Source: Lachnospiraceae bacterium (lineage in GTDB: Bacteria; Bacillota; Clostridia; Lachnospirales; Lachnospiraceae). Taken from it: DNA of 64,000 nt. This document shows positions 1-64,000 of the stretch, in pieces. The notes beneath the pieces were generated by a model. It did no database searches. It was not told where the DNA came from and saw only the letters and a list, made by a program, of their open reading frames with translations. The DNA lies in assembly GCA_017622845.1 (NCBI GenBank), contig JAGAQJ010000016.1:1-64000 (forward strand), in the 5' to 3' direction. Each line of letters begins with the position of its first letter. Positions within the stretch are counted from its first letter, which is position 1. The position numbers and the translations under genes were made by a program.

Positions 1-207
1 CTATGCCGGAACAGGCTGGCGGAGAATGCTGATATTTTCTTATGGGTGATTTGATACATCAGCGAAAATCTGCATGGACGCGGATTTAGGACGAAACGCG
101 TCCATGGATGGCGCGTAGAGTCCGGTCGCGGACTCATTTAAAGACTTTGGCATCACCCATTAGAAAATTCGAATTCGGAGTCCAACCGCCTGTACTGGCA
201 TAGGACT
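1..207 (+). ncRNA. TwoAYGGAY-like structured RNA element, copy 1
   Basis: Seen: nested stems enclose two hairpins with AYGGAY-type loops. Outer stem 1-15 pairs with 189-203 (one A-A mismatch, one G-U). A 17-bp stem 34-50 pairs with 152-168 (16 of 17). Hairpin 67-86 has a 7-bp stem and loop ATGGAC. Hairpin 97-115 has a 6-bp stem with a bulged T and loop ATGGAT. A third hairpin lies at 118-135. The arrangement fits the TwoAYGGAY RNA motif known from clostridia and gut metagenomes, function unknown. It ends near a repeat border, GGCTGAACTGTTAC at 241-254, and may extend left of the window. The strand is set by the AYGGAY loops only; the symmetric stems do not prove transcription direction. Confidence 0.68.
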
Positions 208-280
208 GCCGCCCTTCGTCCTATTTGAAGCCAACTGCATGGCTGAACTGTTACACAAAGTGTAATAGCCTGCTGCAGCT

Positions 281-2113
281 TCATTCATCTGTCGGCACAA
301 TATACGCAAGGTAGGACGCATTCTGAAAGCCTAACACATATCCGTTTTCTTCCAGAAATGTCTTGATGAGCGAAAGCTTTTTGTATTCAAGCCCGTCTTC
401 CTGTGTAAGGGCTTCTGTCCGCTGCCGTCCTAATATGACAACAGGCAGCGGCTGCGAAGCCGCCTCCAGCGTCAGCAAATTAAGCTCTGACTCCAACACT
501 TCGATGCTGTTTGAGTCAAGGTCCGCCCACGTTGAAAAGATTGCAGGCTGCATATCAAAAGCATAAGCAAGCGCCGGAATGTAACCATACAAAATTACTT
601 CTTTTTCGTTCAATGCATTTTGGTATAAATAGCTGTCAAGCTCCTCGAGCGCTGTCTTTTTCTCATCGGTTGTTATCAGTCCATTCGCAGCACTGCCGCA
701 TTGAAGTGATAATTTTGCCTGACTGCTTTGGGAACCGCTGTCATGAAAAACAAATCCCACTCCGAAGAGCACGCCCTGCATCGCAGTACAGACAAGTACA
801 GCGCCCATCACTACCCGAAGAGCATATCCGCCGGAAAAGCTTCTGCTGTGCTGGAAAACTTCTGAAAGCATCAGCACGGATACCGGTGCCGTCAAAAACA
901 GATTGTTTACAATCGGATAAAGCCCGTTGTTGCTTCCAAGCGGCGTGACAAAAATCGTTACAAGCAAAAATACCGCCCACAGCTTCCATTCTGCACTTAC
1001 TGCTTTGTATGCCAGACACCATACACAGAGCAGAATCACCAGCAGCAGATAAACGGTTACCCACTTATACATACTAAAATAATCACGATAATCAAAGTTA
1101 AACATGCCTCTGCCATAGCAAAAACGAAGCACCACCAGAAATCCAAGCACATAAAGGGGTTTGAAAACATCTGTTATTTTTGTTTCACTTTTCTGCCGCT
1201 TGCCAAGTAGTCTGAAAAACAACATCCCAACTGCCATATAACCTGCAAACAAAAGAAGCCACACGCCATACTGAAGATAATCCCCAAACATTGCCGTAAT
1301 CATAGATGTCGGCTTATAATCGGCTGCATCGTCCGTCATGCCAAAAAGGGAGCCTATCATTTCAGGATACGCTGTCATGCCATAACGCACGATGATAACA
1401 AGAAGCGGTACGAAAAGTCCTGTCAGGTACCCGGCAATACAAAAAAGCGTGCGTTTCCAAAGAATCGACAGCCATGCATTTTTTATTTCCCCTGCTGCCT
1501 GCATATGGTTCTTCCGCTTCCAGAAGCAGTCACACCACACCGGCAGAATAAACGCCATATATGTGATATTGGGCATTCTGACTGCTACACAAAGCCCTAA
1601 AATTACACCTGCCATCATAAAATATCTATTGTTATTTTTTATAATAGCCTCAAACAGCAAGACAGAGGCAACTGCCATGAGCAGATATCCAAGATAATGA
1701 TATAAAATAACATTGGGCGCCCAGCAGAAGGAAAGCGCTGCCAATTCTGCCGCAAACAGCAGATAGATACCGCCTTTTATCTGCTTTCCATAACGACGGC
1801 AGAAAAACAGATAAACCCATGCCGCCGCTGCTCCGATTAGCAGTCCGCAATAAACATTCATGCCAATCCAACAATCGCCAAAAGGAAGCTTCGACAGCAG
1901 TATGCCTGTCACATTTGCAAGATAAGTTGCAAGCTTCCACGTTTGATTCAGGGTGTCAAAATAACGATAATTTCCAAGCGCATAGCCGGCATCCATCAAA
2001 TCCAGTCCCCTGACAGTATGGCGCAGCGGATAACATAAAAGAATCAATGCCATCAGATAGACTGCAATACTGCTGACAGTCTGTTTTTTCGTCTTCGTTT
2101 CGCTCATTTTCAT
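281..2113 (-). CDS. Polytopic membrane protein, possible GT-C type glycosyltransferase
   Basis: 610 residues with about ten to twelve hydrophobic segments spread over the first 470 residues, then a soluble C-terminal tail of about 130 residues. The overall shape (many membrane spans, aromatic-rich loops, extracytoplasmic tail) resembles lipid-linked-sugar-using GT-C enzymes such as GT39/ArnT-like proteins, but I see no diagnostic catalytic motif, so the function is inferred from topology and context only. It is the last gene of the minus-strand pseudaminic acid block, 134 bases after the acyltransferase gene. The ATG at 2113 is preceded by AAGGATAA. It could transfer a glycan or modify a lipid-linked sugar; a wholly different membrane role is possible. 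Confidence 0.6.
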   Translation of the reverse strand: MKMSETKTKKQTVSSIAVYLMALILLCYPLRHTVRGLDLMDAGYALGNYRYFDTLNQTWKLATYLANVTGILLSKLPFGDCWIGMNVYCGLLIGAAAAWVYLFFCRRYGKQIKGGIYLLFAAELAALSFCWAPNVILYHYLGYLLMAVASVLLFEAIIKNNNRYFMMAGVILGLCVAVRMPNITYMAFILPVWCDCFWKRKNHMQAAGEIKNAWLSILWKRTLFCIAGYLTGLFVPLLVIIVRYGMTAYPEMIGSLFGMTDDAADYKPTSMITAMFGDYLQYGVWLLLFAGYMAVGMLFFRLLGKRQKSETKITDVFKPLYVLGFLVVLRFCYGRGMFNFDYRDYFSMYKWVTVYLLLVILLCVWCLAYKAVSAEWKLWAVFLLVTIFVTPLGSNNGLYPIVNNLFLTAPVSVLMLSEVFQHSRSFSGGYALRVVMGAVLVCTAMQGVLFGVGFVFHDSGSQSSQAKLSLQCGSAANGLITTDEKKTALEELDSYLYQNALNEKEVILYGYIPALAYAFDMQPAIFSTWADLDSNSIEVLESELNLLTLEAASQPLPVVILGRQRTEALTQEDGLEYKKLSLIKTFLEENGYVLGFQNASYLAYIVPTDE

Positions 2114-2247
2114 TTATCCTTCCACTTTCTGTCAAACAAACCTTATTGACTGATTTGATAATTGTTCTGCCTTTCAAGCGCTGCTCCACCGCCTTACCAA
2201 GGAAACATATTCTGCGGAGTTTTGCCGGATATGAAGATGTCAGCACA

Positions 2248-3348
2248 CTACTTCCGCCTGCCAAAAAGCAGCGCCGATACCTTCTGCCGTACGAATTCGA
2301 TTGCTGTACATACCAAATACACGCACAGCACGCTCAAAAGCATGTGTATGAGAAACCCTCCGATTGAATTTTGAAGCTGATTTTCACACTTAAGCCACTT
2401 CGGCCACTCATAACGGAGATTCACGTGCTCATGTATTAAATAAACGCCAAAAGCTGCTCCCGAGAAAAGCTCAATCGGCTTTCGAAAACGCTCCAGCCAT
2501 GGACTTTCTTTCTCCTGTCTGAATGTAAGAAACAGACCGACTGCGCCTGTATAGCAGGTAAAAAAATTATAGCTGTAGCCATAATTTATCATTTTTTCAA
2601 GTCTTCCCGTTTTCAAAAAAAGCAGTCTCAGAAAAAAGAAGGACGCAAAAATGACTGCAGTACTGCCAAGATAAAGAACGCCTGATTTCCATCTGTCCTT
2701 TAAAAACTTCCATTCATACCGTTTCAGATACGCCCCTGTCAAATACAAAATTACAAACCAAAGTACGTCATAGCCGTCCTTATCCCATGGAAGCTGCATC
2801 GGAAGCACCGTTTTCGATATGCTGAATACGAGAAGCAGACCTGCTAATAAATATTCGATTTCCTTCTGCCTGAGCCTGGAAAAGCCTGCATTGAGAAACG
2901 GCATCAGCAGGCAGAGCACAACATACGCACTTGCAAACCAATAATGCTCTGTCACAATCGGAAAACAATAGGAGAAAAACTGATATAAGTCAAATTCCTG
3001 CGCTCCAATCAGCAGTGCAATGCAGCCGATTGTCAGCGAATAAAATAACACCTGATGCCATATTTTGCATGGCCTTCTCAGCACTTTGCGAAAGGAAATC
3101 GGATTCTCGTCCGTCTGCACGCTTATGGAATCCACGCCAAAATAACCGCTAATCAGCACATACACATTGACAGACACCAGACAAAATGCCTCAATAAGCC
3201 ATGCCATATATCCTACTGCATTCATATCCGCCCCTGACGGTTCGGGAAGAAGCCCTCCCTTGCCAAGATAATGCAGGCACACAATCATCAGCATCGCTAT
3301 GATGCGAAGCAGCTCATAATTTAATTGCCGGTTCTTTTTCACAGACAT
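2248..3348 (-). CDS. Acyltransferase 3 family membrane protein
   Basis: 366 residues with about ten hydrophobic spans, starting with the family-typical stretch NYELLRIIAMLMIVCLHY, in which the histidine after the first span and the preceding arginine are the conserved pair of the acyltransferase-3 (OafA/WecH) family. These integral proteins move acetyl or other acyl groups from the cytoplasm to sugars of surface polysaccharides. A HEH motif near the C-terminal part (LIHEHVN) is also typical. The gene overlaps the 3' end of the PseG-like gene by 10 bases, so it is cotranscribed, and a GGAGG sits 6 bases before its ATG. The likely target is the pseudaminic acid-containing glycan or the neighbouring polysaccharide; which one cannot be told. 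Confidence 0.85.
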   Translation of the reverse strand: MSVKKNRQLNYELLRIIAMLMIVCLHYLGKGGLLPEPSGADMNAVGYMAWLIEAFCLVSVNVYVLISGYFGVDSISVQTDENPISFRKVLRRPCKIWHQVLFYSLTIGCIALLIGAQEFDLYQFFSYCFPIVTEHYWFASAYVVLCLLMPFLNAGFSRLRQKEIEYLLAGLLLVFSISKTVLPMQLPWDKDGYDVLWFVILYLTGAYLKRYEWKFLKDRWKSGVLYLGSTAVIFASFFFLRLLFLKTGRLEKMINYGYSYNFFTCYTGAVGLFLTFRQEKESPWLERFRKPIELFSGAAFGVYLIHEHVNLRYEWPKWLKCENQLQNSIGGFLIHMLLSVLCVYLVCTAIEFVRQKVSALLFGRRK

Positions 3349-4412
3349 CTGTTCCCTCCTGCAAGACGAATCAATTGTTCTGCAATACGCAAAGCGCCCT
3401 TTCCGTCAACAAGCCTTTTTTCCTGTTCATGCAGAAGCTCCCTGTATGCCTTCTGCCGAATACATTTTTGCAAAGCCTTCACTGCCCTGCCCGTCACTGC
3501 ATCCGCATTTTCTGCAAAACAGCCTGCATTTACAATATCCGTAAGCTGCTCCAATGCTTCAGCGCCCTGCCTTTGATTCTCCGCAAAATAAAATGCAATC
3601 ATCGGAACGCCCAGTGAGCTTACCTCATAAATTGTACTTCCCGTGGCGGATACCACAACATCACTCCGTAAGAGCAGACCTCTCATATCCTTCACATTCT
3701 CATGAATGGTCACATTTTCATACGTCCCATACTTACTCTTTAGAGCATCGGCAAAGCTGTTAAACGGTCCGCTGATAAGATGACATTGCAGCTTTTGTTC
3801 CGCCAGAAAATCATCTTCCAGAAAAGCATCTGTCAATGCCGCCGCCGCAAAATAGGGGTCGCTTCCTCCTGTTGTTATAATAACATCTGTTACTTTATCC
3901 TTTACCTGATATGGGGATGGCACCTGAAATGCCTTGCGGAGCGGCATATATTCCACTCCCAAAAGCACGTTGTCGGGATATCTGTCTATTCCCTTGTCCT
4001 CCTGCTTCTGCGCCTGATAACAGCCTGCAAGCTGCGGCCCATATAGATTATAATTAATCAGCAGATTGACCGGATAAGCAGTTCCCATATCCTCAAAACA
4101 CGCCACACGCACAAGGTTCCGAAGCGCCCTATAATACTCCACGCTTACCTGATAGCTGTCAACCAGCAGGATATCCTTCGCCTTGTTTAATTGATTCTCA
4201 AGCAGAGGAAGTTCGGACATCATATCCTTGTAATCCGTCCCCAATACAGCTACACAAAAGCCTCTTTCCTCTATCATATCGCGGCAGCCCTCATCGGCAG
4301 TCAGAAAAATGAGCTCCTGTCCCTTCTCTGAAGCCGCCTCTGCAACAGAGAGGCAACGCATAACATGTCCCATACCGATATTCGCATTGCCGTCTGCACG
4401 TATATACAGCAT
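3339..4412 (-). CDS. pseG: UDP-2,4-diacetamido-2,4,6-trideoxy-beta-L-altropyranose hydrolase (PseG)
   Basis: About 357 residues. It removes UDP from the trideoxy altrose intermediate in CMP-pseudaminic acid synthesis (fourth step). The N-terminus carries RADGNANIGMGHVMRCL, the GxGHxxR signature of PseG, and a later TTGGSDPYF with a C-terminal SATGSTIYEVSSLGVP nucleotide-binding stretch of the MurG-like GT-B fold. All partner genes (pseB, C, F, H, I) lie upstream in the same strand. I place the start at ATG 4412 (LYIRADG follows); a GTG at 4421 is the alternative. A 193-base gap separates it from the deacetylase gene, without an evident terminator. Assignment to PseG rather than another sugar hydrolase is supported mainly by the signature plus context. 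Confidence 0.92.
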   Translation of the reverse strand: MLYIRADGNANIGMGHVMRCLSVAEAASEKGQELIFLTADEGCRDMIEERGFCVAVLGTDYKDMMSELPLLENQLNKAKDILLVDSYQVSVEYYRALRNLVRVACFEDMGTAYPVNLLINYNLYGPQLAGCYQAQKQEDKGIDRYPDNVLLGVEYMPLRKAFQVPSPYQVKDKVTDVIITTGGSDPYFAAAALTDAFLEDDFLAEQKLQCHLISGPFNSFADALKSKYGTYENVTIHENVKDMRGLLLRSDVVVSATGSTIYEVSSLGVPMIAFYFAENQRQGAEALEQLTDIVNAGCFAENADAVTGRAVKALQKCIRQKAYRELLHEQEKRLVDGKGALRIAEQLIRLAGGNRCL

Positions 4413-4605
4413 AAATATCACCCGTTTTTATAATAATGCTACACCAAATGAAATTTCTAATAATCAAAGGGCAGGAACGCATGTAACCACTCTGCCGCCC
4501 TGTCTATATAACAATAAAACTTTTTGCCTTTGAAGAGATAAACAGCGGTCATATTCCTTAATTTTCCGTCCATATGCATGCCCTCGAAAAGTGTGGTATT
4601 TTCAT

Positions 4606-5301
4606 CTATGATTTCCTGACTGTCTTCCTTACCAGCATAAATGCCTCAGCGCGTTCCATGCCTGCTGCCATGCCGCGTGTCTTGGAAAGGACGTCCATTC
4701 CCATCAGGCTTCTTGGATGCGGAAATTCGCAAAGCTCCGACACATAGCAATTCATTGCCTGCTCTTTCCTGTCATAATAGTCTGTAATATCCACAAACAC
4801 ATTCGGGCAGAATGCAGGCTGCGCACTGTAGTCAAAATTCCATTCTGTTGAGGAAAGCGTCTCAAATGCATAAATCTCCTCAACACTGTAATCACCGATT
4901 GGTCTTGCTGCCGTAAGCACTGCACGCGCTGTATACTGATGGTCAACATTTAAGTCCCCGCTGTAATGTGTATAAATAATCTGCGGTTTCAGCTCGCGGA
5001 TTTTCTGCTCCACTGCCTTTACAATATCCAGTAAATCCACCTCGTCAAAACGGTTATCCGGGAAATCCGCAAAGAACACCTCGCGAAAGCCTACCGCCTT
5101 TGCACTTTCCAGGGTATTTTTGTGAAGCTCGTCTACAATTTCCCTGCCGATATCCTCGCGCCGCATGCCGCGTGAGGTCTGTCCTTCTCCCAGAATCATT
5201 GCATAGACCTGATCTCCCTCTGCTGCATGCCTTGCCACTGTTGCCCCAACGCCAAGAATCTCATCATCAGGATGCGCTGCTACTACCAAAACTGTTTTCA
5301 T
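4606..5301 (-). CDS. PIG-L family zinc deacetylase
   Basis: 231 residues. The N-terminus has VVAAHPDDEILG, the AHPDDE zinc-binding motif of the PIG-L/LmbE family, and a later HYSGDLNVDHQYT holds the second histidine pair. These enzymes remove N-acetyl groups from amino sugars. The start is the ATG at 5301, which follows the stop of the formyltransferase gene after one base and is preceded by AAGGG; a longer reading to 5451 would overlap that gene heavily and lacks homology-like sequence. Its place between pseG and a formyltransferase suggests a sugar deacetylation step followed by N-formylation, for example exchange of an acetamido for a formamido group on pseudaminic acid or a precursor. That substrate is inference. 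Confidence 0.88.
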   Translation of the reverse strand: MKTVLVVAAHPDDEILGVGATVARHAAEGDQVYAMILGEGQTSRGMRREDIGREIVDELHKNTLESAKAVGFREVFFADFPDNRFDEVDLLDIVKAVEQKIRELKPQIIYTHYSGDLNVDHQYTARAVLTAARPIGDYSVEEIYAFETLSSTEWNFDYSAQPAFCPNVFVDITDYYDRKEQAMNCYVSELCEFPHPRSLMGMDVLSKTRGMAAGMERAEAFMLVRKTVRKS

Positions 5302-5302
5302 A

Positions 5303-5995
5303 TCATATCTTTCCCTTCTTAAATACAACTCTTGCCGAAAGTTCCTGTCCGTCTTCTGAAAGGCTGGCTTGTTCGAACTCCATGCGGTATGCTCCAAACT
5401 CCGTATATGCCCTCGGATAGCCCTCTGCATCAAGCATTCGAATATAGTCATATATTTTATCCAGTTCCATGTCAGCCGTTATCTGCCCATCCTCTGGCTT
5501 CCGGCGCTTAAATACTACAGGCTCTCCCTCTTGCGGAACCGGAACCGTTTTCTCACTAAGGAAGCCTGGAATCATATCATAGAATATTGTATCAGAACAA
5601 CGCACAAAGATTTCCTGTGCGCTTCCTGTGAGTGACAATGGCCGTTTCATATAAACAGGACCGCCGTCGAGCTTCTTAGTCACCTTTATTGCTGAAATCT
5701 TTGTTTCCTTGTGACCGCGCACGATTAGGTTCTGCAAAGGGCTTCCGCCCCGTCCGTATGGCAAATCTGTCATATGAAAGACAACACATTCCCAATTGTC
5801 CGTAATTTCCTCCGGTATCAGATAAGACCAGTGGGGCATAAATATATAATCCGGTTTAAAATTACATACATTATTTACAGTGAATTCTTCTTTCTTGGTA
5901 TAAATAACGATTTCATGCGTACCCTCATACTTTTTCTGTAATGCCTGCGCACGCTCAATATTCCATGATTTGATGGTTGCGATGATAATCCTCAT
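5303..5995 (-). CDS. Formyltransferase-family protein (sugar N-formyltransferase-like)
   Basis: 230 residues with the core of the 10-formyltetrahydrofolate-dependent formyltransferase fold. The stretch FHMTDLPYGRGGSPLQNLI at about residues 72-90 matches the substrate loop of methionyl-tRNA and sugar formyltransferases (NxH...LP...G..P), and LDGGPV supplies the catalytic aspartate. The usual catalytic asparagine two residues before the histidine is valine here (VVFH), which is odd. The protein is too short for a methionyl-tRNA formyltransferase with its C-terminal tRNA-binding domain. With a deacetylase directly downstream (1-base gap) and the pse genes around it, formylation of an amino sugar is the likely role. 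Confidence 0.78.
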   Translation of the reverse strand: MRIIIATIKSWNIERAQALQKKYEGTHEIVIYTKKEEFTVNNVCNFKPDYIFMPHWSYLIPEEITDNWECVVFHMTDLPYGRGGSPLQNLIVRGHKETKISAIKVTKKLDGGPVYMKRPLSLTGSAQEIFVRCSDTIFYDMIPGFLSEKTVPVPQEGEPVVFKRRKPEDGQITADMELDKIYDYIRMLDAEGYPRAYTEFGAYRMEFEQASLSEDGQELSARVVFKKGKI

Positions 5996-6028
5996 GTGAC
6001 CCCTCCTTATCAGTAACCGTTAGCTTCC

Positions 6029-6111
6029 TTATTTTGTGTCCGATAAAAGTGTACACTCATATCTTATATACTCGGGCTGCTCCTTTTTATCATAGCCGGA
6101 CTTTTCAAATG
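6029..6111 (-). pseudogene. Detached 3' end of a pseH-like acetyltransferase gene
   Basis: Bases 6048-6111 repeat, at 62 of 64 positions, the last part of the intact pseH-like gene (7134-7197). Read on the minus strand in the same frame it encodes FEKSGYDKKEQPEYIRYE, then diverges (CTLLSDTK) to a stop at 6029-6031. There is no start or catalytic region, so it is a remnant. It lies between the KilA-N gene and the formyltransferase gene and marks one edge of the inserted KilA-N cassette. Confidence 0.85.
6048..6111. repeat. 64-bp direct repeat, left copy flanking the KilA-N cassette
   Basis: Same orientation as 7134-7197, two mismatches in 64 bases. The copies bracket 1022 bases (6112-7133) that hold the 41-aa ORF and the KilA-N gene. 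The duplicated sequence is the 3' end of the pseH-like coding region. Confidence 0.95.
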
Positions 6112-6125
6112 ATAATTCATTTTGT

Positions 6126-6992
6126 TTATAACTCATTTTTATCTTCACTTAGACTTTTCTTTAATGTTTCAATGGTTCCCTGATTCTTTTTCAGAATTTC
6201 AAGCTGCCTGTATGCTTTTTCCCTTAGCAGCCTCAATCTTTCCATTTTTGGCACTTCCTGTCTTATCAAATCCGCATTCGTATCTTCCAGATTGATTAGA
6301 ACAACTAATTCCTCTGCCGATGCAAAGTCTCTAATATTAGGCGTTTTCCCACTTATTCCTTTTTCGTTTCTCCATTGCGCCGCTGTTTTTCCAAACAAAG
6401 CCATATTGAGAATATCTGCTTCAGAAGCATATGTATAAGCCATTTCCTGTGGAGATAATGTAGGTGTTATCAAAAATTCCTTTACTGCATCTGTATGAAT
6501 ATGATAGTTTATCTTGGAAAGTTCTCTTTTGGCATCCCAACCTATCGCAAGCCGGCTGGCTTCATCTTTCTTTAATCTCTGATAATCTTTGATGATATAA
6601 AGTTTAAATTCCGGTGAAATCCAAGACGCAAATTCAAATGCTATATCTGTATGCGCATAAGTACCGCCATACCGCCCTGATTTTGATACAATGCCTATTG
6701 CATCCGTTGCTTTTATCCATTGCTGCGGTGTCAAGGTAAACGCATTATCTCCGGACTCTGCTCTAAACCTATCGAATTCGATAGGTTTAAAATCAGGATT
6801 GTGAATTTGCTCCCACAAGCCCAAAAATGAAATCGTAGAATGATTACGCATCCAATTTGCAACCACGATAAAAGCATTATCCGGATTTTTATATTTCGCG
6901 ATGTCCGTCAGAGAAATGTATGCGTCCTCATTGACAACATCGCCCATCACTCTGATTTCTGTTCCATTAGCGTCTATTTTCATATTTTTCAT
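6126..6992 (-). CDS. KilA-N domain protein
   Basis: 288 residues. Residues about 1-110 form a KilA-N domain, the DNA-binding domain of phage antirepressor-like and large DNA virus proteins: VNEDAYISLTDIAKYKN, then VVANWMRNHSTISFLGLWE, then GRYGGTYAHTDIAFEFASWISPEFKLYI, which is the classic end of the domain. The C-terminal half (YASEADILNMALFGKTAAQW, then RDFASAEELVVLINLE) is a conserved accompaniment in bacterial KilA-N proteins. Its coding sequence is more AT-rich than its neighbours. It starts at ATG 6992, overlapping the stop of the 41-aa ORF (ATGA), and interrupts an otherwise functional sugar pathway, so it looks acquired. Role unknown: regulator of the locus, phage remnant or selfish cassette are all open. 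Confidence 0.88.
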   Translation of the reverse strand: MKNMKIDANGTEIRVMGDVVNEDAYISLTDIAKYKNPDNAFIVVANWMRNHSTISFLGLWEQIHNPDFKPIEFDRFRAESGDNAFTLTPQQWIKATDAIGIVSKSGRYGGTYAHTDIAFEFASWISPEFKLYIIKDYQRLKKDEASRLAIGWDAKRELSKINYHIHTDAVKEFLITPTLSPQEMAYTYASEADILNMALFGKTAAQWRNEKGISGKTPNIRDFASAEELVVLINLEDTNADLIRQEVPKMERLRLLREKAYRQLEILKKNQGTIETLKKSLSEDKNEL

Positions 6993-7114
6993 GAAGTCTT
7001 TTCTTTCTCCTTTTGATACGCCTTTTGCAGTCTGAGGGAAGCCGACATCAATCCATCAATATTTGTCTGTCTTTTTGCCAGTGCAGTCCTTGTAAAACAT
7101 TTCAATTTATCCAT
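6989..7114 (-). CDS. Small 41-residue protein preceding the KilA-N gene
   Basis: Minus-strand ORF with ATG at 7112-7114 and TGA at 6989-6991, predicted sequence starting MDKLKCFTRTALAKRQTNID and ending QKEKEKTS. It is basic and likely helical in its second half. An AGGAAAAG stretch lies just before the start, 16 bases after the pseH stop, and its TGA overlaps the KilA-N ATG as ATGA, a typical translational coupling. This placement and the good ribosome binding site support a real gene. I do not recognise the family. It lies inside the sequence bracketed by the 64-bp repeats, so it travels with the KilA-N gene. Confidence 0.62.
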   Translation of the reverse strand: MDKLKCFTRTALAKRQTNIDGLMSASLRLQKAYQKEKEKTS

Positions 7115-7129
7115 GCTTTTCCTATCAGC

Positions 7130-7582
7130 TTACAGTGTACGCTCATATCTTATATATTCGGGCTGCTCCTTTTTATCATAGCCGGACTTTTCAAATGCAC
7201 GCGCGGAAGCCTTATTCTCGTATTTCACCAACCCGACCAATTTGATAACATCTGATATTTTATCTTTCCTTATCTGTTCTGCTATCAGACGAAGCAGCTC
7301 GCTTCCATAGCCCTTTCCTCGTTTTTCAGCAGCGATGCTGTAATCTATCACTGCCTCATTGCCCTCAATATTGAGCCGTATCTGCCCGACCGGAAGTGTC
7401 CCGTCACACAACAGATATTGGCAGACCGACGCATCTGCCATCATTTTTTGAAACCACTTCACATGATTCTCATATGGAATCTGTTCTGTATGAAATGCAT
7501 TGCTCCGCACAACAGCGTCATTTGCCCATTGAAACAGTAAATCCATGTCTGCCTGACAAGCCCTTCTTAACCTTAAACTCAT
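7130..7582 (-). CDS. pseH: PseH-like UDP-4-amino-sugar N-acetyltransferase (GNAT)
   Basis: 150 residues. GNAT-fold acetyltransferase that should acetylate the 4-amino group of UDP-4-amino-4,6-dideoxy-N-acetyl-beta-L-altrosamine (third Pse step). Seen: RRACQADMDLLFQWAND at the N-terminus, a typical start of this subgroup, AAEKRGKGYGSELLRL as acetyl-CoA binding motif A (RGxGxGxxL), and NKASARAFEKSGY as the C-terminal GNAT motif. I place the start at ATG 7582, with AAAGGAG upstream, because the longer reading runs into the pseI coding end. The last 64 bases of the coding region are duplicated at 6048-6111, so its present 3' end may have been rebuilt by the KilA-N insertion. Confidence 0.88.
   Translation of the reverse strand: MSLRLRRACQADMDLLFQWANDAVVRSNAFHTEQIPYENHVKWFQKMMADASVCQYLLCDGTLPVGQIRLNIEGNEAVIDYSIAAEKRGKGYGSELLRLIAEQIRKDKISDVIKLVGLVKYENKASARAFEKSGYDKKEQPEYIRYERTL
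7134..7197. repeat. 64-bp direct repeat, right copy within the pseH 3' end
   Basis: Partner of 6048-6111, with 62 of 64 identical bases. It covers the last 21 codons of pseH but not its stop codon. The differences change one residue near the C-terminus and the position of the stop. Confidence 0.95.
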
Positions 7583-7604
7583 CTCAACCTCATGCTCCTT
7601 TGCA

Positions 7605-8657
7605 CTATTGCTCCAGGTCTTCCCATGACAGCGGTGTACCGCGCTTGAGCGCATGCTTTGCTGTCTTTCCCAATACTTCCTTATAGTGCTTTGGTTTTAG
7701 CCCGTACGCTGGTCTGATGCTTCTGATATTTTCCGGTGTCAGCTTCTCCCCTGCCGCAATATCCTCCACTACAAAAAGCGAACGGCGGAAGCAGGTATTT
7801 GTCTCCTCCTGCTTGGAAACACCATAGCTTACTTTTCCCATTGCCTTTTCGACCTCACGCACCTGATTCACCATATCACGGAACTCAGCAGGCTCCATAG
7901 AAAACGTGGAATCAGGATTTTTAATCGCACGGCTGATGCAGAAATGCTTTTCAATCATATTGGCTCCCATTGCCACAGCAGTTGCAGCGCTAAAGGCTCC
8001 CATCGAATGGTCGGAAAGTCCCACCGGAATGTTGAAGCGCTTCTTCATATCACAAATTGTACTAAGATTCATCTCCTCGCTTTTTGCCGGATATGCACTG
8101 GAGCATTTCATCAATGCAAGCTGTCTGTTTCCTGTGCCGTAGACAGCTTCTACTGCCTCGTTGATTTCCTCCAGCGAGCCCATACCTGTTGACATGATAA
8201 TAGGCTTATTCTTAGCGGCAATATACTCCAAAAGCGGGATATCCACCAGCTCAAACGAAGCAATTTTATAAAAGCTCACACCAAGCTTTTCCAGAAAATC
8301 GACGGAGGTATTGTCAAATGGTGTGGAAAGAAAGTCAATTCCTGCCTTCGCCGCCTCGTCTCTCAGCTTGTCCTGCCACTCCCACGGCGTATAAGCCTTC
8401 TGATAAAGAGAGTAAAGATTTTCCCCCTCCCAGGTTCCCTTCTCAATATTAAAATATTCGTTATGGCAGTCAATCGTCATGGTATCCGGCGTGTAAGTCT
8501 GTATCTTTACGCAGTCCGCTCCCGCCTCCTTTGCCACATGAATCATCTCAAGTGCGCGTTCCAAGCTGCCTGCATGATTCCCTGACATCTCTGCGATGAT
8601 ATAGGCAGGCGCTCCGTCTCCTACTATTCTTCCATTTATGTTTATCGTATTGCTCAT
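7605..8657 (-). CDS. pseI: Pseudaminic acid synthase (PseI)
   Basis: 350 residues, normal length for the NeuB/PseI family. It condenses 2,4-diacetamido-2,4,6-trideoxy-L-altrose with phosphoenolpyruvate to give pseudaminic acid. The N-terminal TIM barrel has IAEMSGNHAGSLERAL and ADCVKIQTYTPDT, a mid-region SDHSMG, and GANMIEKHFCISR near the active site; the C-terminal 60 residues form an SAF/antifreeze-like domain (GEKLTPENIRSIRPAYGL). The pattern EMSGNH and TPDT is the PseI rather than NeuB type. ATG 8657 has GAGGAG just upstream. It begins 7 bases after the pseF stop, and the pseH start lies 22 bases past its stop. Confidence 0.95.
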   Translation of the reverse strand: MSNTININGRIVGDGAPAYIIAEMSGNHAGSLERALEMIHVAKEAGADCVKIQTYTPDTMTIDCHNEYFNIEKGTWEGENLYSLYQKAYTPWEWQDKLRDEAAKAGIDFLSTPFDNTSVDFLEKLGVSFYKIASFELVDIPLLEYIAAKNKPIIMSTGMGSLEEINEAVEAVYGTGNRQLALMKCSSAYPAKSEEMNLSTICDMKKRFNIPVGLSDHSMGAFSAATAVAMGANMIEKHFCISRAIKNPDSTFSMEPAEFRDMVNQVREVEKAMGKVSYGVSKQEETNTCFRRSLFVVEDIAAGEKLTPENIRSIRPAYGLKPKHYKEVLGKTAKHALKRGTPLSWEDLEQ

Positions 8658-8664
8658 ATGCTCC

Positions 8665-9366
8665 TCACTTTCTCACATCATCACAACGCAGAAGCCGGTA
8701 CTTCATCTCCGCAAGCTTCCAGTCCTCAGGCGTATCAATGTCCTGCACATTCATCTCATCCTGTATAAACGGAACGACATTTTCCATCCAAATTGCCTTC
8801 TGCTTTTTAAAGCTTTCAACATTGAGACAATAAAACTGTCCGCAGTCATGATAAAACGGCTCTAAGTCCTGCGAACGTTTTGCCATATTTTCCGGCCATT
8901 TCGGTGTCAGTCTTCCTTCCCGAATCACAACACAGCGCTGCGGCGGAAAGGAAAAGCGCACCACAGGAATCACGCTATCAGCCTTCTCCTGCTCCAAAAG
9001 CATCATCGCTGTCTTGATGGCATTTGCGGTCACAAACGGCGCCGTCGGATAGATACAGCATGCTGCATGAAAGCTCATGCCGATTCTCTCATAACACTCG
9101 AGAACCTCTGCAATCACATCCGCCGTTGTTGCAAAATCGTTGGAGGTCTGCTCGCTTCTGAAAAACGGCACCTTCGCGCCTGCTTTTCTTGCTGCCTCGG
9201 CAATCTCCTCATCATCGGTAGATACCATGACCTCATGAAACATGTCAGCCTGCAGTGCTGCCTCAATACTGTACTCAATGATTGGTCTTCCCACAAAGGG
9301 CTTGATATTTTTGCGCGGTATCCGCTTGCTTCCTCCCCTTGCGGTTATGATTGCTACACTCTTCAT
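8665..9366 (-). CDS. pseF: Pseudaminic acid cytidylyltransferase (PseF)
   Basis: 233 residues. It activates pseudaminic acid with CTP to give CMP-Pse. The N-terminus IITARGGSKRIPRKNIKPF is the CTP-binding signature of NeuA/PseF enzymes. PIIEYSIEAAL, DDEEIAEAARKAGA and IYPTAPFV follow in the expected order. Start ATG 9366 with AAGGAG seven bases before. It is followed directly by pseI, and is separated from pseC by a 129-base gap that contains a terminator-like hairpin, so the level of pseF-pseI may be set by read-through. Confidence 0.95.
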   Translation of the reverse strand: MKSVAIITARGGSKRIPRKNIKPFVGRPIIEYSIEAALQADMFHEVMVSTDDEEIAEAARKAGAKVPFFRSEQTSNDFATTADVIAEVLECYERIGMSFHAACCIYPTAPFVTANAIKTAMMLLEQEKADSVIPVVRFSFPPQRCVVIREGRLTPKWPENMAKRSQDLEPFYHDCGQFYCLNVESFKKQKAIWMENVVPFIQDEMNVQDIDTPEDWKLAEMKYRLLRCDDVRK

Positions 9367-9454
9367 TTTCTTTCTCCTTATAATTGAGCAGGGAATTCTT
9401 CTCCGCTGCTGCCATACGCCGCTTCAGCAGATTTCCCCTATACGGGTCTATACA

Positions 9455-9484
9455 TCGCAAAAAGCCCGGCTTTTTCTCACCGGG
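9455..9484 (-). terminator. Hairpin plus T-run between pseC and pseF
   Basis: On the minus strand CCGGG-type arms (480-484 and 465-469) are followed by CTTTTTGCG. The stem is only 5 bp of G/C, but the T-run follows directly. It sits 12 bases after the pseC stop and before pseF, so it would act as a partial terminator or attenuator inside the pse operon. Confidence 0.55.
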
Positions 9485-9495
9485 ATTTCTGCATG

Positions 9496-10689
9496 TTACT
9501 TTTTATAATAATCAACGATTTTTCGAACTGCCATAATAACGTCATCGACATCTTTATCCGTCAGGGAATAATAAAGCGGCAGGCTCATCATCTCAAGGTA
9601 AAGCTTTTCCGCATTGGGGCACAGACCTTTCGCGTAGCCAAGCTTTTCATAATATGGATGCCAGTAAACCGGAATATAATGCACATTGCAGCAGATATTC
9701 TCCGCCTGCATTGCCTCAAAAAAGCCCTTCCTGTCAATCCTTAACAGCTCTGGTCTGATTCTTAGGATGTACAGATGCCTTGTCGTATCAGACTCCGGAA
9801 TCTCCTGCTGGACAAAAAGCTCCGGTATCCGCGAAAACGCCTCATTATATCTGTCTACAATCTCTCTGCGCCTTTTGCCAAACCGTTCCAGCTTATCCAT
9901 CTGGCTTACAATCAGTGCGCACTGGATATCCGTAAGACGGTAATTATAACCTAAGTCAATCTGCTCATAATACCATGGTCCATGGCTCTCCCGTTCCAAA
10001 AGCTTTTCCTCTCTTGTAATGCCATGTGAGCGGTAGAGCAAAAGCTTCCCATACAAGTCCTCGCGGTTTGTGAGGACGGCTCCGCCTTCTCCGCCTGTCA
10101 CCGTTTTTACCGGATGAAAGCTAAAGGTTGTCATATCCGCAATGCTTCCTACCGGCTTTCCTTTGTATTTCGTACCGATTGCATGGGCGCCATCCTCAAT
10201 CAGTGTAATCCCTTTTGTATGACACAGCTCAAGCAGTGCATCAAGCTCCACCGCCTGTCCCGTGAAATCAACGGCAACCACTGCCTTTGTATGGTCAGTA
10301 ATCTTCTCCGCAACGCTCTTGGGGTCGATATTATAGGTGTTGGGATTGATGTCCGCAAACACAGGTCTTGCACCACAGTAGAGTGCACAGTTTGCGGAAG
10401 CTGCAAAGGTAATCGGCGTGGTAATCAGCTCGTCGCCCTTGCCTAAGCCTGCCGCCAATGCAGCAATATGAAGCGCCGCAGTGCCGTTGCTGCAAGCAAC
10501 CGCATACCTTGCCCCCGTAAGCTCGCAGAGCTTTCTCTCAAGCTCAGTCACCTTGGGACCGCAGGTCAGATAATCGCTTGTAAGCACCTCGGAAACAGCT
10601 CTCACATCTTCCTCATCAATATACTGATGTCCGTAAAACAGTTTTGTATCTCTGACCGGAGAACCTCCGGCAATTGCTGGTTTTTCCAT
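9496..10689 (-). CDS. pseC: UDP-4-amino-4,6-dideoxy-N-acetyl-beta-L-altrosamine transaminase (PseC)
   Basis: About 397 residues, a DegT/DnrJ/EryC1/StrS family PLP aminotransferase. It aminates the 4-keto intermediate made by PseB. Seen: AIAGGSPVRDTKLFYGHQYI at the start, ACSNGTAALHIAALA (PLP phosphate cup), DGAHAIGTKYKG, and TFSFHPVKTVTGGEGG with the PLP lysine. The region IPVYWHPYYEKLGY is typical for PseC. I take ATG 10689, preceded at 12 bases by AAGGA; ATG 10701 and a TTG at 10719 are possible. It follows pseB after a gap of about 180 bases that holds small hairpins but no obvious terminator. Confidence 0.94.
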   Translation of the reverse strand: MEKPAIAGGSPVRDTKLFYGHQYIDEEDVRAVSEVLTSDYLTCGPKVTELERKLCELTGARYAVACSNGTAALHIAALAAGLGKGDELITTPITFAASANCALYCGARPVFADINPNTYNIDPKSVAEKITDHTKAVVAVDFTGQAVELDALLELCHTKGITLIEDGAHAIGTKYKGKPVGSIADMTTFSFHPVKTVTGGEGGAVLTNREDLYGKLLLYRSHGITREEKLLERESHGPWYYEQIDLGYNYRLTDIQCALIVSQMDKLERFGKRRREIVDRYNEAFSRIPELFVQQEIPESDTTRHLYILRIRPELLRIDRKGFFEAMQAENICCNVHYIPVYWHPYYEKLGYAKGLCPNAEKLYLEMMSLPLYYSLTDKDVDDVIMAVRKIVDYYKK

Positions 10690-10873
10690 ATCCGTACTCA
10701 TTCCTTCCCATTTTCGCAAAAACGCGCTTGAAAATCATTCTTATCCTCTGCACTACGACCTGCCGTTTTCAGCATTTTACGGTATATTTCTCTTCATCGG
10801 TCAACGCAGCCTTCTGCGTTTCCTTCCTATAAAGGAAATGTTATCTGAGCTTCTGCTGAGCAAAATGGATTCA

Positions 10874-11869
10874 CTAGTCATGCAGGTCCGTCTTGAGCAG
10901 CTCTCTAATCTGCTCCACAGACAGCCACTCCGTATTATTTCCCGATGAATAGTAAAATCCGTCTTCAACCTTCTTGCCGCTTGGATTGGGGCGCTTTGAC
11001 TCCTGCCAGAACATCTGAGGATAAATAATAAAATGCTTGTCATACTCATAGGTTGTCATGGAATCCTCTGCCGTCACCATCACCTCATGAAGTTTCTCTC
11101 CCGGACGGATACCTGTTTCAATCGTCTTGATGCCGGGTGCCATCGCCTCAGCAAGGTCTGTAATCTTAAATGATGGAATTTTGCTGATAAAGGTCTCGCC
11201 GCCTTTTGCTTCCTCAAGCGCCTTAATCACAAGCTCAACGCCCTGTGTCAGGCTGATCCAGAAGCGTGTCATTCTATAGTCCGTAATCGGAAGCTCTTTT
11301 GCCCCCTCATCAATTAGCTGCTTGAAAAACGGAATCACTGAGCCACGGCTTCCAGCCACATTTCCGTATCTTACAATGGAAAAATTAAGGTCTTTTGCTC
11401 CGCAGTACGCATTGGCAGCAATAAAAAGCTTATCGGATACAAGCTTTGTACCGCCATACAGATTCACCGGATTGACAGCCTTGTCTGTTGACAGCGCTAC
11501 AACCTTTTTGATGCCTGTATTCAGTGCCGCATCGATAATATTCTGAGCGCCGTTGACGTTTGTCTTAATCGCCTCATTGGGATTGTACTCACATGCCGGC
11601 ACCTGCTTCATGGCTGCTGCATGAATGACATAATCTACTCCCTCAAACGCGCGCTTCATGCGTTCATAGTCACGCACATCTCCGATAAAAAACCGAAGCT
11701 TGTCCTTGTACTGCGCAAAATCATTTGCCATCATCCACTGCTTAAATTCATCTCTGGAATAAATGATAATCTTTTTCGGATTATAATGCGTCAGCACATA
11801 CTCCGTAAAGCACCTTCCAAACGAACCGGTACCGCCTGTAATTAATATCGTCTTATCATCTAACAGCAT
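10874..11869 (-). CDS. pseB: UDP-N-acetylglucosamine 4,6-dehydratase, inverting (PseB)
   Basis: 331 residues, extended SDR family. It converts UDP-GlcNAc to the 4-keto-6-deoxy L-arabino sugar, the first Pse step. Seen: ILITGGTGSFG (NAD(P) binding), HAAAMKQVPACEYNP with the lysine of the PseB-type MxxxK variant, and STDKAVNPVNLYGGTK. The short length (no membrane part) separates it from the large WbpM-type dehydratases. The ATG at 11869 has GGAGGA nine bases before; an upstream extension to 11941 is not supported. It is the first gene of the pse operon, behind the promoter at 12039-12067. Confidence 0.95.
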   Translation of the reverse strand: MLLDDKTILITGGTGSFGRCFTEYVLTHYNPKKIIIYSRDEFKQWMMANDFAQYKDKLRFFIGDVRDYERMKRAFEGVDYVIHAAAMKQVPACEYNPNEAIKTNVNGAQNIIDAALNTGIKKVVALSTDKAVNPVNLYGGTKLVSDKLFIAANAYCGAKDLNFSIVRYGNVAGSRGSVIPFFKQLIDEGAKELPITDYRMTRFWISLTQGVELVIKALEEAKGGETFISKIPSFKITDLAEAMAPGIKTIETGIRPGEKLHEVMVTAEDSMTTYEYDKHFIIYPQMFWQESKRPNPSGKKVEDGFYYSSGNNTEWLSVEQIRELLKTDLHD

Positions 11870-12038
11870 ATCTATGTTCCTCCATTTATAAATGCCTTTT
11901 TCAGCCTGAAACGCTAATCGTGCGCACAGGCAAAATTTCACTTCTTGTAACGCTTCCGTGCCTTCATAGCTGCAGGCGTCAAGCCATGCAAAACTCTATC
12001 GCGATGTCACCCTTTCATAAGTTCACATGGAACAATTT

Positions 12039-12067
12039 ATTTTACCACAATTTTTACCAAACGTCAA
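12039..12067 (-). promoter_or_regulatory. Sigma-A type promoter of the pse operon
   Basis: On the minus strand TTGACG (12062-12067), a 17-base spacer, then TAAAAT (12039-12044). Both boxes are near consensus. Transcription would start around 12032, leaving a leader of about 160 bases before the pseB ATG. Confidence 0.75.
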
Positions 12068-12095
12068 AAATATCATGCATTTCCTTTGAATTCGC

Positions 12096-12202
12096 GTAAC
12101 TGTTCAGCCGTATGGACTATTTTAACAGGACGAAGGTTGGAAGTCCAATTGCCTGTCACGTCATATGACGGCTGCCCTTCGTCCTGTTTTTACCGCTCTG
12201 TT
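12096..12202. repeat. Intergenic repeat element with 13-bp hairpin
   Basis: Begins with the border GTAACTGTTCAGCC (12096-12109). Bases 124-136 of this kilobase (AACAGGACGAAGG) pair perfectly with 176-188, followed on the plus strand by a T-run. The part GGAAGTCCAATTGCC through CTTCGTCCTGTTT is related to the right end of the element at 171-225. It lies between the SGNH-like gene and the pse promoter. Confidence 0.75.
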
Positions 12203-12209
12203 AATCAAA

Positions 12210-13574
12210 CTACTCCTCAAAGTTCAGGCTCGCCGCAACCGTTTTTGTTATCTTGTCATAGACAATGATATTCCACCGTCCGCCTGCCTGGTAAAAGTCC
12301 GCGTCGTCAATTAAAACCTGATGCATACTGCCAAGCTTTGACAGCACAAGCTCACTTTCCCCAATCTTACGGTGTCTGATACCGACATCTTCCCATAAAA
12401 TATCAAGGACAACCTTGCAGTCCTCATACACCCACTGCTGCACCTTTTTGCCGCCTCCAGCCTTGCGGTCTGTGACAATCAGGACATAATCTTTATCATC
12501 CTGAAGCAGCTCAAGGCACTCTTTTGCACTTGCAGCCACCATAAATGCCTGACTGCCGCTCCTGTTTTTGCAGGCACATGCGATATCCCATGCATTTTGG
12601 ACTTTTTCGCCCCTTCTGTCCGGCACCTCGCAATTTGCCTTGATATATCCGCCAAAATGTAAGGTTACTTTCGCCGCACCAAAATCATTCAAATGCTGAC
12701 CATCTCTAAAATCTGCCGCCGTATCAAGCTCCAGCTCACCATTATGATAAAGCTCATTGTAATCCACAAAGCAAAGCCCCCGCTCATCGGCAAGCGCCCT
12801 GATTGCCTCCGTCTCATAGCGGTGCCAGTTCTCCTTGGGCGATTTAAAAAGCACCAGCTCAATTTGATTTTTTCTGCACAGCTCTGCCATCTCGTCAAGG
12901 TACTTGATATTGGAGTCTGCAATCCATGCTTCTCCCTCACAGTCATAATCCTCCAGATGCGCCGGATACTCTGTTACTTCCTGTGTCTCCAAATATCCCT
13001 TTGTATAGTTTGTCTTATCCCCCCAAAAATATGTATAGTCTGTCCTGCTCAGCTCTTTCCAACGGCTGTGATAACGAAATATCGGAAATACATAAGAAAA
13101 ATAATCTGCATTTACCGCCCCGACAGACTGATAGATGCATTGAAGCTTATCAGCCGAGAGCGGAATATCCGTAAATCCCCATCGAAGCGCCGCCTCATTA
13201 CCGCTGCTAATACTGTCGCCCACCATCATATTGACTTCCAATGCCACCACCTTCGGCTTCTGCCGTTTCAGCGCCTCCTTGAGATAAAGCGCCGATATAT
13301 TCATAGGCTGCGATGAGCTTCCAAAGTCGTATGCTGCGATGCCGTACTCCTCATACAATACAATCGGATTTATCGTGCAAAAGCTATTGCTGCTGCCAAT
13401 CACAATCAAATCAATATCATTTTTCTTCTCTGCATAAAATCCATTTACAATTGTAGTAGAGTCTCCGATAAATTTTGCACGCACAATCTTATCCGTCACG
13501 CTAAGCACCAGACATAAAAACAGGATAAATACCGCAATTGCTGCAATTCTTGATTTTTTTAGCCTGACTGCCAT
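12210..13574 (-). CDS. SGNH-fold membrane-anchored protein, partner of MBOAT O-acyltransferase
   Basis: 454 residues with one N-terminal membrane span (residues about 10-28) and an extracytoplasmic body. VIGSSNSFCTINP at about residue 57 resembles block I of SGNH hydrolases, and DGQHLNDFGA at about residue 290 gives the D-x-x-H of block V. Proteins of this type (DltD, AlgJ/AlgX-like) take over acyl groups from an MBOAT channel protein and place them on polysaccharide. The MBOAT gene lies directly upstream on the same strand, across a 350-base repeat-filled gap. ATG 13574 is preceded by AAGGAGAG. The exact acceptor glycan is not known. Confidence 0.72.
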   Translation of the reverse strand: MAVRLKKSRIAAIAVFILFLCLVLSVTDKIVRAKFIGDSTTIVNGFYAEKKNDIDLIVIGSSNSFCTINPIVLYEEYGIAAYDFGSSSQPMNISALYLKEALKRQKPKVVALEVNMMVGDSISSGNEAALRWGFTDIPLSADKLQCIYQSVGAVNADYFSYVFPIFRYHSRWKELSRTDYTYFWGDKTNYTKGYLETQEVTEYPAHLEDYDCEGEAWIADSNIKYLDEMAELCRKNQIELVLFKSPKENWHRYETEAIRALADERGLCFVDYNELYHNGELELDTAADFRDGQHLNDFGAAKVTLHFGGYIKANCEVPDRRGEKVQNAWDIACACKNRSGSQAFMVAASAKECLELLQDDKDYVLIVTDRKAGGGKKVQQWVYEDCKVVLDILWEDVGIRHRKIGESELVLSKLGSMHQVLIDDADFYQAGGRWNIIVYDKITKTVAASLNFEE

Positions 13575-13627
13575 TTATCTCTCCTTTTATCTTTCTGCAT
13601 GGTACACTGTGTCTTCAATACCGATAG

Positions 13628-13920
13628 CTACAGCCATGCCAATTCATAAGTTGTCGGGCATCGCCCTATAGAAATGAATATATCATATTCCCTTTGTGAG
13701 CCAGCTCCCACGGTCATATTCTGCATAGTTGTTGTGTCTTTCAACTACAGCCATGCCAATTCATAAGTTGTCGGCTGATACGTTTTTTCCTATCCTTCAC
13801 GTTTTTTCCGACAACTTATTTCATTGTCGGGCGTCGCCCTATAGAAATGAATATATCATATTCCCTTTGTGAGCCAGCTCCCACGGTCATATGATATATT
13901 CATTTCTGCATGGCTTACTG
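13628..13920. repeat. Compound intergenic repeat with internal partial duplication
   Basis: The 350-base gap 13575-13924 is almost wholly repeat. Bases 13745-13915 form a full unit related, in reverse, to the element at 54573-54759: an inverted repeat ATAAGTTGTCGG/CCGACAACTTAT, then GGGCGTCGCCC, then a long hairpin with arms around ATGAATATATCATAT. Bases 13628-13735 are a shortened second copy starting with the same CTACAGCCATGCC stretch, in which the segment between the GTTGTCGG repeats is deleted. The right end, GATTACCAGTAAGCC on the minus strand, abuts the MBOAT stop codon. Confidence 0.85.
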
Positions 13921-13924
13921 GTAA

Positions 13925-15412
13925 TCAAAACTGAAAATATATGAATTGATTCGCGTCATAGCCCTCACCGTACACGCCAAAGACAATTACCATCACCAGC
14001 AGCACTGCCACAATCACATACTGAACGGCAAGACATTGTTCCTTGACAAGGCTGTCAAAAAATGCCTCTTTCCTTGCATAATAAGCATCCACAAGAATCA
14101 GAATCAGAATTCCAACCCACAGGACGCCCATTTCCTTATTATCGAGTCCCAGATAATAAACTGAGCCGTCAAAAAGCGACCACACATCAAAATGAGTGAC
14201 CATTCTTTGTATATAATAAACTGCATCGGTTACTGTATCTGCCCTGAAAAATATCATCGACAAGGCAAACAGCAAAAAGGTACAAAGCCCCTGGCCAAAC
14301 TGATAACCAAAGCTTTTTGTCCGCACATGGAAGCTTGAAACAAAGCGCTTCTTAAGGGGTTTGAGCATGTCTCCGATGATGATATACACACCTTGTATCA
14401 CGCCCCACGCCACAAAATGCCAGCTTGCCCCATGCCAAAGACCGCTCACGGCAAAGGTCACCAGATGATTCCAATAATTTCTCGGCTTCGAGCATCGGTT
14501 TCCGCCCAGTGGTATGTACAGATAGTCCCGAAACCATGAGCTGAGTGACACATGCCAGCGTCTCCAAAGCTCACTGATGCTCCTTGCAAAAAACGGAGCC
14601 TTAAAGTTTGCCATCAGCTCTATGCCAAGAACCTTTGCCGCTCCGACAGCAATAGCAGAGTAGCTTGCAAAATCGCAGTAAAGCTGCACCGCAAACAGTA
14701 CCGCGCCAAATGTCAGCGCTACGCCGCCAAGCATATGATAAAATTCAAAAACATGATTGACCAGCACTGCTGCCCTGTCTGCTATCACCATTTTCATGAA
14801 AAAGCCCCACAGCATCATCAGAAGTCCTCTGGTAACTCTGTCAAAGCTCCATGATTTCTCGTGGGAAATCCGCTCAAGCTGTCCAAGCAGATGACCGCTG
14901 CGTTCGATTGGCCCTGCGACAAGCTGCGGAAAAAAGGAGACAAACAATGCATATCTGATGAAATTTTTCTCAACCGGCACATCTTTTCTATACACATCGA
15001 TTGTGTAGCCAAGCGCCTGAAAAGTATAAAACGAAATTCCTACCGGAAGGAGAATATCAAGCCGCGAAGCCCCAAGCTTTACCCCGAACATCGAAAGCAC
15101 CGATGCAATGGCATCATGCAGGAAATAGAAATATTTAAAAAAGAGCAACATTCCAAGGTTCAGGATAAGACTCGCTGCCAGCAGAAGCTTCCGCTTTTTT
15201 GGATTATCCCCTGTCCGTTCCATCAAGACAGCACACAGATATGTAATCACAGTAGAAGCCAGTATCAGAAGGGCGTATTCTGCATTCCAGCCCATATAGA
15301 AATAGTAGCTTGCCAGCAAAAGCCACAGCTGCCTGAATTTTTTCGGGATTACATAGAATAACAGCACTGTGACAGGGAAAAATATCAAAAATGTAAAAGA
15401 AGTAAACTGCAT
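13925..15412 (-). CDS. MBOAT family membrane O-acyltransferase
   Basis: 495 residues with about ten to twelve membrane spans. It carries the MBOAT core ELWRRWHVSLSSWFRDYLYIP, and further on FAVSGLWHGASWHFVAWG with the conserved catalytic histidine (WHGA). It closely follows the AlgI/DltB-type pattern, which exports acyl groups for O-acetylation of a surface glycan. Length fits AlgI-like proteins. ATG 15412 has GGAG six bases before. Downstream on the same strand lies the SGNH-like partner. The stop codon is next to the end of an intergenic repeat. Confidence 0.92.
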   Translation of the reverse strand: MQFTSFTFLIFFPVTVLLFYVIPKKFRQLWLLLASYYFYMGWNAEYALLILASTVITYLCAVLMERTGDNPKKRKLLLAASLILNLGMLLFFKYFYFLHDAIASVLSMFGVKLGASRLDILLPVGISFYTFQALGYTIDVYRKDVPVEKNFIRYALFVSFFPQLVAGPIERSGHLLGQLERISHEKSWSFDRVTRGLLMMLWGFFMKMVIADRAAVLVNHVFEFYHMLGGVALTFGAVLFAVQLYCDFASYSAIAVGAAKVLGIELMANFKAPFFARSISELWRRWHVSLSSWFRDYLYIPLGGNRCSKPRNYWNHLVTFAVSGLWHGASWHFVAWGVIQGVYIIIGDMLKPLKKRFVSSFHVRTKSFGYQFGQGLCTFLLFALSMIFFRADTVTDAVYYIQRMVTHFDVWSLFDGSVYYLGLDNKEMGVLWVGILILILVDAYYARKEAFFDSLVKEQCLAVQYVIVAVLLVMVIVFGVYGEGYDANQFIYFQF

Positions 15413-15450
15413 ATCTGCTCCTTTTAGTTATATCAGTTCGTATATTTTGT

Positions 15451-15480
15451 GTAACGGTTCAGCCTTCGGCTTCCTGTTAC
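15451..15480. repeat. Mini-hairpin form of the border repeat
   Basis: GTAACGGTTCAGCC followed by TTCGGCTTCCTGTTAC. It is a 30-base hairpin with GTAAC/GTTAC ends and a central GCC/GGC pair, closely matching 61789-61818 and the first part of the element at 30894. Confidence 0.8.
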
Positions 15481-15501
15481 AGTCTTTCATGGTTTCGTGT
15501 C

Positions 15502-16545
15502 TTATCCTTTTTTGATGCGCCCTCGTATCTGATTGCGGTAAAAATAGAGAAGCTTAAAATAAATCAAGAATTTCAGAGGAGACTGCATGTGCATTGCGGC
15601 AAGCTTTTTCTGCTCCTTATCAAATTCACTCTGATAATAGATATTTTCCTGAAAGTCAGGAAATTCTTGCCGCATGCCGTCTGCAAGCTTCTTCAAAAAG
15701 CCAAGTCTTGGCTTCTTTATGCCAAGCATATACGTAAACAGCGTATTCATATAATAAAGCTTGGAAAAGGCAAACTCAAACTCCTGCCTGTAGAACTTGT
15801 AAAATCCATATTTTCGAGCCTCCTCAATCAGACGCTTTCCCATCAGAAGCCTCGCCTCACACTTTTCCATACTGATTTCATGTACGGTTGAGGCATCATG
15901 CTGATAATAATAATATAACGGCTCCTCCACCTTCTCAAAATGTGTAAAATGGAGCATCCAGATTGGAGATGCACAGTTGTCCTCATAGAAGGTCTTTTCG
16001 GGAAATCTCAGATGATTTTCGTCAATCACGGCTTTGAGGTACACCTTAATGACCATGCTTGCCGGATTCATGACAAGCTTTTTATATTTTTCATGGTCTA
16101 AAACGCCTGTCTGGTCCATCGTGTTATTCGGCATCAGCTTACCGATACGCATTGTCTGCGTATCCACCATACAGTAGTCACAGCCTACCACATCTGCGCC
16201 TGTTTTTTCCGCCTTGTCTATCAGCTTCTCATACATGTCCGGTGCAATCCAGTCGTCTGAATCCACAAAACCTATCCACTTGCCGCGGGCGGCTGCAATT
16301 CCCTTATTGCGCGCTCCGCCCTGCTTTACATTTTCATAGGACTGTATCACCTTAAATTTCCATGGATAGTGGGACTCATATTCCCGAAGAATCTCAAGCG
16401 ACTCGTCAGTAGAAGCATCATCGACTGCTATGATTTCATAGTCCGCAATAGACTGATTTACCAGCGAATCGAGACAAAACCGAAGCTTATTGTCTGCCGC
16501 CATATTATAAACAGGTACCACAATACTGAGCTTCATAAGCTGCAA
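15502..16545 (-). CDS. GT2 family glycosyltransferase
   Basis: 347 residues. N-terminal GT-A domain with KLSIVVPVYNMA, the acidic DDASTDESLEIL and the DSDDW metal/sugar-binding motif (FVDSDDWI at about residue 93). The C-terminal 150 residues are helical and basic, without membrane spans. Likely a cytoplasmic enzyme adding one sugar to a lipid-linked repeat unit. A TTG at 16545 with GAAGGG six bases before is a plausible start; ATG 16536 is the alternative. Upstream, a 10-bp perfect hairpin (16564-16588) separates it from the ABC exporter gene. Donor and acceptor are unknown. Confidence 0.9.
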   Translation of the reverse strand: MQLMKLSIVVPVYNMAADNKLRFCLDSLVNQSIADYEIIAVDDASTDESLEILREYESHYPWKFKVIQSYENVKQGGARNKGIAAARGKWIGFVDSDDWIAPDMYEKLIDKAEKTGADVVGCDYCMVDTQTMRIGKLMPNNTMDQTGVLDHEKYKKLVMNPASMVIKVYLKAVIDENHLRFPEKTFYEDNCASPIWMLHFTHFEKVEEPLYYYYQHDASTVHEISMEKCEARLLMGKRLIEEARKYGFYKFYRQEFEFAFSKLYYMNTLFTYMLGIKKPRLGFLKKLADGMRQEFPDFQENIYYQSEFDKEQKKLAAMHMQSPLKFLIYFKLLYFYRNQIRGRIKKG

Positions 16546-16563
16546 CCACTTCCCTTCTCTTAC

Positions 16564-16588
16564 GGATTACGCAACTTGTGCGTAATCC
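16564..16588. repeat. 10-bp perfect hairpin between exporter and glycosyltransferase genes
   Basis: GGATTACGCA (16564-16573) pairs with TGCGTAATCC (16579-16588) around a 5-base loop. No long T-run follows on the minus strand, so terminator function is weak at best. Confidence 0.5.
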
Positions 16589-16598
16589 TATTGTTTCA

Positions 16599-18338
16599 TT
16601 ATTTTTCCTTCGTTATTTTTCCATCCTCTACACGGAATACCATGTCGCATTTTTCGATGGTTTGTAGCCGGTGGGCTATAATAACAAGTGTTTTTTTACC
16701 ATGAAGTCTGTTGATAGACTCCATAATTGCCGCCTCTGTATCATTGTCAAGCGCTGAGGTTGCCTCATCAAGGATTAGCACCTCAGGGTCATTGTAAAGC
16801 GCTCTCGCGATACCGATTCGCTGGCGCTGTCCGCCGGAAAGCCGGATACCCCGCTCGCCGATGCCTGTGTTCACGCCATCCGGCAGTGTCTTTACAAATT
16901 CGTCAAGCTGTGCCTCCTTGAGCGCATACATAAGCTTCTCGTCATCGATTTCCTCCTCAGGAATACCAAATGCAACATTTTTTCTGATATCCGCATCCAA
17001 CAGAAAAATCATCTGCGGAATATAACCTACATTGGCAAGCCACTCTCTGTAGTGCTCCTGGATGTCCACGTCGTCTGCAAGCACCTTACCGCTCTGCAGC
17101 TTCAAAAGTCCCAGTAAAATATCAATAATCGTCGTCTTTCCGGCGCCGCTTGCGCCTACAATACCAATCGATTTTCCAATCGGGAAGGATACCGTAGCAT
17201 GGTCAAAGATGAGCTTGTCGGAATTCGGATAATGATACGTAATGTCTGCAAGCTTTACTTCTCTTGTAACCGGAAGTTTTTCCTTTGCCACCACCGCATA
17301 AGAGATATCCGTGTGCTCCTCATCCGTCTCCTCGACGAGATTATCGCTTACATTAAAGAAAAACGGCTCGTTGAATGCCATGCTCGTCATCTGATTGTTG
17401 ATACGGCTTGCCGCCGGGAGCAGCCTCATCGCTGCAATCCCAAATGCCGCAAACAAGGATACCATCGAGGAGACGTCAGCCCCCATCACAATCAGTACCA
17501 GAATATAGCCCAAAAGCCCTGCCATGCACACTGTCTCTATCAAAAGCTTCGGCGTATTGTTGAAAAGACTGAAACGCTCCATCGCCTTTACATAGCCCTC
17601 ACCTACTTTGCAGTACTCACCGATAAAATACTGCTCACGTCCTGCAACTTTGATTTCCTTGATGCCCTGCACCGTCTGGGATATCCATGCAAACATCGAA
17701 GCTCCATAATCCTGATTTTCCTTTCCGGTACGGTTCATAATCGGTTTAATGATATTTTTTATTACGATTAAAGTCACCAGCAGGAGTACTGCAATGACCA
17801 CTGTCATAACAGAGTCCTCTATGGCAAGCGCAATTACTAAAAATACAGCAACAATCGTTTCAGAAGCAATCTGCAGCACAGACATAATCAGTGCATACAT
17901 GTTGCTGACATCGGCGGTAATGCTCCGCTGAATGACAGAGGTCTCTGCATTCAGATAATATTCATATTCCCGTCTGACGAAGTTTTTCATTAAGCTGGAA
18001 GCCGTCTTGAACTGATTGCTGTATACAAAACGGTACAGGCTTCTCTGCAAAAAAAACTGAAAGATATTTTTTGCAACATACAATATAATCAGAAATAAGA
18101 TCGCAAGCACTGAAAACTGTACTGTATTTTGCAGATGAAGAAGCTCACAGATAGTCTGGTAAGTCTCTCCCTGCTCCAGCGTTGCCGGATTGATAATCAG
18201 CTCTACAACAGCCATTACCATCATCACAGCCCCTGTCTCAAGAACTGCCGAAAGAATCATCATCACAAGCAGCCTTGCCATCGCTCCCTTTTGCTTTTTA
18301 TCCATCAATCTGTTTATCTTTTTTAAAATCTTAAGCAT
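16599..18338 (-). CDS. ABC transporter, fused permease and ATPase (MsbA/PglK type)
   Basis: 579 residues. Six membrane spans in about residues 20-330, then an ATPase domain with Walker A GASGAGKTT, signature LSGGQRQRIGIARAL and Walker B VLILDEATSALD. The half-transporter would work as a homodimer. In a surface glycan locus this architecture (as in PglK) suggests flipping of a lipid-linked oligosaccharide; no Wzx-type flippase is visible in the window, which supports that reading. It lies between two glycosyltransferase genes on the same strand. Export of another substrate cannot be excluded. Confidence 0.9.
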   Translation of the reverse strand: MLKILKKINRLMDKKQKGAMARLLVMMILSAVLETGAVMMVMAVVELIINPATLEQGETYQTICELLHLQNTVQFSVLAILFLIILYVAKNIFQFFLQRSLYRFVYSNQFKTASSLMKNFVRREYEYYLNAETSVIQRSITADVSNMYALIMSVLQIASETIVAVFLVIALAIEDSVMTVVIAVLLLVTLIVIKNIIKPIMNRTGKENQDYGASMFAWISQTVQGIKEIKVAGREQYFIGEYCKVGEGYVKAMERFSLFNNTPKLLIETVCMAGLLGYILVLIVMGADVSSMVSLFAAFGIAAMRLLPAASRINNQMTSMAFNEPFFFNVSDNLVEETDEEHTDISYAVVAKEKLPVTREVKLADITYHYPNSDKLIFDHATVSFPIGKSIGIVGASGAGKTTIIDILLGLLKLQSGKVLADDVDIQEHYREWLANVGYIPQMIFLLDADIRKNVAFGIPEEEIDDEKLMYALKEAQLDEFVKTLPDGVNTGIGERGIRLSGGQRQRIGIARALYNDPEVLILDEATSALDNDTEAAIMESINRLHGKKTLVIIAHRLQTIEKCDMVFRVEDGKITKEK

Positions 18339-18424
18339 TCTACCCTATGCCTTTCCCAGAGCGTGTTTGATAAATCATTCCTATCATCCGCACACTCTAA
18401 TCTTTTTTATTCCTGCTGCCTTTC

Positions 18425-19549
18425 TTACTGGTCAGCAAGCTTCAATCCTGCTTTTTTGTTGTATGCATGCTTTTCGGGAGCCTCATAAGCGTCCCAGAAG
18501 GAAGCTCCAAGGTTCAGCTTCTCCTCGACAAAGTCCATATTGTTCATGGCAGTTGTGAGGATTGACACTGCTTTTTTGATGCGAAGCCCTTCAAAGAAAT
18601 TCAGTACCTCCACAGGAAATCTTCCTCTAAGCACCACCGCATCAGGACAAAGCTCTGTATAATCTATCATATCCCTTGGATGCGGTTTTATCAATACCCT
18701 GTAGCCTTTACAATATTTTTCTATAACGTCAAGGCAGACCTTTTTTCTTGCCTCCACATCCACCGGATGCGGCTCTGTCAGAAAGCAGGCAAACTCCTCC
18801 CCCTCATGGGAAGGCTTAAGCTGCTCTGTCAGCTTGTCCGCGTCCTCGATAAATGCCTGAATCATCAGCTTTTTTTGCCGGTCCGTCAATGCCTGCTCCA
18901 ACGGCTTTCTCGGCTCCTCCACAAAGCGCGGACAGTCTGTAGGAACAACACTCCTGTCATTGATTTCCATGTCAATGCAGTACTTTCCCCAGCCATTCAT
19001 GATAAAAATAAGGTTGCGGCGTGAGAACCATGTCTTGAGCTTAAAATGACCGTGATTAGCAACATAGGCATCATCTAAGTTCTTGAGGCAGTCCAGACCG
19101 TCCTCCACTGCATGATATGGGATATGTTTGTAATTCAGATAATATCCTATCGGGTCGCTGTCGCAAAATACATAGATATCCTCATATGCTGCAAAATCAA
19201 TCACACTTAGATACGGTATCTCGCATTTTGCAAGCTTTTTTGTAAAAATCATGCGGTTTATCATGTGCTTTAAGATATTGCTGTAGTTTTTCCGATACTT
19301 TGCAAGCTCCGGAAAAAAGTCCTCCCTTTTCTCATCAAGGGCGATTACCTCATGAAAAATCCCTGTTTTCTGCAGCCGTTCCCCCAGATTTTCGAAATTT
19401 GTCGAAATAGAGCTGAGCGCAATATCCGCTTTCTGATAAGCATCAGAGGCACTCTCCCGTTCCAGCTTCATTTCCTTTAATATTGCTACATACACATGAT
19501 AAAATGTATGGCAGACATAAATTCTTGTTTTGGTCTTTTTCCTTTTCAT
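18425..19549 (-). CDS. GT52/sialyltransferase-like glycosyltransferase
   Basis: 374 residues, soluble. RIYVCHTFYHVYVAIL at the N-terminus, a mid-region HAVEDGLDCL, and YRVLIKPHPRD at about residue 275 followed by a helical region with SILTTAMNN. The KPHPRD and the N-terminal pattern match the GT52 and related bacterial sialyl/polysialyltransferase group, which use CMP-activated nonulosonic acids. Since CMP-pseudaminic acid is made by the neighbouring pse genes, this is a candidate Pse transferase. That pairing is inference. ATG 19549 has GGAAGGACAG upstream. It lies 139 bases after the stop of a GT4 gene. Confidence 0.7.
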   Translation of the reverse strand: MKRKKTKTRIYVCHTFYHVYVAILKEMKLERESASDAYQKADIALSSISTNFENLGERLQKTGIFHEVIALDEKREDFFPELAKYRKNYSNILKHMINRMIFTKKLAKCEIPYLSVIDFAAYEDIYVFCDSDPIGYYLNYKHIPYHAVEDGLDCLKNLDDAYVANHGHFKLKTWFSRRNLIFIMNGWGKYCIDMEINDRSVVPTDCPRFVEEPRKPLEQALTDRQKKLMIQAFIEDADKLTEQLKPSHEGEEFACFLTEPHPVDVEARKKVCLDVIEKYCKGYRVLIKPHPRDMIDYTELCPDAVVLRGRFPVEVLNFFEGLRIKKAVSILTTAMNNMDFVEEKLNLGASFWDAYEAPEKHAYNKKAGLKLADQ

Positions 19550-19688
19550 ACAAAAGCTGTCCTTCCGATACAGTTAGAATCCTTGCGCTGCCGCTTTCCT
19601 GTATCTTTTTTATAAAAGCAGTTATCCGGAGATATCGTATCTGCATAATCCATTTCCTGCATTTCTAATTGGAAACCGTCCTTTCGGC

Positions 19689-20882
19689 TTATTGTCTTCG
19701 GGTATATTGATATCCTGCCCGTGGCGCGATGATGGGTGCCGGACTCAAAGGTCCCTCTTTTTCAGGCTCCGCCTTTCCATCAAGCAGCCCTTCACAAAAT
19801 CGATAAAGCCGCGCTGCCGCTTCCTTAGGATTCCACTCCCCAATCATTGTCTCATAAGCATTTGTGCCGAGCCTCCTTCGCAGACCGGCATCCCTGCACA
19901 GCCGGACGACCTGTTCTCTAAATTCCTTAAAATGACCTGTCCTGTATACAAGTCCGTTTTGCTCATGTTTTATTAAAAACGGCACCGCGCCGATGCCATT
20001 TCCTGCTACCACGGCGCATGCACTGTTCATGGACTCATTCAGGACAGCGCCCCACCCCTCAAGATAATTGCTTGTAAACAGGAAGATGTCTGCCTCCTCC
20101 ATAAATCTCCGCACACTCTGCGGCGGCTGAAAACCGTGAAAGGTCACTTCATCTTCCAAATGATATCGTTTGACTAAGGTTTGAAGCTCTTCCTCAAGCT
20201 CTCCGCCTCCCACCATATCAAGATGAAAGGAAATCGCCTGCGCTTTCAGATACTTTGCCGCTTTCACCGCATACTCCGGATGCTTAAGCTTTAAAAACCG
20301 TCCTGCCCACAGAAGACGTACCTCAGACCTGCCGCTGTCGTCAGCATGCAGCTTTCGGAAAAATAAATTATCTAAGTTATACGTATTGACTGCCGGGAAA
20401 TACCCCCATATATATTTTTTATCCGGATATGCATGCACCAGCTCAAAATCAGACGCCACATACGCCCCATGGCACAGAAGATATACCGGACTGTCAGCAT
20501 ACTGTGTGTGGTCCTCATACTTTTTCTTTCTTCCGCGCGGTGAGACAGACTTCCACTGCCCTTCACGGTAAAGGCGTTCGCTGGCGCGGATTACGATTTT
20601 CCCTGCATTGAGTCTTGGCTTAATATAGCTTTCATCTTCCACACCGCCAAATACTACCACATCGCTGTCCATAATAAGCTTTGCGCAATTTTTTCTGTCC
20701 TCATCATACAGCTTTAAGTACGGAATGGTCTTCACTTCGCTTCCCCACCCCATTTTTACCCGGTCCTCTTCCATCTCAGAGGTCTGTATAAAGGCAAAAT
20801 CGCTGCCAAGCTTCTGATACAGCTCATTTGACATCGGTATCTGATGATGATTGATGTAGTTAGATACAATCGTTAATTTCAT
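19689..20882 (-). CDS. GT4 family glycosyltransferase
   Basis: 397 residues, GT-B fold. N-terminal KLTIVSNYINHHQIPMSNEL, then LLWAGRFLKLKHPEYAV opens the C-terminal Rossmann domain, and NYLEGWGAVLNESMNSACAVVAG carries the E-x7-E type motif of retaining GT4 enzymes. Start ATG 20882 with GGAG eight bases before; it overlaps the end of the upstream GT4 gene by 23 bases, showing tight coupling. A retaining sugar transferase acting on the lipid-linked unit is likely; the donor is not evident. Confidence 0.9.
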   Translation of the reverse strand: MKLTIVSNYINHHQIPMSNELYQKLGSDFAFIQTSEMEEDRVKMGWGSEVKTIPYLKLYDEDRKNCAKLIMDSDVVVFGGVEDESYIKPRLNAGKIVIRASERLYREGQWKSVSPRGRKKKYEDHTQYADSPVYLLCHGAYVASDFELVHAYPDKKYIWGYFPAVNTYNLDNLFFRKLHADDSGRSEVRLLWAGRFLKLKHPEYAVKAAKYLKAQAISFHLDMVGGGELEEELQTLVKRYHLEDEVTFHGFQPPQSVRRFMEEADIFLFTSNYLEGWGAVLNESMNSACAVVAGNGIGAVPFLIKHEQNGLVYRTGHFKEFREQVVRLCRDAGLRRRLGTNAYETMIGEWNPKEAAARLYRFCEGLLDGKAEPEKEGPLSPAPIIAPRAGYQYTRRQ

Positions 20883-22161
20883 GGTAAATCTCCAAAAGTG
20901 TTCTGTAATTCGTCTCCGGATCATGGGTCTTCAGCGCATGCGCCCTTGCATTGGAGGACAGAAACATAGCAAGCTTATCATCATCAAAGATGCGGAGAAT
21001 CGCGTCCTTAAGCTGTTTTGTTTTATCCTTCGGATAGAGAATGCCGTCTCTTTCGTTGTCAACAAGATTGTGCACGCCTCCTACATTGGCAGATACCACC
21101 GGGACCCCTAAGAGCATCGCCTCTCCGACGGAATTGGGCGAATTTTCGATTGCGGACGGGCATAAAAATACATGTGTTTTTAAATATCGTGCACACATTC
21201 TGTCCGGCTGCAGCCGTCCGACGAATTTCACATGATCTTCCAGCTTGTTTTTCTTAATCTGCTTGAGCAAAAACTTTCCATAACCTGATATTTTAATTTT
21301 ATCTTTGATGCTGTCATGGGCAGTAATCACGTCGCCAGCCACATAGAGCACTGTTTCTTCATATTGCTCCACAATCCCGGGAAGAATGTCCAGCACATAA
21401 TGCAGTCCCTTGATAGGATAGTTTCCCTGACTTAAGAAAAGGGAGTAACGCTCAATTTTGTCAATATTCCACGCATCCTTGTAAAAGTCAGCTCTTAACG
21501 TCTCATTCATAAAATGGTATTTTGCCTTGGGTGCAAGCTTTGCCGTCATCTCCCTGTCAAAGTCGGTTCTCCCTGTCACATGGCCTGCCATGGAAAGCGC
21601 TTCCTTCTCGTACTCGCCGCGCTTTCTAAACTTCGCCTGCTGGTCTGCCAAACCGTCTTTTTTGATCATATCCCGAAAGGTCTTTTTCCTCTGCACGGAA
21701 TACGGGAGGTCTGCCATATACACATCGGCAATCGCGCTGCATAAGCCCTGTATGCCGATTAGCGTTCTTTCCGGACAGCCAAACGCCTTGACACAGGCCA
21801 GCGCGTGCGGATACTCCGTACCAAAAATGTGGACAATATCAGGCTTAAAATCCTCGATGACAGCTCCAAGACTTTCCTCCATTCCGGCATCATAACGCTC
21901 CGGGTGAACCGTGTCCTCCCGAAAAATATAATATCCAATACCCTGTGCACTGTTCTTTACAAACAGCGAGGTATCCTCTTTCATAATGCCTAAGTCCTCC
22001 GATGCCGGAAAACAAACGGCAAGTGTAATGTTATTTTGCTCCCGGTTGAGTATCAGTTTTCCGGCAAGACCGGATAGCCAGCCCTCCTTCACGACAATTT
22101 TCTGCCCCAGACTTTTTGCGATAAACGGCAGCATAATATTACATAGCCATAAAACTCTCAA
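20860..22161 (-). CDS. GT4 family glycosyltransferase
   Basis: About 433 residues, GT-B fold. The start is probably the TTG at 22161 (RVLWLCNIMLP follows, with AAAGGA eleven bases before); a GTG at 22170 would sit too close to that site. Seen: QGNYPIKGLHYVLDILPGI, then VKFVGRLQPDRM, and CPSAIENSPNSVGEAMLLGVP with the E-x7-E motif of retaining GT4 enzymes. The stop lies within the start of the next GT4 gene, and the upstream GT2 gene ends 17 bases before. Likely adds an internal sugar of the repeat unit. Confidence 0.9.
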   Translation of the reverse strand: MRVLWLCNIMLPFIAKSLGQKIVVKEGWLSGLAGKLILNREQNNITLAVCFPASEDLGIMKEDTSLFVKNSAQGIGYYIFREDTVHPERYDAGMEESLGAVIEDFKPDIVHIFGTEYPHALACVKAFGCPERTLIGIQGLCSAIADVYMADLPYSVQRKKTFRDMIKKDGLADQQAKFRKRGEYEKEALSMAGHVTGRTDFDREMTAKLAPKAKYHFMNETLRADFYKDAWNIDKIERYSLFLSQGNYPIKGLHYVLDILPGIVEQYEETVLYVAGDVITAHDSIKDKIKISGYGKFLLKQIKKNKLEDHVKFVGRLQPDRMCARYLKTHVFLCPSAIENSPNSVGEAMLLGVPVVSANVGGVHNLVDNERDGILYPKDKTKQLKDAILRIFDDDKLAMFLSSNARAHALKTHDPETNYRTLLEIYHEINDCI

Positions 22162-22177
22162 CTGAATCACTATCCTT

Positions 22178-23002
22178 TCACGATTTCTTTCCCTTATAAA
22201 CTGCTGTCTTAACCTTATTGTATACTTTTGACAAACACTTATTATTGGCAATTGCACTTCTAAGCGGTGCTAATGTCAGCAGCATAATCAGTCGATATTT
22301 ATTTGCCTTTTTCCTGCCCATATAGCGCACTACAATCTCACGGTGCTGTTTTGCCGAACGCTTTTTATTCTCTCTTGTCTCAGAATAACCGCCGCCCTCA
22401 TACGAAGCAATCAGCAGCGGCAGATAGACAATTTTAGCTTTCTTTTCATAAACACACCACAGAAAATGCTCATAATCCGCTCTCACATTATATGCCGTGT
22501 CATATCCTCTTGTCTCAAACATTTCCCTTGCATAAAAGCAGGTCTGATGGCAGGGAACATTTCGGTAGCACATGAAATCATTTATCTCGGGATAGGAATA
22601 AATTACAGTATTCAGGGCTTTATGATACATGTTTCCATACATTATATCTGCTTTTATACCTTGATTGTTCCATTCAGTCATCTGATTGGTTACCCGGTCT
22701 AATACATACGCATCATAAAAGGTATCTCCTGCATTAAGAAACAAAAGATATGCTCCCTTTGCAAGCTTTACAGCCTGATTCATCGCATCATAAATTCCTG
22801 TATCTTTCTGTGTATAGATATGAAACTTTTCATCGGCATCGTAACGCTTTTTAATCGCTTCTATGGAACCGTCCGATGAGCCTCCGTCCTTTATAACAAC
22901 CTCAAAATTGTCAAACTTCTGACCAGTAATGCTTTCTACCGTTTCCTGCAGCCGCTCTCCTGCATTCAGGCAGACCACTATAATACTGTATAATATTGTC
23001 AT
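22178..23002 (-). CDS. GT2 family glycosyltransferase (WcaA/CpsG-like)
   Basis: 274 residues. Compact GT-A domain: YSIIVVCLNAGERLQETVESI, then VVIKDGGSSDGSIEAI, and LLFLNAGDTFYD, where NAGD replaces the usual DxD as in many WcaA-like enzymes. A basic C-terminal tail follows. ATG 23002 is chosen because GGGAG lies seven bases before; a longer reading would run into the upstream gene. The stop is 17 bases from the next gene. Substrates are unknown. Confidence 0.88.
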   Translation of the reverse strand: MTILYSIIVVCLNAGERLQETVESITGQKFDNFEVVIKDGGSSDGSIEAIKKRYDADEKFHIYTQKDTGIYDAMNQAVKLAKGAYLLFLNAGDTFYDAYVLDRVTNQMTEWNNQGIKADIMYGNMYHKALNTVIYSYPEINDFMCYRNVPCHQTCFYAREMFETRGYDTAYNVRADYEHFLWCVYEKKAKIVYLPLLIASYEGGGYSETRENKKRSAKQHREIVVRYMGRKKANKYRLIMLLTLAPLRSAIANNKCLSKVYNKVKTAVYKGKKS

Positions 23003-23055
23003 GATAAATCTCCCATCACTCCTAACAGTTCCGATATCTTCACTGTTACCATCAC

Positions 23056-24207
23056 TCACTTATAGAGATACCGTTCTGTTTCAAAAAGCCAGCTTCGGTA
23101 AGGAAGCAGTCCCACGCCATCCTGATGCGCCTGCAGCAAGAATACCGCAAAATAGCACACGCACACTGCAAATATCAGCGCACTGACCCGTCTCTGTACT
23201 TTCTTGTCCTCAATTCCCTGTATGATAAGCGGTATCATGAAAAGCTGTGACACGCCAAAATAATATGCAATGCGTGTCACCACCGGCAAAAAGGAGAAGA
23301 AGGTGCTTGCCGCAAACGCCAGCAGATTCAGCTGTCCATAGAACCGAAGCTCCCGATACCGGGAGTCGTTTTGAAATGCATCTCCCTGATAACGCATAAA
23401 CCACACATACAATGCAAGCACTGCCAGCGTACGCAGTATGCTAATCGGGCTGGTTCCTCCTTCGAGGTATATTGTGTTCTTATAGGAAGGATATAGAACC
23501 AGAGCAAGCTTCAATAAAATTCCCTTTCCGGCATAACACAGGACGCTTGCTGCAAGTCCGGTCAAAATATGCCATCTTTTCCACGCAAAGGATGCAATCC
23601 AGTATACCGGAATCACCAATAACACCGATTTGTGAAAAAGCGCTGCAATCAAAATCCAAAAAATAAATTTCAGATAATCCCTGTCCAGCACATATTTCAT
23701 CGAAAACAATGCGATGGAGAGCGCCAGATAATACCGGACCGTATTAAAAGTCTGAAAATACAGTCCTAATGTCATAAACAGAAAAAAGGTCTGTGAAAAA
23801 TTCACGCTCTGTCTTGCAAATGCCCTTAAGAAAAAAAACAAGGTCACTGCTGCAAACACTGCAAACACCAGCTCATAATATTCGCCGCCTGACAGCCAGT
23901 ACAACACCTTCACAAGCGTATTAAATCCAATCTCCGTAACAACATATCCGCCCACATAAGCTTCATGAGCAGTCTGCGTATACTGACGGTAATCATTGCC
24001 GATATCAAAGCGAAGCGCCATCACACTGAAAAGAATAAGGAAAATTCCTGCCGTCAGCAATCTGTTCCGGGCACTTCTTCTTGTCCTGTATCCGCCGCTC
24101 CAAGCCGTCTCTGCCGGCTCAAACGGCTGTATCTGATATGCCATCAGGCAGGTTATGACTGCAATCAGCATATAAAACAAAATCGAACCTATTCTGTCAA
24201 AAGCCAC
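23056..24207 (-). CDS. EpsG family membrane protein (polysaccharide polymerase)
   Basis: 383 residues with about nine to ten hydrophobic spans. RFDIGNDYRQYTQTAHEA at about residues 65-82 is the extracellular loop signature of the EpsG family, followed by the typical NTVRYYLALSIALFSMKYV and FHKSVLLVIPVY segments with the conserved FHxS motif. EpsG proteins act as Wzy-like polymerases in Gram-positive exopolysaccharide loci. It starts with GTG 24207, with AAGGAGG five bases before. It is the only polymerase candidate in the locus. Confidence 0.88.
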   Translation of the reverse strand: MAFDRIGSILFYMLIAVITCLMAYQIQPFEPAETAWSGGYRTRRSARNRLLTAGIFLILFSVMALRFDIGNDYRQYTQTAHEAYVGGYVVTEIGFNTLVKVLYWLSGGEYYELVFAVFAAVTLFFFLRAFARQSVNFSQTFFLFMTLGLYFQTFNTVRYYLALSIALFSMKYVLDRDYLKFIFWILIAALFHKSVLLVIPVYWIASFAWKRWHILTGLAASVLCYAGKGILLKLALVLYPSYKNTIYLEGGTSPISILRTLAVLALYVWFMRYQGDAFQNDSRYRELRFYGQLNLLAFAASTFFSFLPVVTRIAYYFGVSQLFMIPLIIQGIEDKKVQRRVSALIFAVCVCYFAVFLLQAHQDGVGLLPYRSWLFETERYLYK

Positions 24208-24223
24208 AAAAGCCTCCTTGTCG

Positions 24224-25006
24224 TTAAAGCTCTGCCACTGACCGGATTCCCTTTTTCATCAGTGCCAAAGCATTTTTCTTCGGAATCTCCCGGCACATCA
24301 CCTTGCCATGAGCTTCTATAAACCGCACTGCCATCAGATAGGCAAATCTTCCGTACAGGAAATGATAAAGCACCCCCCTGTCAAGGAAAAACTTATCTGT
24401 ATACCCCTTGAACCATGTCGATTCACGCTCGCGCTCTGCTCCAAGCTCCACAGGCACCGCATATACCTTGAGTCCATAACGCAGGCAATCCCGTAAAAAC
24501 AAGCTGTCCTCACCGTTGCTGTATCTGGCTCCGCCTCCAAACAAAAGGGAAAAAGTAATATGTGCGGCATGAAGCTTCTCACGCCTTACAGCAAAAGAAT
24601 ATGTGGGATATCTTCCTGCATTCCAGATATGAACCCGATGATACTTTTTCGTATCATAAGTTGCTCTTGATGCACCGACACGCATATTAAACAATAAGAA
24701 ATCCGCCTCCGGATGCTCCTCAAATGCATCTAAAATCCTTTTCTCGTAGCCCTTATCATACTCAATATCCTCGTCGGAAAACAGCACAATATCTCCCTCT
24801 GCCCTTAACAGCGCATTGTTCCTGCTCAGTCCGACACCCTTTTCCTTAAATTCATAGCATTGTATCCGTCTTCCGGCATGTACATATTCCTCATAGCCAA
24901 AATGGTCTGTCTGATTGATAATAATCGCGTCACTCTCCAGATGCATGCGCTCTGCCAGAGTCGATACCTCCTCATTTACCACTGACACCAATACCTGCAG
25001 CTTCAT
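24224..25006 (-). CDS. GT2-like glycosyltransferase
   Basis: 260 residues. N-terminal LQVLVSVVNEEVSTLAERM, then NQTDHFGYEEY, and FKEKGVGLSRNNALLRAEGDIVLFSDEDIEYDKGYE; the FSDED acidic cluster serves as the metal-binding motif of the GT-A fold. C-terminal RYSNGEDSLFLRDCLRYGL is the acceptor-side ED motif typical of GT2 enzymes. ATG 25006 has GGAAG nine bases before. It lies downstream of the chain-length gene after a repeat element and 17 bases before EpsG. Confidence 0.85.
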   Translation of the reverse strand: MKLQVLVSVVNEEVSTLAERMHLESDAIIINQTDHFGYEEYVHAGRRIQCYEFKEKGVGLSRNNALLRAEGDIVLFSDEDIEYDKGYEKRILDAFEEHPEADFLLFNMRVGASRATYDTKKYHRVHIWNAGRYPTYSFAVRREKLHAAHITFSLLFGGGARYSNGEDSLFLRDCLRYGLKVYAVPVELGAERERESTWFKGYTDKFFLDRGVLYHFLYGRFAYLMAVRFIEAHGKVMCREIPKKNALALMKKGIRSVAEL

Positions 25007-25040
25007 GCTCTATTCACTTCCTTTTCGTTGTTTCAGTCTG

Positions 25041-25172
25041 TGGAACTATTCAGTACCTTCATAATCGCAAGCGCCAAGCCGTACAAAACCGCTTACAGTG
25101 TCAAACAAGCGCGCGGCTTGATGCATGACTATCTGGTAATTATGGTAAAAAGCGCTGTACAGAACAGTTACC
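25041..25172. repeat. Intergenic repeat related to 30894-31031 and 47230-47358
   Basis: Ends with GCGCTGTACAGAACAGTTACC and contains a GGCTTGATGC core like the copies at 30.9 and 47.2 kb, though more diverged. Its terminal TTACC includes the complement of the stop codon of the chain-length gene (25168-25170), so the gene ends inside the repeat border. Confidence 0.65.
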
Positions 25173-26250
25173 AAAATGCTGTATAATATATCTTCATCCA
25201 AGTCAAATCTGCCTCTGCAAGAACCGCACCCACGATATTTCCTCCATGCAGCCTCACATCATTCAACTCATCTGTTATTTTTTCCCTGTAGGTCTTTCCA
25301 AACGGAATCACTGCCAGCACTGCCATACCGGAAAACTCCTGCTCCATGCCGGAAACCTGAAAGCGCTCCGCATTGATATCACTGCATTGCTTTATTTTTT
25401 GTAAAAATGCCTCAGCATATTTTCCGCCGGAAGCATCTGTCAAAATAATTGCTGTGTATTCCTCCGTTAGCAGCTTCAAATTCCGCTCCAGCAGCTTATC
25501 CTGCTTTTGTACAAAAGCATCCCCTTTCTTTTCCTTCTGAAAAGTCATTCCATAAGCAGGCAGCCCAAGCGTCCTTGTAAGCTCCCCCTTTGTATAGAAC
25601 ACAGAACCCATGCAGCATCGAAATGCAATGACAAACATTGCTGTTCCTGCAGCAATGACAGCTCCCAACAGCGCTGCGCGCCATCCAAAATATGATACCT
25701 GCTCCTGCATGATTCCCGCATCCTCGATCGGATAAATGGAATCAAAATCCGGCATGTTTGCGCCGAACTCCTCTAAAGCAATGCCAATCGCGTCTTTCAC
25801 GGCTTCCACCTCTTGCGGCTCATGCCCCTTGACTGTGATGGTCAGATATCTTACGTCAGATAAAATATCTGCTGTTATCATATTTTTCACCTGACCTCTG
25901 TCATAGCCTTCGCCTAAAAGCTCCATCGCCCTTCCGAGAATCAAATCCGTTGCCAGAACATCATTCCATGTAAAATCGTTATAATACGCCTTTGCCTCGT
26001 ATTTTCCTTCTGCAAAGGCGACATAATACTCGGTTTCTGACACATATGTGACATCACGTGTCTCTATCAGCGTTATAATCAAATGAAGACCGCTGCCTAA
26101 AACGGCACCGGCCACTGCTGTCAGCAGCAGTATTGGCAGCTTTCTGATCAAAGCTGCAAACAGCGCTCTGCTGTCAACTCCCTGCTGCATCAATCCTTCT
26201 TCTTGGTTTTTTTGTTGTATTGACTTTTTTATCTGTTTTTCCTTCTCCAA
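25168..26250 (-). CDS. Wzz/CpsC-like chain-length protein with degenerate tyrosine-kinase-like tail
   Basis: 360 residues. Span 1 at about residues 33-58 and span 2 at about 188-210 enclose an extracytoplasmic domain (YVSETEYYVAFAEGKYEAKAYYNDFTWNDV). After span 2, YTKGELTRTLGLPAYGM matches the CpsC-kinase junction. The remaining 130 residues look like a shortened BY-kinase: NLKLLTEEYTAIILTDASGGKYAEAF lies where the P-loop should be but lacks GxxGxGK[ST], and AVLAVIPFGKTYREKITDEL then GGNIVGAVLAEAD matches the family's C-terminal end. No kinase gene lies nearby. Start TTG 26250 with AAGGG upstream. It should control polymer length; catalytic activity is unlikely. Confidence 0.8.
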   Translation of the reverse strand: MEKEKQIKKSIQQKNQEEGLMQQGVDSRALFAALIRKLPILLLTAVAGAVLGSGLHLIITLIETRDVTYVSETEYYVAFAEGKYEAKAYYNDFTWNDVLATDLILGRAMELLGEGYDRGQVKNMITADILSDVRYLTITVKGHEPQEVEAVKDAIGIALEEFGANMPDFDSIYPIEDAGIMQEQVSYFGWRAALLGAVIAAGTAMFVIAFRCCMGSVFYTKGELTRTLGLPAYGMTFQKEKKGDAFVQKQDKLLERNLKLLTEEYTAIILTDASGGKYAEAFLQKIKQCSDINAERFQVSGMEQEFSGMAVLAVIPFGKTYREKITDELNDVRLHGGNIVGAVLAEADLTWMKIYYTAFW

Positions 26251-26286
26251 ATTACCAGCCCTTTTCTGTTACTGTTCAAGTCAATG

Positions 26287-27711
26287 CTATGTCCTGTCTG
26301 ACCAGTAACTTTTTTCTTCCTCTTTGATTTCTTTTACCATCGTTTTGATCGCGGTCGTCTGATTTTGGTCCACGCCCTCTGTACTGTCAGGCTGGAATAA
26401 TATCTTAAGAGTCAGAAGCATCAGCTTTAAATCAAGCCATACACTGTAATTTTCAATATAGAACAAATCAAGCTTGAGCTTGTCATAGGGAGTCGTATTG
26501 TATTTGCCGTATACCTGTGCATAGCCTGCAAGCCCTGCCTTAACCTTCGTCCGGAACGTGAACTCAGGAATCTCCTCCTGATACTGTCTGATAATCTCAG
26601 GCCGCTCAGGTCTTGGACCGATAAAGGACATCTCTCCTTTTAAGATATTAAAAAGCTGTGGAAGCTCATCAATCCTTACCTTTCTGATAAACCTGCCTAT
26701 CGGTGTGATCCGGCTGTCATTTTTGGAGGCAAGCTTCGCAACACCGTCCTTCTCGGCATCTGTCCTCATGCTGCGGAACTTCAATATCCGAAATTCCTGC
26801 ATATCGCGCGTACAGCGCACCTGCTGATACAGTACCGGACCGCCGTCATACAGCTTGATGGCAATCGCCGTAATCAGCATAAAGGGCGATGCGAGCACCA
26901 CTAATATCAGTGCGCACACAACATCAATCAGCCGCTTTACAAAACGCTGCTCAATCGTCATTGCGTATTCTCTTGTAAGCAGAATCGGCGTGTCAAAAAG
27001 ATGAAGCTGGTCAGAGCCTTGGATCATAATATCCGGAAGCTTGGGCATCATATAGACTCTGATACTCCTGCTATAGCAGAATTTCAGCAGCTTATTCCGA
27101 AGCGCCGTGTTGATATCCCACAGCACCACACCATCATATCCGTTCATGATTTCCTGCTCAATTGCCTGTCTGCCTTCACTTTCGTAAACACACTTTACAA
27201 TGTTGTATTTATCCTTCCGCGTTGCAAACTTTTTGAGAATATCCTCAATCGGACGCTCTCCGCTGATAAATAACAGTTTTTTAGGCGGAAAGAACCGCTG
27301 ATAGAGCTTGTGGCTGATAAACGTCCACACGGCTGATACGCAGAATTGCGCAAGCATCATCAGCAGCAGCGGATACGGCGTGACAAGCCCCAGCGACAGC
27401 AGCGATATCTGAAAATAGGACACCACATTCGCGCAAATCAGCGAAATCACCTGTGAAAAAAAGACGTCCATCGGCTTTAAATAGCCCACCTTGAGTCCGC
27501 CGTATGTGGCTGTAAAAAATAAAAGCAATATAAAATAAACAGCAGCCAGAAGCCAGAAGCCCTTTCTGTGAAAGCTTCTCCACATGCCGTTTTGCATAAT
27601 GTCATTGTATACCCTCTGCCAGACATAAATATACAGGATTGTCTGAAAAACCAGCCCTATCAATGACATTTGTAATATAATTGTTCTTTTTGCTGCCTCT
27701 ATACGTCCCAC
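26287..27711 (-). CDS. Undecaprenyl-phosphate sugar-1-phosphate transferase (WcaJ/CpsE type)
   Basis: 474 residues. Four N-terminal membrane spans (about residues 10-130), a Rossmann-like middle domain, then the bacterial sugar transferase domain: KRLIDVVCALILVVLASPFM, GGPVLYQQVRCTRDMQEF, ILKFRSMRTDAE, RIDELPQLFNILKGEMSFIGPRPE and YAQVYGKYNTTPYDKL. It starts repeat-unit assembly by moving a sugar phosphate to undecaprenyl phosphate. Start GTG 27711 with GGAGG six bases before. The first sugar (Glc, Gal or another) cannot be told from sequence. Confidence 0.95.
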   Translation of the reverse strand: MGRIEAAKRTIILQMSLIGLVFQTILYIYVWQRVYNDIMQNGMWRSFHRKGFWLLAAVYFILLLFFTATYGGLKVGYLKPMDVFFSQVISLICANVVSYFQISLLSLGLVTPYPLLLMMLAQFCVSAVWTFISHKLYQRFFPPKKLLFISGERPIEDILKKFATRKDKYNIVKCVYESEGRQAIEQEIMNGYDGVVLWDINTALRNKLLKFCYSRSIRVYMMPKLPDIMIQGSDQLHLFDTPILLTREYAMTIEQRFVKRLIDVVCALILVVLASPFMLITAIAIKLYDGGPVLYQQVRCTRDMQEFRILKFRSMRTDAEKDGVAKLASKNDSRITPIGRFIRKVRIDELPQLFNILKGEMSFIGPRPERPEIIRQYQEEIPEFTFRTKVKAGLAGYAQVYGKYNTTPYDKLKLDLFYIENYSVWLDLKLMLLTLKILFQPDSTEGVDQNQTTAIKTMVKEIKEEEKSYWSDRT

Positions 27712-27726
27712 ATCCGGCCTCCACTG

Positions 27727-28506
27727 TTATATTCTTCTAAGTACTGCCCTGCATGCCCAAAATAACATGCAATAAGCGCTTTGGATAACAGAAAGCTTCT
27801 CCTGCCTGCGGTAAAGCCTCCAGATTCTTTCCACTGCCGCCAGCTTATTGGAGGACAGTGTATTCTCACTTCTTCTATATTTAACCAGATTCCTGTCAAT
27901 GCCATAACCGGCACCGTGCTTTTTGAGGATTTGCCACCACGCAGCCGTATCCTCGCTTGCCACACAGGGCATCAGAATATCTTCATCCGGTATTATTTTC
28001 CTGTCAATCATCACTGTTGAGGTAAAGATTGTCGTATTTTTTAAAGCCTGCCGGTACGTAATCTGCTCCGGCACATGTACAATCTTTCCAAGTCCCCTGC
28101 CTGATTCGTCCGCAAATTCATACCCCATAAATACGAATCCGGCCTGCGGATTCATTTTCTGAATCGTTCGAAGCGCCTCAACTTCCGTGCCAAGCTTATC
28201 AGGAAGCCAGATATCGTCCGCATCTAAAAAACACAGATATTGTCCGGCAGCCTCCTTGATTCCGCGGTTTCTTGCCTTTGCTGCGCCGCCGTTTTCACGC
28301 TGCGCGACAAGTCTGATACGCCCGTCTTCTTTCTCTTTTGTCTCAATGAGCGCCCTGCTGCCGTCAGTTGAGCAGTCATCTACAAGCAAAAGCTCCCATT
28401 TCGTATAAGTCTGTGCCTGCACACAGCCAATCGTTTCCTCAAGAAATTTCTCTGCATTGTATACAGGTACCACGATGCTCACAAGTCCGCTTTTTCGTTC
28501 TGTCAT
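27727..28506 (-). CDS. GT2 family glycosyltransferase
   Basis: 259 residues. GLVSIVVPVYNAEKFLEETI, LLVDDCSTDGSRALI, ARNRGIKEAAGQYLCFLDADDIW with the DADD metal motif at about residue 95, and a C-terminal SEDTAAWWQILKKHG acceptor region. The length and the pattern match EpsE/TuaG-type glycosyltransferases. It lies 2 bases after the stop of the next upstream GT2 gene and 15 bases before the sugar-phosphate transferase gene, so all three are one unit. Confidence 0.9.
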   Translation of the reverse strand: MTERKSGLVSIVVPVYNAEKFLEETIGCVQAQTYTKWELLLVDDCSTDGSRALIETKEKEDGRIRLVAQRENGGAAKARNRGIKEAAGQYLCFLDADDIWLPDKLGTEVEALRTIQKMNPQAGFVFMGYEFADESGRGLGKIVHVPEQITYRQALKNTTIFTSTVMIDRKIIPDEDILMPCVASEDTAAWWQILKKHGAGYGIDRNLVKYRRSENTLSSNKLAAVERIWRLYRRQEKLSVIQSAYCMLFWACRAVLRRI

Positions 28507-28508
28507 AT

Positions 28509-29450
28509 CTAAAATTCATCCTTAACAAGGTATTTGGGTCTGTCCTTTACTTCCATGTACATCTTGCTCATATACTGCCCCATAATCCCAAGGCATAAAA
28601 GCTGTACTCCGCCAATCAGTGAAATAATACACATCATCGACGGCCAGCCTGCAACCGGATCGCCGTATATCAGCGCTCTTACAAAGATAAAGATCATAAA
28701 CATAAATGCGATGCCGCAGAATAAAATGCCGAATACCGATGCAATGGACAAGGGTGCAGTGGAAAATGCCATGATGCCGTCAAGCGAGTACAGAAACAGC
28801 TTCCAAAATGACCATTTTGTCTCCCCTGCTGCTCTCTGTACATTCTCATATTCAAGCCATTTCGTCTGATAGCCCACCCATCCGAAAATTCCTTTGGAAA
28901 AGCGGTTATACTCTTTCATAGATAAAATGGCATCTGTCACCTGTCTTGTCATGAGCCTGTAGTCTCTTGCCCCGTCTACAATCTCGGTCTTTGATATTTT
29001 TCTCATAAGACCATAAAAACGTCTGGCAAAAAAAGAGCGAATCGGAGGTTCCCCTTTTCTGTCCACACGTCTGGTCGCTACAGAATCATAGCCCTGTTCG
29101 ATATATCCATACATCTCAGGTAAAATCGCCGGAGGGTCCTGCAAATCTGCATCCATAAGTACGATAAAGTCCCCTGATGCCTTCTCAAGCCCTGCGATAA
29201 TGGCAGCTTCTTTTCCAAAATTGCGCGAAAAGGATATCAAATGTATGCGCTCGTCTTTCTCCCGAAGCGCCTTCACGGCTGCAACTGTCTTATCCCTGGA
29301 GCCGTCGTCAACAAATATGAATTCAAACTCCACATCCTTTTCATGAAAAAAGTCCTGCTGCTTCACTGTCTCCGCATAGAAAAGAGGCACGCTCTCTTCC
29401 TCGTTATAGCACGGGACAATAATGCTTAACGTCTTTGCATATGTCTTCAA
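28509..29450 (-). CDS. DPMS/GtrB-like polyprenyl-phosphate glycosyltransferase
   Basis: About 313 residues. GT-A domain with LSIIVPCYNEEESVPLFYAE, FIFVDDGSRDKT, ISFSRNFGKEAAIIAGL and LMDADLQDPPAIL, the DPM1/GtrB signature, followed by two C-terminal membrane spans (about residues 225-290). Such enzymes load a sugar onto undecaprenyl phosphate for later transfer outside the cell. TTG 29450 has GGAGGA seven bases before and avoids overlap with the Spo0A-like gene; ATG 29489 has no clear ribosome site. The GtrA flippase and Gtr transferase partners are not evident, though the membrane protein at 281-2113 could fill the last role. Confidence 0.9.
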   Translation of the reverse strand: MKTYAKTLSIIVPCYNEEESVPLFYAETVKQQDFFHEKDVEFEFIFVDDGSRDKTVAAVKALREKDERIHLISFSRNFGKEAAIIAGLEKASGDFIVLMDADLQDPPAILPEMYGYIEQGYDSVATRRVDRKGEPPIRSFFARRFYGLMRKISKTEIVDGARDYRLMTRQVTDAILSMKEYNRFSKGIFGWVGYQTKWLEYENVQRAAGETKWSFWKLFLYSLDGIMAFSTAPLSIASVFGILFCGIAFMFMIFIFVRALIYGDPVAGWPSMMCIISLIGGVQLLCLGIMGQYMSKMYMEVKDRPKYLVKDEF

Positions 29451-29466
29451 TGAATCATCCTCCAAC

Positions 29467-29844
29467 TCAATCTCCCTGATCTGCTGCATCTCTGAAAAAT
29501 TCGACCAATTTTTCTATGACTTCTTTATTTGTAGGTCTTATACTTCCATCTCCATACACATCGCCGAAAAAGGCTTTCAGAGTCTCCTGTTCTCCTTTTG
29601 TCCATGCAGTTTCGATGGCATTTCTGATAGCCCGTTCAACCTGTTTGTCAGTCGTTGAGAAAAGTTTTGCTACTTCAGGATATAGAAGCTTTGTGACAGA
29701 GTTGAGAGTTTCAGGCTTGCTGTACGCCACCCAGACTGCTTCCCGCAGATAACGATAACCTTTTTGCCTTGACTGAAATCCCATTTTAACCATATGGTAT
29801 GTAGTCTGCCTGAGTATATCTACCCGAGAACACTTACCACCCAT
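29467..29844 (-). CDS. Standalone Spo0A C-terminal DNA-binding domain protein
   Basis: 125 residues. It consists almost only of the Spo0A effector domain: KGYRYLREAVWVAYSKPETL, SVTKLLYPEVAKLFSTTDKQ, VERAIRNAIETAWTKGE and a final PTNKEVIEKLVEFF. All helices of the domain, including the recognition helix region (TTDKQVERAIRNAIE), are present, while the N-terminal phospho-receiver domain is absent. ATG 29844 has GGAGG five bases before. It sits inside the glycan operon and could regulate it without phosphorylation, perhaps through 0A-like boxes; none was found in the nearby intergenic sequence by eye. A full-length Spo0A presumably exists elsewhere. Confidence 0.87.
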   Translation of the reverse strand: MGGKCSRVDILRQTTYHMVKMGFQSRQKGYRYLREAVWVAYSKPETLNSVTKLLYPEVAKLFSTTDKQVERAIRNAIETAWTKGEQETLKAFFGDVYGDGSIRPTNKEVIEKLVEFFRDAADQGD

Positions 29845-29911
29845 ATTTACCTCCATCAAAATCCCCTTAATTCACAGCTATACCACCATGCACTAGCTGC
29901 TCCTGTCCTTT

Positions 29912-30853
29912 CTACAGTCTGGCGTCCTTAACATTTTCCCTGAACCAGTCATATGCAAGCTGAACACCCTCTTCCAGCTCTACTTTATGCGTCCAGCCCA
30001 GATTATGAAGCTTTGTCACATCTGTAAGCTTTCTCGGCGTTCCGTCAGGCATATCCGTATTCCATACGATCTCGCCAGTGTATCCCACTACGCGCTGAAC
30101 AGTCTGCGCCAGCTCCTTAATAGTAACCTCCTTGCCTGTTCCAATATTGACATGCTGCTCTCCGTCATAATTTTCCAGCAGGAACACGCATGCATCTGCC
30201 ATATCATCTACATACAGAAATTCACGCAGCGGCGTCCCTGTTCCCCACAGCTCAACACTTGGAGCGTTGTTTATTTTGGCATCATGAAATTTTCGAATCA
30301 TGGCAGGCATCACATGGGAGCCTGATAAATCATAATTGTCATGCGGGCCATAGAGGTTGGTCGGCATACAGCTGATAAAATCATCGCCATACTGTCTCTT
30401 ATAAAATTTACACATCTCCAGACCGGAAATCTTCGCAATCGCATAAGCTTCATTCGTTTCCTCCAAAGGACCTGTCAACAGCGCGTCCTCCGGAATCGGC
30501 TGCGGAGCCATTTTCGGGTAAATGCAGGTACTTCCAAGAAATAAAAGCTTCTTTACTTTATAATCATGGCAGCATTGAATCACATTACACTGTATCTGAA
30601 GATTTTCATATGCAAATTCCGCCGGCGCAGTGTTATTGGCATTAATGCCGCCGACCTTTGCTGCTGCAAGCACTACCACATCAGGTCGCTCGGCTTCAAA
30701 AAAGTCTCTTACCGCCTGTTGATTAGTAAGATCAAGCTCCTTATGTGTCCTTCCGATAATATTGCCGTATCCCTTTGCTTTTAGATTTCTTACAATGGCA
30801 GAACCTACAAGCCCTCTGTGTCCTGCCACATATATTTTATCTGACTGATTCAT
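29912..30853 (-). CDS. fcl: GDP-L-fucose synthase
   Basis: 313 residues, extended SDR. It epimerises and reduces GDP-4-keto-6-deoxymannose to GDP-L-fucose. Seen: [16 protein letters not shown] (NADP binding), [37 protein letters not shown] with the catalytic serine region, and [17 protein letters not shown] with the YxxxK pair. These are all diagnostic for Fcl/WcaG. It follows gmd across a 174-base gap filled by a repeat element; the neighbouring gmd gene supplies its substrate. Confidence 0.96.
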
Positions 30854-30893
30854 CCCTAAAACCTTACTCCTTCCATATGCTCATGTACTGTTT

Positions 30894-31031
30894 GTAACAG
30901 TTCAGCCATACTGCTTCCTGTTACCGGACTCAATCCATGCCAAACCACTTCGCGGTGGCTTGATGCCTAATGCAATTTACGCATTCTCACGCACTCTGCA
31001 GCAAGTGCGTAGCGCTGTACTGAACAATTAC
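30894..31031. repeat. Intergenic repeat element between gmd and fcl
   Basis: Starts with GTAACAGTTCAGCC, continues through a mini-hairpin ending CTTCCTGTTACC, then a body with ACCACTTCGCGGTGG and GCACTCTGCAGC-type hairpins. It closely resembles 47230-47358 and less closely 25041-25172. Its right end contains the complement of the gmd stop codon (31028-31030). Confidence 0.85.
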
Positions 31032-32092
31032 CTTTTATTTCTGTATTCTTCACACGACATGCCTGCAATTTCCTTCAAATCAGCGTCCATCATCATTGAA
31101 ACAAGCTGCTTAAAGTCCACCTTTCGCTTCCAGCCAAGCTCTTTCTCTGCCTTCGCCGGATTTCCCCAAAGGAATTCTACCTCTGCCGGACGGTAAAATT
31201 CAGGGTTGACATCGACAAGAAGCTTTCCTGTCTCTGTATCATATCCCTTCTCATTAACGCCCTCGCCTTCCCAGCGGATATGGATGCCAAGCTCCTCAAA
31301 TGCCGCCTCGACAAACTGGCGGACGGTGTGCGTCTCATTGGTGGCAAGCACGTAATCACCAGGAGCCTTCTGCTGAAGCATCAGCCACATTCCCTCAACA
31401 TAATCTCCTGCAAATCCCCAGTCTCTCTTTGCATTCATATTTCCAAGAGAAAGCTTTTCCTGCTTTCCTGCTATCATATTTGCAATCGCAAGCGTAATTT
31501 TTCTTGTAACAAAATTCTCACCGCGTCTTGGCGACTCATGATTAAACAAAATACCATTGCAGGCAAACATATTGTAAGATTCTCTGTAATTTACAGTAAT
31601 CCAATAAGAATAAAGCTTTGCAGCGCCATAAGGACTCTTTGGATAGAATGGTGTTGCCTCGCTCTGCGGTGCAGTCTCAGGAAGTCCGCCGAAAAGCTCG
31701 GAAGTTGATGCCTGATAATATCTGCAGTTGCCGCCGTTTACCCTGATTGCCTCCAAAAGCTTTAAGGTACTGACTCCTGTCGCATCAGCCGTATATTCAG
31801 GAACCTCAAAGGACACGCCTACATGGGATTGTGCCGCAAGATTATAAACCTCTGTCGGTCTGATTTCTCCGATAATTCTCATAAGATTTGAGGAGTCCGT
31901 CGTATCTGCAAAATGCAGGAAGAACTTTACCTTATAGTAATCAGATTGAATCAGATGGTCGATACGCATCGTATTCGAGATGCTGTGCCTTCTGATTAAT
32001 CCATGTACCTCATAGCCCTTCTCAAGCAAAAACTCCGCAAGGTAGGAACCGTCCTGTCCTGTTATACCTGTAATCAATGCTATATTATTCAT
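31028..32092 (-). CDS. gmd: GDP-mannose 4,6-dehydratase
   Basis: 354 residues, extended SDR. It makes GDP-4-keto-6-deoxy-D-mannose, the first step of GDP-fucose synthesis. Seen: [51 protein letters not shown] and [15 protein letters not shown] with the catalytic Tyr/Lys, and [16 protein letters not shown]; all family-specific. ATG 32092 with an AAAGGAAA site; a sigma-A promoter lies 70 bases upstream. Its stop codon is part of a repeat border. Confidence 0.97.
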
Positions 32093-32161
32093 ACAATACC
32101 TGTTTCCTTTCTGGATATCATTGTGTTATTGTCATTGTGGAAAGCATTCCCAGACACATCT

Positions 32162-32190
32162 AGTATACATATTATTTGCCAATCTGACAA
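32162..32190 (-). promoter_or_regulatory. Sigma-A type promoter upstream of gmd
   Basis: On the minus strand TTGTCA (32185-32190), 17-base spacer, TATACT (32162-32167). Start of transcription near 32155, giving a leader of about 60 bases. It would drive the polysaccharide genes from gmd downwards, apart from leuA and rmlD. Confidence 0.7.
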
Positions 32191-32195
32191 GTTTT

Positions 32196-33053
32196 TTACA
32201 GTTCCTTTATATATTCGGCAATCGCCTTTTCCCAGTCTGCAAACATATGATTTGTGGTAAGCTTCAGCATATAATTCTCCAGTACGGAATATGCCGGTCT
32301 TGGCGCTACGATTCCAGTCGTATTTTTATCATACTGCTCTGTTGTAACCGTCTCGACAACCGTAGACTTTCCTGCAAGTCTGTAGATTTCTCTCGTAAAA
32401 TCAGCCCAGTTTGTGATTCCTTCGCAGGTGCCATGGAACAATCCGAAGTTGTCTGTCGGAAGCAGGTATGCGATAGCCTTTGCAAGCTCGTCCGCACTCG
32501 TCGGCGAACCGAACTGGTCTCCGACTACAGTTACCTTGTCATGATTCTCTGACAGCCCGAGCATGGTTTTGACAAAATTCTTTCCGTCGCCATAGAGCCA
32601 TGCTGTACGGATAATAAAATAATCCTTTGCAAATTCCCTGACAAAATTCTCGCCTGCAAGCTTTGTCTTGCCATATACAGCCTTAGGATTCGGAGTGTCA
32701 AACTCTGTATACGGAGTGTCTGCATGTCCGTCAAATACATAATCCGTAGAAATGTGCATCAGCTTTGCATTGCAGTCCGAAGCCGCAATACTCAGATTTC
32801 TTGGTCCGATTGCATTGATTTTGTATGCATTGTCAATATCGGTCTCACACCCGTTTACGTTTGTATGTGCTGCGCAGTTGATAATTGCGTAAGGCCTGAC
32901 TTCTGATACAAGCTGCTGAACTGCATCAATATTTGTGATATCAAGCTCTCCCACGTCTGTATTTACGCACTCATACTCTGTACTATTGTGGTATATCTTG
33001 TTAATTGCACGTCCTAACTGCCCATTGCATCCTGTCACGATTATCTTTTTCAT
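32196..33053 (-). CDS. rfbD: dTDP-4-dehydrorhamnose reductase
   Basis: 285 residues. RmlD-type SDR: IIVTGCNGQLGRAI, ADHT-like CAAHTNVNGCETD, HISTDYVFDGHADTPYTEFD with the serine, and NPKAVYGKTKLAGENFV with the Tyr/Lys pair. It completes dTDP-L-rhamnose. The rmlA, rmlB and rmlC genes are not in this window, so they must lie elsewhere. It starts 24 bases after the leuA stop, so the two may share a transcript. Some RmlD-like proteins reduce other 4-keto sugars; the substrate is by homology only. Confidence 0.88.
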   Translation of the reverse strand: MKKIIVTGCNGQLGRAINKIYHNSTEYECVNTDVGELDITNIDAVQQLVSEVRPYAIINCAAHTNVNGCETDIDNAYKINAIGPRNLSIAASDCNAKLMHISTDYVFDGHADTPYTEFDTPNPKAVYGKTKLAGENFVREFAKDYFIIRTAWLYGDGKNFVKTMLGLSENHDKVTVVGDQFGSPTSADELAKAIAYLLPTDNFGLFHGTCEGITNWADFTREIYRLAGKSTVVETVTTEQYDKNTTGIVAPRPAYSVLENYMLKLTTNHMFADWEKAIAEYIKEL

Positions 33054-33077
33054 ATTCTTTTCCTTTCCACGATATCA

Positions 33078-34760
33078 TTATTTTTTCTCACCAAGTCCCA
33101 GTCTATTCACAGCGGAAAAAATCGCCCTCACCGAAGCTCTTGTAATATTGGAGCTGACACCCACGCCGTATGTCACGGCTCCTTCGTTGGAATCAAGCAT
33201 ATGGATGTATGCCGCCGCCTGAGAGTTCGAACCGCTCTGCAATGCATGTTCCTCATAATCCAGCACTTTGATACGGATATCCAGCGCCTCCTGAAGTCCT
33301 CTCTGTACGGCGTCAATCGGTCCGTTTCCTTTCGCCGTAAAGGTCTTTGTCTCGCCATGGTCAGTGTAAGTAACCTCCACAAGTGTATCAAACTCTGTGT
33401 CCGTCTCATCTGACAGGTCGTCCACGCGAAGCTTTTTGAAATGAATCGGCTCCTTTTTGTCAAGATAACATGCTCTGAACTGCTCCATAATCTGCTCCGG
33501 CGCCACTTCGCCCTGCGCCTCGGAAAGCTTCTGAATGACATTGGCAAATTCCTTGTGCATGCCCTTCGGAAGCTTGAAGCCAAAATAGGTATCCATGACA
33601 AACGCTACGCCGCCTTTTCCCGACTGCGAATTAATGCGTACGATAGGTTCGTATTCGCGTCCGATATCGGCAGGATCAATGGGCAGATAAGGAACCTCCC
33701 AGTACTGGTTGTTCCGCTCCTTCATTGCCTGAATGCCCTTGTTGATTGCGTCCTGATGCGAGCCGCTGAAAGCTGTAAATACCAGCTTACCGGCATAAGG
33801 GTGCCTCGGGTGAATCGGCATTTTGACACACCGCTCATAGATTTCTATGATTTCATTGATTTTGTCAATCTTCAGTTCAGGGTCAATCCCCTGTGAAAAC
33901 ATGTTGTAAGCAAGATTCATGATATCCACATTGCCTGTCCGTTCACCATTTCCAAACAAGGTTCCCTCTACCCGGTCAGCACCTGCAAGCATTGCCAGCT
34001 CTGCCGAAGCCACGCCGGTTCCCCTGTCGTTATGCGGGTGGATACTCAGAATAATGCTTTCCCTGTTCTTAAAATGCCTGTTCATCCACTCAATCTGATC
34101 GGCATATACGTTCGGCGTATTCATCTCAACCGTAGACGGCAGATTGATGATAATCGGATTTTCCCGGGTCGCTCCCCATGCTTCCTGCACTGCGGTACAG
34201 ATATCCAGCGCAAAGTCCAGCTCTGTTCCCGTAAAGCTCTCCGGCGAATACTCGAGAATAATTTTTCCTGAAAACTTTGCTGCCCGTTCCTTTACCATAT
34301 TGGTTCCCTTGACGGCAATTTCCTTAATCTGCTCCTTATCCATATGGAAAACGACATCTCTTTGCAGTGTGGAGGTAGAATTATAAATGTGCACAACCGC
34401 CTGCTTACACCCTTCAATTGCCTCAAAGGTCCTGTCAATCAGCTCCTCCCTGCACTGCGTAAGCACCTGAACGCGTACATCGTCCGGTATCAGCCGGCGC
34501 TCTATCAATTGGCGGAGGAAGTCAAACTCAATCTGGCTTGCCGCCGGAAAACCAACTTCAATTTCCTTAAAGCCCATATTGACCAAATACTGAAAAAATT
34601 CAATCTTCTCCCCTACTACCATCGGATCAATCAACGCCTGATTGCCGTCTCTTAAGTCAACACTGCACCAGACCGGCGCTTTCTCAATCTCTTTATTCGG
34701 CCATTCCCTATCCGGATAATCAACCACTGGATTTCTCTTATATCGTTTATAATTAAGCAT
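33078..34760 (-). CDS. leuA: 2-isopropylmalate synthase (long form)
   Basis: 560 residues, the LeuA type 2 length. It condenses acetyl-CoA with 2-oxoisovalerate, the first step of leucine synthesis. Seen: WCSVDLRDGNQALIDPM (metal site), LSIHPHNDRGTGVASAELA with the HxH metal ligands, and EGTLFGNGERTGNVDIM. The C-terminal 130 residues form the leucine-binding regulatory domain (ending LDSNEGAVTYGVGVSSN). ATG 34760 with GGAGGAG upstream. No T-box or leader peptide was seen in the 111-base upstream gap. Its position among envelope genes is without obvious logic. Confidence 0.97.
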   Translation of the reverse strand: MLNYKRYKRNPVVDYPDREWPNKEIEKAPVWCSVDLRDGNQALIDPMVVGEKIEFFQYLVNMGFKEIEVGFPAASQIEFDFLRQLIERRLIPDDVRVQVLTQCREELIDRTFEAIEGCKQAVVHIYNSTSTLQRDVVFHMDKEQIKEIAVKGTNMVKERAAKFSGKIILEYSPESFTGTELDFALDICTAVQEAWGATRENPIIINLPSTVEMNTPNVYADQIEWMNRHFKNRESIILSIHPHNDRGTGVASAELAMLAGADRVEGTLFGNGERTGNVDIMNLAYNMFSQGIDPELKIDKINEIIEIYERCVKMPIHPRHPYAGKLVFTAFSGSHQDAINKGIQAMKERNNQYWEVPYLPIDPADIGREYEPIVRINSQSGKGGVAFVMDTYFGFKLPKGMHKEFANVIQKLSEAQGEVAPEQIMEQFRACYLDKKEPIHFKKLRVDDLSDETDTEFDTLVEVTYTDHGETKTFTAKGNGPIDAVQRGLQEALDIRIKVLDYEEHALQSGSNSQAAAYIHMLDSNEGAVTYGVGVSSNITRASVRAIFSAVNRLGLGEKK

Positions 34761-34834
34761 TTTTCTCCTCCATCATCTAATTTTGTTACAAATTTGTATC
34801 ATCAGGCAGTGGAACACGCGCCCATGTGCATGAA

Positions 34835-34861
34835 ATTAGCCCGAATATCCTTCGGGCTAAT
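34835..34861 (-). terminator. Hairpin after the HPr-like gene
   Basis: ATTAGCCCGAA (34835-34845) pairs perfectly with TTCGGGCTAAT (34851-34861) around a 5-base loop. On the minus strand the arm is followed by TTTCATG, so the T-run is short. Confidence 0.6.
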
Positions 34862-34871
34862 CGAATATTTC

Positions 34872-35135
34872 CTACTCCCCTAAGCCGTCCTCTATAGACT
34901 TGACTATAGCGGACAATGCCTCATTCTCATCCGGACCTTCGCAAATAATCTCAATCTCATCTCCACACTTGACACATGCACCAAGAACGCTGAGTACACT
35001 CTTGGCGTTCGCTGTATTTTCGCGGAAAGCGAAGGTTATCCGCGAGCGATACTGCATCGCTTCCTTGCACAGGATTCCTGCCGGACGCAGATGCAGCCCT
35101 GTTGGGTTTTTAATTACTGCCTTTTGGCTTACCAT
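34872..35135 (-). CDS. HPr family phosphocarrier protein
   Basis: 87 residues, normal HPr length. It has GLHLRPAGIL with the phosphorylated histidine at about residue 13-15, and NAKSVLSVLGACVKCGDEI with the regulatory serine (Ser46 type). HPr passes phosphate from enzyme I to sugar permeases, and the serine form acts with CcpA. Since the histidine is present, it is not a Crh-type protein. The ATG at 35135 is preceded by GGAGGG at 6 bases; ATG 35141 would leave no spacing. It lies 34 bases after glmM and no PTS permease is near. Confidence 0.9.
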   Translation of the reverse strand: MVSQKAVIKNPTGLHLRPAGILCKEAMQYRSRITFAFRENTANAKSVLSVLGACVKCGDEIEIICEGPDENEALSAIVKSIEDGLGE

Positions 35136-35169
35136 ATTCATCCCTCCGTATCAACACATAAAATATTGT

Positions 35170-36519
35170 TTACAGCATCACATTTTGTATCAGCTCCGCC
35201 AGTTCCTTTGCTTCCTTTTCTATTAAGGCCTGATCCTTTCCCTCAATCATAACTCTTACAAGGGGTTCTGTACCTGATGGTCTGATCAGGACTCTGCCCT
35301 CGCCTGCAAATTTCGCGCTGACACGCTCAATTGCCTCAGCAATCTCCGCATATTCCATGTAGCTGTCCTTTTTATGATTCGGAACTTTAGCTCCTACAAG
35401 TGCCTGCGGAAGCACCGTCATAATGGTTGCAAGCTCTGAGAGCGACTTGCCTGTTTCAACCATTACCTGTAAAAGATGAAGTGCACTGAGCAGTCCGTCT
35501 CCTGTTGTATTTTCGTCAAGGAAAATAATATGCCCTGACTGCTCGCCGCCGAGGTTTGCACCAAGCTCAAGCATACGCTCCAGCACGTAGCGGTCTCCTA
35601 CCTTTGTCTGTTCTATATGAATGCCATTTTCCTTTCCCATAAGGAAGAAGCCAAGATTGCTCATTACAGTGGCAACGATGGTATTATCCTTCAGCGTCCC
35701 CTTGGACTTCATGTGATTTCCGATAATCGCCATAATCACATCTCCGTCAATCTGACTGCCGTTCTCATCAACCGCAAGCAGCCTGTCCGCATCTCCGTCG
35801 AATGCCAGTCCCACATTTGCCTTCTCGTATACAACTCTTGCCTGAAGCTCGCCCATATGCGTAGAACCGCAGTTGGCATTAATATTTGTTCCGTCAGGAT
35901 TGTTGTGAATTGCAACAATATCTGCTCCAAGCTCTTTGAGCGTCTCCACGGAGGTATAGAAGGAAGCCCCTTCTGCACAGTCCACGACAATCCGCATTCC
36001 GCTCAAATCAACAGGAACAGCCTTCACTGCATGATTGATATACTCCTCTCTGGCATCTGTGCGGTATTTAATTTTGCCTACGCTTGGTCCTGTCGGGAAC
36101 TGAACATCTTTCATGCCGCTCTTAATCAGCTCCTCAATCTCATCTTCCAATGCGTCAGGAAGCTTAAAACCGTTTCCGTCAAAAAATTTAATGCCGTTAA
36201 ATTCTACCGGATTGTGTGAAGCTGAGATGACAACTCCCGCATCCACTCTGTACTTTTTGGTCAGATACGCGATTGCCGGTGTCGGAATTACTCCCACGTA
36301 GACTACATTTGCGCCGACCGAGCAGGCGCCTGCCATCAGCGCATTTGCCAGCATATCGCCTGATATGCGGGTATCACAGCCTACCATAATCGTAGGCTTA
36401 TGTGCCTTCTCCTTTGACAAAACATAAGCTCCTGCCTGACCAAGCTGCATTGCAAGCAGCGGCGTCAGCTCATCATTTGCAACACCTCTCACGCCATCTG
36501 TTCCAAATAATCTAGCCAT
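35170..36519 (-). CDS. glmM: Phosphoglucosamine mutase
   Basis: 449 residues, standard length. It converts glucosamine-6-phosphate to glucosamine-1-phosphate for UDP-GlcNAc and peptidoglycan. Seen: ARLFGTDGVRGVAN at the N-terminus, VISASHNPVEFNGIKFF with the phosphoserine site, GLAFDGDADRLLAVDENG metal-binding loop, and RPSGTEPLVRVMIEG at the C-terminus. It follows cdaR, forming the conserved cdaA-cdaR-glmM arrangement. In several Firmicutes GlmM binds and inhibits CdaA. Confidence 0.98.
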   Translation of the reverse strand: MARLFGTDGVRGVANDELTPLLAMQLGQAGAYVLSKEKAHKPTIMVGCDTRISGDMLANALMAGACSVGANVVYVGVIPTPAIAYLTKKYRVDAGVVISASHNPVEFNGIKFFDGNGFKLPDALEDEIEELIKSGMKDVQFPTGPSVGKIKYRTDAREEYINHAVKAVPVDLSGMRIVVDCAEGASFYTSVETLKELGADIVAIHNNPDGTNINANCGSTHMGELQARVVYEKANVGLAFDGDADRLLAVDENGSQIDGDVIMAIIGNHMKSKGTLKDNTIVATVMSNLGFFLMGKENGIHIEQTKVGDRYVLERMLELGANLGGEQSGHIIFLDENTTGDGLLSALHLLQVMVETGKSLSELATIMTVLPQALVGAKVPNHKKDSYMEYAEIAEAIERVSAKFAGEGRVLIRPSGTEPLVRVMIEGKDQALIEKEAKELAELIQNVML

Positions 36520-36626
36520 CTTTCTAATCCTCCAAAACTTCTTAAAATAAATCCTTTTGATTCACTGTCCGCAGTCAGGAATGTCCCGAAAGCAGACAGG
36601 ATACCCTGCTGCCCTAAACAGTAAAG

Positions 36627-37949
36627 TTAGTGCGCTTCATCGTCCTCCTCCGCAATATCTGCGAGTTCGACTGTCATTTTATAATCTTCCCCGAGCGTCA
36701 CATTGTCCGGAAGATTAAATGTAATCGTGCCGGAATAGCTTCCTGCACTCCACTCCTCAAGATTCAGGTCTTCAAGAATCATATTCATATCAACAACACC
36801 AATGACATCCTCAGCCTGTACAGCATCTACAGCCTCCTGTGTGCCTGTTATCCTAATCGTATAATAATCTCTGTCTGCTGCTTCCCTGAGTGTCACTTCA
36901 AAATTACCAGGCTTATTTCCGGCTGCAAAATTCTTCGCCGGAACCTCAAGCTCTTTTGTGACAAGCCGTTCAATTCCCACGGTTACGCTGACATTGCCGT
37001 TAAAGCTGCTGTCTGCAAACTGTGTGCCGCTTGGCAGATACTTTTTGATATTAATGATGTTCGTTACGCTTTCTGTCCTGTCTGCCACGCTCAAGGCTGC
37101 ATCCGATACCGTAATTCTCGTGACATTATCCAAAACGCTCTTTCTTCCTGCAATCAATATCGTCTCCGGAACACTTACGATCTCTTCACTTACAACATAT
37201 CCCTCAGCAGGCTCATCGGGAATCACAAAACTCAGAGGCACCTCTTTCGTCGCAAAAATGGATACTGCCACATTGACTGTAGAAATATTCATCTTGATAG
37301 AGCTGCTTCGAATCTCATTGTTGTCCGCATCATAAAGCTTAAGCTCCACGCTCGTATTAATATCGGAAGAATAGCCGTCAATATTTGCAACTGCATCAAC
37401 ATGATCGATCTGATTGATCAGTGACTCCGGTCCGGAAAGCCGCACAATATTCTGACTGGTGCTTACATTGCCGACCACATAGCCATCCGCCGGCTCACCC
37501 GAAGTAGAAGTGCTGATAATCATCTGAACCCTCTTCATATCCTCTATGGAGAGCTTCACATTGTCAATATTGGTCCGAAACTCCAGCTCTGAGTTGTTGC
37601 GCGTACTCGATACCTCAATTCCCACTGTATTCATAAAAGTAAGCTCAGACATATCTGCAACTGCCTTAATATCATCTTTCGTAATATAATCCAAAACAGA
37701 ACGCTTTCCAACGACTGTAACATTGACAACATTGGTGCCATCCAGTACTTCGTACACCTTGCCTTCACTTGTTATCATGTCGTCATTGATAATTTCAACC
37801 GGTATATTATTAAAAGGTTTCGTTTCCATAGGATCTGTAATATTATTTACGACGAACCACAATCCGCACGATACGACGACAGCCAGAAATTTTAATCCGA
37901 AATTATTGGAAATCATTCCAACTGTCTTTTTCAACATACTATTTTTCAT
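36627..37949 (-). CDS. cdaR: CdaA regulator with YbbR domains
   Basis: 440 residues. One N-terminal membrane span (NFGLKFLAVVVSCGLWFVVNN), then about four extracytoplasmic YbbR domains of roughly 80 residues each, seen by the recurring VSVTVGIERL/VNVTVVGKR-type strands and GxxxxLD patterns. The protein regulates the diadenylate cyclase CdaA at the membrane. Its start overlaps the end of cdaA by 11 bases. The last 30 residues are acidic (ADIAEEDDEAH). Confidence 0.93.
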   Translation of the reverse strand: MKNSMLKKTVGMISNNFGLKFLAVVVSCGLWFVVNNITDPMETKPFNNIPVEIINDDMITSEGKVYEVLDGTNVVNVTVVGKRSVLDYITKDDIKAVADMSELTFMNTVGIEVSSTRNNSELEFRTNIDNVKLSIEDMKRVQMIISTSTSGEPADGYVVGNVSTSQNIVRLSGPESLINQIDHVDAVANIDGYSSDINTSVELKLYDADNNEIRSSSIKMNISTVNVAVSIFATKEVPLSFVIPDEPAEGYVVSEEIVSVPETILIAGRKSVLDNVTRITVSDAALSVADRTESVTNIINIKKYLPSGTQFADSSFNGNVSVTVGIERLVTKELEVPAKNFAAGNKPGNFEVTLREAADRDYYTIRITGTQEAVDAVQAEDVIGVVDMNMILEDLNLEEWSAGSYSGTITFNLPDNVTLGEDYKMTVELADIAEEDDEAH

Positions 37950-38808
37950 CCTTAGCCCTACCTTTCCAGAGCCTGCGCTTCTTTTCCTCCACTTCCTTAT
38001 TCTGTATCATATGGAGCTTCTCCTTAAGCCCGTTCGCGTCAAGATTGCGGTACAATTTTCCCTCGTAAGTGACACTGACATTTCCGGTCTCCTCAGAAAC
38101 GATAATGGTCAGCGCATCTGTCACCTCAGAGATGCCGACGCCTGCACGATGTCTCGTACCAAGCTCCTTGCTGATTTCCATATTATCGGACAGCGGCAGA
38201 TAGCAGGTTGCCGATACCACCCTGTTTCCGCGGATAATCACTGCTCCATCGTGAAGCGGTGTATTATGTTCAAAAATATTAATCAACAGCTGGCTTGAAA
38301 TCAATCCGTCTACTTCAATGCCTGTTCTTTCGTATTCCGTGAGCAGTACATTCTGCTCGATAACTATGAGCGCGCCCGTCTTTACCTTGCCCATCTCAAA
38401 GCTTGCCTTCACCAGATCATTTACTGTTTTATCGGAAAAGCGCTCACCTGCCGGCTTCTCAAAGGAAACGAAATCCGTAATAAAACTTTTACGCCCCAGC
38501 TCTTCCAGAGCGCGCCTCAGCTCCGGCTGCAGGATAACAATCACTGCAATCACCGCCAGACTCAGCACATTTTCCACAATCCACATGATTGTATTCATAT
38601 GGAAAACAATCGCAAGCAAAATAAACACCAGGATAATAATGATTCCTTTCATAAGGAGCCATACCTTTGTGTGCTTTACCCATACCATAATATGATACAG
38701 CAAAAAGGATATAATGAGAACCTCCACTATATCCTCCCACCTGATGTTCAAACTATGCAAAGACAAAGTCGCAAAATATGAATTTAAGCGAGCAAGAAAC
38801 ATATCCAT
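37939..38808 (-). CDS. cdaA: Diadenylate cyclase CdaA
   Basis: 289 residues. Three membrane spans within residues 20-95, then the DAC domain with HDGAVIIRGNRVVSATCYLPLSD (DGA motif) and LGTRHRAGVGISEVTDALTIIVSEE (RHR motif), both intact. It makes cyclic-di-AMP from two ATP, controlling potassium and cell-wall homeostasis. ATG 38808 has GAGGG six bases before. Upstream lie two membrane proteins of unknown function, downstream cdaR and glmM. Confidence 0.97.
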   Translation of the reverse strand: MDMFLARLNSYFATLSLHSLNIRWEDIVEVLIISFLLYHIMVWVKHTKVWLLMKGIIIILVFILLAIVFHMNTIMWIVENVLSLAVIAVIVILQPELRRALEELGRKSFITDFVSFEKPAGERFSDKTVNDLVKASFEMGKVKTGALIVIEQNVLLTEYERTGIEVDGLISSQLLINIFEHNTPLHDGAVIIRGNRVVSATCYLPLSDNMEISKELGTRHRAGVGISEVTDALTIIVSEETGNVSVTYEGKLYRNLDANGLKEKLHMIQNKEVEEKKRRLWKGRAKDEK

Positions 38809-38810
38809 TT

Positions 38811-39770
38811 CTATCTATCCCTCTTCTGCTGTCTAACTGCTTTTTCAGGTACTCTTATCGTTTTTACTCTTTTCTGCGGAGCTGACACCGTATTCTTTGG
38901 AACAGCTTTTACATAATAATAGTACTCATCATCTTCAAACTGCACAAATTCCGTGCGGGAATAATCCACATTGAAAGCAAAAAACTCAAGTATCTTTGCC
39001 AGTAAAACTGATACAACACTTCCAACAATAACGCCTAAAATGGAGCTGTTGGTACTATACATCAAATCTCCAAACAATAAAACCAGCACATCAAGAAGCG
39101 CTCCGGTAATCATCGCAATCGTCCATGCATAATCAACGTTGAGCCTTCTGATTAAATATACTACAATCAGCGTAGCCACAAATGCAGCAATTGTCACAAA
39201 CATTGCCGTATTTCCAAGCATGCCGTCAATGACATACCGGAACTTCTCCAAAGCGCCGTCCTCTTCGAAGGTACTCAGAACAGAGGCGCTGTCTGTCATA
39301 TACTTGATTGTATAATACACCACCGTCCCGCTTGCCACGGAAATTGCCGAGACCGGGGTTCCGACCAGACCCATTGCAATAGGCATGACATACGGAATCT
39401 TCAACATAAAGCAAAGCGGTGTGAGCAGTACGGCAATCGTATCCTTCGGCGAAAATCGAAAATAAAGGATAAACAGCAGCAGAAATACTGCCAGCGCAAC
39501 AACCGCACATTCCAGCGAAAACTTGTAAAGATGCCCTAATGTCACTGCGGCTGCCATCACCACGATGAAATTCATCGGCAAAAATGAACACATCAGCGCC
39601 AACACCAGCACCACTGCAATATTTTTCAGCTCACTCATATAGCCGATGCTGCTGTTAATCATAATCAGGGTCATCAGCGCCAGCAGAAACTTGAATACCG
39701 GCGTAATGTACAATTCATACTTGCCATAAAATTTTTTTAACTGTTCCCTAAAAACCAAAAGGCTTGTCAT
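38811..39770 (-). CDS. Conserved polytopic membrane protein of unknown function
   Basis: About 319 residues. The first 265 carry about eight to ten hydrophobic spans; the C-terminal 55 residues are soluble, starting acidic and tyrosine-rich (FEDDEYYYYVKAVP) and ending basic (KRVKTIRVPEKAVRQQKRDR). No family motif is recognised. The start is ATG 39770 with GAGAGG eight bases before; the extra upstream reading is not convincing. It sits 2 bases before cdaA, so it is probably cotranscribed and could have a link to cyclic-di-AMP or envelope function, which is inference from position only. Confidence 0.8.
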   Translation of the reverse strand: MTSLLVFREQLKKFYGKYELYITPVFKFLLALMTLIMINSSIGYMSELKNIAVVLVLALMCSFLPMNFIVVMAAAVTLGHLYKFSLECAVVALAVFLLLFILYFRFSPKDTIAVLLTPLCFMLKIPYVMPIAMGLVGTPVSAISVASGTVVYYTIKYMTDSASVLSTFEEDGALEKFRYVIDGMLGNTAMFVTIAAFVATLIVVYLIRRLNVDYAWTIAMITGALLDVLVLLFGDLMYSTNSSILGVIVGSVVSVLLAKILEFFAFNVDYSRTEFVQFEDDEYYYYVKAVPKNTVSAPQKRVKTIRVPEKAVRQQKRDR

Positions 39771-39783
39771 AATGATTTCCTCT

Positions 39784-40194
39784 CTAATTGTCTCTCTGCT
39801 TCTTATTCTCTCTTTCATAAAGATAAGCAAGCTTTTTGAGATTATTATAATATATTTTCAGGCTTTTTCTCGCCTTTGTATATCTGTAGGTATAAACTCC
39901 ATAAGAAATAAGCGCATATACTACCACAAAGATCAGATAATCAATAATAACTGACTTCCCAAATGCAAGCAGATCCATCTTGTAGATATCTGCCATAAAT
40001 ACTTCAAAATCATAAAAAACATACATTGCAAAAATAATAACAAATGCAATGGTTGCGCTGATGATGGACTTAATGACCTGCAGACCTATATAATCGCCTC
40101 GGAAATAACTCCCGATTGCCTTATTTTTCCTGCCTTCGTTTTCCTCGTAGCATGCCATTTTAGTCATTAATTTGATTCTTTCTTCATTTAACAT
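39784..40194 (-). CDS. Small membrane protein of unknown function
   Basis: 136 residues with two clear membrane spans (about residues 43-62 and 84-105) between basic, charged cytoplasmic ends (MLNEERIKLMTKMACYEENE, ending YERENKKQRDN). The C-terminal region looks helical. ATG 40194 has AAAGGA nine bases before. It lies between the YvyF-like gene (27-base gap) and the polytopic membrane protein (13-base gap), in one operon with both. I do not recognise the family. Confidence 0.78.
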   Translation of the reverse strand: MLNEERIKLMTKMACYEENEGRKNKAIGSYFRGDYIGLQVIKSIISATIAFVIIFAMYVFYDFEVFMADIYKMDLLAFGKSVIIDYLIFVVVYALISYGVYTYRYTKARKSLKIYYNNLKKLAYLYERENKKQRDN

Positions 40195-40221
40195 AAATCT
40201 TTTCCTTTAAGAAATCTGCCT

Positions 40222-40632
40222 CTACCTGTCTAAGAAACGCATCTTATTTTCTGTTGACTGTACCCTTTTGCGCTCCTCAACGACAAGCTTGGGCTTCTCT
40301 ATCGCACTGGCAAGATTGTTCGCCATCTCTCTTTTGCATTTCTCACAATACTTTCCTGATTGAATCATGGTTCCGCAGTTCTCACAGGGAAGCTTAACCG
40401 GAGAATCCGCCGTAAATTCAAGACGCTCCTCCCTAATCCACTGCTGAATCTGCGTCGGCTCCACATCGCACGCCTCTGACACTTCCTTAATATCCGCCAT
40501 GTGATGATCACGGATATATTTCTTTACACTCTGAAATGTTTCCTCAAGCTTTTCCCTGCAGGCCGGACAAATCGGTTTTCCTGATATGTGATTAAAAAGT
40601 TTTCCGCATTTTTTGCAATTTCTTACATTCAT
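40222..40632 (-). CDS. yvyF: YvyF-like flagellar operon protein
   Basis: 136 residues. Two zinc-ribbon-like CxxC pairs at the N-terminus (CKKCGKLF and ICPACREKL) and a second set at CENCG and YCEKCKREM, enclosing a MerR-like helix-turn-helix (ADIKEVSEACDVEPTQIQQW). This order matches the TIGR03826/YvyF family encoded beside flagellar genes. ATG 40632 with GGAGGG seven bases before was chosen over the longer reading. In B. subtilis, yvyF follows comFC, and here comF is directly upstream, which supports the call. Role: unproven regulator linked to flagella. Confidence 0.85.
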   Translation of the reverse strand: MNVRNCKKCGKLFNHISGKPICPACREKLEETFQSVKKYIRDHHMADIKEVSEACDVEPTQIQQWIREERLEFTADSPVKLPCENCGTMIQSGKYCEKCKREMANNLASAIEKPKLVVEERKRVQSTENKMRFLDR

Positions 40633-40700
40633 TGATATTCCCTCCGTTACATCATTTCTTGTTTTCTCTTCCACGTCTATGTATCCTGCGTGCTGCCGCG

Positions 40701-41432
40701 CTACATCCCTTCCCCGATGCAGAGTGTTATAAAATAAACCGCCTCCGCACCATGCCGCTTCAATTCCAAAGCAACTGCATCCAATGTACTGCCTGTTGTA
40801 TAGATGTCATCAACAAGGATAGTCTTATTTAATTTTACAACATCTGAGCTGATATGGAAAGCTTTTTTCAAATTATTTTGTCTTTCCTGGATATTAAGCT
40901 CCTTCTGGGGCACTGTTTTCTTTACTCTTTTGACAAGCCTGTCATACATTGGAATTCCCGTAAGCCGCGACAGCTCTGCCGCAATCAGCGCGGACTGATT
41001 ATATCCTCTGCTTCTGAGCCTTGACGCATGCACCGGAACGGGCACAATGGAATCCGCTCCCATCAGCTCCAAGGCATCCTTAAGCCTTTCGGCAATATCG
41101 CCTGCATAAAATTCCGCATATTCGCACCGACCCTTGTACTTAAACCGGTAAATACTTTTTCTCATGCTCTGATAATCATACAGTGCATAGCCGTAATCAA
41201 AAACATGCTTCCTGCGCATGCAGTCGCCGCAGAGGAAAGCGGCATCGTCCGAAAGCTGTTTTCCGCATCTGCGGCAACGCGGCTCCTGAATGTACTGCGG
41301 CTTTGCTTTGCAGCAGCTGCAGATGCTTCCCTCACCCACCGGAACAATGTCATCACATACCGGGCATCTTCGGGGAAACAAAATATTCAGGATTCCCTCC
41401 TTTAATCCCGGTTTTCGTTCATAATCTCGCAT
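40701..41432 (-). CDS. comFC: ComF family amidophosphoribosyltransferase-like protein
   Basis: 243 residues. N-terminal zinc finger with CPVCDDIV, CSCCKAK, CRRCGKQ and CGDCMRR, then a phosphoribosyltransferase domain with VPVPVHASRLRSRGYNQSALIA and the PRPP loop ILVDDIYTTGSTLDAVAL. The family is needed for DNA uptake in competent bacteria. The start overlaps the recD2 end by 31 bases; AAAGGA lies seven bases before ATG 41432. No ComFA helicase is adjacent, unlike in Bacillus. Confidence 0.92.
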   Translation of the reverse strand: MRDYERKPGLKEGILNILFPRRCPVCDDIVPVGEGSICSCCKAKPQYIQEPRCRRCGKQLSDDAAFLCGDCMRRKHVFDYGYALYDYQSMRKSIYRFKYKGRCEYAEFYAGDIAERLKDALELMGADSIVPVPVHASRLRSRGYNQSALIAAELSRLTGIPMYDRLVKRVKKTVPQKELNIQERQNNLKKAFHISSDVVKLNKTILVDDIYTTGSTLDAVALELKRHGAEAVYFITLCIGEGM

Positions 41433-43675
41433 ATTCTATCCTTTAATCCTGTATATCGTTTCTGTTCGCTTTCATTTGCAATCATCTGATTCACTGTCTG
41501 TCTGCTTCCAAGTATGGTTACGCAGCTTTTGGCTCTTGTGACTCCCGTATACAAGAGATTCCTGTTCAACAGCATACGCGGTCCTGTCAGCAGCGGCATG
41601 ATTACTGCCGGATACTCGCTTCCCTGCGATTTATGAATAGTAATGGCATATGCAAGCTCTATTTCATCAAGTCCGGTGACAGGATAAGTAACCCGTCTTT
41701 GGTCATCATATTCCACCACAACCGTTTTCGCTGTCTCATTAATCTCTTTTATCATTCCCACATCGCCGTTAAATACACCTTGTCCGCTGTCGACGGCAAT
41801 TCCGTACTTACTGACAATCTCCCACTCAAGCTGATAATTATTTTTAATCTGCATTACCTTATCGCCAAGGCGGAAGACTCCGTCTCCATGTCCCAGCTCA
41901 AGCTTTTCCGGCGAAGGCGGATTAAGATATTGCTGTAAAATCTGATTCAGCGTCTCCACGCCAAGCGCACCCTTGCGCATCGGCGTAAGCACCTGTACAT
42001 CATACATGCCTGCATGCACATACTTTGGGAGCTTTTCGGTTATCAGCAGAATCATATGCTTATAAATGACATTTACATTATCCCTCTCCAGGAAGAAAAA
42101 ATCCCTGCTTTTATTGTCAAGCCTGATTTCCTTTCCCTCATTAATGCGGTGTGCATTCACAACGATATCGCTCTCGCCCGCCTGTCTGAAAATCTTTGAC
42201 AGCACAACAGAAGCAATCTGTCCGCTCTCCATCAAATCCTTTAAAACCTGTCCCGGACCCACAGAAGGAAGCTGATTGCGGTCCCCGACCATCACAAGTC
42301 TCGTTCCGGGCGCAACCGCCTTTAATAACGACTGAAACAGATGGATATCCACCATCGACATTTCATCAATAATTACGACATCTGCTTCCAGCGGATTCAG
42401 CTCGTTTTTTTCAAAATGTACGGCTGATGATGTCTTATCGTCATCCGAAACCGCACCGTTCAATTCCAAAAGCCTGTGTATCGTCTTTGCCTCAAAGCCG
42501 GTCGCCTCCGTCATGCGTTTCGCCGCCCTTCCGGTAGGCGCCGCAAGGAAGATATCCATGCCTTCCTCCTCAAAATAGCGGATAATCATATTGATTGTTG
42601 TCGTTTTTCCGGTTCCCGGTCCTCCCGACAAGATAAATATGCCATTCTGTACTGCCTCCATGACTGCCTGTCTTTGGAGCGCATCCAATTCCATATGGCT
42701 GATTTCCTCAAGTTTTCTAATCTTTTTTTCCAGCCGTTCCATCTCGACCTTTGTAAAGCGGTCCGCTCCGTCAAATGCCTGCTGAAGTTCATATAACATT
42801 CTGGCGCAGTTCAGCTCCGCATAATAAAAGCTCATGCCATAAATGCACTTCATCTTCGTCTTGTCTTCCAGCTCTTTTTCCTTGATAACAAGCTTTTTAT
42901 CTATGGCAAGGTTTGCAATCTGCGGCTGTATCTGTTCCGGCGTCAGCTCAAGCATTGCTGCCGCCTTCTCAAGCAGCAGCTCTTCCGGCAGAAATACGTG
43001 ACCGTCCGTTCCTGCCTGCAGCAATGTATACAGGATACCGCTCCTGATCCTGTAATCCGAATCCGTATGGATGCCGATTTTGGATGCAATCTCATCTGCA
43101 ATGCGAAATCCGATTCCTGATACATCCTCCGCAAGCTTGTAGGGATTTTCCTGCATAACCTTATATAACCCCATACCATACTGCTTATAGATTTTAAGCG
43201 CCAACGTATTCGAAATACCATATTTCTGCAGAAAAATCATCGCTTCGCGGACATCCTTTTTCTCCTCAACCTGCTCTGCAATTTCCCTTGCTTTTTTTTC
43301 ACTGATTCCCTTAATCTCCGCAAGCCTGTGCGGCTCCTCCTCGATAATCCGAAAAGTCTCATCCCCAAAATGTCTCACAATGCGCGCAGCTAATGCAGCG
43401 CCCACGCCCTTTATCGCACCGGAGCCAAGGTAACGCTCCACTGCCACTCTGTCCTCCGGCGCTACCACCTGAAAACGCTCCACCTTAAACTGTGTCCCAT
43501 AGACTGCATGCTCCACGTAAGTTCCCTGAGCTTCGATACACTCTCCCTCATCCAGATTCATAAAAATGCCAGTACAGGTAATCTCCATTTCCTCTGCCAT
43601 CAGGTTCATCACCCCATAGCCATTCTGGGGATTTTTGTATATAAAATGCTGGACAAAACCCTTTAGTGTATCCAA
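41402..43675 (-). CDS. recD2: RecD2-type ATP-dependent DNA helicase
   Basis: 757 residues, the RecD2 length. The N-terminal half has helix-hairpin-helix repeats (GSGAIKGVGAALAARIVRHFG and GISEKKAREIAEQ), followed by superfamily 1 motifs: Walker A LSGGPGTGKTTTI, DEMSMVDIHLF (motif II), GDRNQLPSVGPGQVLKDL (III) and AYAITIHKSQGSEYP (C-terminal). RecD2 works in DNA repair outside RecBCD. The start is TTG 43675, with TAGGAGG nine bases before. It is the first gene after the flagellar terminator at 43711-43745. Confidence 0.95.
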   Translation of the reverse strand: MDTLKGFVQHFIYKNPQNGYGVMNLMAEEMEITCTGIFMNLDEGECIEAQGTYVEHAVYGTQFKVERFQVVAPEDRVAVERYLGSGAIKGVGAALAARIVRHFGDETFRIIEEEPHRLAEIKGISEKKAREIAEQVEEKKDVREAMIFLQKYGISNTLALKIYKQYGMGLYKVMQENPYKLAEDVSGIGFRIADEIASKIGIHTDSDYRIRSGILYTLLQAGTDGHVFLPEELLLEKAAAMLELTPEQIQPQIANLAIDKKLVIKEKELEDKTKMKCIYGMSFYYAELNCARMLYELQQAFDGADRFTKVEMERLEKKIRKLEEISHMELDALQRQAVMEAVQNGIFILSGGPGTGKTTTINMIIRYFEEEGMDIFLAAPTGRAAKRMTEATGFEAKTIHRLLELNGAVSDDDKTSSAVHFEKNELNPLEADVVIIDEMSMVDIHLFQSLLKAVAPGTRLVMVGDRNQLPSVGPGQVLKDLMESGQIASVVLSKIFRQAGESDIVVNAHRINEGKEIRLDNKSRDFFFLERDNVNVIYKHMILLITEKLPKYVHAGMYDVQVLTPMRKGALGVETLNQILQQYLNPPSPEKLELGHGDGVFRLGDKVMQIKNNYQLEWEIVSKYGIAVDSGQGVFNGDVGMIKEINETAKTVVVEYDDQRRVTYPVTGLDEIELAYAITIHKSQGSEYPAVIMPLLTGPRMLLNRNLLYTGVTRAKSCVTILGSRQTVNQMIANESEQKRYTGLKDRICEIMNENRD

Positions 43676-43710
43676 GATAAAACCTCCTAAAAAAAATTTT
43701 TACATTGTAT

Positions 43711-43745
43711 AAAAAAGCCGACCTGTTGTCTCCAAAGGTCGGCTG
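43711..43745 (-). terminator. Intrinsic terminator of the flagellar rod operon
   Basis: AGCCGACCT (43717-43725) pairs with AGGTCGGCT (43737-43745). On the minus strand the stem runs into a TTTTTTATA tract. It lies 6 bases after the flgJ-like stop. Confidence 0.9.
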
Positions 43746-43750
43746 CATTT

Positions 43751-44140
43751 CTATTCCTCCAAAACGTCCTCCGGCTGTGTCACACCAATGCCGTAATTTC
43801 GCTTCATCTGTTCATAAAGGGTATTTGCCAGGCCCAGACCCTCTCCGGCAGTGACCTCACTGCACAGCTCCTGAACCGCAAAATCCTTAAAATAATCTAC
43901 CATTTTTGACGCATATCCATCTTCGTCATCATCCGAGAAAACCTTTGTCGTTTTCATCATCGCTTCAAATACCTGTTCTACAAAGTATGACTCAAACTCC
44001 TTGCAGGCTGATTTCAATTCATCTTCGTCTGCTGATACGCTGCTGCTCTCAAGCCTGCTTTGAAGCGCCGTTGTCCTGTTTCCCGATGCCTGACTTGTCA
44101 TATAATCCGCATATACGGAACCCACTCCTCCAATATCCAT
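43751..44140 (-). CDS. flgJ: FlgJ-type rod-binding protein
   Basis: 129 residues. Corresponds to the N-terminal rod-binding domain of FlgJ: ACKEFESYFVEQVFEAMMKTT, then KMVDYFKDFAVQELCSEVTAGEGLGLANTLYEQMKRN, the family-typical region (FxxxLxxxxG(L/I)A). The peptidoglycan hydrolase domain found in proteobacterial FlgJ is missing, normal in Firmicutes. ATG 44140 has GGAGG eight bases before, while the upstream reading looks non-coding. It closes the flagellar operon. Confidence 0.88.
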   Translation of the reverse strand: MDIGGVGSVYADYMTSQASGNRTTALQSRLESSSVSADEDELKSACKEFESYFVEQVFEAMMKTTKVFSDDDEDGYASKMVDYFKDFAVQELCSEVTAGEGLGLANTLYEQMKRNYGIGVTQPEDVLEE

Positions 44141-44281
44141 ATCACTTGCCTCCATTTTCTCTGCTTTTTCCCAAATCATGGAATTTCTGCACCAATGTAC
44201 TGACACGTTCTTATTCAGACTAACAGCACAGAAAAACAAAATATCCAACACTGTCAGTTCAGAAATGAGGGTACCAATACA

Positions 44282-45100
44282 CTAACGTTTCAGCTGATTT
44301 GCCTGCTGAAGCATCTCATCTGAGGTTGTGATAACTTTTGAGTTCATTTCATAAGCTCTCTGTGCAACGATAAGATTTACCATCTCATCTGCAATCTGCA
44401 CATTCGAGCCCTCCAGATAACCCTGAATCAATTTACTCTTGGGCAGATTATCCTGTTCAGCCTCATTCATTGCATCGCCGCTTGCCTCTGTAACAGAAAA
44501 CAGACTGTCTCCCTCCTTGCTCAAACCGGCAGGGTTGTTAAACTGCCACAAACCGATTGTAATCTCCATACTTTGCGGAATATTGTCTTCATCAGGATAG
44601 TACAGTGTGCCTTCCTTTCCGACAGTAATTTTGCTTGTCACGATATCTTCATCTTCCAGCACAATCGGTTCGCCTTCCGTATTCAATACCGGAAGACCGT
44701 CTGAGGTTGTCAGTGTGATTCCTTCACTTCCAATGGCAAATACAAAGTTACCGTTTCTTGTATAGTATGTATTTCCGTCTGCCCCTCTTACCGCAAAGAA
44801 GCCTTTTCCGTCGATGGCAAAGTTTGCCTCGCCAGGTGTCTCAAGCAGGCTACCCTGTGTGAAAACAGATGTAATTGCCGAATTTCTTACACCTAATCCT
44901 ACTTCTGCGCCAATCGGCTTATTTTCACCGTTTGCTGTTGTGGTTCTTGTCTGTATTGTCTGATATAAAAGTGATTTAAACTCCATAACCTCGGACTTGT
45001 AACCTGTCGTATTGACATTTGCAAGGTTATTGGAAATATTGTCAACGTTCAATTGCTGCGCAATCATGCCGGTTGCGCCTGTCCATAATGATCTTACCAT
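44282..45100 (-). CDS. flgG: FlgG-like distal rod protein
   Basis: 272 residues. N-terminal LWTGATGMIAQQLNVDNISNNLANVNTTGYKSE is the FlgG rod signature, mid-region ANFAIDGKGFFAVRGADGNTYYTRNGNF is the D1 domain of FlgE/F/G, and the C-terminal NVQIADEMVNLIVAQRAYEMNSKVITTSDEMLQ matches FlgG. It polymerises as part of the flagellar rod. Position after mbl and a second family member corresponds to flhP in B. subtilis. Confidence 0.93.
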   Translation of the reverse strand: MVRSLWTGATGMIAQQLNVDNISNNLANVNTTGYKSEVMEFKSLLYQTIQTRTTTANGENKPIGAEVGLGVRNSAITSVFTQGSLLETPGEANFAIDGKGFFAVRGADGNTYYTRNGNFVFAIGSEGITLTTSDGLPVLNTEGEPIVLEDEDIVTSKITVGKEGTLYYPDEDNIPQSMEITIGLWQFNNPAGLSKEGDSLFSVTEASGDAMNEAEQDNLPKSKLIQGYLEGSNVQIADEMVNLIVAQRAYEMNSKVITTSDEMLQQANQLKR

Positions 45101-45156
45101 ATCTTTCCCTCCTGTTTTGCCGATATGCCAAATTCAGTCAAACAAATAACTCATAT

Positions 45157-45933
45157 CTATACATTGCTGAGCGTCATTGATTTCTCCAGCGTCTCATCAA
45201 AGGTTGTCAGCATTTTCTGGTTGGACTCATATTGTCTGGAAATGGTGATCATGTTTACCATCTCCTTGACAACAGATGCATTGGACATTTCAAGATATCC
45301 CTGATATATTTTAGCATCCTGGGCGTCATTTGCCACTGCGCCATCCTCTGCATCCCACATCGTCTCACCATAGTGGGTCAGATAATTGGTATCTTCAAAT
45401 TCTGTTAATCTGAGACTGGCTACAAGCCTGTCATCCTGGTAAATATTTCCGGCTTCGTCAAAAACCGTGCTGCCTGCCGTCGTGGATAACTGTATTCTTC
45501 CGTTTTCACCAAGAACATAATCTCCGTCTTTTGTCACAAGATATCCGTCCTTCGTAAGCGTAAAGCCGCCGTCTCTGGTATATTTCGTAGAGGTTTCTCC
45601 TGCTTTATTGGTAAATTCAATGTTAAAAAATCCATTGCCTGCAATTGCAATATCATAAGTATTACCGGTATCCCGAAGCGAACCCTGTGAGAAGTCCGTA
45701 TAAGTCTCTCCAATCTTTACTCCAAGACTCATATTTCCCAAACGTTTCGGCGTGTTTGGATTTTCTGATACATCTTTTATTTTAACCGCCATCACCTCTG
45801 AATACGCCTGACTCGTAGAACCTTCCTTTTTAAATCCGGTAGTATCTGCGTTCGCCAGATTATTCGACATGATATCCATGCGATACTGCTCATTCAGCAT
45901 GCCGGTATAGGCTGTATATAAACCTCTAAGCAT
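45157..45933 (-). CDS. flgF: FlgF/FlhO-like flagellar rod protein
   Basis: 258 residues. Same fold as the neighbour, with GLYTAYTGMLNEQYRMDIMSNNLANADTTGFKKEGS at the N-terminus and ASVVKEMVNMITISRQYESNQKMLTTFDETLEKSM at the C-terminus, closer to FlgF/FlhO. It should form the proximal rod. It lies 52 bases after the mbl stop and 56 bases before flgG, on the same transcript. ATG 45933 has AGGAGGAG upstream. Confidence 0.92.
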   Translation of the reverse strand: MLRGLYTAYTGMLNEQYRMDIMSNNLANADTTGFKKEGSTSQAYSEVMAVKIKDVSENPNTPKRLGNMSLGVKIGETYTDFSQGSLRDTGNTYDIAIAGNGFFNIEFTNKAGETSTKYTRDGGFTLTKDGYLVTKDGDYVLGENGRIQLSTTAGSTVFDEAGNIYQDDRLVASLRLTEFEDTNYLTHYGETMWDAEDGAVANDAQDAKIYQGYLEMSNASVVKEMVNMITISRQYESNQKMLTTFDETLEKSMTLSNV

Positions 45934-45985
45934 ATGCTCCTCCTAATCTGATGGATTGTCAGCGTGTTAAGGAGCCTCCTCATTT

Positions 45986-46981
45986 CTACAGTTCGTCTCT
46001 GCCTCCTGCCAGGAACTCTACATACTTGCCTGTACCAATGGCAACTGCTGTCATAGGATCCTCTGCCGTCATCGTATTGATGCCTGTTCTTGATTCAATC
46101 AAATCCTCCAGTCCGCGAAGCAGGCTTCCGCCTCCGGTAAGCACGATGCCCCTGTCGGCAATATCTGCCGCAAGCTCGGGCGGAGTTTTCTCAAGAACAC
46201 TGTGAATGGTATCAATAATCTGAGAGGTTGTCTCGCGAAGCGCTTCCTCTGTCTCCTCAGAGGATACCCTGATGGTCTTCGGAAGTCCCGTGACAAGGTT
46301 GCGTCCCCTGACGTCCATATAGTCAACTTCTGCTCTCTTAAATGCTGAACCAATTTTAATCTTAATGTCTTCTGCTGTTCTCTCACCAATCAAAAGATTG
46401 TGTTTTTTTCTCATATAACGGACAATGGCTTCATCAAAATCATCGCCCGCAACCTTTATAGATGCGCTTACAACGGTACCGCCAAGTGATATTACCGCAA
46501 TATCGGAAGTGCCGCCCCCGATGTCTACAATCATATTTCCGCAAGGCTTCGAAATATCAATGCCGGCCCCGATAGCTGCAGCTATCGGCTCCTCAATAAT
46601 TTTTACATCTCTTGCTCCTGCCTGATAAGTAGCATCCTCAACAGCCTTCTTCTCTACCTCTGTAACACCGCTCGGTACACATACAGCGATAATCGGCTTG
46701 CGGAAGGTCTTTCTGCCAAGCGCCTTCTGTATGAAATGCTTCATCATCTGCTCTGTAACCTTGTAATCAGAAATAACACCCTGTCTGAGCGGTCTTACTG
46801 CTACAATATTACCCGGCGTTCTGCCAAGCATCAGCCGTGCATCTTCTCCGATGGCTTTTATCTTATCAGTATCCCGGTCAAAGGCAACTACGGAAGGCTC
46901 CTTGAGCACTACGCCCTTTCCTCTGATATAAACTAATATACTTGCGGTTCCAAGGTCAATTCCAATATCTGTGTATTGCAT
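45986..46981 (-). CDS. mbl: MreB/Mbl actin-like rod-shape protein
   Basis: 331 residues, normal MreB length. Seen: DIGIDLGTASILVYIRGKGVVLKEPSVVA (phosphate 1), MIVDIGGGTSDIAVISLGG (phosphate 2), VPSGVTEVEKKAVEDA, and LTGGGSLLRGLEDLIESRTG (adenosine). It organises cell elongation. The order mbl-flhO-flhP known from B. subtilis is conserved here, hence the symbol mbl rather than mreB; sequence alone does not decide. The promoter is at 47107-47134 and AAAGGGG lies nine bases before ATG 46981. Confidence 0.92.
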   Translation of the reverse strand: MQYTDIGIDLGTASILVYIRGKGVVLKEPSVVAFDRDTDKIKAIGEDARLMLGRTPGNIVAVRPLRQGVISDYKVTEQMMKHFIQKALGRKTFRKPIIAVCVPSGVTEVEKKAVEDATYQAGARDVKIIEEPIAAAIGAGIDISKPCGNMIVDIGGGTSDIAVISLGGTVVSASIKVAGDDFDEAIVRYMRKKHNLLIGERTAEDIKIKIGSAFKRAEVDYMDVRGRNLVTGLPKTIRVSSEETEEALRETTSQIIDTIHSVLEKTPPELAADIADRGIVLTGGGSLLRGLEDLIESRTGINTMTAEDPMTAVAIGTGKYVEFLAGGRDEL

Positions 46982-47106
46982 GGCTATGTGCCCCTTTCTA
47001 TAAATTCAAATTAGTAAAACCAAGTCATTTATCATTAGCTTTCAGCCTAATCTCAATTAGTATTCCCATTACAGATATATCTATGAAGACATACTGTAAC
47101 TAAGCC

Positions 47107-47134
47107 ATTATAACCTAATTCCACCATTTTTCAA
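47107..47134 (-). promoter_or_regulatory. Sigma-A promoter of the mbl-flagellar operon
   Basis: Minus strand TTGAAA (47129-47134), 16-base spacer, TATAAT (47107-47112). Transcription would start near 47100, with a leader of about 120 bases before mbl. Confidence 0.8.
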
Positions 47135-47229
47135 AGGGGTTTCATACTTTTTTAACAATAAAGTTACAATTCACACCCTGCTGTTATTCAACACGAGACC
47201 TCAAAACACCATCAAAGCGGCTTACGGCG

Positions 47230-47358
47230 CAACTATTCTGTACCCTCATAGTACATCAAAGCCATGCAGAACCACTTCGCAGCGGCTTAATACCTGACAC
47301 GGTTAACGTATTCCCATGCGCTCTGCTGTTAATGCGGAGTGCTGTACGGAACAGTTGC
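47230..47358. repeat. Intergenic repeat element upstream of mbl
   Basis: Close relative of 30894-31031: both have GCCATGC, ACCACTTCGC, GCGGCTT/GGTGGCTT, ACGTATTCCCA/ACGCATTCTCA and the terminal GTGCTGTACGGAACAGTT. Differences in the arms of the last hairpin are matched on both sides (GCGCTCTGCTG against GCACTCTGCAG). Confidence 0.8.
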
Positions 47359-47401
47359 TTTACAACAGCTATATCGGTTGTTTTTTCACAATACTTTAGT
47401 A

Positions 47402-47483
47402 ATTTTCAAAATATTATGTAAATATATTATATAATCTAAAATTTGTTTTGTAAACCCGTAAATTTACAGAATATTTTGAAAAT
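47402..47483. repeat. AT-rich palindrome, 21-22 bp arms
   Basis: Bases 47402-47423 pair with 47462-47483 with one mismatch (416 against 469); loop of 38 bases. It lies between the repeat at 47230 and the structured element at 47642, within the 972-base gap between mbl and uvrA. Confidence 0.75.
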
Positions 47484-47485
47484 AG

Positions 47486-47521
47486 AAACAGTTCAGCCGT
47501 AGGCGGCAGTTCTATGCCGCC
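47486..47521. repeat. Border motif followed by 7-bp hairpin
   Basis: AAACAGTTCAGCC (47486-47498), then GGCGGCA (47502-47508) pairing with TGCCGCC (47515-47521). Related to the right end of the element at 171-225. It marks the left border of the AYGGAY element region. Confidence 0.65.
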
Positions 47522-47641
47522 CTTCTGTGTATGAATAACTGCTTGTTATCTATCTTAAAGCTTTCCATTATTTATTGTTTTAGATTTCTAAATACAGTAA
47601 AGTTTATTTGTTATTAACACAGTTTTTTGCTTTCGATGAAC

Positions 47642-47874
47642 AGAAAACTGCAAATAGTATCCCGTAGAATGCCTCGGTGGAGAATGGTGATATTTCCTTA
47701 TCCGATGATGCTTTAGCAGGAGTAAATTTGCATGGAAGCAAATTTAGGCGAGACGGAGGCATGGATGCCGACTCGAGCCGGTTTAAGTCCTCATTAAAAA
47801 GCCTTGATTCATCGTATTAGGAAATTCCCATTCAAAACCAATGGCAGCCGGAGGGATACTATCTGCAGTTTTCG
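47642..47874 (+). ncRNA. TwoAYGGAY-like structured RNA element, copy 2
   Basis: Outer stem 47642-47663 pairs with 47853-47874 (20 of 22). Inside, GAATGG (47682) pairs with CCATTC (47828), and 47692-47701 pairs with 47816-47825 (9 of 10), continuing with CGATGA/TCATCG. Hairpin 47723-47746 has a perfect 9-bp stem and loop ATGGAA. Hairpin 47749-47775 has CGAG/CTCG and GGC/GCC stems and loop ATGGAT. The stems differ in sequence from copy 1 at many places but pair in the same way, while GGATTTAGG/AATTTAGG and CATGGAT are kept. No coding gene lies on this strand nearby. Confidence 0.72.
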
Positions 47875-47891
47875 TCCGAATAGGAATACAT

Positions 47892-47951
47892 AAAAAGCCG
47901 GACTGTTACTGAAAATGGTAACAGTGCTGCTGGTGACAGCAGAGAGCAGCT
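47892..47951 (-). terminator. Compound hairpin terminator after uvrA
   Basis: Minus strand: CTGCTG/CAGCAG hairpin, then ACTGTTAC (918-925 side) pairing with GTAACAGT (902-909 side), followed by CCGGCTTTTTAT. An outer AAAAAGC/GCTTTTT pairing closes the whole. It begins 3 bases after the uvrA stop. Confidence 0.7.
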
Positions 47952-47953
47952 TT

Positions 47954-50818
47954 TTATTTCTTCGCTTTCTCCAGCATCTTCTTAATATATACCCCCGTAT
48001 AGGAGTTCTTATTTTCAGCAATCTGCTCCGGCGTGCCTTCGGCGATTACCGTACCGCCTCCGTCTCCTCCTTCCGGTCCGATATCAATAATGTAGTCCGC
48101 TGTCTTGATGACATCAAGATTGTGCTCAATGACAACGACTGTGTTTCCTCCCTCTGCAAGCCGCTGCAGGATTTCTACGAGCTTATGCACATCTGCAAAA
48201 TGAAGTCCTGTTGTCGGCTCGTCTAAAATATATATCGTCTTTCCGGTACTTCTGCGGCTTAACTCTGTCGCCAGCTTAATGCGCTGCGCCTCTCCTCCTG
48301 ACAGAGTTGTCGAGGGCTGTCCCAATCTGATATAAGAAAGCCCTACGTCATAAAGAGTCTCGATTTTTCTTTTGATTGACGGCACAGGCTCAAAGAAGGT
48401 CATTGCCTCCTCCACTGTCATATCAAGCACATCGTAGATACTCTTTCCCTTGTATTTGACATCAAGCGTTTCTCTGTTATAGCGCTTTCCCTGACATACC
48501 TCACAGGGCACATACACATCCGGCAGGAAATGCATCTCGATTTTGATGATGCCGTCTCCGCCGCATGCTTCGCAGCGTCCGCCTTTTACATTGAAGCTGA
48601 AACGCCCCTTCGTATACCCTTTTGCCTTTGCATCGACCGTTGAGGCAAAAAGGTCTCTAATCTGATCAAACACGCCTGTATAGGTTGCCGGATTGGACCT
48701 CGGCGTTCTTCCTATCGGAGACTGGTCAATCGCAATGACCTTATCAAGCTGCTCCGTTCCTTCTATCTTTTTAAACTTTCCCGGTATTGTGCGCGCTCTG
48801 TTCAGCGTCTTTGCAAGATACTTGTACAAAATTTCATTGACAAGGGAGGATTTGCCTGAGCCTGACACGCCAGTCACGCAGGTAAACACGCCAATTGGAA
48901 ATTTCACATTAATATTTTTAAGGTTGTTTTCCGCCGCTCCCTTTACGGTCAGCCAGCCGTTTGGTTTTCTTCTGATTTCAGGCACCGGTATCTGAAGCTT
49001 TCCGCTCAAATACTGCCCTGTAATGGATTCCGGCACCTCCATGATTTCCTGTGCTGTTCCCTGTGCAATCACTTCTCCGCCATGCTCTCCGGCACCTGGT
49101 CCGATATCAATCACGTGGTCTGCCGCAAGCATTGTGTCCTCATCATGCTCCACAACCAGAAGCGTATTTCCAAGCTCCTGAAGATTTCTAAGTGCGGCAA
49201 GCAGCTTATCATTATCTCTCTGATGCAGTCCGATACTCGGCTCATCCAGAATATAACACACGCCCACAAGTCCTGAGCCAATCTGGGTTGCCAGCCTGAT
49301 ACGCTGCGCTTCTCCTCCCGAAAGCGATGCCGTTCCTCGTGACAGGCATAGGTATTCCAATCCTACGCTTGCAAGAAATCCTACCCGCGCCTTTATCTCT
49401 TTCAGGATACGTTTTCCGATTAACTGCTGCTGTCTGGTCAGCTCCATTGAATCAAGAAATCTGTATAAATTTCCGATAGACATAGAAGTAATCTCATAAA
49501 TATTTTTGCCGCATACTGTCACTGCAAGCGAGCTTTTCTTAAGACGCTTTCCCTCACATTCCTTGCATGGCGTGATGCGCATAAAGGTCTCGTATTCCTG
49601 CTTAATCGTTTCTGATGCCGTCTCCTTGTATTTGCGTTCAACGTTCTTAATCAGACCTTCAAAGGCTACGGGGTATTTTCCCTCTCCGCGCTGTCCTTTG
49701 TAGTGCACAATAACCTCTTTTCCCTGCGTGCCGTTTATCAACACCTGCTGCACCTGTGGGGAAAGCTCGTCAAACGGTGTGTCAAGGGAAAAATCATACT
49801 CCTTTGCCAACGCCTGCAGAATTGCATTGGTGAAGCTCCCCTTGTCCGCACACGACTGCCAGCCCATGACTGTGATAGCCCCCTGATTGATACTGAGGCG
49901 CTTGTCCGGAATAATCAGATCAATGTCAAACTCCATCTTGTATCCAAGACCATAACATTCCGGACACGCGCCAAAGGGATTGTTAAAAGAAAAGCTTCTT
50001 GGCTCCACCTCATCAATGCTGATATTGCAGTCCGGGCAGGCAAAGCTGTCAGAGAAGCTAAGCGTCTCTCCGTCAATCACGTCTACCAGCAAAAGCCCCT
50101 CTGCAAGCGCCATGACATTTTCAATGGAATCTGTCAGTCTTCTCTCGATTCCTTCTTTGACTACAAGTCTGTCCACAATAATTTCAATGTTGTGCTTGAT
50201 ATTCTTCTCAAGCTTGATTTCTTCTGAAAGATCATACAAATTGCCGTCTATCCGCACGCGCACATAGCCGCCCTTTTTTGCCCGGTCAAGTACTTTGGCA
50301 TGTTCCCCTTTTCTGCCGCGGACTACGGGCGCTAAAAGCTGGAGTTTTGTACCCTGCGGCAGCTCCATAATCTGATCTACCATCTGGTCTATCGTCTGAC
50401 GCTTAATCTCCCTGCCGCAGTTCGGGCAATGCGGAATGCCGATGCGTGCATACAAAAGCCTGAAATAGTCATAAACCTCCGTCACAGTTCCTACCGTAGA
50501 ACGCGGATTTCTGTTGGTAGACTTCTGGTCTATCGAAATTGCAGGGGACAAGCCTTCAATACCCTCCACATTCGGTTTCTCCATCTGTCCTAAAAACATT
50601 CTTGCATAGGAAGACAGCGACTCCATGTATCTTCGCTGTCCCTCCGCATATATGGTGTCAAATGCAAGGGAAGATTTACCGGAGCCGGAAAGTCCCGTCA
50701 GTACGACAAACTTATTTCTGGGAATATCCAGACTGATATTTTTCAGATTATGTTCATTGGCTCCGCGAATCTTGATGACTTCTCCTTTAGGGAGCATTTT
50801 CAGTTGTTCTGCATTCAT
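47954..50818 (-). CDS. uvrA: UvrABC system protein A
   Basis: 954 residues, standard length. Two ABC ATPase halves: Walker [24 protein letters not shown] at the front and [19 protein letters not shown] at about 640; signatures [19 protein letters not shown] and [18 protein letters not shown]; zinc-binding CPNCGREI and CEACGGDG pairs. It finds bulky DNA lesions and loads UvrB. ATG 50818 with AAGGAT nine bases before. It lies 63 bases after uvrB in the same operon and ends at a terminator. Confidence 0.98.
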
Positions 50819-50881
50819 TTTTGTATCCTTGCCTTTCCGTATTGTATATTCACTGTTCACAGCAGCTTCATGCTAAAATCT

Positions 50882-52873
50882 TTACAAGCCGTTCGTCATA
50901 TCATTCAGCATCTTTTTCAGTTCCGTCATCTTGTCACGAAGCTCCATGGCAGCCTCAAAGTTCAGGTCGGCGGCAGCCTTGCGCATATTCTTCTCGATAG
51001 TGGCAATCAGCTTCTTAAGCTCTTTCTCGCTCATGGACTCCGGGTCCTTGGCAAAGGTCTGCTCTTCCTTAGCCACAGCCTTTGAGATGCTGATCAGGTC
51101 TCTGACTGCTTTTTTGATGGTCTGCGGCGTAATGCCGTGCTCTTCATTGTACTTTTGCTGTATGGCACGTCTTCTTGCAGTCTCATCAATCGTTACCTGC
51201 ATGGAATCTGTAATATGGTCGGCATACATCACAACATGCCCCTCTGCGTTTCTGGCAGCTCGTCCTACTGTCTGTATCAACGAGGTTGCCGAACGCAGAA
51301 AACCTTCCTTATCCGCATCAAGAATTGCCACAAGCGATATCTCAGGAATATCAAGTCCTTCCCTAAGCAGATTGATTCCTACAAGCACATCAAACACGTC
51401 AAGGCGCATGTCACGGATAATCTCAGCACGTTCTAATGTGTCAATATCCGAATGCAGATATTTCACACGGATTCCCACTTCGGACATATACTTGGTCAGG
51501 TCCTCCGCCATGCGTTTTGTCAATGTCGTTACCAGTATTTTATTATGCTTTGCAGTCTCAGCATTTATTCTTGCAATCAGGTCGTCAATCTGACCATCCA
51601 CCGGGTGAATCTCAATCTCAGGATCGAGCAGTCCTGTCGGTCTGATAATCTGCTCGGCACGCAGCAGCTCATGTTCTTTTTCATATTCACTTGGTGTAGC
51701 AGACACAAAAAGCATTTGGTCAATCTTTTGTTCAAACTCCTCAAACTTCAAAGGTCTGTTATCCAATGCCGACGGCAGTCTGAATCCATATTCTACCAAT
51801 GTATTTTTCCTTGAGCGGTCTCCTGCATACATTCCTCTGATTTGCGGAATTGTCATATGCGACTCGTCTACAATAATCAGAAAATCCTCCGTAAAGAAGT
51901 CGAGCAGGCAGTACGGAGGCTCTCCCTCCTGCGTGCCGTTCAAATGTCTGGAATAGTTCTCAATGCCGGAGCAGAAGCCGGTTTCCCTAAGCATCTCAAC
52001 ATCAAAATTCGTGCGCTCAGAGATGCGCTGTGCCTCCAAAAGCTTGTCTTCACTTTTAAAGCAGCGGACGCGCTCCTTCATCTCCTCCTCAATCCGCTCG
52101 CACGCCTGTGCAATCTTCTCCGGCGCTACTACATAATGTGATGCCGGAAAAACAGTCGTGTGCTCCAGTGTGGCGTTTACCTTGTTTGTGACGGGGTCTA
52201 TCTCTGCGATACGGTCAATCTCGTCGCCGAAAAATTCCACGCGAATCAGATAATCTCCGCCCTGAGCCGGATGAATGTCAACCACGTCGCCGTGTACCCG
52301 GAAACGTCCTCTGTCAAGCTCCATATCATTTCTGTCATACTGCATCTCTATCAGGGCATGAATGACCTCATCTCTGTCCTTTGCCATGCCCGGTCTCAGC
52401 GAAAGCATCATTCCCTGATATTCGTCAGGGCTTCCTAAGCCATATATGCAGGAAACACTGGCAACCACGACAACATCTTTCCGCTCTGTCAGAGACGCAG
52501 TCGCAGAAAGTCTTAATTTATCAATCTCGTCATTTACAGCAGAATCCTTTGCGATGTAAGTGTCAGAAGACGGGATATAAGCTTCCGGCTGGTAATAATC
52601 GTAGTAGGAGACAAAATACTCCACTGCATTCTCCGGGAAAAATTCCTTAAACTCACCATAGAGCTGTCCTGCAAGCGTCTTGTTATGTGCGATAACAAGC
52701 GTCGGCTTATTCAAAGCTGCAATAATATTTGCCATCGTAAAAGTCTTTCCGGATCCGGTAACGCCTAAAAGCGTCTGAAACTGATTTCCCTCCCGAAAGC
52801 CCTGTACCAGCTCCTCAATCGCCTGCGGCTGGTCGCCGGTGGGCTGATATGGAGCATGTAATTTAAACTTCAT
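50882..52873 (-). CDS. uvrB: UvrABC system protein B
   Basis: 663 residues. Helicase-like core with [17 protein letters not shown] (Walker A), [23 protein letters not shown] (beta-hairpin region), [13 protein letters not shown] (DEAD-like box) and [30 protein letters not shown]; the C-terminal coiled UvrC-binding motif is [20 protein letters not shown]. It verifies lesions in nucleotide excision repair. ATG 52873 with AAGGAGG eleven bases before. The long leader of about 235 bases starts at the promoter with a LexA/DinR-like box. Confidence 0.98.
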
Positions 52874-53012
52874 AGCGTGGTGCCACCTCCTTAGTAACCA
52901 AAAAGGTTCGTTTTCCAATCACTTGTCTCCCTCAATAATATACTGCAATATCAGAAAAACATTCTCAGTTCCTGCCGCAATCTCCTTCGATAATAACGGC
53001 GCCGATGGATAT

Positions 53013-53068
53013 GATATCATGAACTTCGTTCATAATCGCCATTCGCCACCCGTGATATCATGAACTTC
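53013..53068. repeat. Two 15-bp direct repeats in the uvrB leader
   Basis: GATATCATGAACTTC occurs perfectly at 53013-53027 and 53054-53068, with a weaker third copy near 53118. They lie between the uvrB promoter and the uvrB start. Confidence 0.7.
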
Positions 53069-53114
53069 TCAGTATCACTTGAAAATGCTTCGCATTTCCT
53101 CGTTCGCGTACATT

Positions 53115-53151
53115 ATTATATCATGAATCATTTTATTTGTACAGATGTTCG
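53115..53151 (-). promoter_or_regulatory. uvrBA promoter with LexA/DinR-like box
   Basis: Minus strand TGTACA (53138-53143), 17-base spacer, TATAAT (53115-53120). The sequence CGAACATCTGTACA (53151 down to 53138) matches the Firmicute SOS box CGAACRNRYGTTYG at 11 of 14 positions and overlaps the -35 box, as expected for LexA repression. Confidence 0.65.
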
Positions 53152-53172
53152 GTGAACATTTATTCTTTTCAG

Positions 53173-53186
53173 GTAACAGTTCAGCC
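53173..53186 (+). repeat. Isolated repeat border motif
   Basis: A perfect GTAACAGTTCAGCC upstream of uvrB. The nearby 53205-53246 sequence CGGACGAAAAC...GCAGATA...TATCCCTCCGGCTGCC also matches, in reverse, the right arm of the structured element at 47642-47874, so a fragment of that element is present. Confidence 0.7.
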
Positions 53187-53204
53187 TTTTTTGCATTTCT
53201 CCCC

Positions 53205-53246
53205 GGACGAAAACGGCAGATAATATCCCTCCGGCTGCCGTTTTTT
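53205..53246. terminator. Bidirectional hairpin terminator after the MFS gene
   Basis: AAAACGGCAG (53210-53219) pairs with CTGCCGTTTT (53235-53244). The plus strand continues with a T-run of six, and the minus strand reads CTGCCGTTTTCG. It lies 46 bases after the MFS stop. Confidence 0.8.
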
Positions 53247-53291
53247 GTTCAGTGAAACCATCAAATGGAACCGATGCGTTTTAACGCTTTC

Positions 53292-54482
53292 TCAATCCGA
53301 AACATAAGTTTGTCCGGAAGCCTTTAATAAAAGAACCGATGCAATCAGCACCACCGGAAATATCGCCCCTGCAAGCATTCCGGCTTTCAGGTTATCCCCG
53401 GCATTCTGCGTTACAATTCCGACTATATAAGGTCCTATCGATCCCCCCATATCCCCAGCCATTGCGAGCAATGCAAACATTGCTGTTCCGCCTAAAGGAA
53501 TCCTGCCTGCTGCGATACTGATAGTGCCCGGCCACATAATTCCTACCGAAAAGCCACATGCAATGCAGCCTGCCAGTCCCAGAACCGGGTTCGTCCCTAA
53601 TGCTGCAAACAGATAACAAAACAGACACAGTACGCCTGAACCTGCCATAAATTTCATCAAATCCACTTTTTCACCATATTTTCCGTAAAACACACGGCTA
53701 ACCCCCATGGAAGCTGCAAACAGACAAGGTCCTATGATATCCCCGAGGCTTTTAGGAAGTCCCAATGCCGACTCGACATAGGCAGAAGCCCACTGTGCCA
53801 TGGATAATTCACTTGCACCGGCACAGAGCATCAGTATAATCGAAATCCAGAACAAGGGAATCTTCAGCAGTTTTCCAATGCTAAGCCCTTCGCCCTCATC
53901 TGTCAGCCGCTCAATCGGACAGGTCATAAAATTATAGATGTTATACAGCGGAATCAAAGCCCACAAGCATGCAAGAATACGCCAGTTTTTTATACCGAAA
54001 AGGGCGAAAAAGACAGTCGAAACGAGGATAACGCCTACAGCTCCCCAGCAGTAAAACGAATGAAGCAGGCTCATCACACTGTCCTTATTTTCAAAGGGAC
54101 AAGCCTCTACGATGGGGCTTACCAGCACTTCAATCAGGCCGCTTCCCACCGCATAGACCATGACACTGACTATAATCCCTGCATATGGATTCGGCAGATA
54201 CTCCGGTAAAAAAGCCAGCCCAATCAGACCGGCTGCCGACATTACTTCAGATACCACAATGCTCTTGCGGTATCCGATTCTGTCAACAAATTTTGCGCAG
54301 AACAAATCGATTAATAACTGTGTAAGGAAAAATGCAGTGGATATTAAAGCAATTTTTCCAAGCGGTATCCGGTAATCTTGATGAAACTTCAAAAACAACA
54401 GCGGTGCAAAGTTTGCTGAGACTGCCTGTGTGATGAATCCGAGATAACATGCTGTAAGGGTCTTTTTATAATTGGTTTTCAT
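53292..54482 (-). CDS. Major facilitator superfamily transporter
   Basis: 396 residues with about twelve membrane spans. TACYLGFITQAVSANFAPLLFL starts the first span, a DRIGYRKS loop lies between spans 2 and 3 (the MFS A-motif), and GFSVGIMWPGTISIAAGRIPLGGTAMFALLAM resembles FucP/sugar-type members. The gene follows the beta-mannosidase across a repeat of 187 bases, so uptake of a mannoside or manno-oligosaccharide product is plausible. ATG 54482 with AAAGGA upstream. No substrate-specific motif is evident. Confidence 0.88.
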   Translation of the reverse strand: MKTNYKKTLTACYLGFITQAVSANFAPLLFLKFHQDYRIPLGKIALISTAFFLTQLLIDLFCAKFVDRIGYRKSIVVSEVMSAAGLIGLAFLPEYLPNPYAGIIVSVMVYAVGSGLIEVLVSPIVEACPFENKDSVMSLLHSFYCWGAVGVILVSTVFFALFGIKNWRILACLWALIPLYNIYNFMTCPIERLTDEGEGLSIGKLLKIPLFWISIILMLCAGASELSMAQWASAYVESALGLPKSLGDIIGPCLFAASMGVSRVFYGKYGEKVDLMKFMAGSGVLCLFCYLFAALGTNPVLGLAGCIACGFSVGIMWPGTISIAAGRIPLGGTAMFALLAMAGDMGGSIGPYIVGIVTQNAGDNLKAGMLAGAIFPVVLIASVLLLKASGQTYVSD

Positions 54483-54572
54483 ATCTGTTTTCCTTTCACG
54501 ATATAGTACAGTCGAATGTACCATGTCTTCTTCATTTTGTACAGCCGAACGTGCCATATCCTCTTAAAATGT

Positions 54573-54759
54573 GTAACAGTTCAGCCATGCAGAAATGATT
54601 GTACAAAATGACCGTGGGAGCTTGCTCACTAAGGGCAAGTTGTACAATCATTTCTATAGGGCAGACGCCCAACATGAAATAAGTTGTCGGAAAGAACAAA
54701 TATTATTGTTAAAAATTTACAATCCGACAACTTATGAATGAGCAAGGCTGAACTGTTAC
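54573..54759. repeat. 187-bp repeat with perfect 14-bp terminal inverted repeats
   Basis: GTAACAGTTCAGCC (54573-54586) and its exact complement GGCTGAACTGTTAC (54746-54759) bound the element. Inside are AGAAATGATTGTACAA/TTGTACAATCATTTCT around a CCGTGGGAGCTTGCTCAC loop, and ATAAGTTGTCGGA/TCCGACAACTTAT. It is the best-bounded member of the family and touches the stop codon of the beta-mannosidase gene. Confidence 0.92.
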
Positions 54760-57221
54760 TAAAATGTATCCGCAACCGTCGTCAGCGTTAGCCGGCCTTG
54801 CAAGTCCTGAGCATTTTGAATCTCTCCTCTTATCATATCCCTCTTATCCAGTCGGATTGTGACAGGCTTCTCATTGGAAATCGTAACATAATTGTCACTG
54901 AAAATAACGTCTGCATCTGCAAAATCCAGCTCCACAAACGGTGCAAATGCATCACATTGCAGGATAATCGCAAAGCAGTCGTCCAATTCGCTGACACTCA
55001 CTGCAAAGTGCGGCTTAGGAAGTCGTGTGTGCTTATACGGAAGCACTGTTTCCGAATCCGTTAGTATCGTACCGTCTTTTAAAATAACCTCTGCCTCTAT
55101 AAACAGGTTATCCTGCTTCAAAACATCCGTGTCCAGCACGCCGGAAACCAGCTTTTTTGTCCCAAGCGCATCAACGGTTCCGCTGACCTTCCATTCCTTC
55201 ACGATATGGAAATTCATATCGCGCACGCGAAGAAAAGCCTCTCCTCCCTGCACATCAAATGTCTCATTGGCAAGCCAGACGCTCACGTCGTCCTGTGTTC
55301 TCTGCAGGCTTACGGCAACAGGCGCATAAAACCTTGCTGCCATATAATGAAGCGCTTTCCAGCGTCCGTAATAGTCAATGCCTGACCATGATGCCACCGG
55401 CCAGTTGTCATTAAGCTGCCAGTACAAAGACCCCATGCAGCGCCCCCTGTTTCTTCTCCAGTGGTCGACTCCGCTCTTGATTGCCATTCCCTGCAGAATC
55501 TGCGTCACGTACAACAGGCTCTTGAAATCCTTCGGGTACTTGAAGTTTTCGGAGAGATAATACAGCATCTTTCCGTTTGCGGAAGCATTTTTCTGATGAC
55601 TCTCCATAACCTTTGAAAAAATGTTTCTGTCTCCTTCCCCGGTAAAGGTCTGAATCGTTTTCAGACTTGGAAAGGACTGGAATCCGAATTCTGAACAAAA
55701 GCGGAAATAATAGTTCTGATAATCGCTAAACGGCTTCTGCCCATGCCAAACGTCCCAGTAGTGCACATCACCACGCATGTCGGAATCCGGCTCATCAAAG
55801 CATCCGCCCGAAGACGGCGAAGAAGGCCAATAAAACGTTACATCGTCAGCCTCTTTCAACGCTTTTGGTAAAATATCCTCAAATAACTTAATATAATCTG
55901 CACGCAGGTACATGGATTCCTTCTGAAAATCTCCCCAGTGATGCCATGCGGACTCAATTTCGTTGTTTCCGCACCAGAGTCCGAGTGATGCGTGATGACG
56001 GATACGGCGCACATTGTCGAGCGTCTCCTGTCTGACGTTCTTAGCAAACTCCTCTGTCACGTCATACACATTGCATGCGTACATCAAGTCCTGCCATACA
56101 ATCAGGCCATATTCGTCACATAAGTCATAAAAATCGTCTGACGGATAATAACCTCCTCCCCATACACGCACACAGTTAAAATGTGCGCGCACGCAGCTCT
56201 CCAGTAAATAAGCAATCCGTTCTTTTGTAATCCACGGATAAACAGCGTCCTCTGGTATATAATTGGCGCCTTTTGCAAAAATTTTAACTCCATTTACAAT
56301 CAATGCAAATTCGTTTCCCCACTCGTCTGCTTCCTGACTGACAGTCAAAGTCCGAAGTCCGATTGTTTTTTGTACAGTCTGTCCATTTGGAAGAGAAACG
56401 GTAAGCTGATATAAAGGCTGGCTGCCATAACCATTTGGCCACCAAAGCTTTGGATGTTCTACAAGTATTTCTGCTTTATAAACATGATCTGATACCTGCT
56501 CTGCCATCACACAAACCAGGCTTTCACCGTCCTTTTCCGCCAAAGCTGCCTGAACCGTTTCGGCAGTCTTTTCCGATAATGTTATTTCGGCGCACACGCG
56601 GACGCCGCCATTGTGCTCATGGCACTGTCTGATTCTTACGTCCTCAATCCTTGCAAGGCTGCTGCCCTCAATATAAATGTCACGCCAGATTCCGGCATCT
56701 ACAAGCTGCGGACCCCAGTCCCACCCAAACATCGAATGTGCCTTGCGAATCAGCTGGTTTCCCTTCATTGCTCCGCATGGCACATATTGAATGACCTTAT
56801 TTTTCTGATACGGATAGTTCTCTATAAAACGCAGAACAGACTCAAATACAATGCGAATCTCATTTTGTCCTGCATGAACATAATCCTTTATGTCAAGTAT
56901 ATACGTGCGGTGCATATTATTGACAGACGCCAGCTCCCTTCCGTTCAATTCAATCCTCGCCAGCGTATCCAAGCCCTCACAGACCAGCATCAGCCTGTCT
57001 TCCTCAAGCAGTGCTTCGCTAAGTTCAAAGCATCGTACAAATATGTAATCCTTCCAAAACAGCTCACGGACTGCATATTCATTTTCCCTGTCATAAGGGT
57101 GTTCTATTTTTCCGGCGGCATAAAGCCCCGATATCACGGAACCGGGAACTGTTATCCCGCATAAATTTTCTCCTTCTTCATTTCTTAATTCCCATTGACC
57201 GTTTAAATTTAATTTTATCAT
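54759..57221 (-). CDS. Beta-mannosidase, glycoside hydrolase family 2
   Basis: 820 residues. Typical GH2 order: jelly-roll domain (LNGQWELRNEEGENLCGITVPGSV), Ig-like domain, TIM barrel, C-terminal beta domains. Catalytic residues lie in LWCGNNEIESAWHHWGD (acid/base E of GNNE) and FRFCSEFGFQSFPSL (nucleophile E). The VRVWGGGYYPSDDFYDLCDEYGLIVWQDLMYAC stretch is the beta-mannosidase hallmark. No signal peptide, so it acts in the cytoplasm on imported mannosides. ATG 57221 with AAAGGCGG; promoter at 57268-57295. Confidence 0.95.
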   Translation of the reverse strand: MIKLNLNGQWELRNEEGENLCGITVPGSVISGLYAAGKIEHPYDRENEYAVRELFWKDYIFVRCFELSEALLEEDRLMLVCEGLDTLARIELNGRELASVNNMHRTYILDIKDYVHAGQNEIRIVFESVLRFIENYPYQKNKVIQYVPCGAMKGNQLIRKAHSMFGWDWGPQLVDAGIWRDIYIEGSSLARIEDVRIRQCHEHNGGVRVCAEITLSEKTAETVQAALAEKDGESLVCVMAEQVSDHVYKAEILVEHPKLWWPNGYGSQPLYQLTVSLPNGQTVQKTIGLRTLTVSQEADEWGNEFALIVNGVKIFAKGANYIPEDAVYPWITKERIAYLLESCVRAHFNCVRVWGGGYYPSDDFYDLCDEYGLIVWQDLMYACNVYDVTEEFAKNVRQETLDNVRRIRHHASLGLWCGNNEIESAWHHWGDFQKESMYLRADYIKLFEDILPKALKEADDVTFYWPSSPSSGGCFDEPDSDMRGDVHYWDVWHGQKPFSDYQNYYFRFCSEFGFQSFPSLKTIQTFTGEGDRNIFSKVMESHQKNASANGKMLYYLSENFKYPKDFKSLLYVTQILQGMAIKSGVDHWRRNRGRCMGSLYWQLNDNWPVASWSGIDYYGRWKALHYMAARFYAPVAVSLQRTQDDVSVWLANETFDVQGGEAFLRVRDMNFHIVKEWKVSGTVDALGTKKLVSGVLDTDVLKQDNLFIEAEVILKDGTILTDSETVLPYKHTRLPKPHFAVSVSELDDCFAIILQCDAFAPFVELDFADADVIFSDNYVTISNEKPVTIRLDKRDMIRGEIQNAQDLQGRLTLTTVADTF

Positions 57222-57267
57222 AAGCCGCCGCCTTTCCATTGACAGAAATACATTTTCTTTCTCATAG

Positions 57268-57295
57268 AATATACCATGCTATCTGTTTCCGTCAA
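57268..57295 (-). promoter_or_regulatory. Sigma-A promoter of the beta-mannosidase gene
   Basis: Minus strand TTGACG (57290-57295), 16-base spacer, TATATT (57268-57273). It lies right after the ctpA terminator. The leader is about 40 bases. Confidence 0.75.
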
Positions 57296-57300
57296 TCCGT

Positions 57301-57342
57301 AAATAAAAACGCTAAAGTAAACCTTCCCATTTACTTTAGCGT
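57301..57342 (-). terminator. Intrinsic terminator after ctpA
   Basis: ACGCTAAAGTAAA (57309-57321) pairs perfectly with TTTACTTTAGCGT (57330-57342); 8-base loop. The minus strand continues TTTTTATTT. Confidence 0.92.
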
Positions 57343-57360
57343 AATGCTTGAAATAAACTG

Positions 57361-58704
57361 CTAATGCATCATTCCAGCAAGCACTTCCTTAGCCTTTTCA
57401 AGCTGATTGTCGGTACCCTGCTGGTAAAGTTCTGCATCAAAAGCAACTTCCACGTCAGGATTAATGCCGATTTTGTGGATATTATTGCCGTTGGGCGTGA
57501 AATAGCTGCTTACGGTAAGCTTGATGGCAGAGCCGTCGGACAGGTTGATGACCTTCTGGACGATTCCCTTTCCATAAGTAGTCGTTCCTACGAGCTTTCC
57601 GATACCATAATCCTTCACTGCTCCTGCAAGAATCTCCGATGCGCTCGCACTGTAGCCGTTTGTCAGTACCACGAGCGGCACCTGAATCTCATTATCGCCA
57701 TTGCAGGTATACTCCTCGCGTTTTCCGTACTTATCCTCCGTATATACGATTAATCCTTTCGGAAGAATCATGCGGGCGATATCGCACACTGTTGAGAGGT
57801 TTCCGCCCGGATTGCTGCGCAGGTCAATGATAAGCCCTTTCATTCCTTCTGCCTTTGCGCGCTGGTAAGCCTCCTCAAACTGCCCTGATGTTACGAGATC
57901 AAATTCCGTAATCTGAATATAGGCGATGCCGTCGTCATACATCTCATATTCGACCGTCGGACTTTCTATCTTTCTGCGCTCCACAGAGATATCAATCGGC
58001 TCGGAAACGCCTTCCCTTATCACGGTAATCACCACAGAAGTTCCTTCCTCGCCCTTAATCTTGCTCACCACATATGTGCTGTCTTTGCCCTGCATATCTT
58101 CGCCGTTAATCTGATAGATATAATCTCCCTGCATCAGATCGCTTTCCTCGGCAGGCGTATTCCTGATAATCTTGCTGATCTGTACGTACCCTGTATTCAG
58201 GTCCTGACTGATATAAGCGCCGATGCCATAGTAAATTCCCTCTGTCTGTTCCTGAAGCGCTATCAGTTCTTCACTTGTATAGTAGACACTGTAGGGATCG
58301 TCCAGGGCATCCAACAGCCCCCGGTACAGTCCATCCTCAAGCGTCTTTTCGTCCACATCCTGCCAGAAGTACTCTGCGATTGTATCCTCCAGTATTTCGA
58401 GTTTTTTCTCCGTACCATTATTGATGATACTTTCTGCCTGCAGACTTTCCGAATTTTCATTCCGGCTGTTCCTCCAAAAGCTGATTATGCTTTCCGAATG
58501 CTCCCCCGAACCGGAAGCTGTATTGACAGCGCGGTAAAAGTTCACAGTGCTGACTGTCAGAAAAATAACTGCAAACGCCGCCAAAGCTCCTGTTATCATG
58601 CCAAGCACATAATATTTTGTACTTCCGTTACCATGATTCCCTTTGTTTCCTGACTGATTATTCTCTAAATGACTGCCGTCTGAATACTGATTCTGCATTT
58701 CCAT
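57361..58704 (-). CDS. ctpA: S41 family C-terminal processing peptidase
   Basis: 447 residues. One N-terminal span (GMITGALAAFAVIFLTVSTV), then a PDZ domain (GIGAYISQDLNTGYVQISKI to GDYIYQINGEDM), then the peptidase core with DLRSNPGGNLSTV, the catalytic serine in NGYSASASEILAGAVKDYG and lysine in TTYGKGIVQ. It cleaves proteins outside the membrane; family members process cell-wall hydrolases and signalling proteins. The position after the M23 peptidase (12-base gap) suggests a role in controlling wall hydrolysis. Confidence 0.95.
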   Translation of the reverse strand: MEMQNQYSDGSHLENNQSGNKGNHGNGSTKYYVLGMITGALAAFAVIFLTVSTVNFYRAVNTASGSGEHSESIISFWRNSRNENSESLQAESIINNGTEKKLEILEDTIAEYFWQDVDEKTLEDGLYRGLLDALDDPYSVYYTSEELIALQEQTEGIYYGIGAYISQDLNTGYVQISKIIRNTPAEESDLMQGDYIYQINGEDMQGKDSTYVVSKIKGEEGTSVVITVIREGVSEPIDISVERRKIESPTVEYEMYDDGIAYIQITEFDLVTSGQFEEAYQRAKAEGMKGLIIDLRSNPGGNLSTVCDIARMILPKGLIVYTEDKYGKREEYTCNGDNEIQVPLVVLTNGYSASASEILAGAVKDYGIGKLVGTTTYGKGIVQKVINLSDGSAIKLTVSSYFTPNGNNIHKIGINPDVEVAFDAELYQQGTDNQLEKAKEVLAGMMH

Positions 58705-58716
58705 GCCTTTCTATTA

Positions 58717-59970
58717 TTATTTAAGATAATTCCAAGGATTTACATAGCTTCCGTTGAGCCTTACGCTGAAGTGAAGATGGTTGCCAGTAGACCTTCCTGT
58801 CGTACCTACCGCTGCAATTTTCTGTCCCTTGACAACCTCCGCTCCCTTCGATACATACAGTGCCGATGCATGCATATATATTGTATAGAGATTGTCACCG
58901 TGGTCTATCATAACATAATTTCCCATTGTGGAACTGTAAGCTGCCGCTACAACCGTACCGTTGTATGCCGCAAGAATCGGAGAACCGCCCGGAGCTGCCA
59001 TGTCAACTCCGTTATGGAACTGCTGCACGTTGAGAGTCGGGTGGATACGGTAGCCATAGTCATCGGAAATGCGCGTATAAGACGGAGCCGGCCATGCAAA
59101 CATGCCGCCGTCGTAGGTCTTCTTCGTTCCATTTGCCTGTTCAAGCTGCTGCTGCAGTGTTTTTGCCGCATTTTCCAGCTCCTTAATCTCCGCATTCTGC
59201 GCTGCAATCTCTGCCTCGTATTCCTTGACAAGCTGCTCGCGGTTGTTGATATCCGCCTCGTATGCTGTAATCTCTGCTTCCTTCTGTGCAATCAGGCTTT
59301 CCAACGATGCCTGCTCTGTCTCAACGTCCTTTTTTGCCTCCTCCAGAAGCTCCTGCTCTGTCTCAAGCTGTGCCTTGCACACCTCCACATACTCTCTTGT
59401 AGCCTGAAACTCCTCCAGAATGCGTTTATCGGACGCAGAAAGCCGCTCCACATAGTCAGCGCGGTTGAGCATGTCGCCAAAGGAGCGGGCGTTGAGCACT
59501 GCTTCCAGATAAAAATTATCTCCGCGCTCATACATGCTCTTGATTCTCACCTTCATCGCCTCATACTGGGCTTCCTCCTTTGCCAGTGCCGCGTCAAGCT
59601 CTGCCTTGGTCTGCGTAATCTCTGTCTCCTTATCGGAAATCATCGCCGTAAGCTCCGTAATTCTGTCCTGAATCACGGATAAATTGGTATCCAGCTCACT
59701 CACATATGCTGCGAGATCACTTTTGGATTTTTCCAAATCCTTAATGACTGTCTGTACATCGGTAAGCCCTGACTGCAGCTTCTTCTTCAGGTCTTCTGCC
59801 TCCTTAATCTCCTGCTGCTTTTGCTCAATGCTGTTCTTTAAATCGGACACATTGTCCGCCTTGCTGACAAAAGGGCATGCCCCCGCAAACACGGCAGTCA
59901 CAAGCAGTGTGACTGCCATAAGCAGTGCCGCCCTTTTTGCAGTTTTTTTATGATAACGCTGATATTGCAT
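58717..59970 (-). CDS. M23 family peptidase with N-terminal coiled coil (EnvC/PcsB-like)
   Basis: 417 residues. Signal peptide (RAALLMAVTLLVTAVFAGACPF), then about 230 residues of coiled coil rich in Glu, Lys and Gln, then a LytM domain: QFHNGVDMAAPGGSPI (H-x3-D), MIDHGDNLYTIYMHAS and GNHLHFSVR (HxH), so all zinc ligands are present. Together with the FtsEX genes immediately upstream it fits the FtsEX-activated hydrolase role (CwlO, PcsB, EnvC). ATG 59970 is chosen with AAAGG ten bases before; the extra N-terminal reading lacks a ribosome site. Confidence 0.92.
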   Translation of the reverse strand: MQYQRYHKKTAKRAALLMAVTLLVTAVFAGACPFVSKADNVSDLKNSIEQKQQEIKEAEDLKKKLQSGLTDVQTVIKDLEKSKSDLAAYVSELDTNLSVIQDRITELTAMISDKETEITQTKAELDAALAKEEAQYEAMKVRIKSMYERGDNFYLEAVLNARSFGDMLNRADYVERLSASDKRILEEFQATREYVEVCKAQLETEQELLEEAKKDVETEQASLESLIAQKEAEITAYEADINNREQLVKEYEAEIAAQNAEIKELENAAKTLQQQLEQANGTKKTYDGGMFAWPAPSYTRISDDYGYRIHPTLNVQQFHNGVDMAAPGGSPILAAYNGTVVAAAYSSTMGNYVMIDHGDNLYTIYMHASALYVSKGAEVVKGQKIAAVGTTGRSTGNHLHFSVRLNGSYVNPWNYLK

Positions 59971-60034
59971 AAACTTCTGCCTTTCCAAGTAGACCAAATG
60001 AAAATTCAACTCACAAATAATGTAACCCTGAGCG

Positions 60035-60931
60035 CTACACGCTGAGATGCTTCCTTACCGTCGTAAAGCTTCCGATAAAGCCAATGCCTACGCCAAGTCC
60101 GATACATACCGGGCATAGGGTCTTAAAGACTTCCTGCACGGGCATAAACGCCAAAAGCTGTGACAAAAACGGAAATCTGCCCACCACATACATCATTGCC
60201 TCATTGTATATGAAATATACTGCCGCCAACGGAATCAGCGAGCCGATCAATCCTATTATGATACCTTCTATCACAAACGGCGCCCTTGTAAAAAAGTCTG
60301 TCGCGCCGATATATTTCATAATCTGTATCTCCTCTTTCCTGACAGAGATGCCGATTGTAACCGTATTACTGATCAGGAATATGGAAACCAGGAACAGGAT
60401 AACGATAATGCCCACGGAGACATAACTGATAATCGCATTGACGCCGGTAAGCGCCTGCGCCGTAAGCGCGGACTGGTTTACTTTTCTGATTCCCTCAACG
60501 GACTCAAGGTAGGAAACAAGCGCGGACTGCATGGAAACATCGCTTAAATAGATATTGAAATGTGCACAGTCCTCAAGCGGATTTTCCGTAAAAATACTGA
60601 TATCGCCGAAATTATTTTCTTCTGCAAACTGTTCCCATGTCTCTTCTGCCGTCACATATTCCAGATTGCTTACTTCTGTCCTTCTGGATATCAGACCCTC
60701 AATCTCCAGACGCCGCTCCTCGCTTAAATCAGCCTCCAGAAGCGCACTGATGCAGACCTTCTGTTCGGCATCCTTTACCATATGCTGAAAGTTTGTGAGA
60801 ATGGAATAAAATAGCCCAAACAGAAACAAACATGCAGAAATCGTTGCCACAGATGCCAGCGTAAACCATTTATTCTTAAATATATTCCGAATCCCCTGCC
60901 ATATGCAGTAGAATAATGTATTAATCCTCAT
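60035..60931 (-). CDS. ftsX: Cell division ABC transporter permease FtsX
   Basis: 298 residues with four membrane spans: one near residues 22-44, three in the C-terminal 130 residues. The start RINTLFYCIWQGIRNIFKNKW is the FtsX N-terminus, and NTVTIGISVRKEEIQIMKYIGATDFFTRAPFVIEGI is the family core. Its extracellular loop contacts the wall hydrolase. ATG 60931 overlaps ftsE by 11 bases, with AAAGGTGG before it. Confidence 0.95.
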   Translation of the reverse strand: MRINTLFYCIWQGIRNIFKNKWFTLASVATISACLFLFGLFYSILTNFQHMVKDAEQKVCISALLEADLSEERRLEIEGLISRRTEVSNLEYVTAEETWEQFAEENNFGDISIFTENPLEDCAHFNIYLSDVSMQSALVSYLESVEGIRKVNQSALTAQALTGVNAIISYVSVGIIVILFLVSIFLISNTVTIGISVRKEEIQIMKYIGATDFFTRAPFVIEGIIIGLIGSLIPLAAVYFIYNEAMMYVVGRFPFLSQLLAFMPVQEVFKTLCPVCIGLGVGIGFIGSFTTVRKHLSV

Positions 60932-61658
60932 CGATGTAGCCACCTTTTTCCTCATCACTGACAATGATGCCTTTCTTCATTGTAATAACGCGCTTCTGCA
61001 TGGCATTAACAATCTCGCGGTTGTGCGTGACAACCAGAACCGTGGTTCCATCATTATTGACTTTTTCCAAAAGATTCATAATCTCCCATGAGTTCTTGGG
61101 ATCAAGGTTTCCTGTCGGCTCATCTGCAAGCAGTATCTGCGGCTTGTTCACAAGCGCCCTTGCAAGCGCCACCCTCTGCTGCTCACCGCCGGAAAGCTGC
61201 TTGGGTCTTGCTTTATACTTGCCTGCGAGTCCCACTGTCGACAATATCGACGGAACATTTCTTCTGATTTCCCTGCCCGGCATCTGAATAATACGCTGCG
61301 CAAAAGCAACGTTCTCATACACATTTCTATCCTTTAAAAGCCGAAAATCCTGGAATACGACTCCAAGGCTTCTGCGGAATTTCGGTATTTTGCGTCTCTT
61401 CAGCCGCACTACATCCGTGCCGTTTACGATGATTTTTCCTGACGTAGGCAGAAGCTCCCTGAGCAGAAGCTTAATCATCGTTGACTTGCCCGAACCGCTG
61501 TCTCCTACGATAAATACAAACTCACCTTTATTAATATGCAGGCTCACATCATTTAATGCGGGAACGCCCACTGTATATGCCTTACTTACGTGCTCCATCA
61601 CGATAGCTGCATCGCCTGCGGTGCTGCCTGCGCGTCTTCTTGCTGCTGTACTTTTCAA
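60921..61658 (-). CDS. ftsE: Cell division ATP-binding protein FtsE
   Basis: 245 residues. Walker A GDSGSGKSTMIKLLL, signature LSGGEQQRVALARALVNKP, Walker B ILLADEPTGNLDP and the FtsE-typical RSLGVVFQDFRLLKDRNVYENVAF. It couples ATP hydrolysis to FtsX and the cell-wall hydrolase. The start is a TTG (61658) with GGGGTG seven bases before; ATG 61598 has no ribosome site, so a 20-residue basic N-terminal extension is likely real. Confidence 0.95.
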   Translation of the reverse strand: MKSTAARRRAGSTAGDAAIVMEHVSKAYTVGVPALNDVSLHINKGEFVFIVGDSGSGKSTMIKLLLRELLPTSGKIIVNGTDVVRLKRRKIPKFRRSLGVVFQDFRLLKDRNVYENVAFAQRIIQMPGREIRRNVPSILSTVGLAGKYKARPKQLSGGEQQRVALARALVNKPQILLADEPTGNLDPKNSWEIMNLLEKVNNDGTTVLVVTHNREIVNAMQKRVITMKKGIIVSDEEKGGYIDED

Positions 61659-61788
61659 AATTTCACCCCTATATCAATTATGGATTCGTCGTTGTCTGTT
61701 GCTCACTATATCAGGTTCAACCCTGTGTACATTATAAAGGCAATAGTTCCGATTTGCAAGCACACCATTCATTTTTCCATTATTAGTA

Positions 61789-61818
61789 ATAACAGTTCAG
61801 CCTTCAGCTTCCTGTTAC
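61789..61818. repeat. Mini-hairpin form of the border repeat
   Basis: GTAACAGTTCAGCC-like (here AATAACAGTTCAGCC) followed by TTCAGCTTCCTGTTAC. Same architecture as 15451-15480. It lies between the regulator gene stop and ftsE. Confidence 0.75.
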
Positions 61819-61849
61819 GGAACCCAGGGCATGTAATACTGTATATGCT

Positions 61850-62938
61850 TTAATATTCAAAGGATTCCATATATTTCATGTATCTGACTACCATCAGCGC
61901 AATCTTAAAGGTAATCGCGTCTTCAAACACCCTAAGGTCAAGACCGGTGCTCTTCTGAAGCTTATCCAGCCGGTATACAAGCGTATTTCTATGTATAAAG
62001 AGCTGTCTGGAAGTCTCTGATACATTCAACGAATTTTCAAAGAACTTATTGATGGTGGTAAGCGTCTCCTCATCAAAATCATCCGGACTCTTGCCGCCGA
62101 AAATCTCCTTAATAAACATTTTGCACAGGGGAATCGGGAGCTGGTAGATCAGGCGTCCGATGCCAAGCTCGCTGTACGCGATGATATCCCTCTCGGCAAA
62201 GAAAATTTTTCCGACATCAAGCGCCATCTTCGCCTCTTTATAAGAGCGGCTGACCTCCTTGATTTCCTTGACATTGGTGCCGTAGGAGATATGGACATCC
62301 TTAATGCCGTCCTTAATCAGGCTGTCTTCGATTGCCCTTGCATATTTGTCAATGTCACGGTTGGTTTCGTTATCCGCAACTTCCTTGACCACGATAACAT
62401 TATTTTCATCAACTGCAGTGACAAAATCCTTTCCGTTCTGTCCGAAATTTTCACGCACCCTCTCAAGAATATTGGCATCCTTGCCGTTCGGCGATTCGAC
62501 AATCAGCACTGCACGCTTTACATCGGTCTGGATATGAAGCTTTTTGGACCGGCTGTAAATGTCGACCAGCAGTAAGTTATCCAACAGCAGGTTTTTGATA
62601 AAATTATCCTTGTCAAACCGTTCCTTATAGGCAACCATCAGATTCTGCAGTTGAAATGCAGCCATCTTTCCTACCATATAAGCATTCTCGCCTGCGTCAT
62701 TTGCAATCAGGATGTATTCAAGCTGCTGGTCATCATAGATTTTAAAAAACTGGCAGCCTTGTATTTCCTGGCTGTCTGCCGCCGACTTTACGAACTCAAG
62801 CACTGAATGTTCAAAGCTGTTTCCGGTTGTTTTGGTGGAAGCCACCAGCTTTCCGTCAATATCCGCCACAAAAAGCTCAACCCTTGCAATTGCCTTGATT
62901 CCTTCGATGGTATTCTGCATAATCTGATTTGAAATCAT
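61850..62938 (-). CDS. CdaR/PucR-type sugar-diacid-family transcriptional regulator
   Basis: 362 residues. The N-terminal 130 resemble the putative sugar diacid recognition domain (IARVELFVADIDGKLVAST), a middle GGDEF-like region follows, and the C-terminus carries the PucR-type helix-turn-helix: NSLNVSETSRQLFIHRNTLVYRLDKLQKSTGLDLR. It could control carbohydrate or glycerate-type genes; no target gene is adjacent. It is divergent from the yjfB-like gene. Confidence 0.88.
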   Translation of the reverse strand: MISNQIMQNTIEGIKAIARVELFVADIDGKLVASTKTTGNSFEHSVLEFVKSAADSQEIQGCQFFKIYDDQQLEYILIANDAGENAYMVGKMAAFQLQNLMVAYKERFDKDNFIKNLLLDNLLLVDIYSRSKKLHIQTDVKRAVLIVESPNGKDANILERVRENFGQNGKDFVTAVDENNVIVVKEVADNETNRDIDKYARAIEDSLIKDGIKDVHISYGTNVKEIKEVSRSYKEAKMALDVGKIFFAERDIIAYSELGIGRLIYQLPIPLCKMFIKEIFGGKSPDDFDEETLTTINKFFENSLNVSETSRQLFIHRNTLVYRLDKLQKSTGLDLRVFEDAITFKIALMVVRYMKYMESFEY

Positions 62939-63277
62939 ATGCCACTCTCCTCACTCATTTTTCACAACGTTTTTCCTATACATTATCCACAAAAATTGAT
63001 TGATGCGGACATTGCGTTTTTCTGCATTCTGCATCCATTTTAATATATTTACACAAATAAATCCATACCTAGCAGCAACTTTTTTATGCATTTTTAAATA
63101 TTTTTCAGCGGATTTGCATTTTTTCAGCAGTTATGCAAGATATACAAAATGTTTTTTTCAAAAGCGTATTAACCTTTTCCTGATTTTTTCCGAAATAAAA
63201 AACGTAAACAGTTAATATTCATGCAGTCCGCTTTACAGCGGATTACAGCATGATGCTTGTCTGCAAAGGAGGTTGGC
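62939..63277. other. Divergent intergenic region, 339 bases
   Basis: AT-rich, T-runs on the plus strand. Contains a TCCGC/GCGGA hairpin at 63226-63241 close to the yjfB start. A weak flagellar sigma-type site is listed separately. No further feature seen. Confidence 0.5.
63170..63196 (+). promoter_or_regulatory. Possible sigma-28-like promoter of the yjfB-like gene
   Basis: TAAC (63170-63173), 15 bases, then TCCGAAAT (63189-63196), compared with TAAA-N15-GCCGATAA. Partial match only; spacing is right. Confidence 0.3.
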
Positions 63278-63472
63278 ATGATGGATATTCCGTCTCTTTC
63301 TATGAGTATTGCCCAGACAAATCTTCTGAGCGATGTTGGTACGGCAATGCTGGCAAAGTCCATGGACCAGGCAGAAACAATCACTGCATCTATGACTGAA
63401 ATGATTGACTCCGCCGCTATGGAGCGCTCTGTCAATCCGGATATCGGAGCGAATATCGATATCCTCGTATAA
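63278..63472 (+). CDS. yjfB: YjfB-type putative motility protein
   Basis: 64 residues. MMDIPSLSMSIAQTNLLSDV at the front matches the YjfB family, small proteins in motile Firmicutes, often in flagellar regulons. ATG 63278 (or 63281) has AAAGGAGG upstream at good spacing. It is the only plus-strand gene. Two terminator-like hairpins follow. Function is unproven. Confidence 0.85.
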   Translation: MMDIPSLSMSIAQTNLLSDVGTAMLAKSMDQAETITASMTEMIDSAAMERSVNPDIGANIDILV

Positions 63473-63540
63473 TACGGGCAGGCATGCCAAAAAAGCGCTG
63501 CCTGAAAAGCGGCGCTTATAAAACCATACCAGAAATATTT

Positions 63541-63580
63541 CCGGAAAACGGCGCAGCTTGCAGGCTATGCCGTTTTTCCG
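63541..63580. terminator. Bidirectional terminator between yjfB-like and cvfB-like genes
   Basis: CGGAAAACGGC (63542-63552) pairs with GCCGTTTTTCCG (63569-63580). T-runs on both strands. A second hairpin AAGCGC/GCGCTT lies nearer to yjfB at about 63493-63518. It serves two convergent genes. Confidence 0.82.
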
Positions 63581-63668
63581 TTCTGCAGGCTATTTGGCAG
63601 GAACACACAACATATTTTTCATGTCATTTCGAACAGCGGACGGCATAGCATTTGGGCATGGATTTCTG

Positions 63669-64000
63669 TCAGCTCTTTTTTAACCGAATGCAGTCCGGCT
63701 GAATCGTAATTTTACCGTTTTTCAGCAGGTTTCCAACTGCTCTCTTAAATTCGTTCTTGCTCATTCCGGTCTCTCTTTTAATCACCTCCGGAGCTGACTT
63801 GTCATTAAACGGCAGCACACCGTCAAAGCTTTCCATAATTTTTACCAGCTTTACGACATCTTTTTCAATCTGGATATATGCTTTCTCCCGTACGCTCAGG
63901 TCGAGCTTTCCATCCTCCTTGATATCTGTAACACGGGCTGTCACTACATCTCCGACCTTGATATCTCCATAAAGCTCCTTCTTGGGAATCAATGCGGAAA
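63669..64000 (-). CDS. cvfB: CvfB-like S1 RNA-binding protein, 3' part
   Basis: Partial: the frame stays open to the window edge on the 5' side (SALIPKKELYG before the TTG that could be taken as a start). 110 residues are visible. They show the end of an S1 domain (GDVVTARVTDIKEDGKLDLSVREKAY) and a C-terminal winged helix (SAPEVIKRETGMSKNEFKRAVGNLLKNGKI), the order of CvfB/YitL-family proteins. These bind RNA and influence virulence or stress genes in Staphylococcus; here the role is open. Confidence 0.85.
   Translation of the reverse strand, partial: SALIPKKELYGDIKVGDVVTARVTDIKEDGKLDLSVREKAYIQIEKDVVKLVKIMESFDGVLPFNDKSAPEVIKRETGMSKNEFKRAVGNLLKNGKITIQPDCIRLKKS

Follow-up and report, generated by a model that had tools for sequence, protein, structure and literature searches.

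A TwoAYGGAY RNA inside a miniature transposable element of a Lachnospiraceae genome, and its proposed role in sequestering CsrA

Introduction

In the genome of a Lachnospiraceae bacterium, an mreB-like reading frame (to 46981) and uvrA (from 47954) are separated by 972 bases, and an earlier note had placed in this gap a structured RNA on the strand opposite to all of its neighbours. The positions and strands of the reading frames agree with that description, as the long frames around the gap (uvrB, uvrA, the mreB-like gene and flagellar rod genes, named by reading their translations) all lie on the minus strand. Which RNA this is, what carries it and what it might do for its host are the questions that the locus raises. 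All positions are those of the window, the whole stretch of 64,000 nucleotides that was analysed.

The RNA had been likened to TwoAYGGAY, a motif whose description lists it as a probable RNA and scores it as not cis-regulatory (Weinberg 2010; PMC2864571). A later article proposes it as a CsrA-binding sRNA of Clostridia (Gardner and Eldai; PMC4333381).

A TwoAYGGAY RNA enclosed by a long outer stem

A scan with the Rfam covariance model for TwoAYGGAY (RF01731) supports the assignment, with a match of 68.5 bits (E 2.3e-9) against a gathering score of 43. The two hairpin loops that had been read from the letters, ATGGAA and ATGGAT, are both present (Table 1). In the model alignment ATGGAT fits AYGGAY, whereas ATGGAA deviates at its last base. 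Both contain what we take to be a CsrA-type site, namely ANGGA in a hairpin.

The core is closed by a further stem, which had been drawn as 22 bp. The stem exists but is one base shorter at each end, with arms of 21 nt that are 95% complementary, and it lies outside the Rfam model, just as the earlier note had supposed in placing it beyond the known motif. The predicted fold of the surrounding 256 nt (47630-47885) has a free energy of -95.8 kcal/mol, compared with -64.9 kcal/mol (sd 4.8) for shuffled sequences (z -6.4), and none of 200 shuffles was as stable.

Table 1. Features of the window copy, its carrier element and the second RNA copy in the window
Feature	Position	Strand	Basis
Left target-site duplication TGAAAATA	47477..47484	.	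7/8 identical to 47910-47917
Left terminal inverted repeat GAAACAGTTCAGCC	47485..47498	+	1 mismatch to consensus
B-type RNA remnant, parts of outer arms only, 7-bp hairpin	47502..47521	-	compared by eye with B arms
Outer stem, 5' arm	47643..47663	+	arm complementarity
TwoAYGGAY RNA core, A type	47675..47840	+	RF01731, 68.5 bits
Loop 1, ATGGAA	47732..47737	+	read from sequence, model match
Loop 2, ATGGAT	47761..47766	+	read from sequence, model match
Outer stem, 3' arm	47853..47873	+	arm complementarity
Right terminal inverted repeat AGCCGGACTGTTAC	47896..47909	+	3 mismatches
Right target-site duplication TGAAAATG	47910..47917	.	pairs with TGAAAATA, 7/8
Second window copy, B-type TwoAYGGAY RNA	17..183	+	RF01731, 91.8 bits

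The RNA is carried by a miniature inverted-repeat transposable element

The long stem had given the unit the look of a mobile element bounded by terminal inverted repeats. The RNA does lie inside such an element, but the outer stem is an internal feature and not its terminal repeat: the true repeats are separated from it by 144 bp on the left and 22 bp on the right, and the duplications lie beyond them. The element spans 47485-47909 (425 bp), contains no coding gene and ends in 14-bp terminal inverted repeats of the GTAACAGTTCAGCC type.

The consensus ends, GTAACAGTTCAGCC ... GGCTGAACTGTTAC, are 14 bp long and lie outside the RNA. With at most one mismatch, the 14-mer occurs 289 times in the genome (134 + 155), and a reversed control sequence is absent. 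In 370 kb of genome stretches scanned for ends with at most four mismatches and a right end no more than 900 bp away, 108 left ends had a partner. An 8-bp flanking repeat matching at seven or eight positions borders 23 of these 108 candidate pairs, compared with 0.26 expected from re-dealt flanks; when six of eight matches suffice, 28 pairs are found against 1.2 expected. These 28 elements measure 550-590 bp with two RNAs, 304-448 bp with one and 79-187 bp with none. Short, non-coding and present in many copies, with terminal repeats and a fixed 8-bp duplication, the carrier has the features of a miniature inverted-repeat transposable element (MITE).

Other traces of this repeat are present in the window. 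An RNA-less element of 187 bp (54573-54759) has two exact ends and a perfect 8/8 duplication, TAAAATGT. Five further ends with at most one mismatch lie at 12096, 15451, 30894, 53173 and 61789, and at up to three mismatches the terminal repeat is matched 14 times, against 3.9 expected.

In relatives, uvrA lies upstream of mreB in 74 of 80 mreB loci, and in none of these 74 does the gap contain the loop motif on the strand of the window RNA. The gap measures 177-477 bp in 63 of them and more than 1 kb in 11, compared with 972 here; two gaps (L199 and L216) hold end-like pairs with at most three mismatches and no loops. The relative with the closest MreB (L141, 99%) lacks uvrA within 4 kb. Its sequence aligns with 47359-47454 and again from 47162 on, and the exact empty junction is not alignable. 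A segment of about 196 bp within this gap (47163-47358) is missing from L141, and because the alignment stops at 47359 and resumes at 47162, it may be a second, different insertion.

Full elements carry two divergent RNAs

The genome assembly (3.60 Mb in 76 contigs, 95.3% complete) yields 102 matches to RF01731, 101 of them over the cut-off; 14 control genomes yield none. At least 16 of the 76 contigs start within 300 bp of a copy. Copies have therefore probably broken the assembly, which makes 102 a floor.

The flanking sequences define two subtypes of copies, whose outer stems are unrelated. Subtype A, to which the window finding belongs, has outer arms like GAAAACGGCAGATAGTATCC, and subtype B has arms like GAAGGTCGGCAGTCCTATGCCGG. 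Each of 17 divergent pairs consists of one A and one B RNA, and full elements carry both, pointing away from a common centre. The window element still has its A RNA, and of B a 20-nt hairpin of outer-arm sequence is left. The second RNA in the window lacks its 5' side, which is cut off by the contig start, and is followed by a right end, GGCTGAACTGTTAC, at 241-254.

Two or more occurrences of CNNGGANG are found in 84 of the 100 copies of at least 120 nt (two of the 102 matches are shorter and were omitted), compared with 1.2% of shuffles, a contrast that is partly circular because the model itself selects for loops. Hairpin 1 is absent from a subset of A copies.

The outer stem is a general trait of TwoAYGGAY RNAs

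The presence of many copies permitted a comparison of outer stems between and within genomes. We took the best single locus from 29 of the 44 other genomes with the RNA, together with the window copy. At these 30 loci, duplexes between the two 45-nt flanks of the Rfam match average -48.9 kcal/mol, compared with -14.3 kcal/mol for 870 mismatched pairs. Pairing of the flanks passes the 1% control level in 29 of the 30 loci and exceeds all 870 controls in 26. The mean for 41 further copies from five genomes is -43.0 kcal/mol, and in one genome (G086) eight copies were read and have eight different outer stems. The earlier note had asked for a second genomic copy with compensatory changes in the outer stem; further copies exist whose stems differ in sequence and remain complementary. 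The outer stem is a general trait of TwoAYGGAY RNA, which suggests that the Rfam model is about 20-35 nt too short at each end.

Within the window's genome, both outer arms were recognised in 54 A and 37 B copies of the 102. Consensus pair cells are about 98% standard in both sets, and standard double changes occur at 11 pairs in A and 11 in B. An excess of G-U over A-C is expected if the plus strand acts as RNA. Among stem changes, 62 G-U and 42 A-C events were counted (p = 0.03), a weak RNA-strand bias that is carried by A (38:20) and not by B (24:22). Transversion mismatches in stems number 59.

A probable IS66-family origin of the element

IS66 elements have ends that begin GTAA and create 8-bp duplications. 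No IS66 transposase match is present in the window's own genome, and such matches occur in 18 of 38 genus genomes. Among the matches listed, 30 IS66 loci were read, and one of the 30 has ends of the type described here: in a genome of the same genus (G347, L295 483-923), a C-terminal fragment of IS66 tnpC lies between GTAACAGTTCAGTC and GGCTGAACTGTTAC in a remnant of 441 bp. Its reading frame ends about 50 bp before one end, and no target duplication flanks it (3/8). This fragment is likely a remnant of the parent element. Its position between the same ends, taken with the 8-bp duplications, makes it likely that the MITE descends from an insertion sequence of the IS66 family, and the fragment slightly raises the odds that the carrier is a MITE.

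Two other candidates were set aside. A putative intact parent at C12:8799-11548 contains long reading frames that look metabolic, with no transposase seen, and searches for phage, plasmid or viral carriage, one of them with a single exact 26-mer, gave no match.

Carriage in related genomes

The RNA occurs in six of 20 genus genomes: the window's own, G309 (43 matches), G315 (13), G317 (13), G306 (6) and G307 (6). Two others, G308 (54 ends) and G314 (97 ends), have the same ends and no RNA match. G306 has A/B pairs like those of the window's genome. G309 has 43 RNAs and only four such ends; in its pairs the stems are unrelated and the inverted ends are of another kind, and among 20 of its loci inverted ends were seen in four and no duplication was found.

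Many of the copies in G176, G122 and G042 form fold-back repeats about 300 bp long whose shared ends contain TCAAAA, and no duplication was resolved at them. The copies in G086, and most of those in G037, have flanks unlike each other. Carriage of the RNA by a transposable element is well shown only for the window's genome and is likely elsewhere.

Two side observations concern individual genomes. In G176, which belongs to another genus, the shared ends of the copies (L334-L337, L353-L357) bear on each side an outward-facing TTGACA, which resembles a -35 hexamer. In G434 (L311 2031-2798), a CRISPR array with 11 matched repeats starts about 380 bp from a TwoAYGGAY match.

Genomes with the RNA usually have csrA

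E. coli CsrB and RF01731 belong to one Rfam clan (CL00106). We compared the occurrence of csrA with that of the RNA in a family sample of 299 genomes from 298 genera, in which the RNA is present in 45 and csrA in 154, and in a class sample of 391 genomes. With phylogeny and flagella ignored in each comparison, csrA is found in the family in 44 of 45 genomes with the RNA and in 110 of 254 without it (p 1.7e-13). The corresponding figures are 31 of 36 and 94 of 355 for the class (p 2.2e-12), and 25 of 30 and 86 of 345 for the class outside the family (p 2.7e-10). The sole family genome with the RNA and without csrA is G168, and those of the class are G522, G563, G602, G619 and G661; nine of the 36 class RNA genomes have only matches below Rfam's cut-off. 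Copy numbers per genome are at-least values, as up to nine candidates were scored in the family (15 of 45 genomes reach nine) and up to seven in the class. This co-occurrence lends independent support to the CsrA proposal already published for Clostridia.

Within the genus, csrA is present in 19 of 20 genomes and the comparison is uninformative. The only csrA match of the window's genome is a divergent frame of 62 aa that scores 57 bits, whereas a copy scoring 84-91 bits is present in 18 other genomes of the genus. The divergent frame, of about 60 codons, is located at L091 1501-1680 (C6:24010). Two types of csrA occur in the genus, and no gene of the canonical type was found in this assembly. 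Of the features by which a CsrA-sequestering RNA is recognised, the window copy has at least two ANGGA hairpin loops and a csrA gene in the same genome.

A proposed CsrA decoy and its alternatives

We consider it fairly probable that the window locus is an IS66-derived MITE, mobilised in trans and carrying a structured RNA that sequesters CsrA; the CsrA step is what limits confidence in the explanation as a whole. In the scheme that we infer for transcription, processing, CsrA binding and current mobility, the element would be moved by a transposase supplied from elsewhere. The transcribed strand would fold into the long closed stem and present two ANGGA hairpin loops, which would bind a CsrA dimer and titrate CsrA away from target mRNAs in the manner of CsrB and RsmZ. 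A probable role of the outer stem is to stabilise the RNA or to allow its release by RNase III from a longer transcript, and an A/B pair would give one sense RNA whichever direction transcription runs.

The source of such a transcript bears on an alternative to which we give distinctly less credence, namely that this is a selfish palindromic MITE that captured the RNA once, carries it as an idle passenger in most copies and maintains arm complementarity through DNA-level correction. No promoter-like site was found inside the element ahead of the RNA, and two plus-strand candidates lie to its left (five promoter-like sites compared with 2.3, sd 1.5, in shuffles). A transcript reading through from the gene upstream was considered and rejected, as single copies between tandem genes show no sense bias (11 sense, 18 antisense; 51 of 85 elements could be placed, with 22 at contig ends and 12 inside ORF calls omitted). 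The terminator-like hairpin of the B remnant upstream of the RNA, the divergence of the only csrA match in this genome and the lack of an IS66 gene there weigh against the decoy scheme. The missing promoter and sense bias also weigh against it and are what an idle passenger would lead one to expect, as are the weak RNA-strand bias in stem changes, the loss of hairpin 1 and the RNA-less elements with the same ends, including the many ends in G308 (54) and G314 (97). Because RNA-less elements share these ends and some A copies lack hairpin 1, the RNA is not needed for spread. However, a chance passenger would not be expected to co-occur with csrA, nor to recur with other ends in G309, G176, G122 and G042. 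The loops, moreover, are kept though the A and B stems wholly differ, an argument that is tempered by the selection of the Rfam model for loops.

A structural repeat of the REP/BIME kind, acting in cis as a transcription terminator or mRNA stabiliser, appears improbable. It would account for intergenic repeats in inverted pairs and for long stems, and both the B remnant upstream of the RNA and the region to the right of the element score as terminator-like, the former as a hairpin. Yet the 51 placed elements include five in convergent and six in divergent positions, with no enrichment between convergent genes, and the two conserved GGA loops and the csrA link would be left unexplained. A cis-regulatory leader of the downstream gene, the type that Rfam assigns (Cis-reg), is highly improbable, for the window RNA runs towards the 3' end of uvrA, copies are scattered across many contigs and the motif's description marks it as not cis-regulatory (PMC2864571).

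Should the window RNA and its relatives be CsrA decoys, an RNA class of unproven function would gain a test bed of about 100 natural candidate copies in one genome, and a global post-transcriptional regulator would be tuned, or exploited, by transposable elements. A bolder proposal, which we advance with more doubt than conviction, is that CsrA decoys are recurrent transposon cargo, spread by unrelated carriers in several genera of Lachnospiraceae to tens or about 100 copies, with the divergent design giving one working decoy regardless of which strand is transcribed across an insertion. Transposition would then set the free CsrA level of the cell.

Comparison with known systems

The RNA family and the CsrA idea were already known, and the csrA co-occurrence test is new here. 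Open-access searches, which most subscription papers lie outside, found no literature joining TwoAYGGAY with transposable elements.

The window RNA shares with TwoAYGGAY RNAs (RF01731) the core structure, the two AYGGAY loops and the host group, Clostridia. It differs in its location within a transposable element, in its roughly 100 copies arranged as divergent A/B pairs and in its outer stem of 20-30 bp outside the Rfam model. The likeness to IS66-family MITEs consists of GTAA ends, 8-bp duplications and the tnpC fragment found between such ends in a relative; here, in contrast, a conserved structured RNA is the cargo and the host genome has no transposase gene.

REP/BIME elements are inverted pairs of structured intergenic repeats, an arrangement that is also seen here, whereas the present elements end in 14-bp repeats flanked by 8-bp duplications, and their hairpins are far larger and have conserved loops. 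With the decoys CsrB/RsmB and RsmX/Y/Z, the TwoAYGGAY RNAs have in common GGA loops in hairpins, membership in the CsrB clan (CL00106) and, by analogy, an expected decoy function. CsrB, however, is a single chromosomal gene of 369 nt in E. coli K-12, whereas the window's genome carries many mobile two-loop units.
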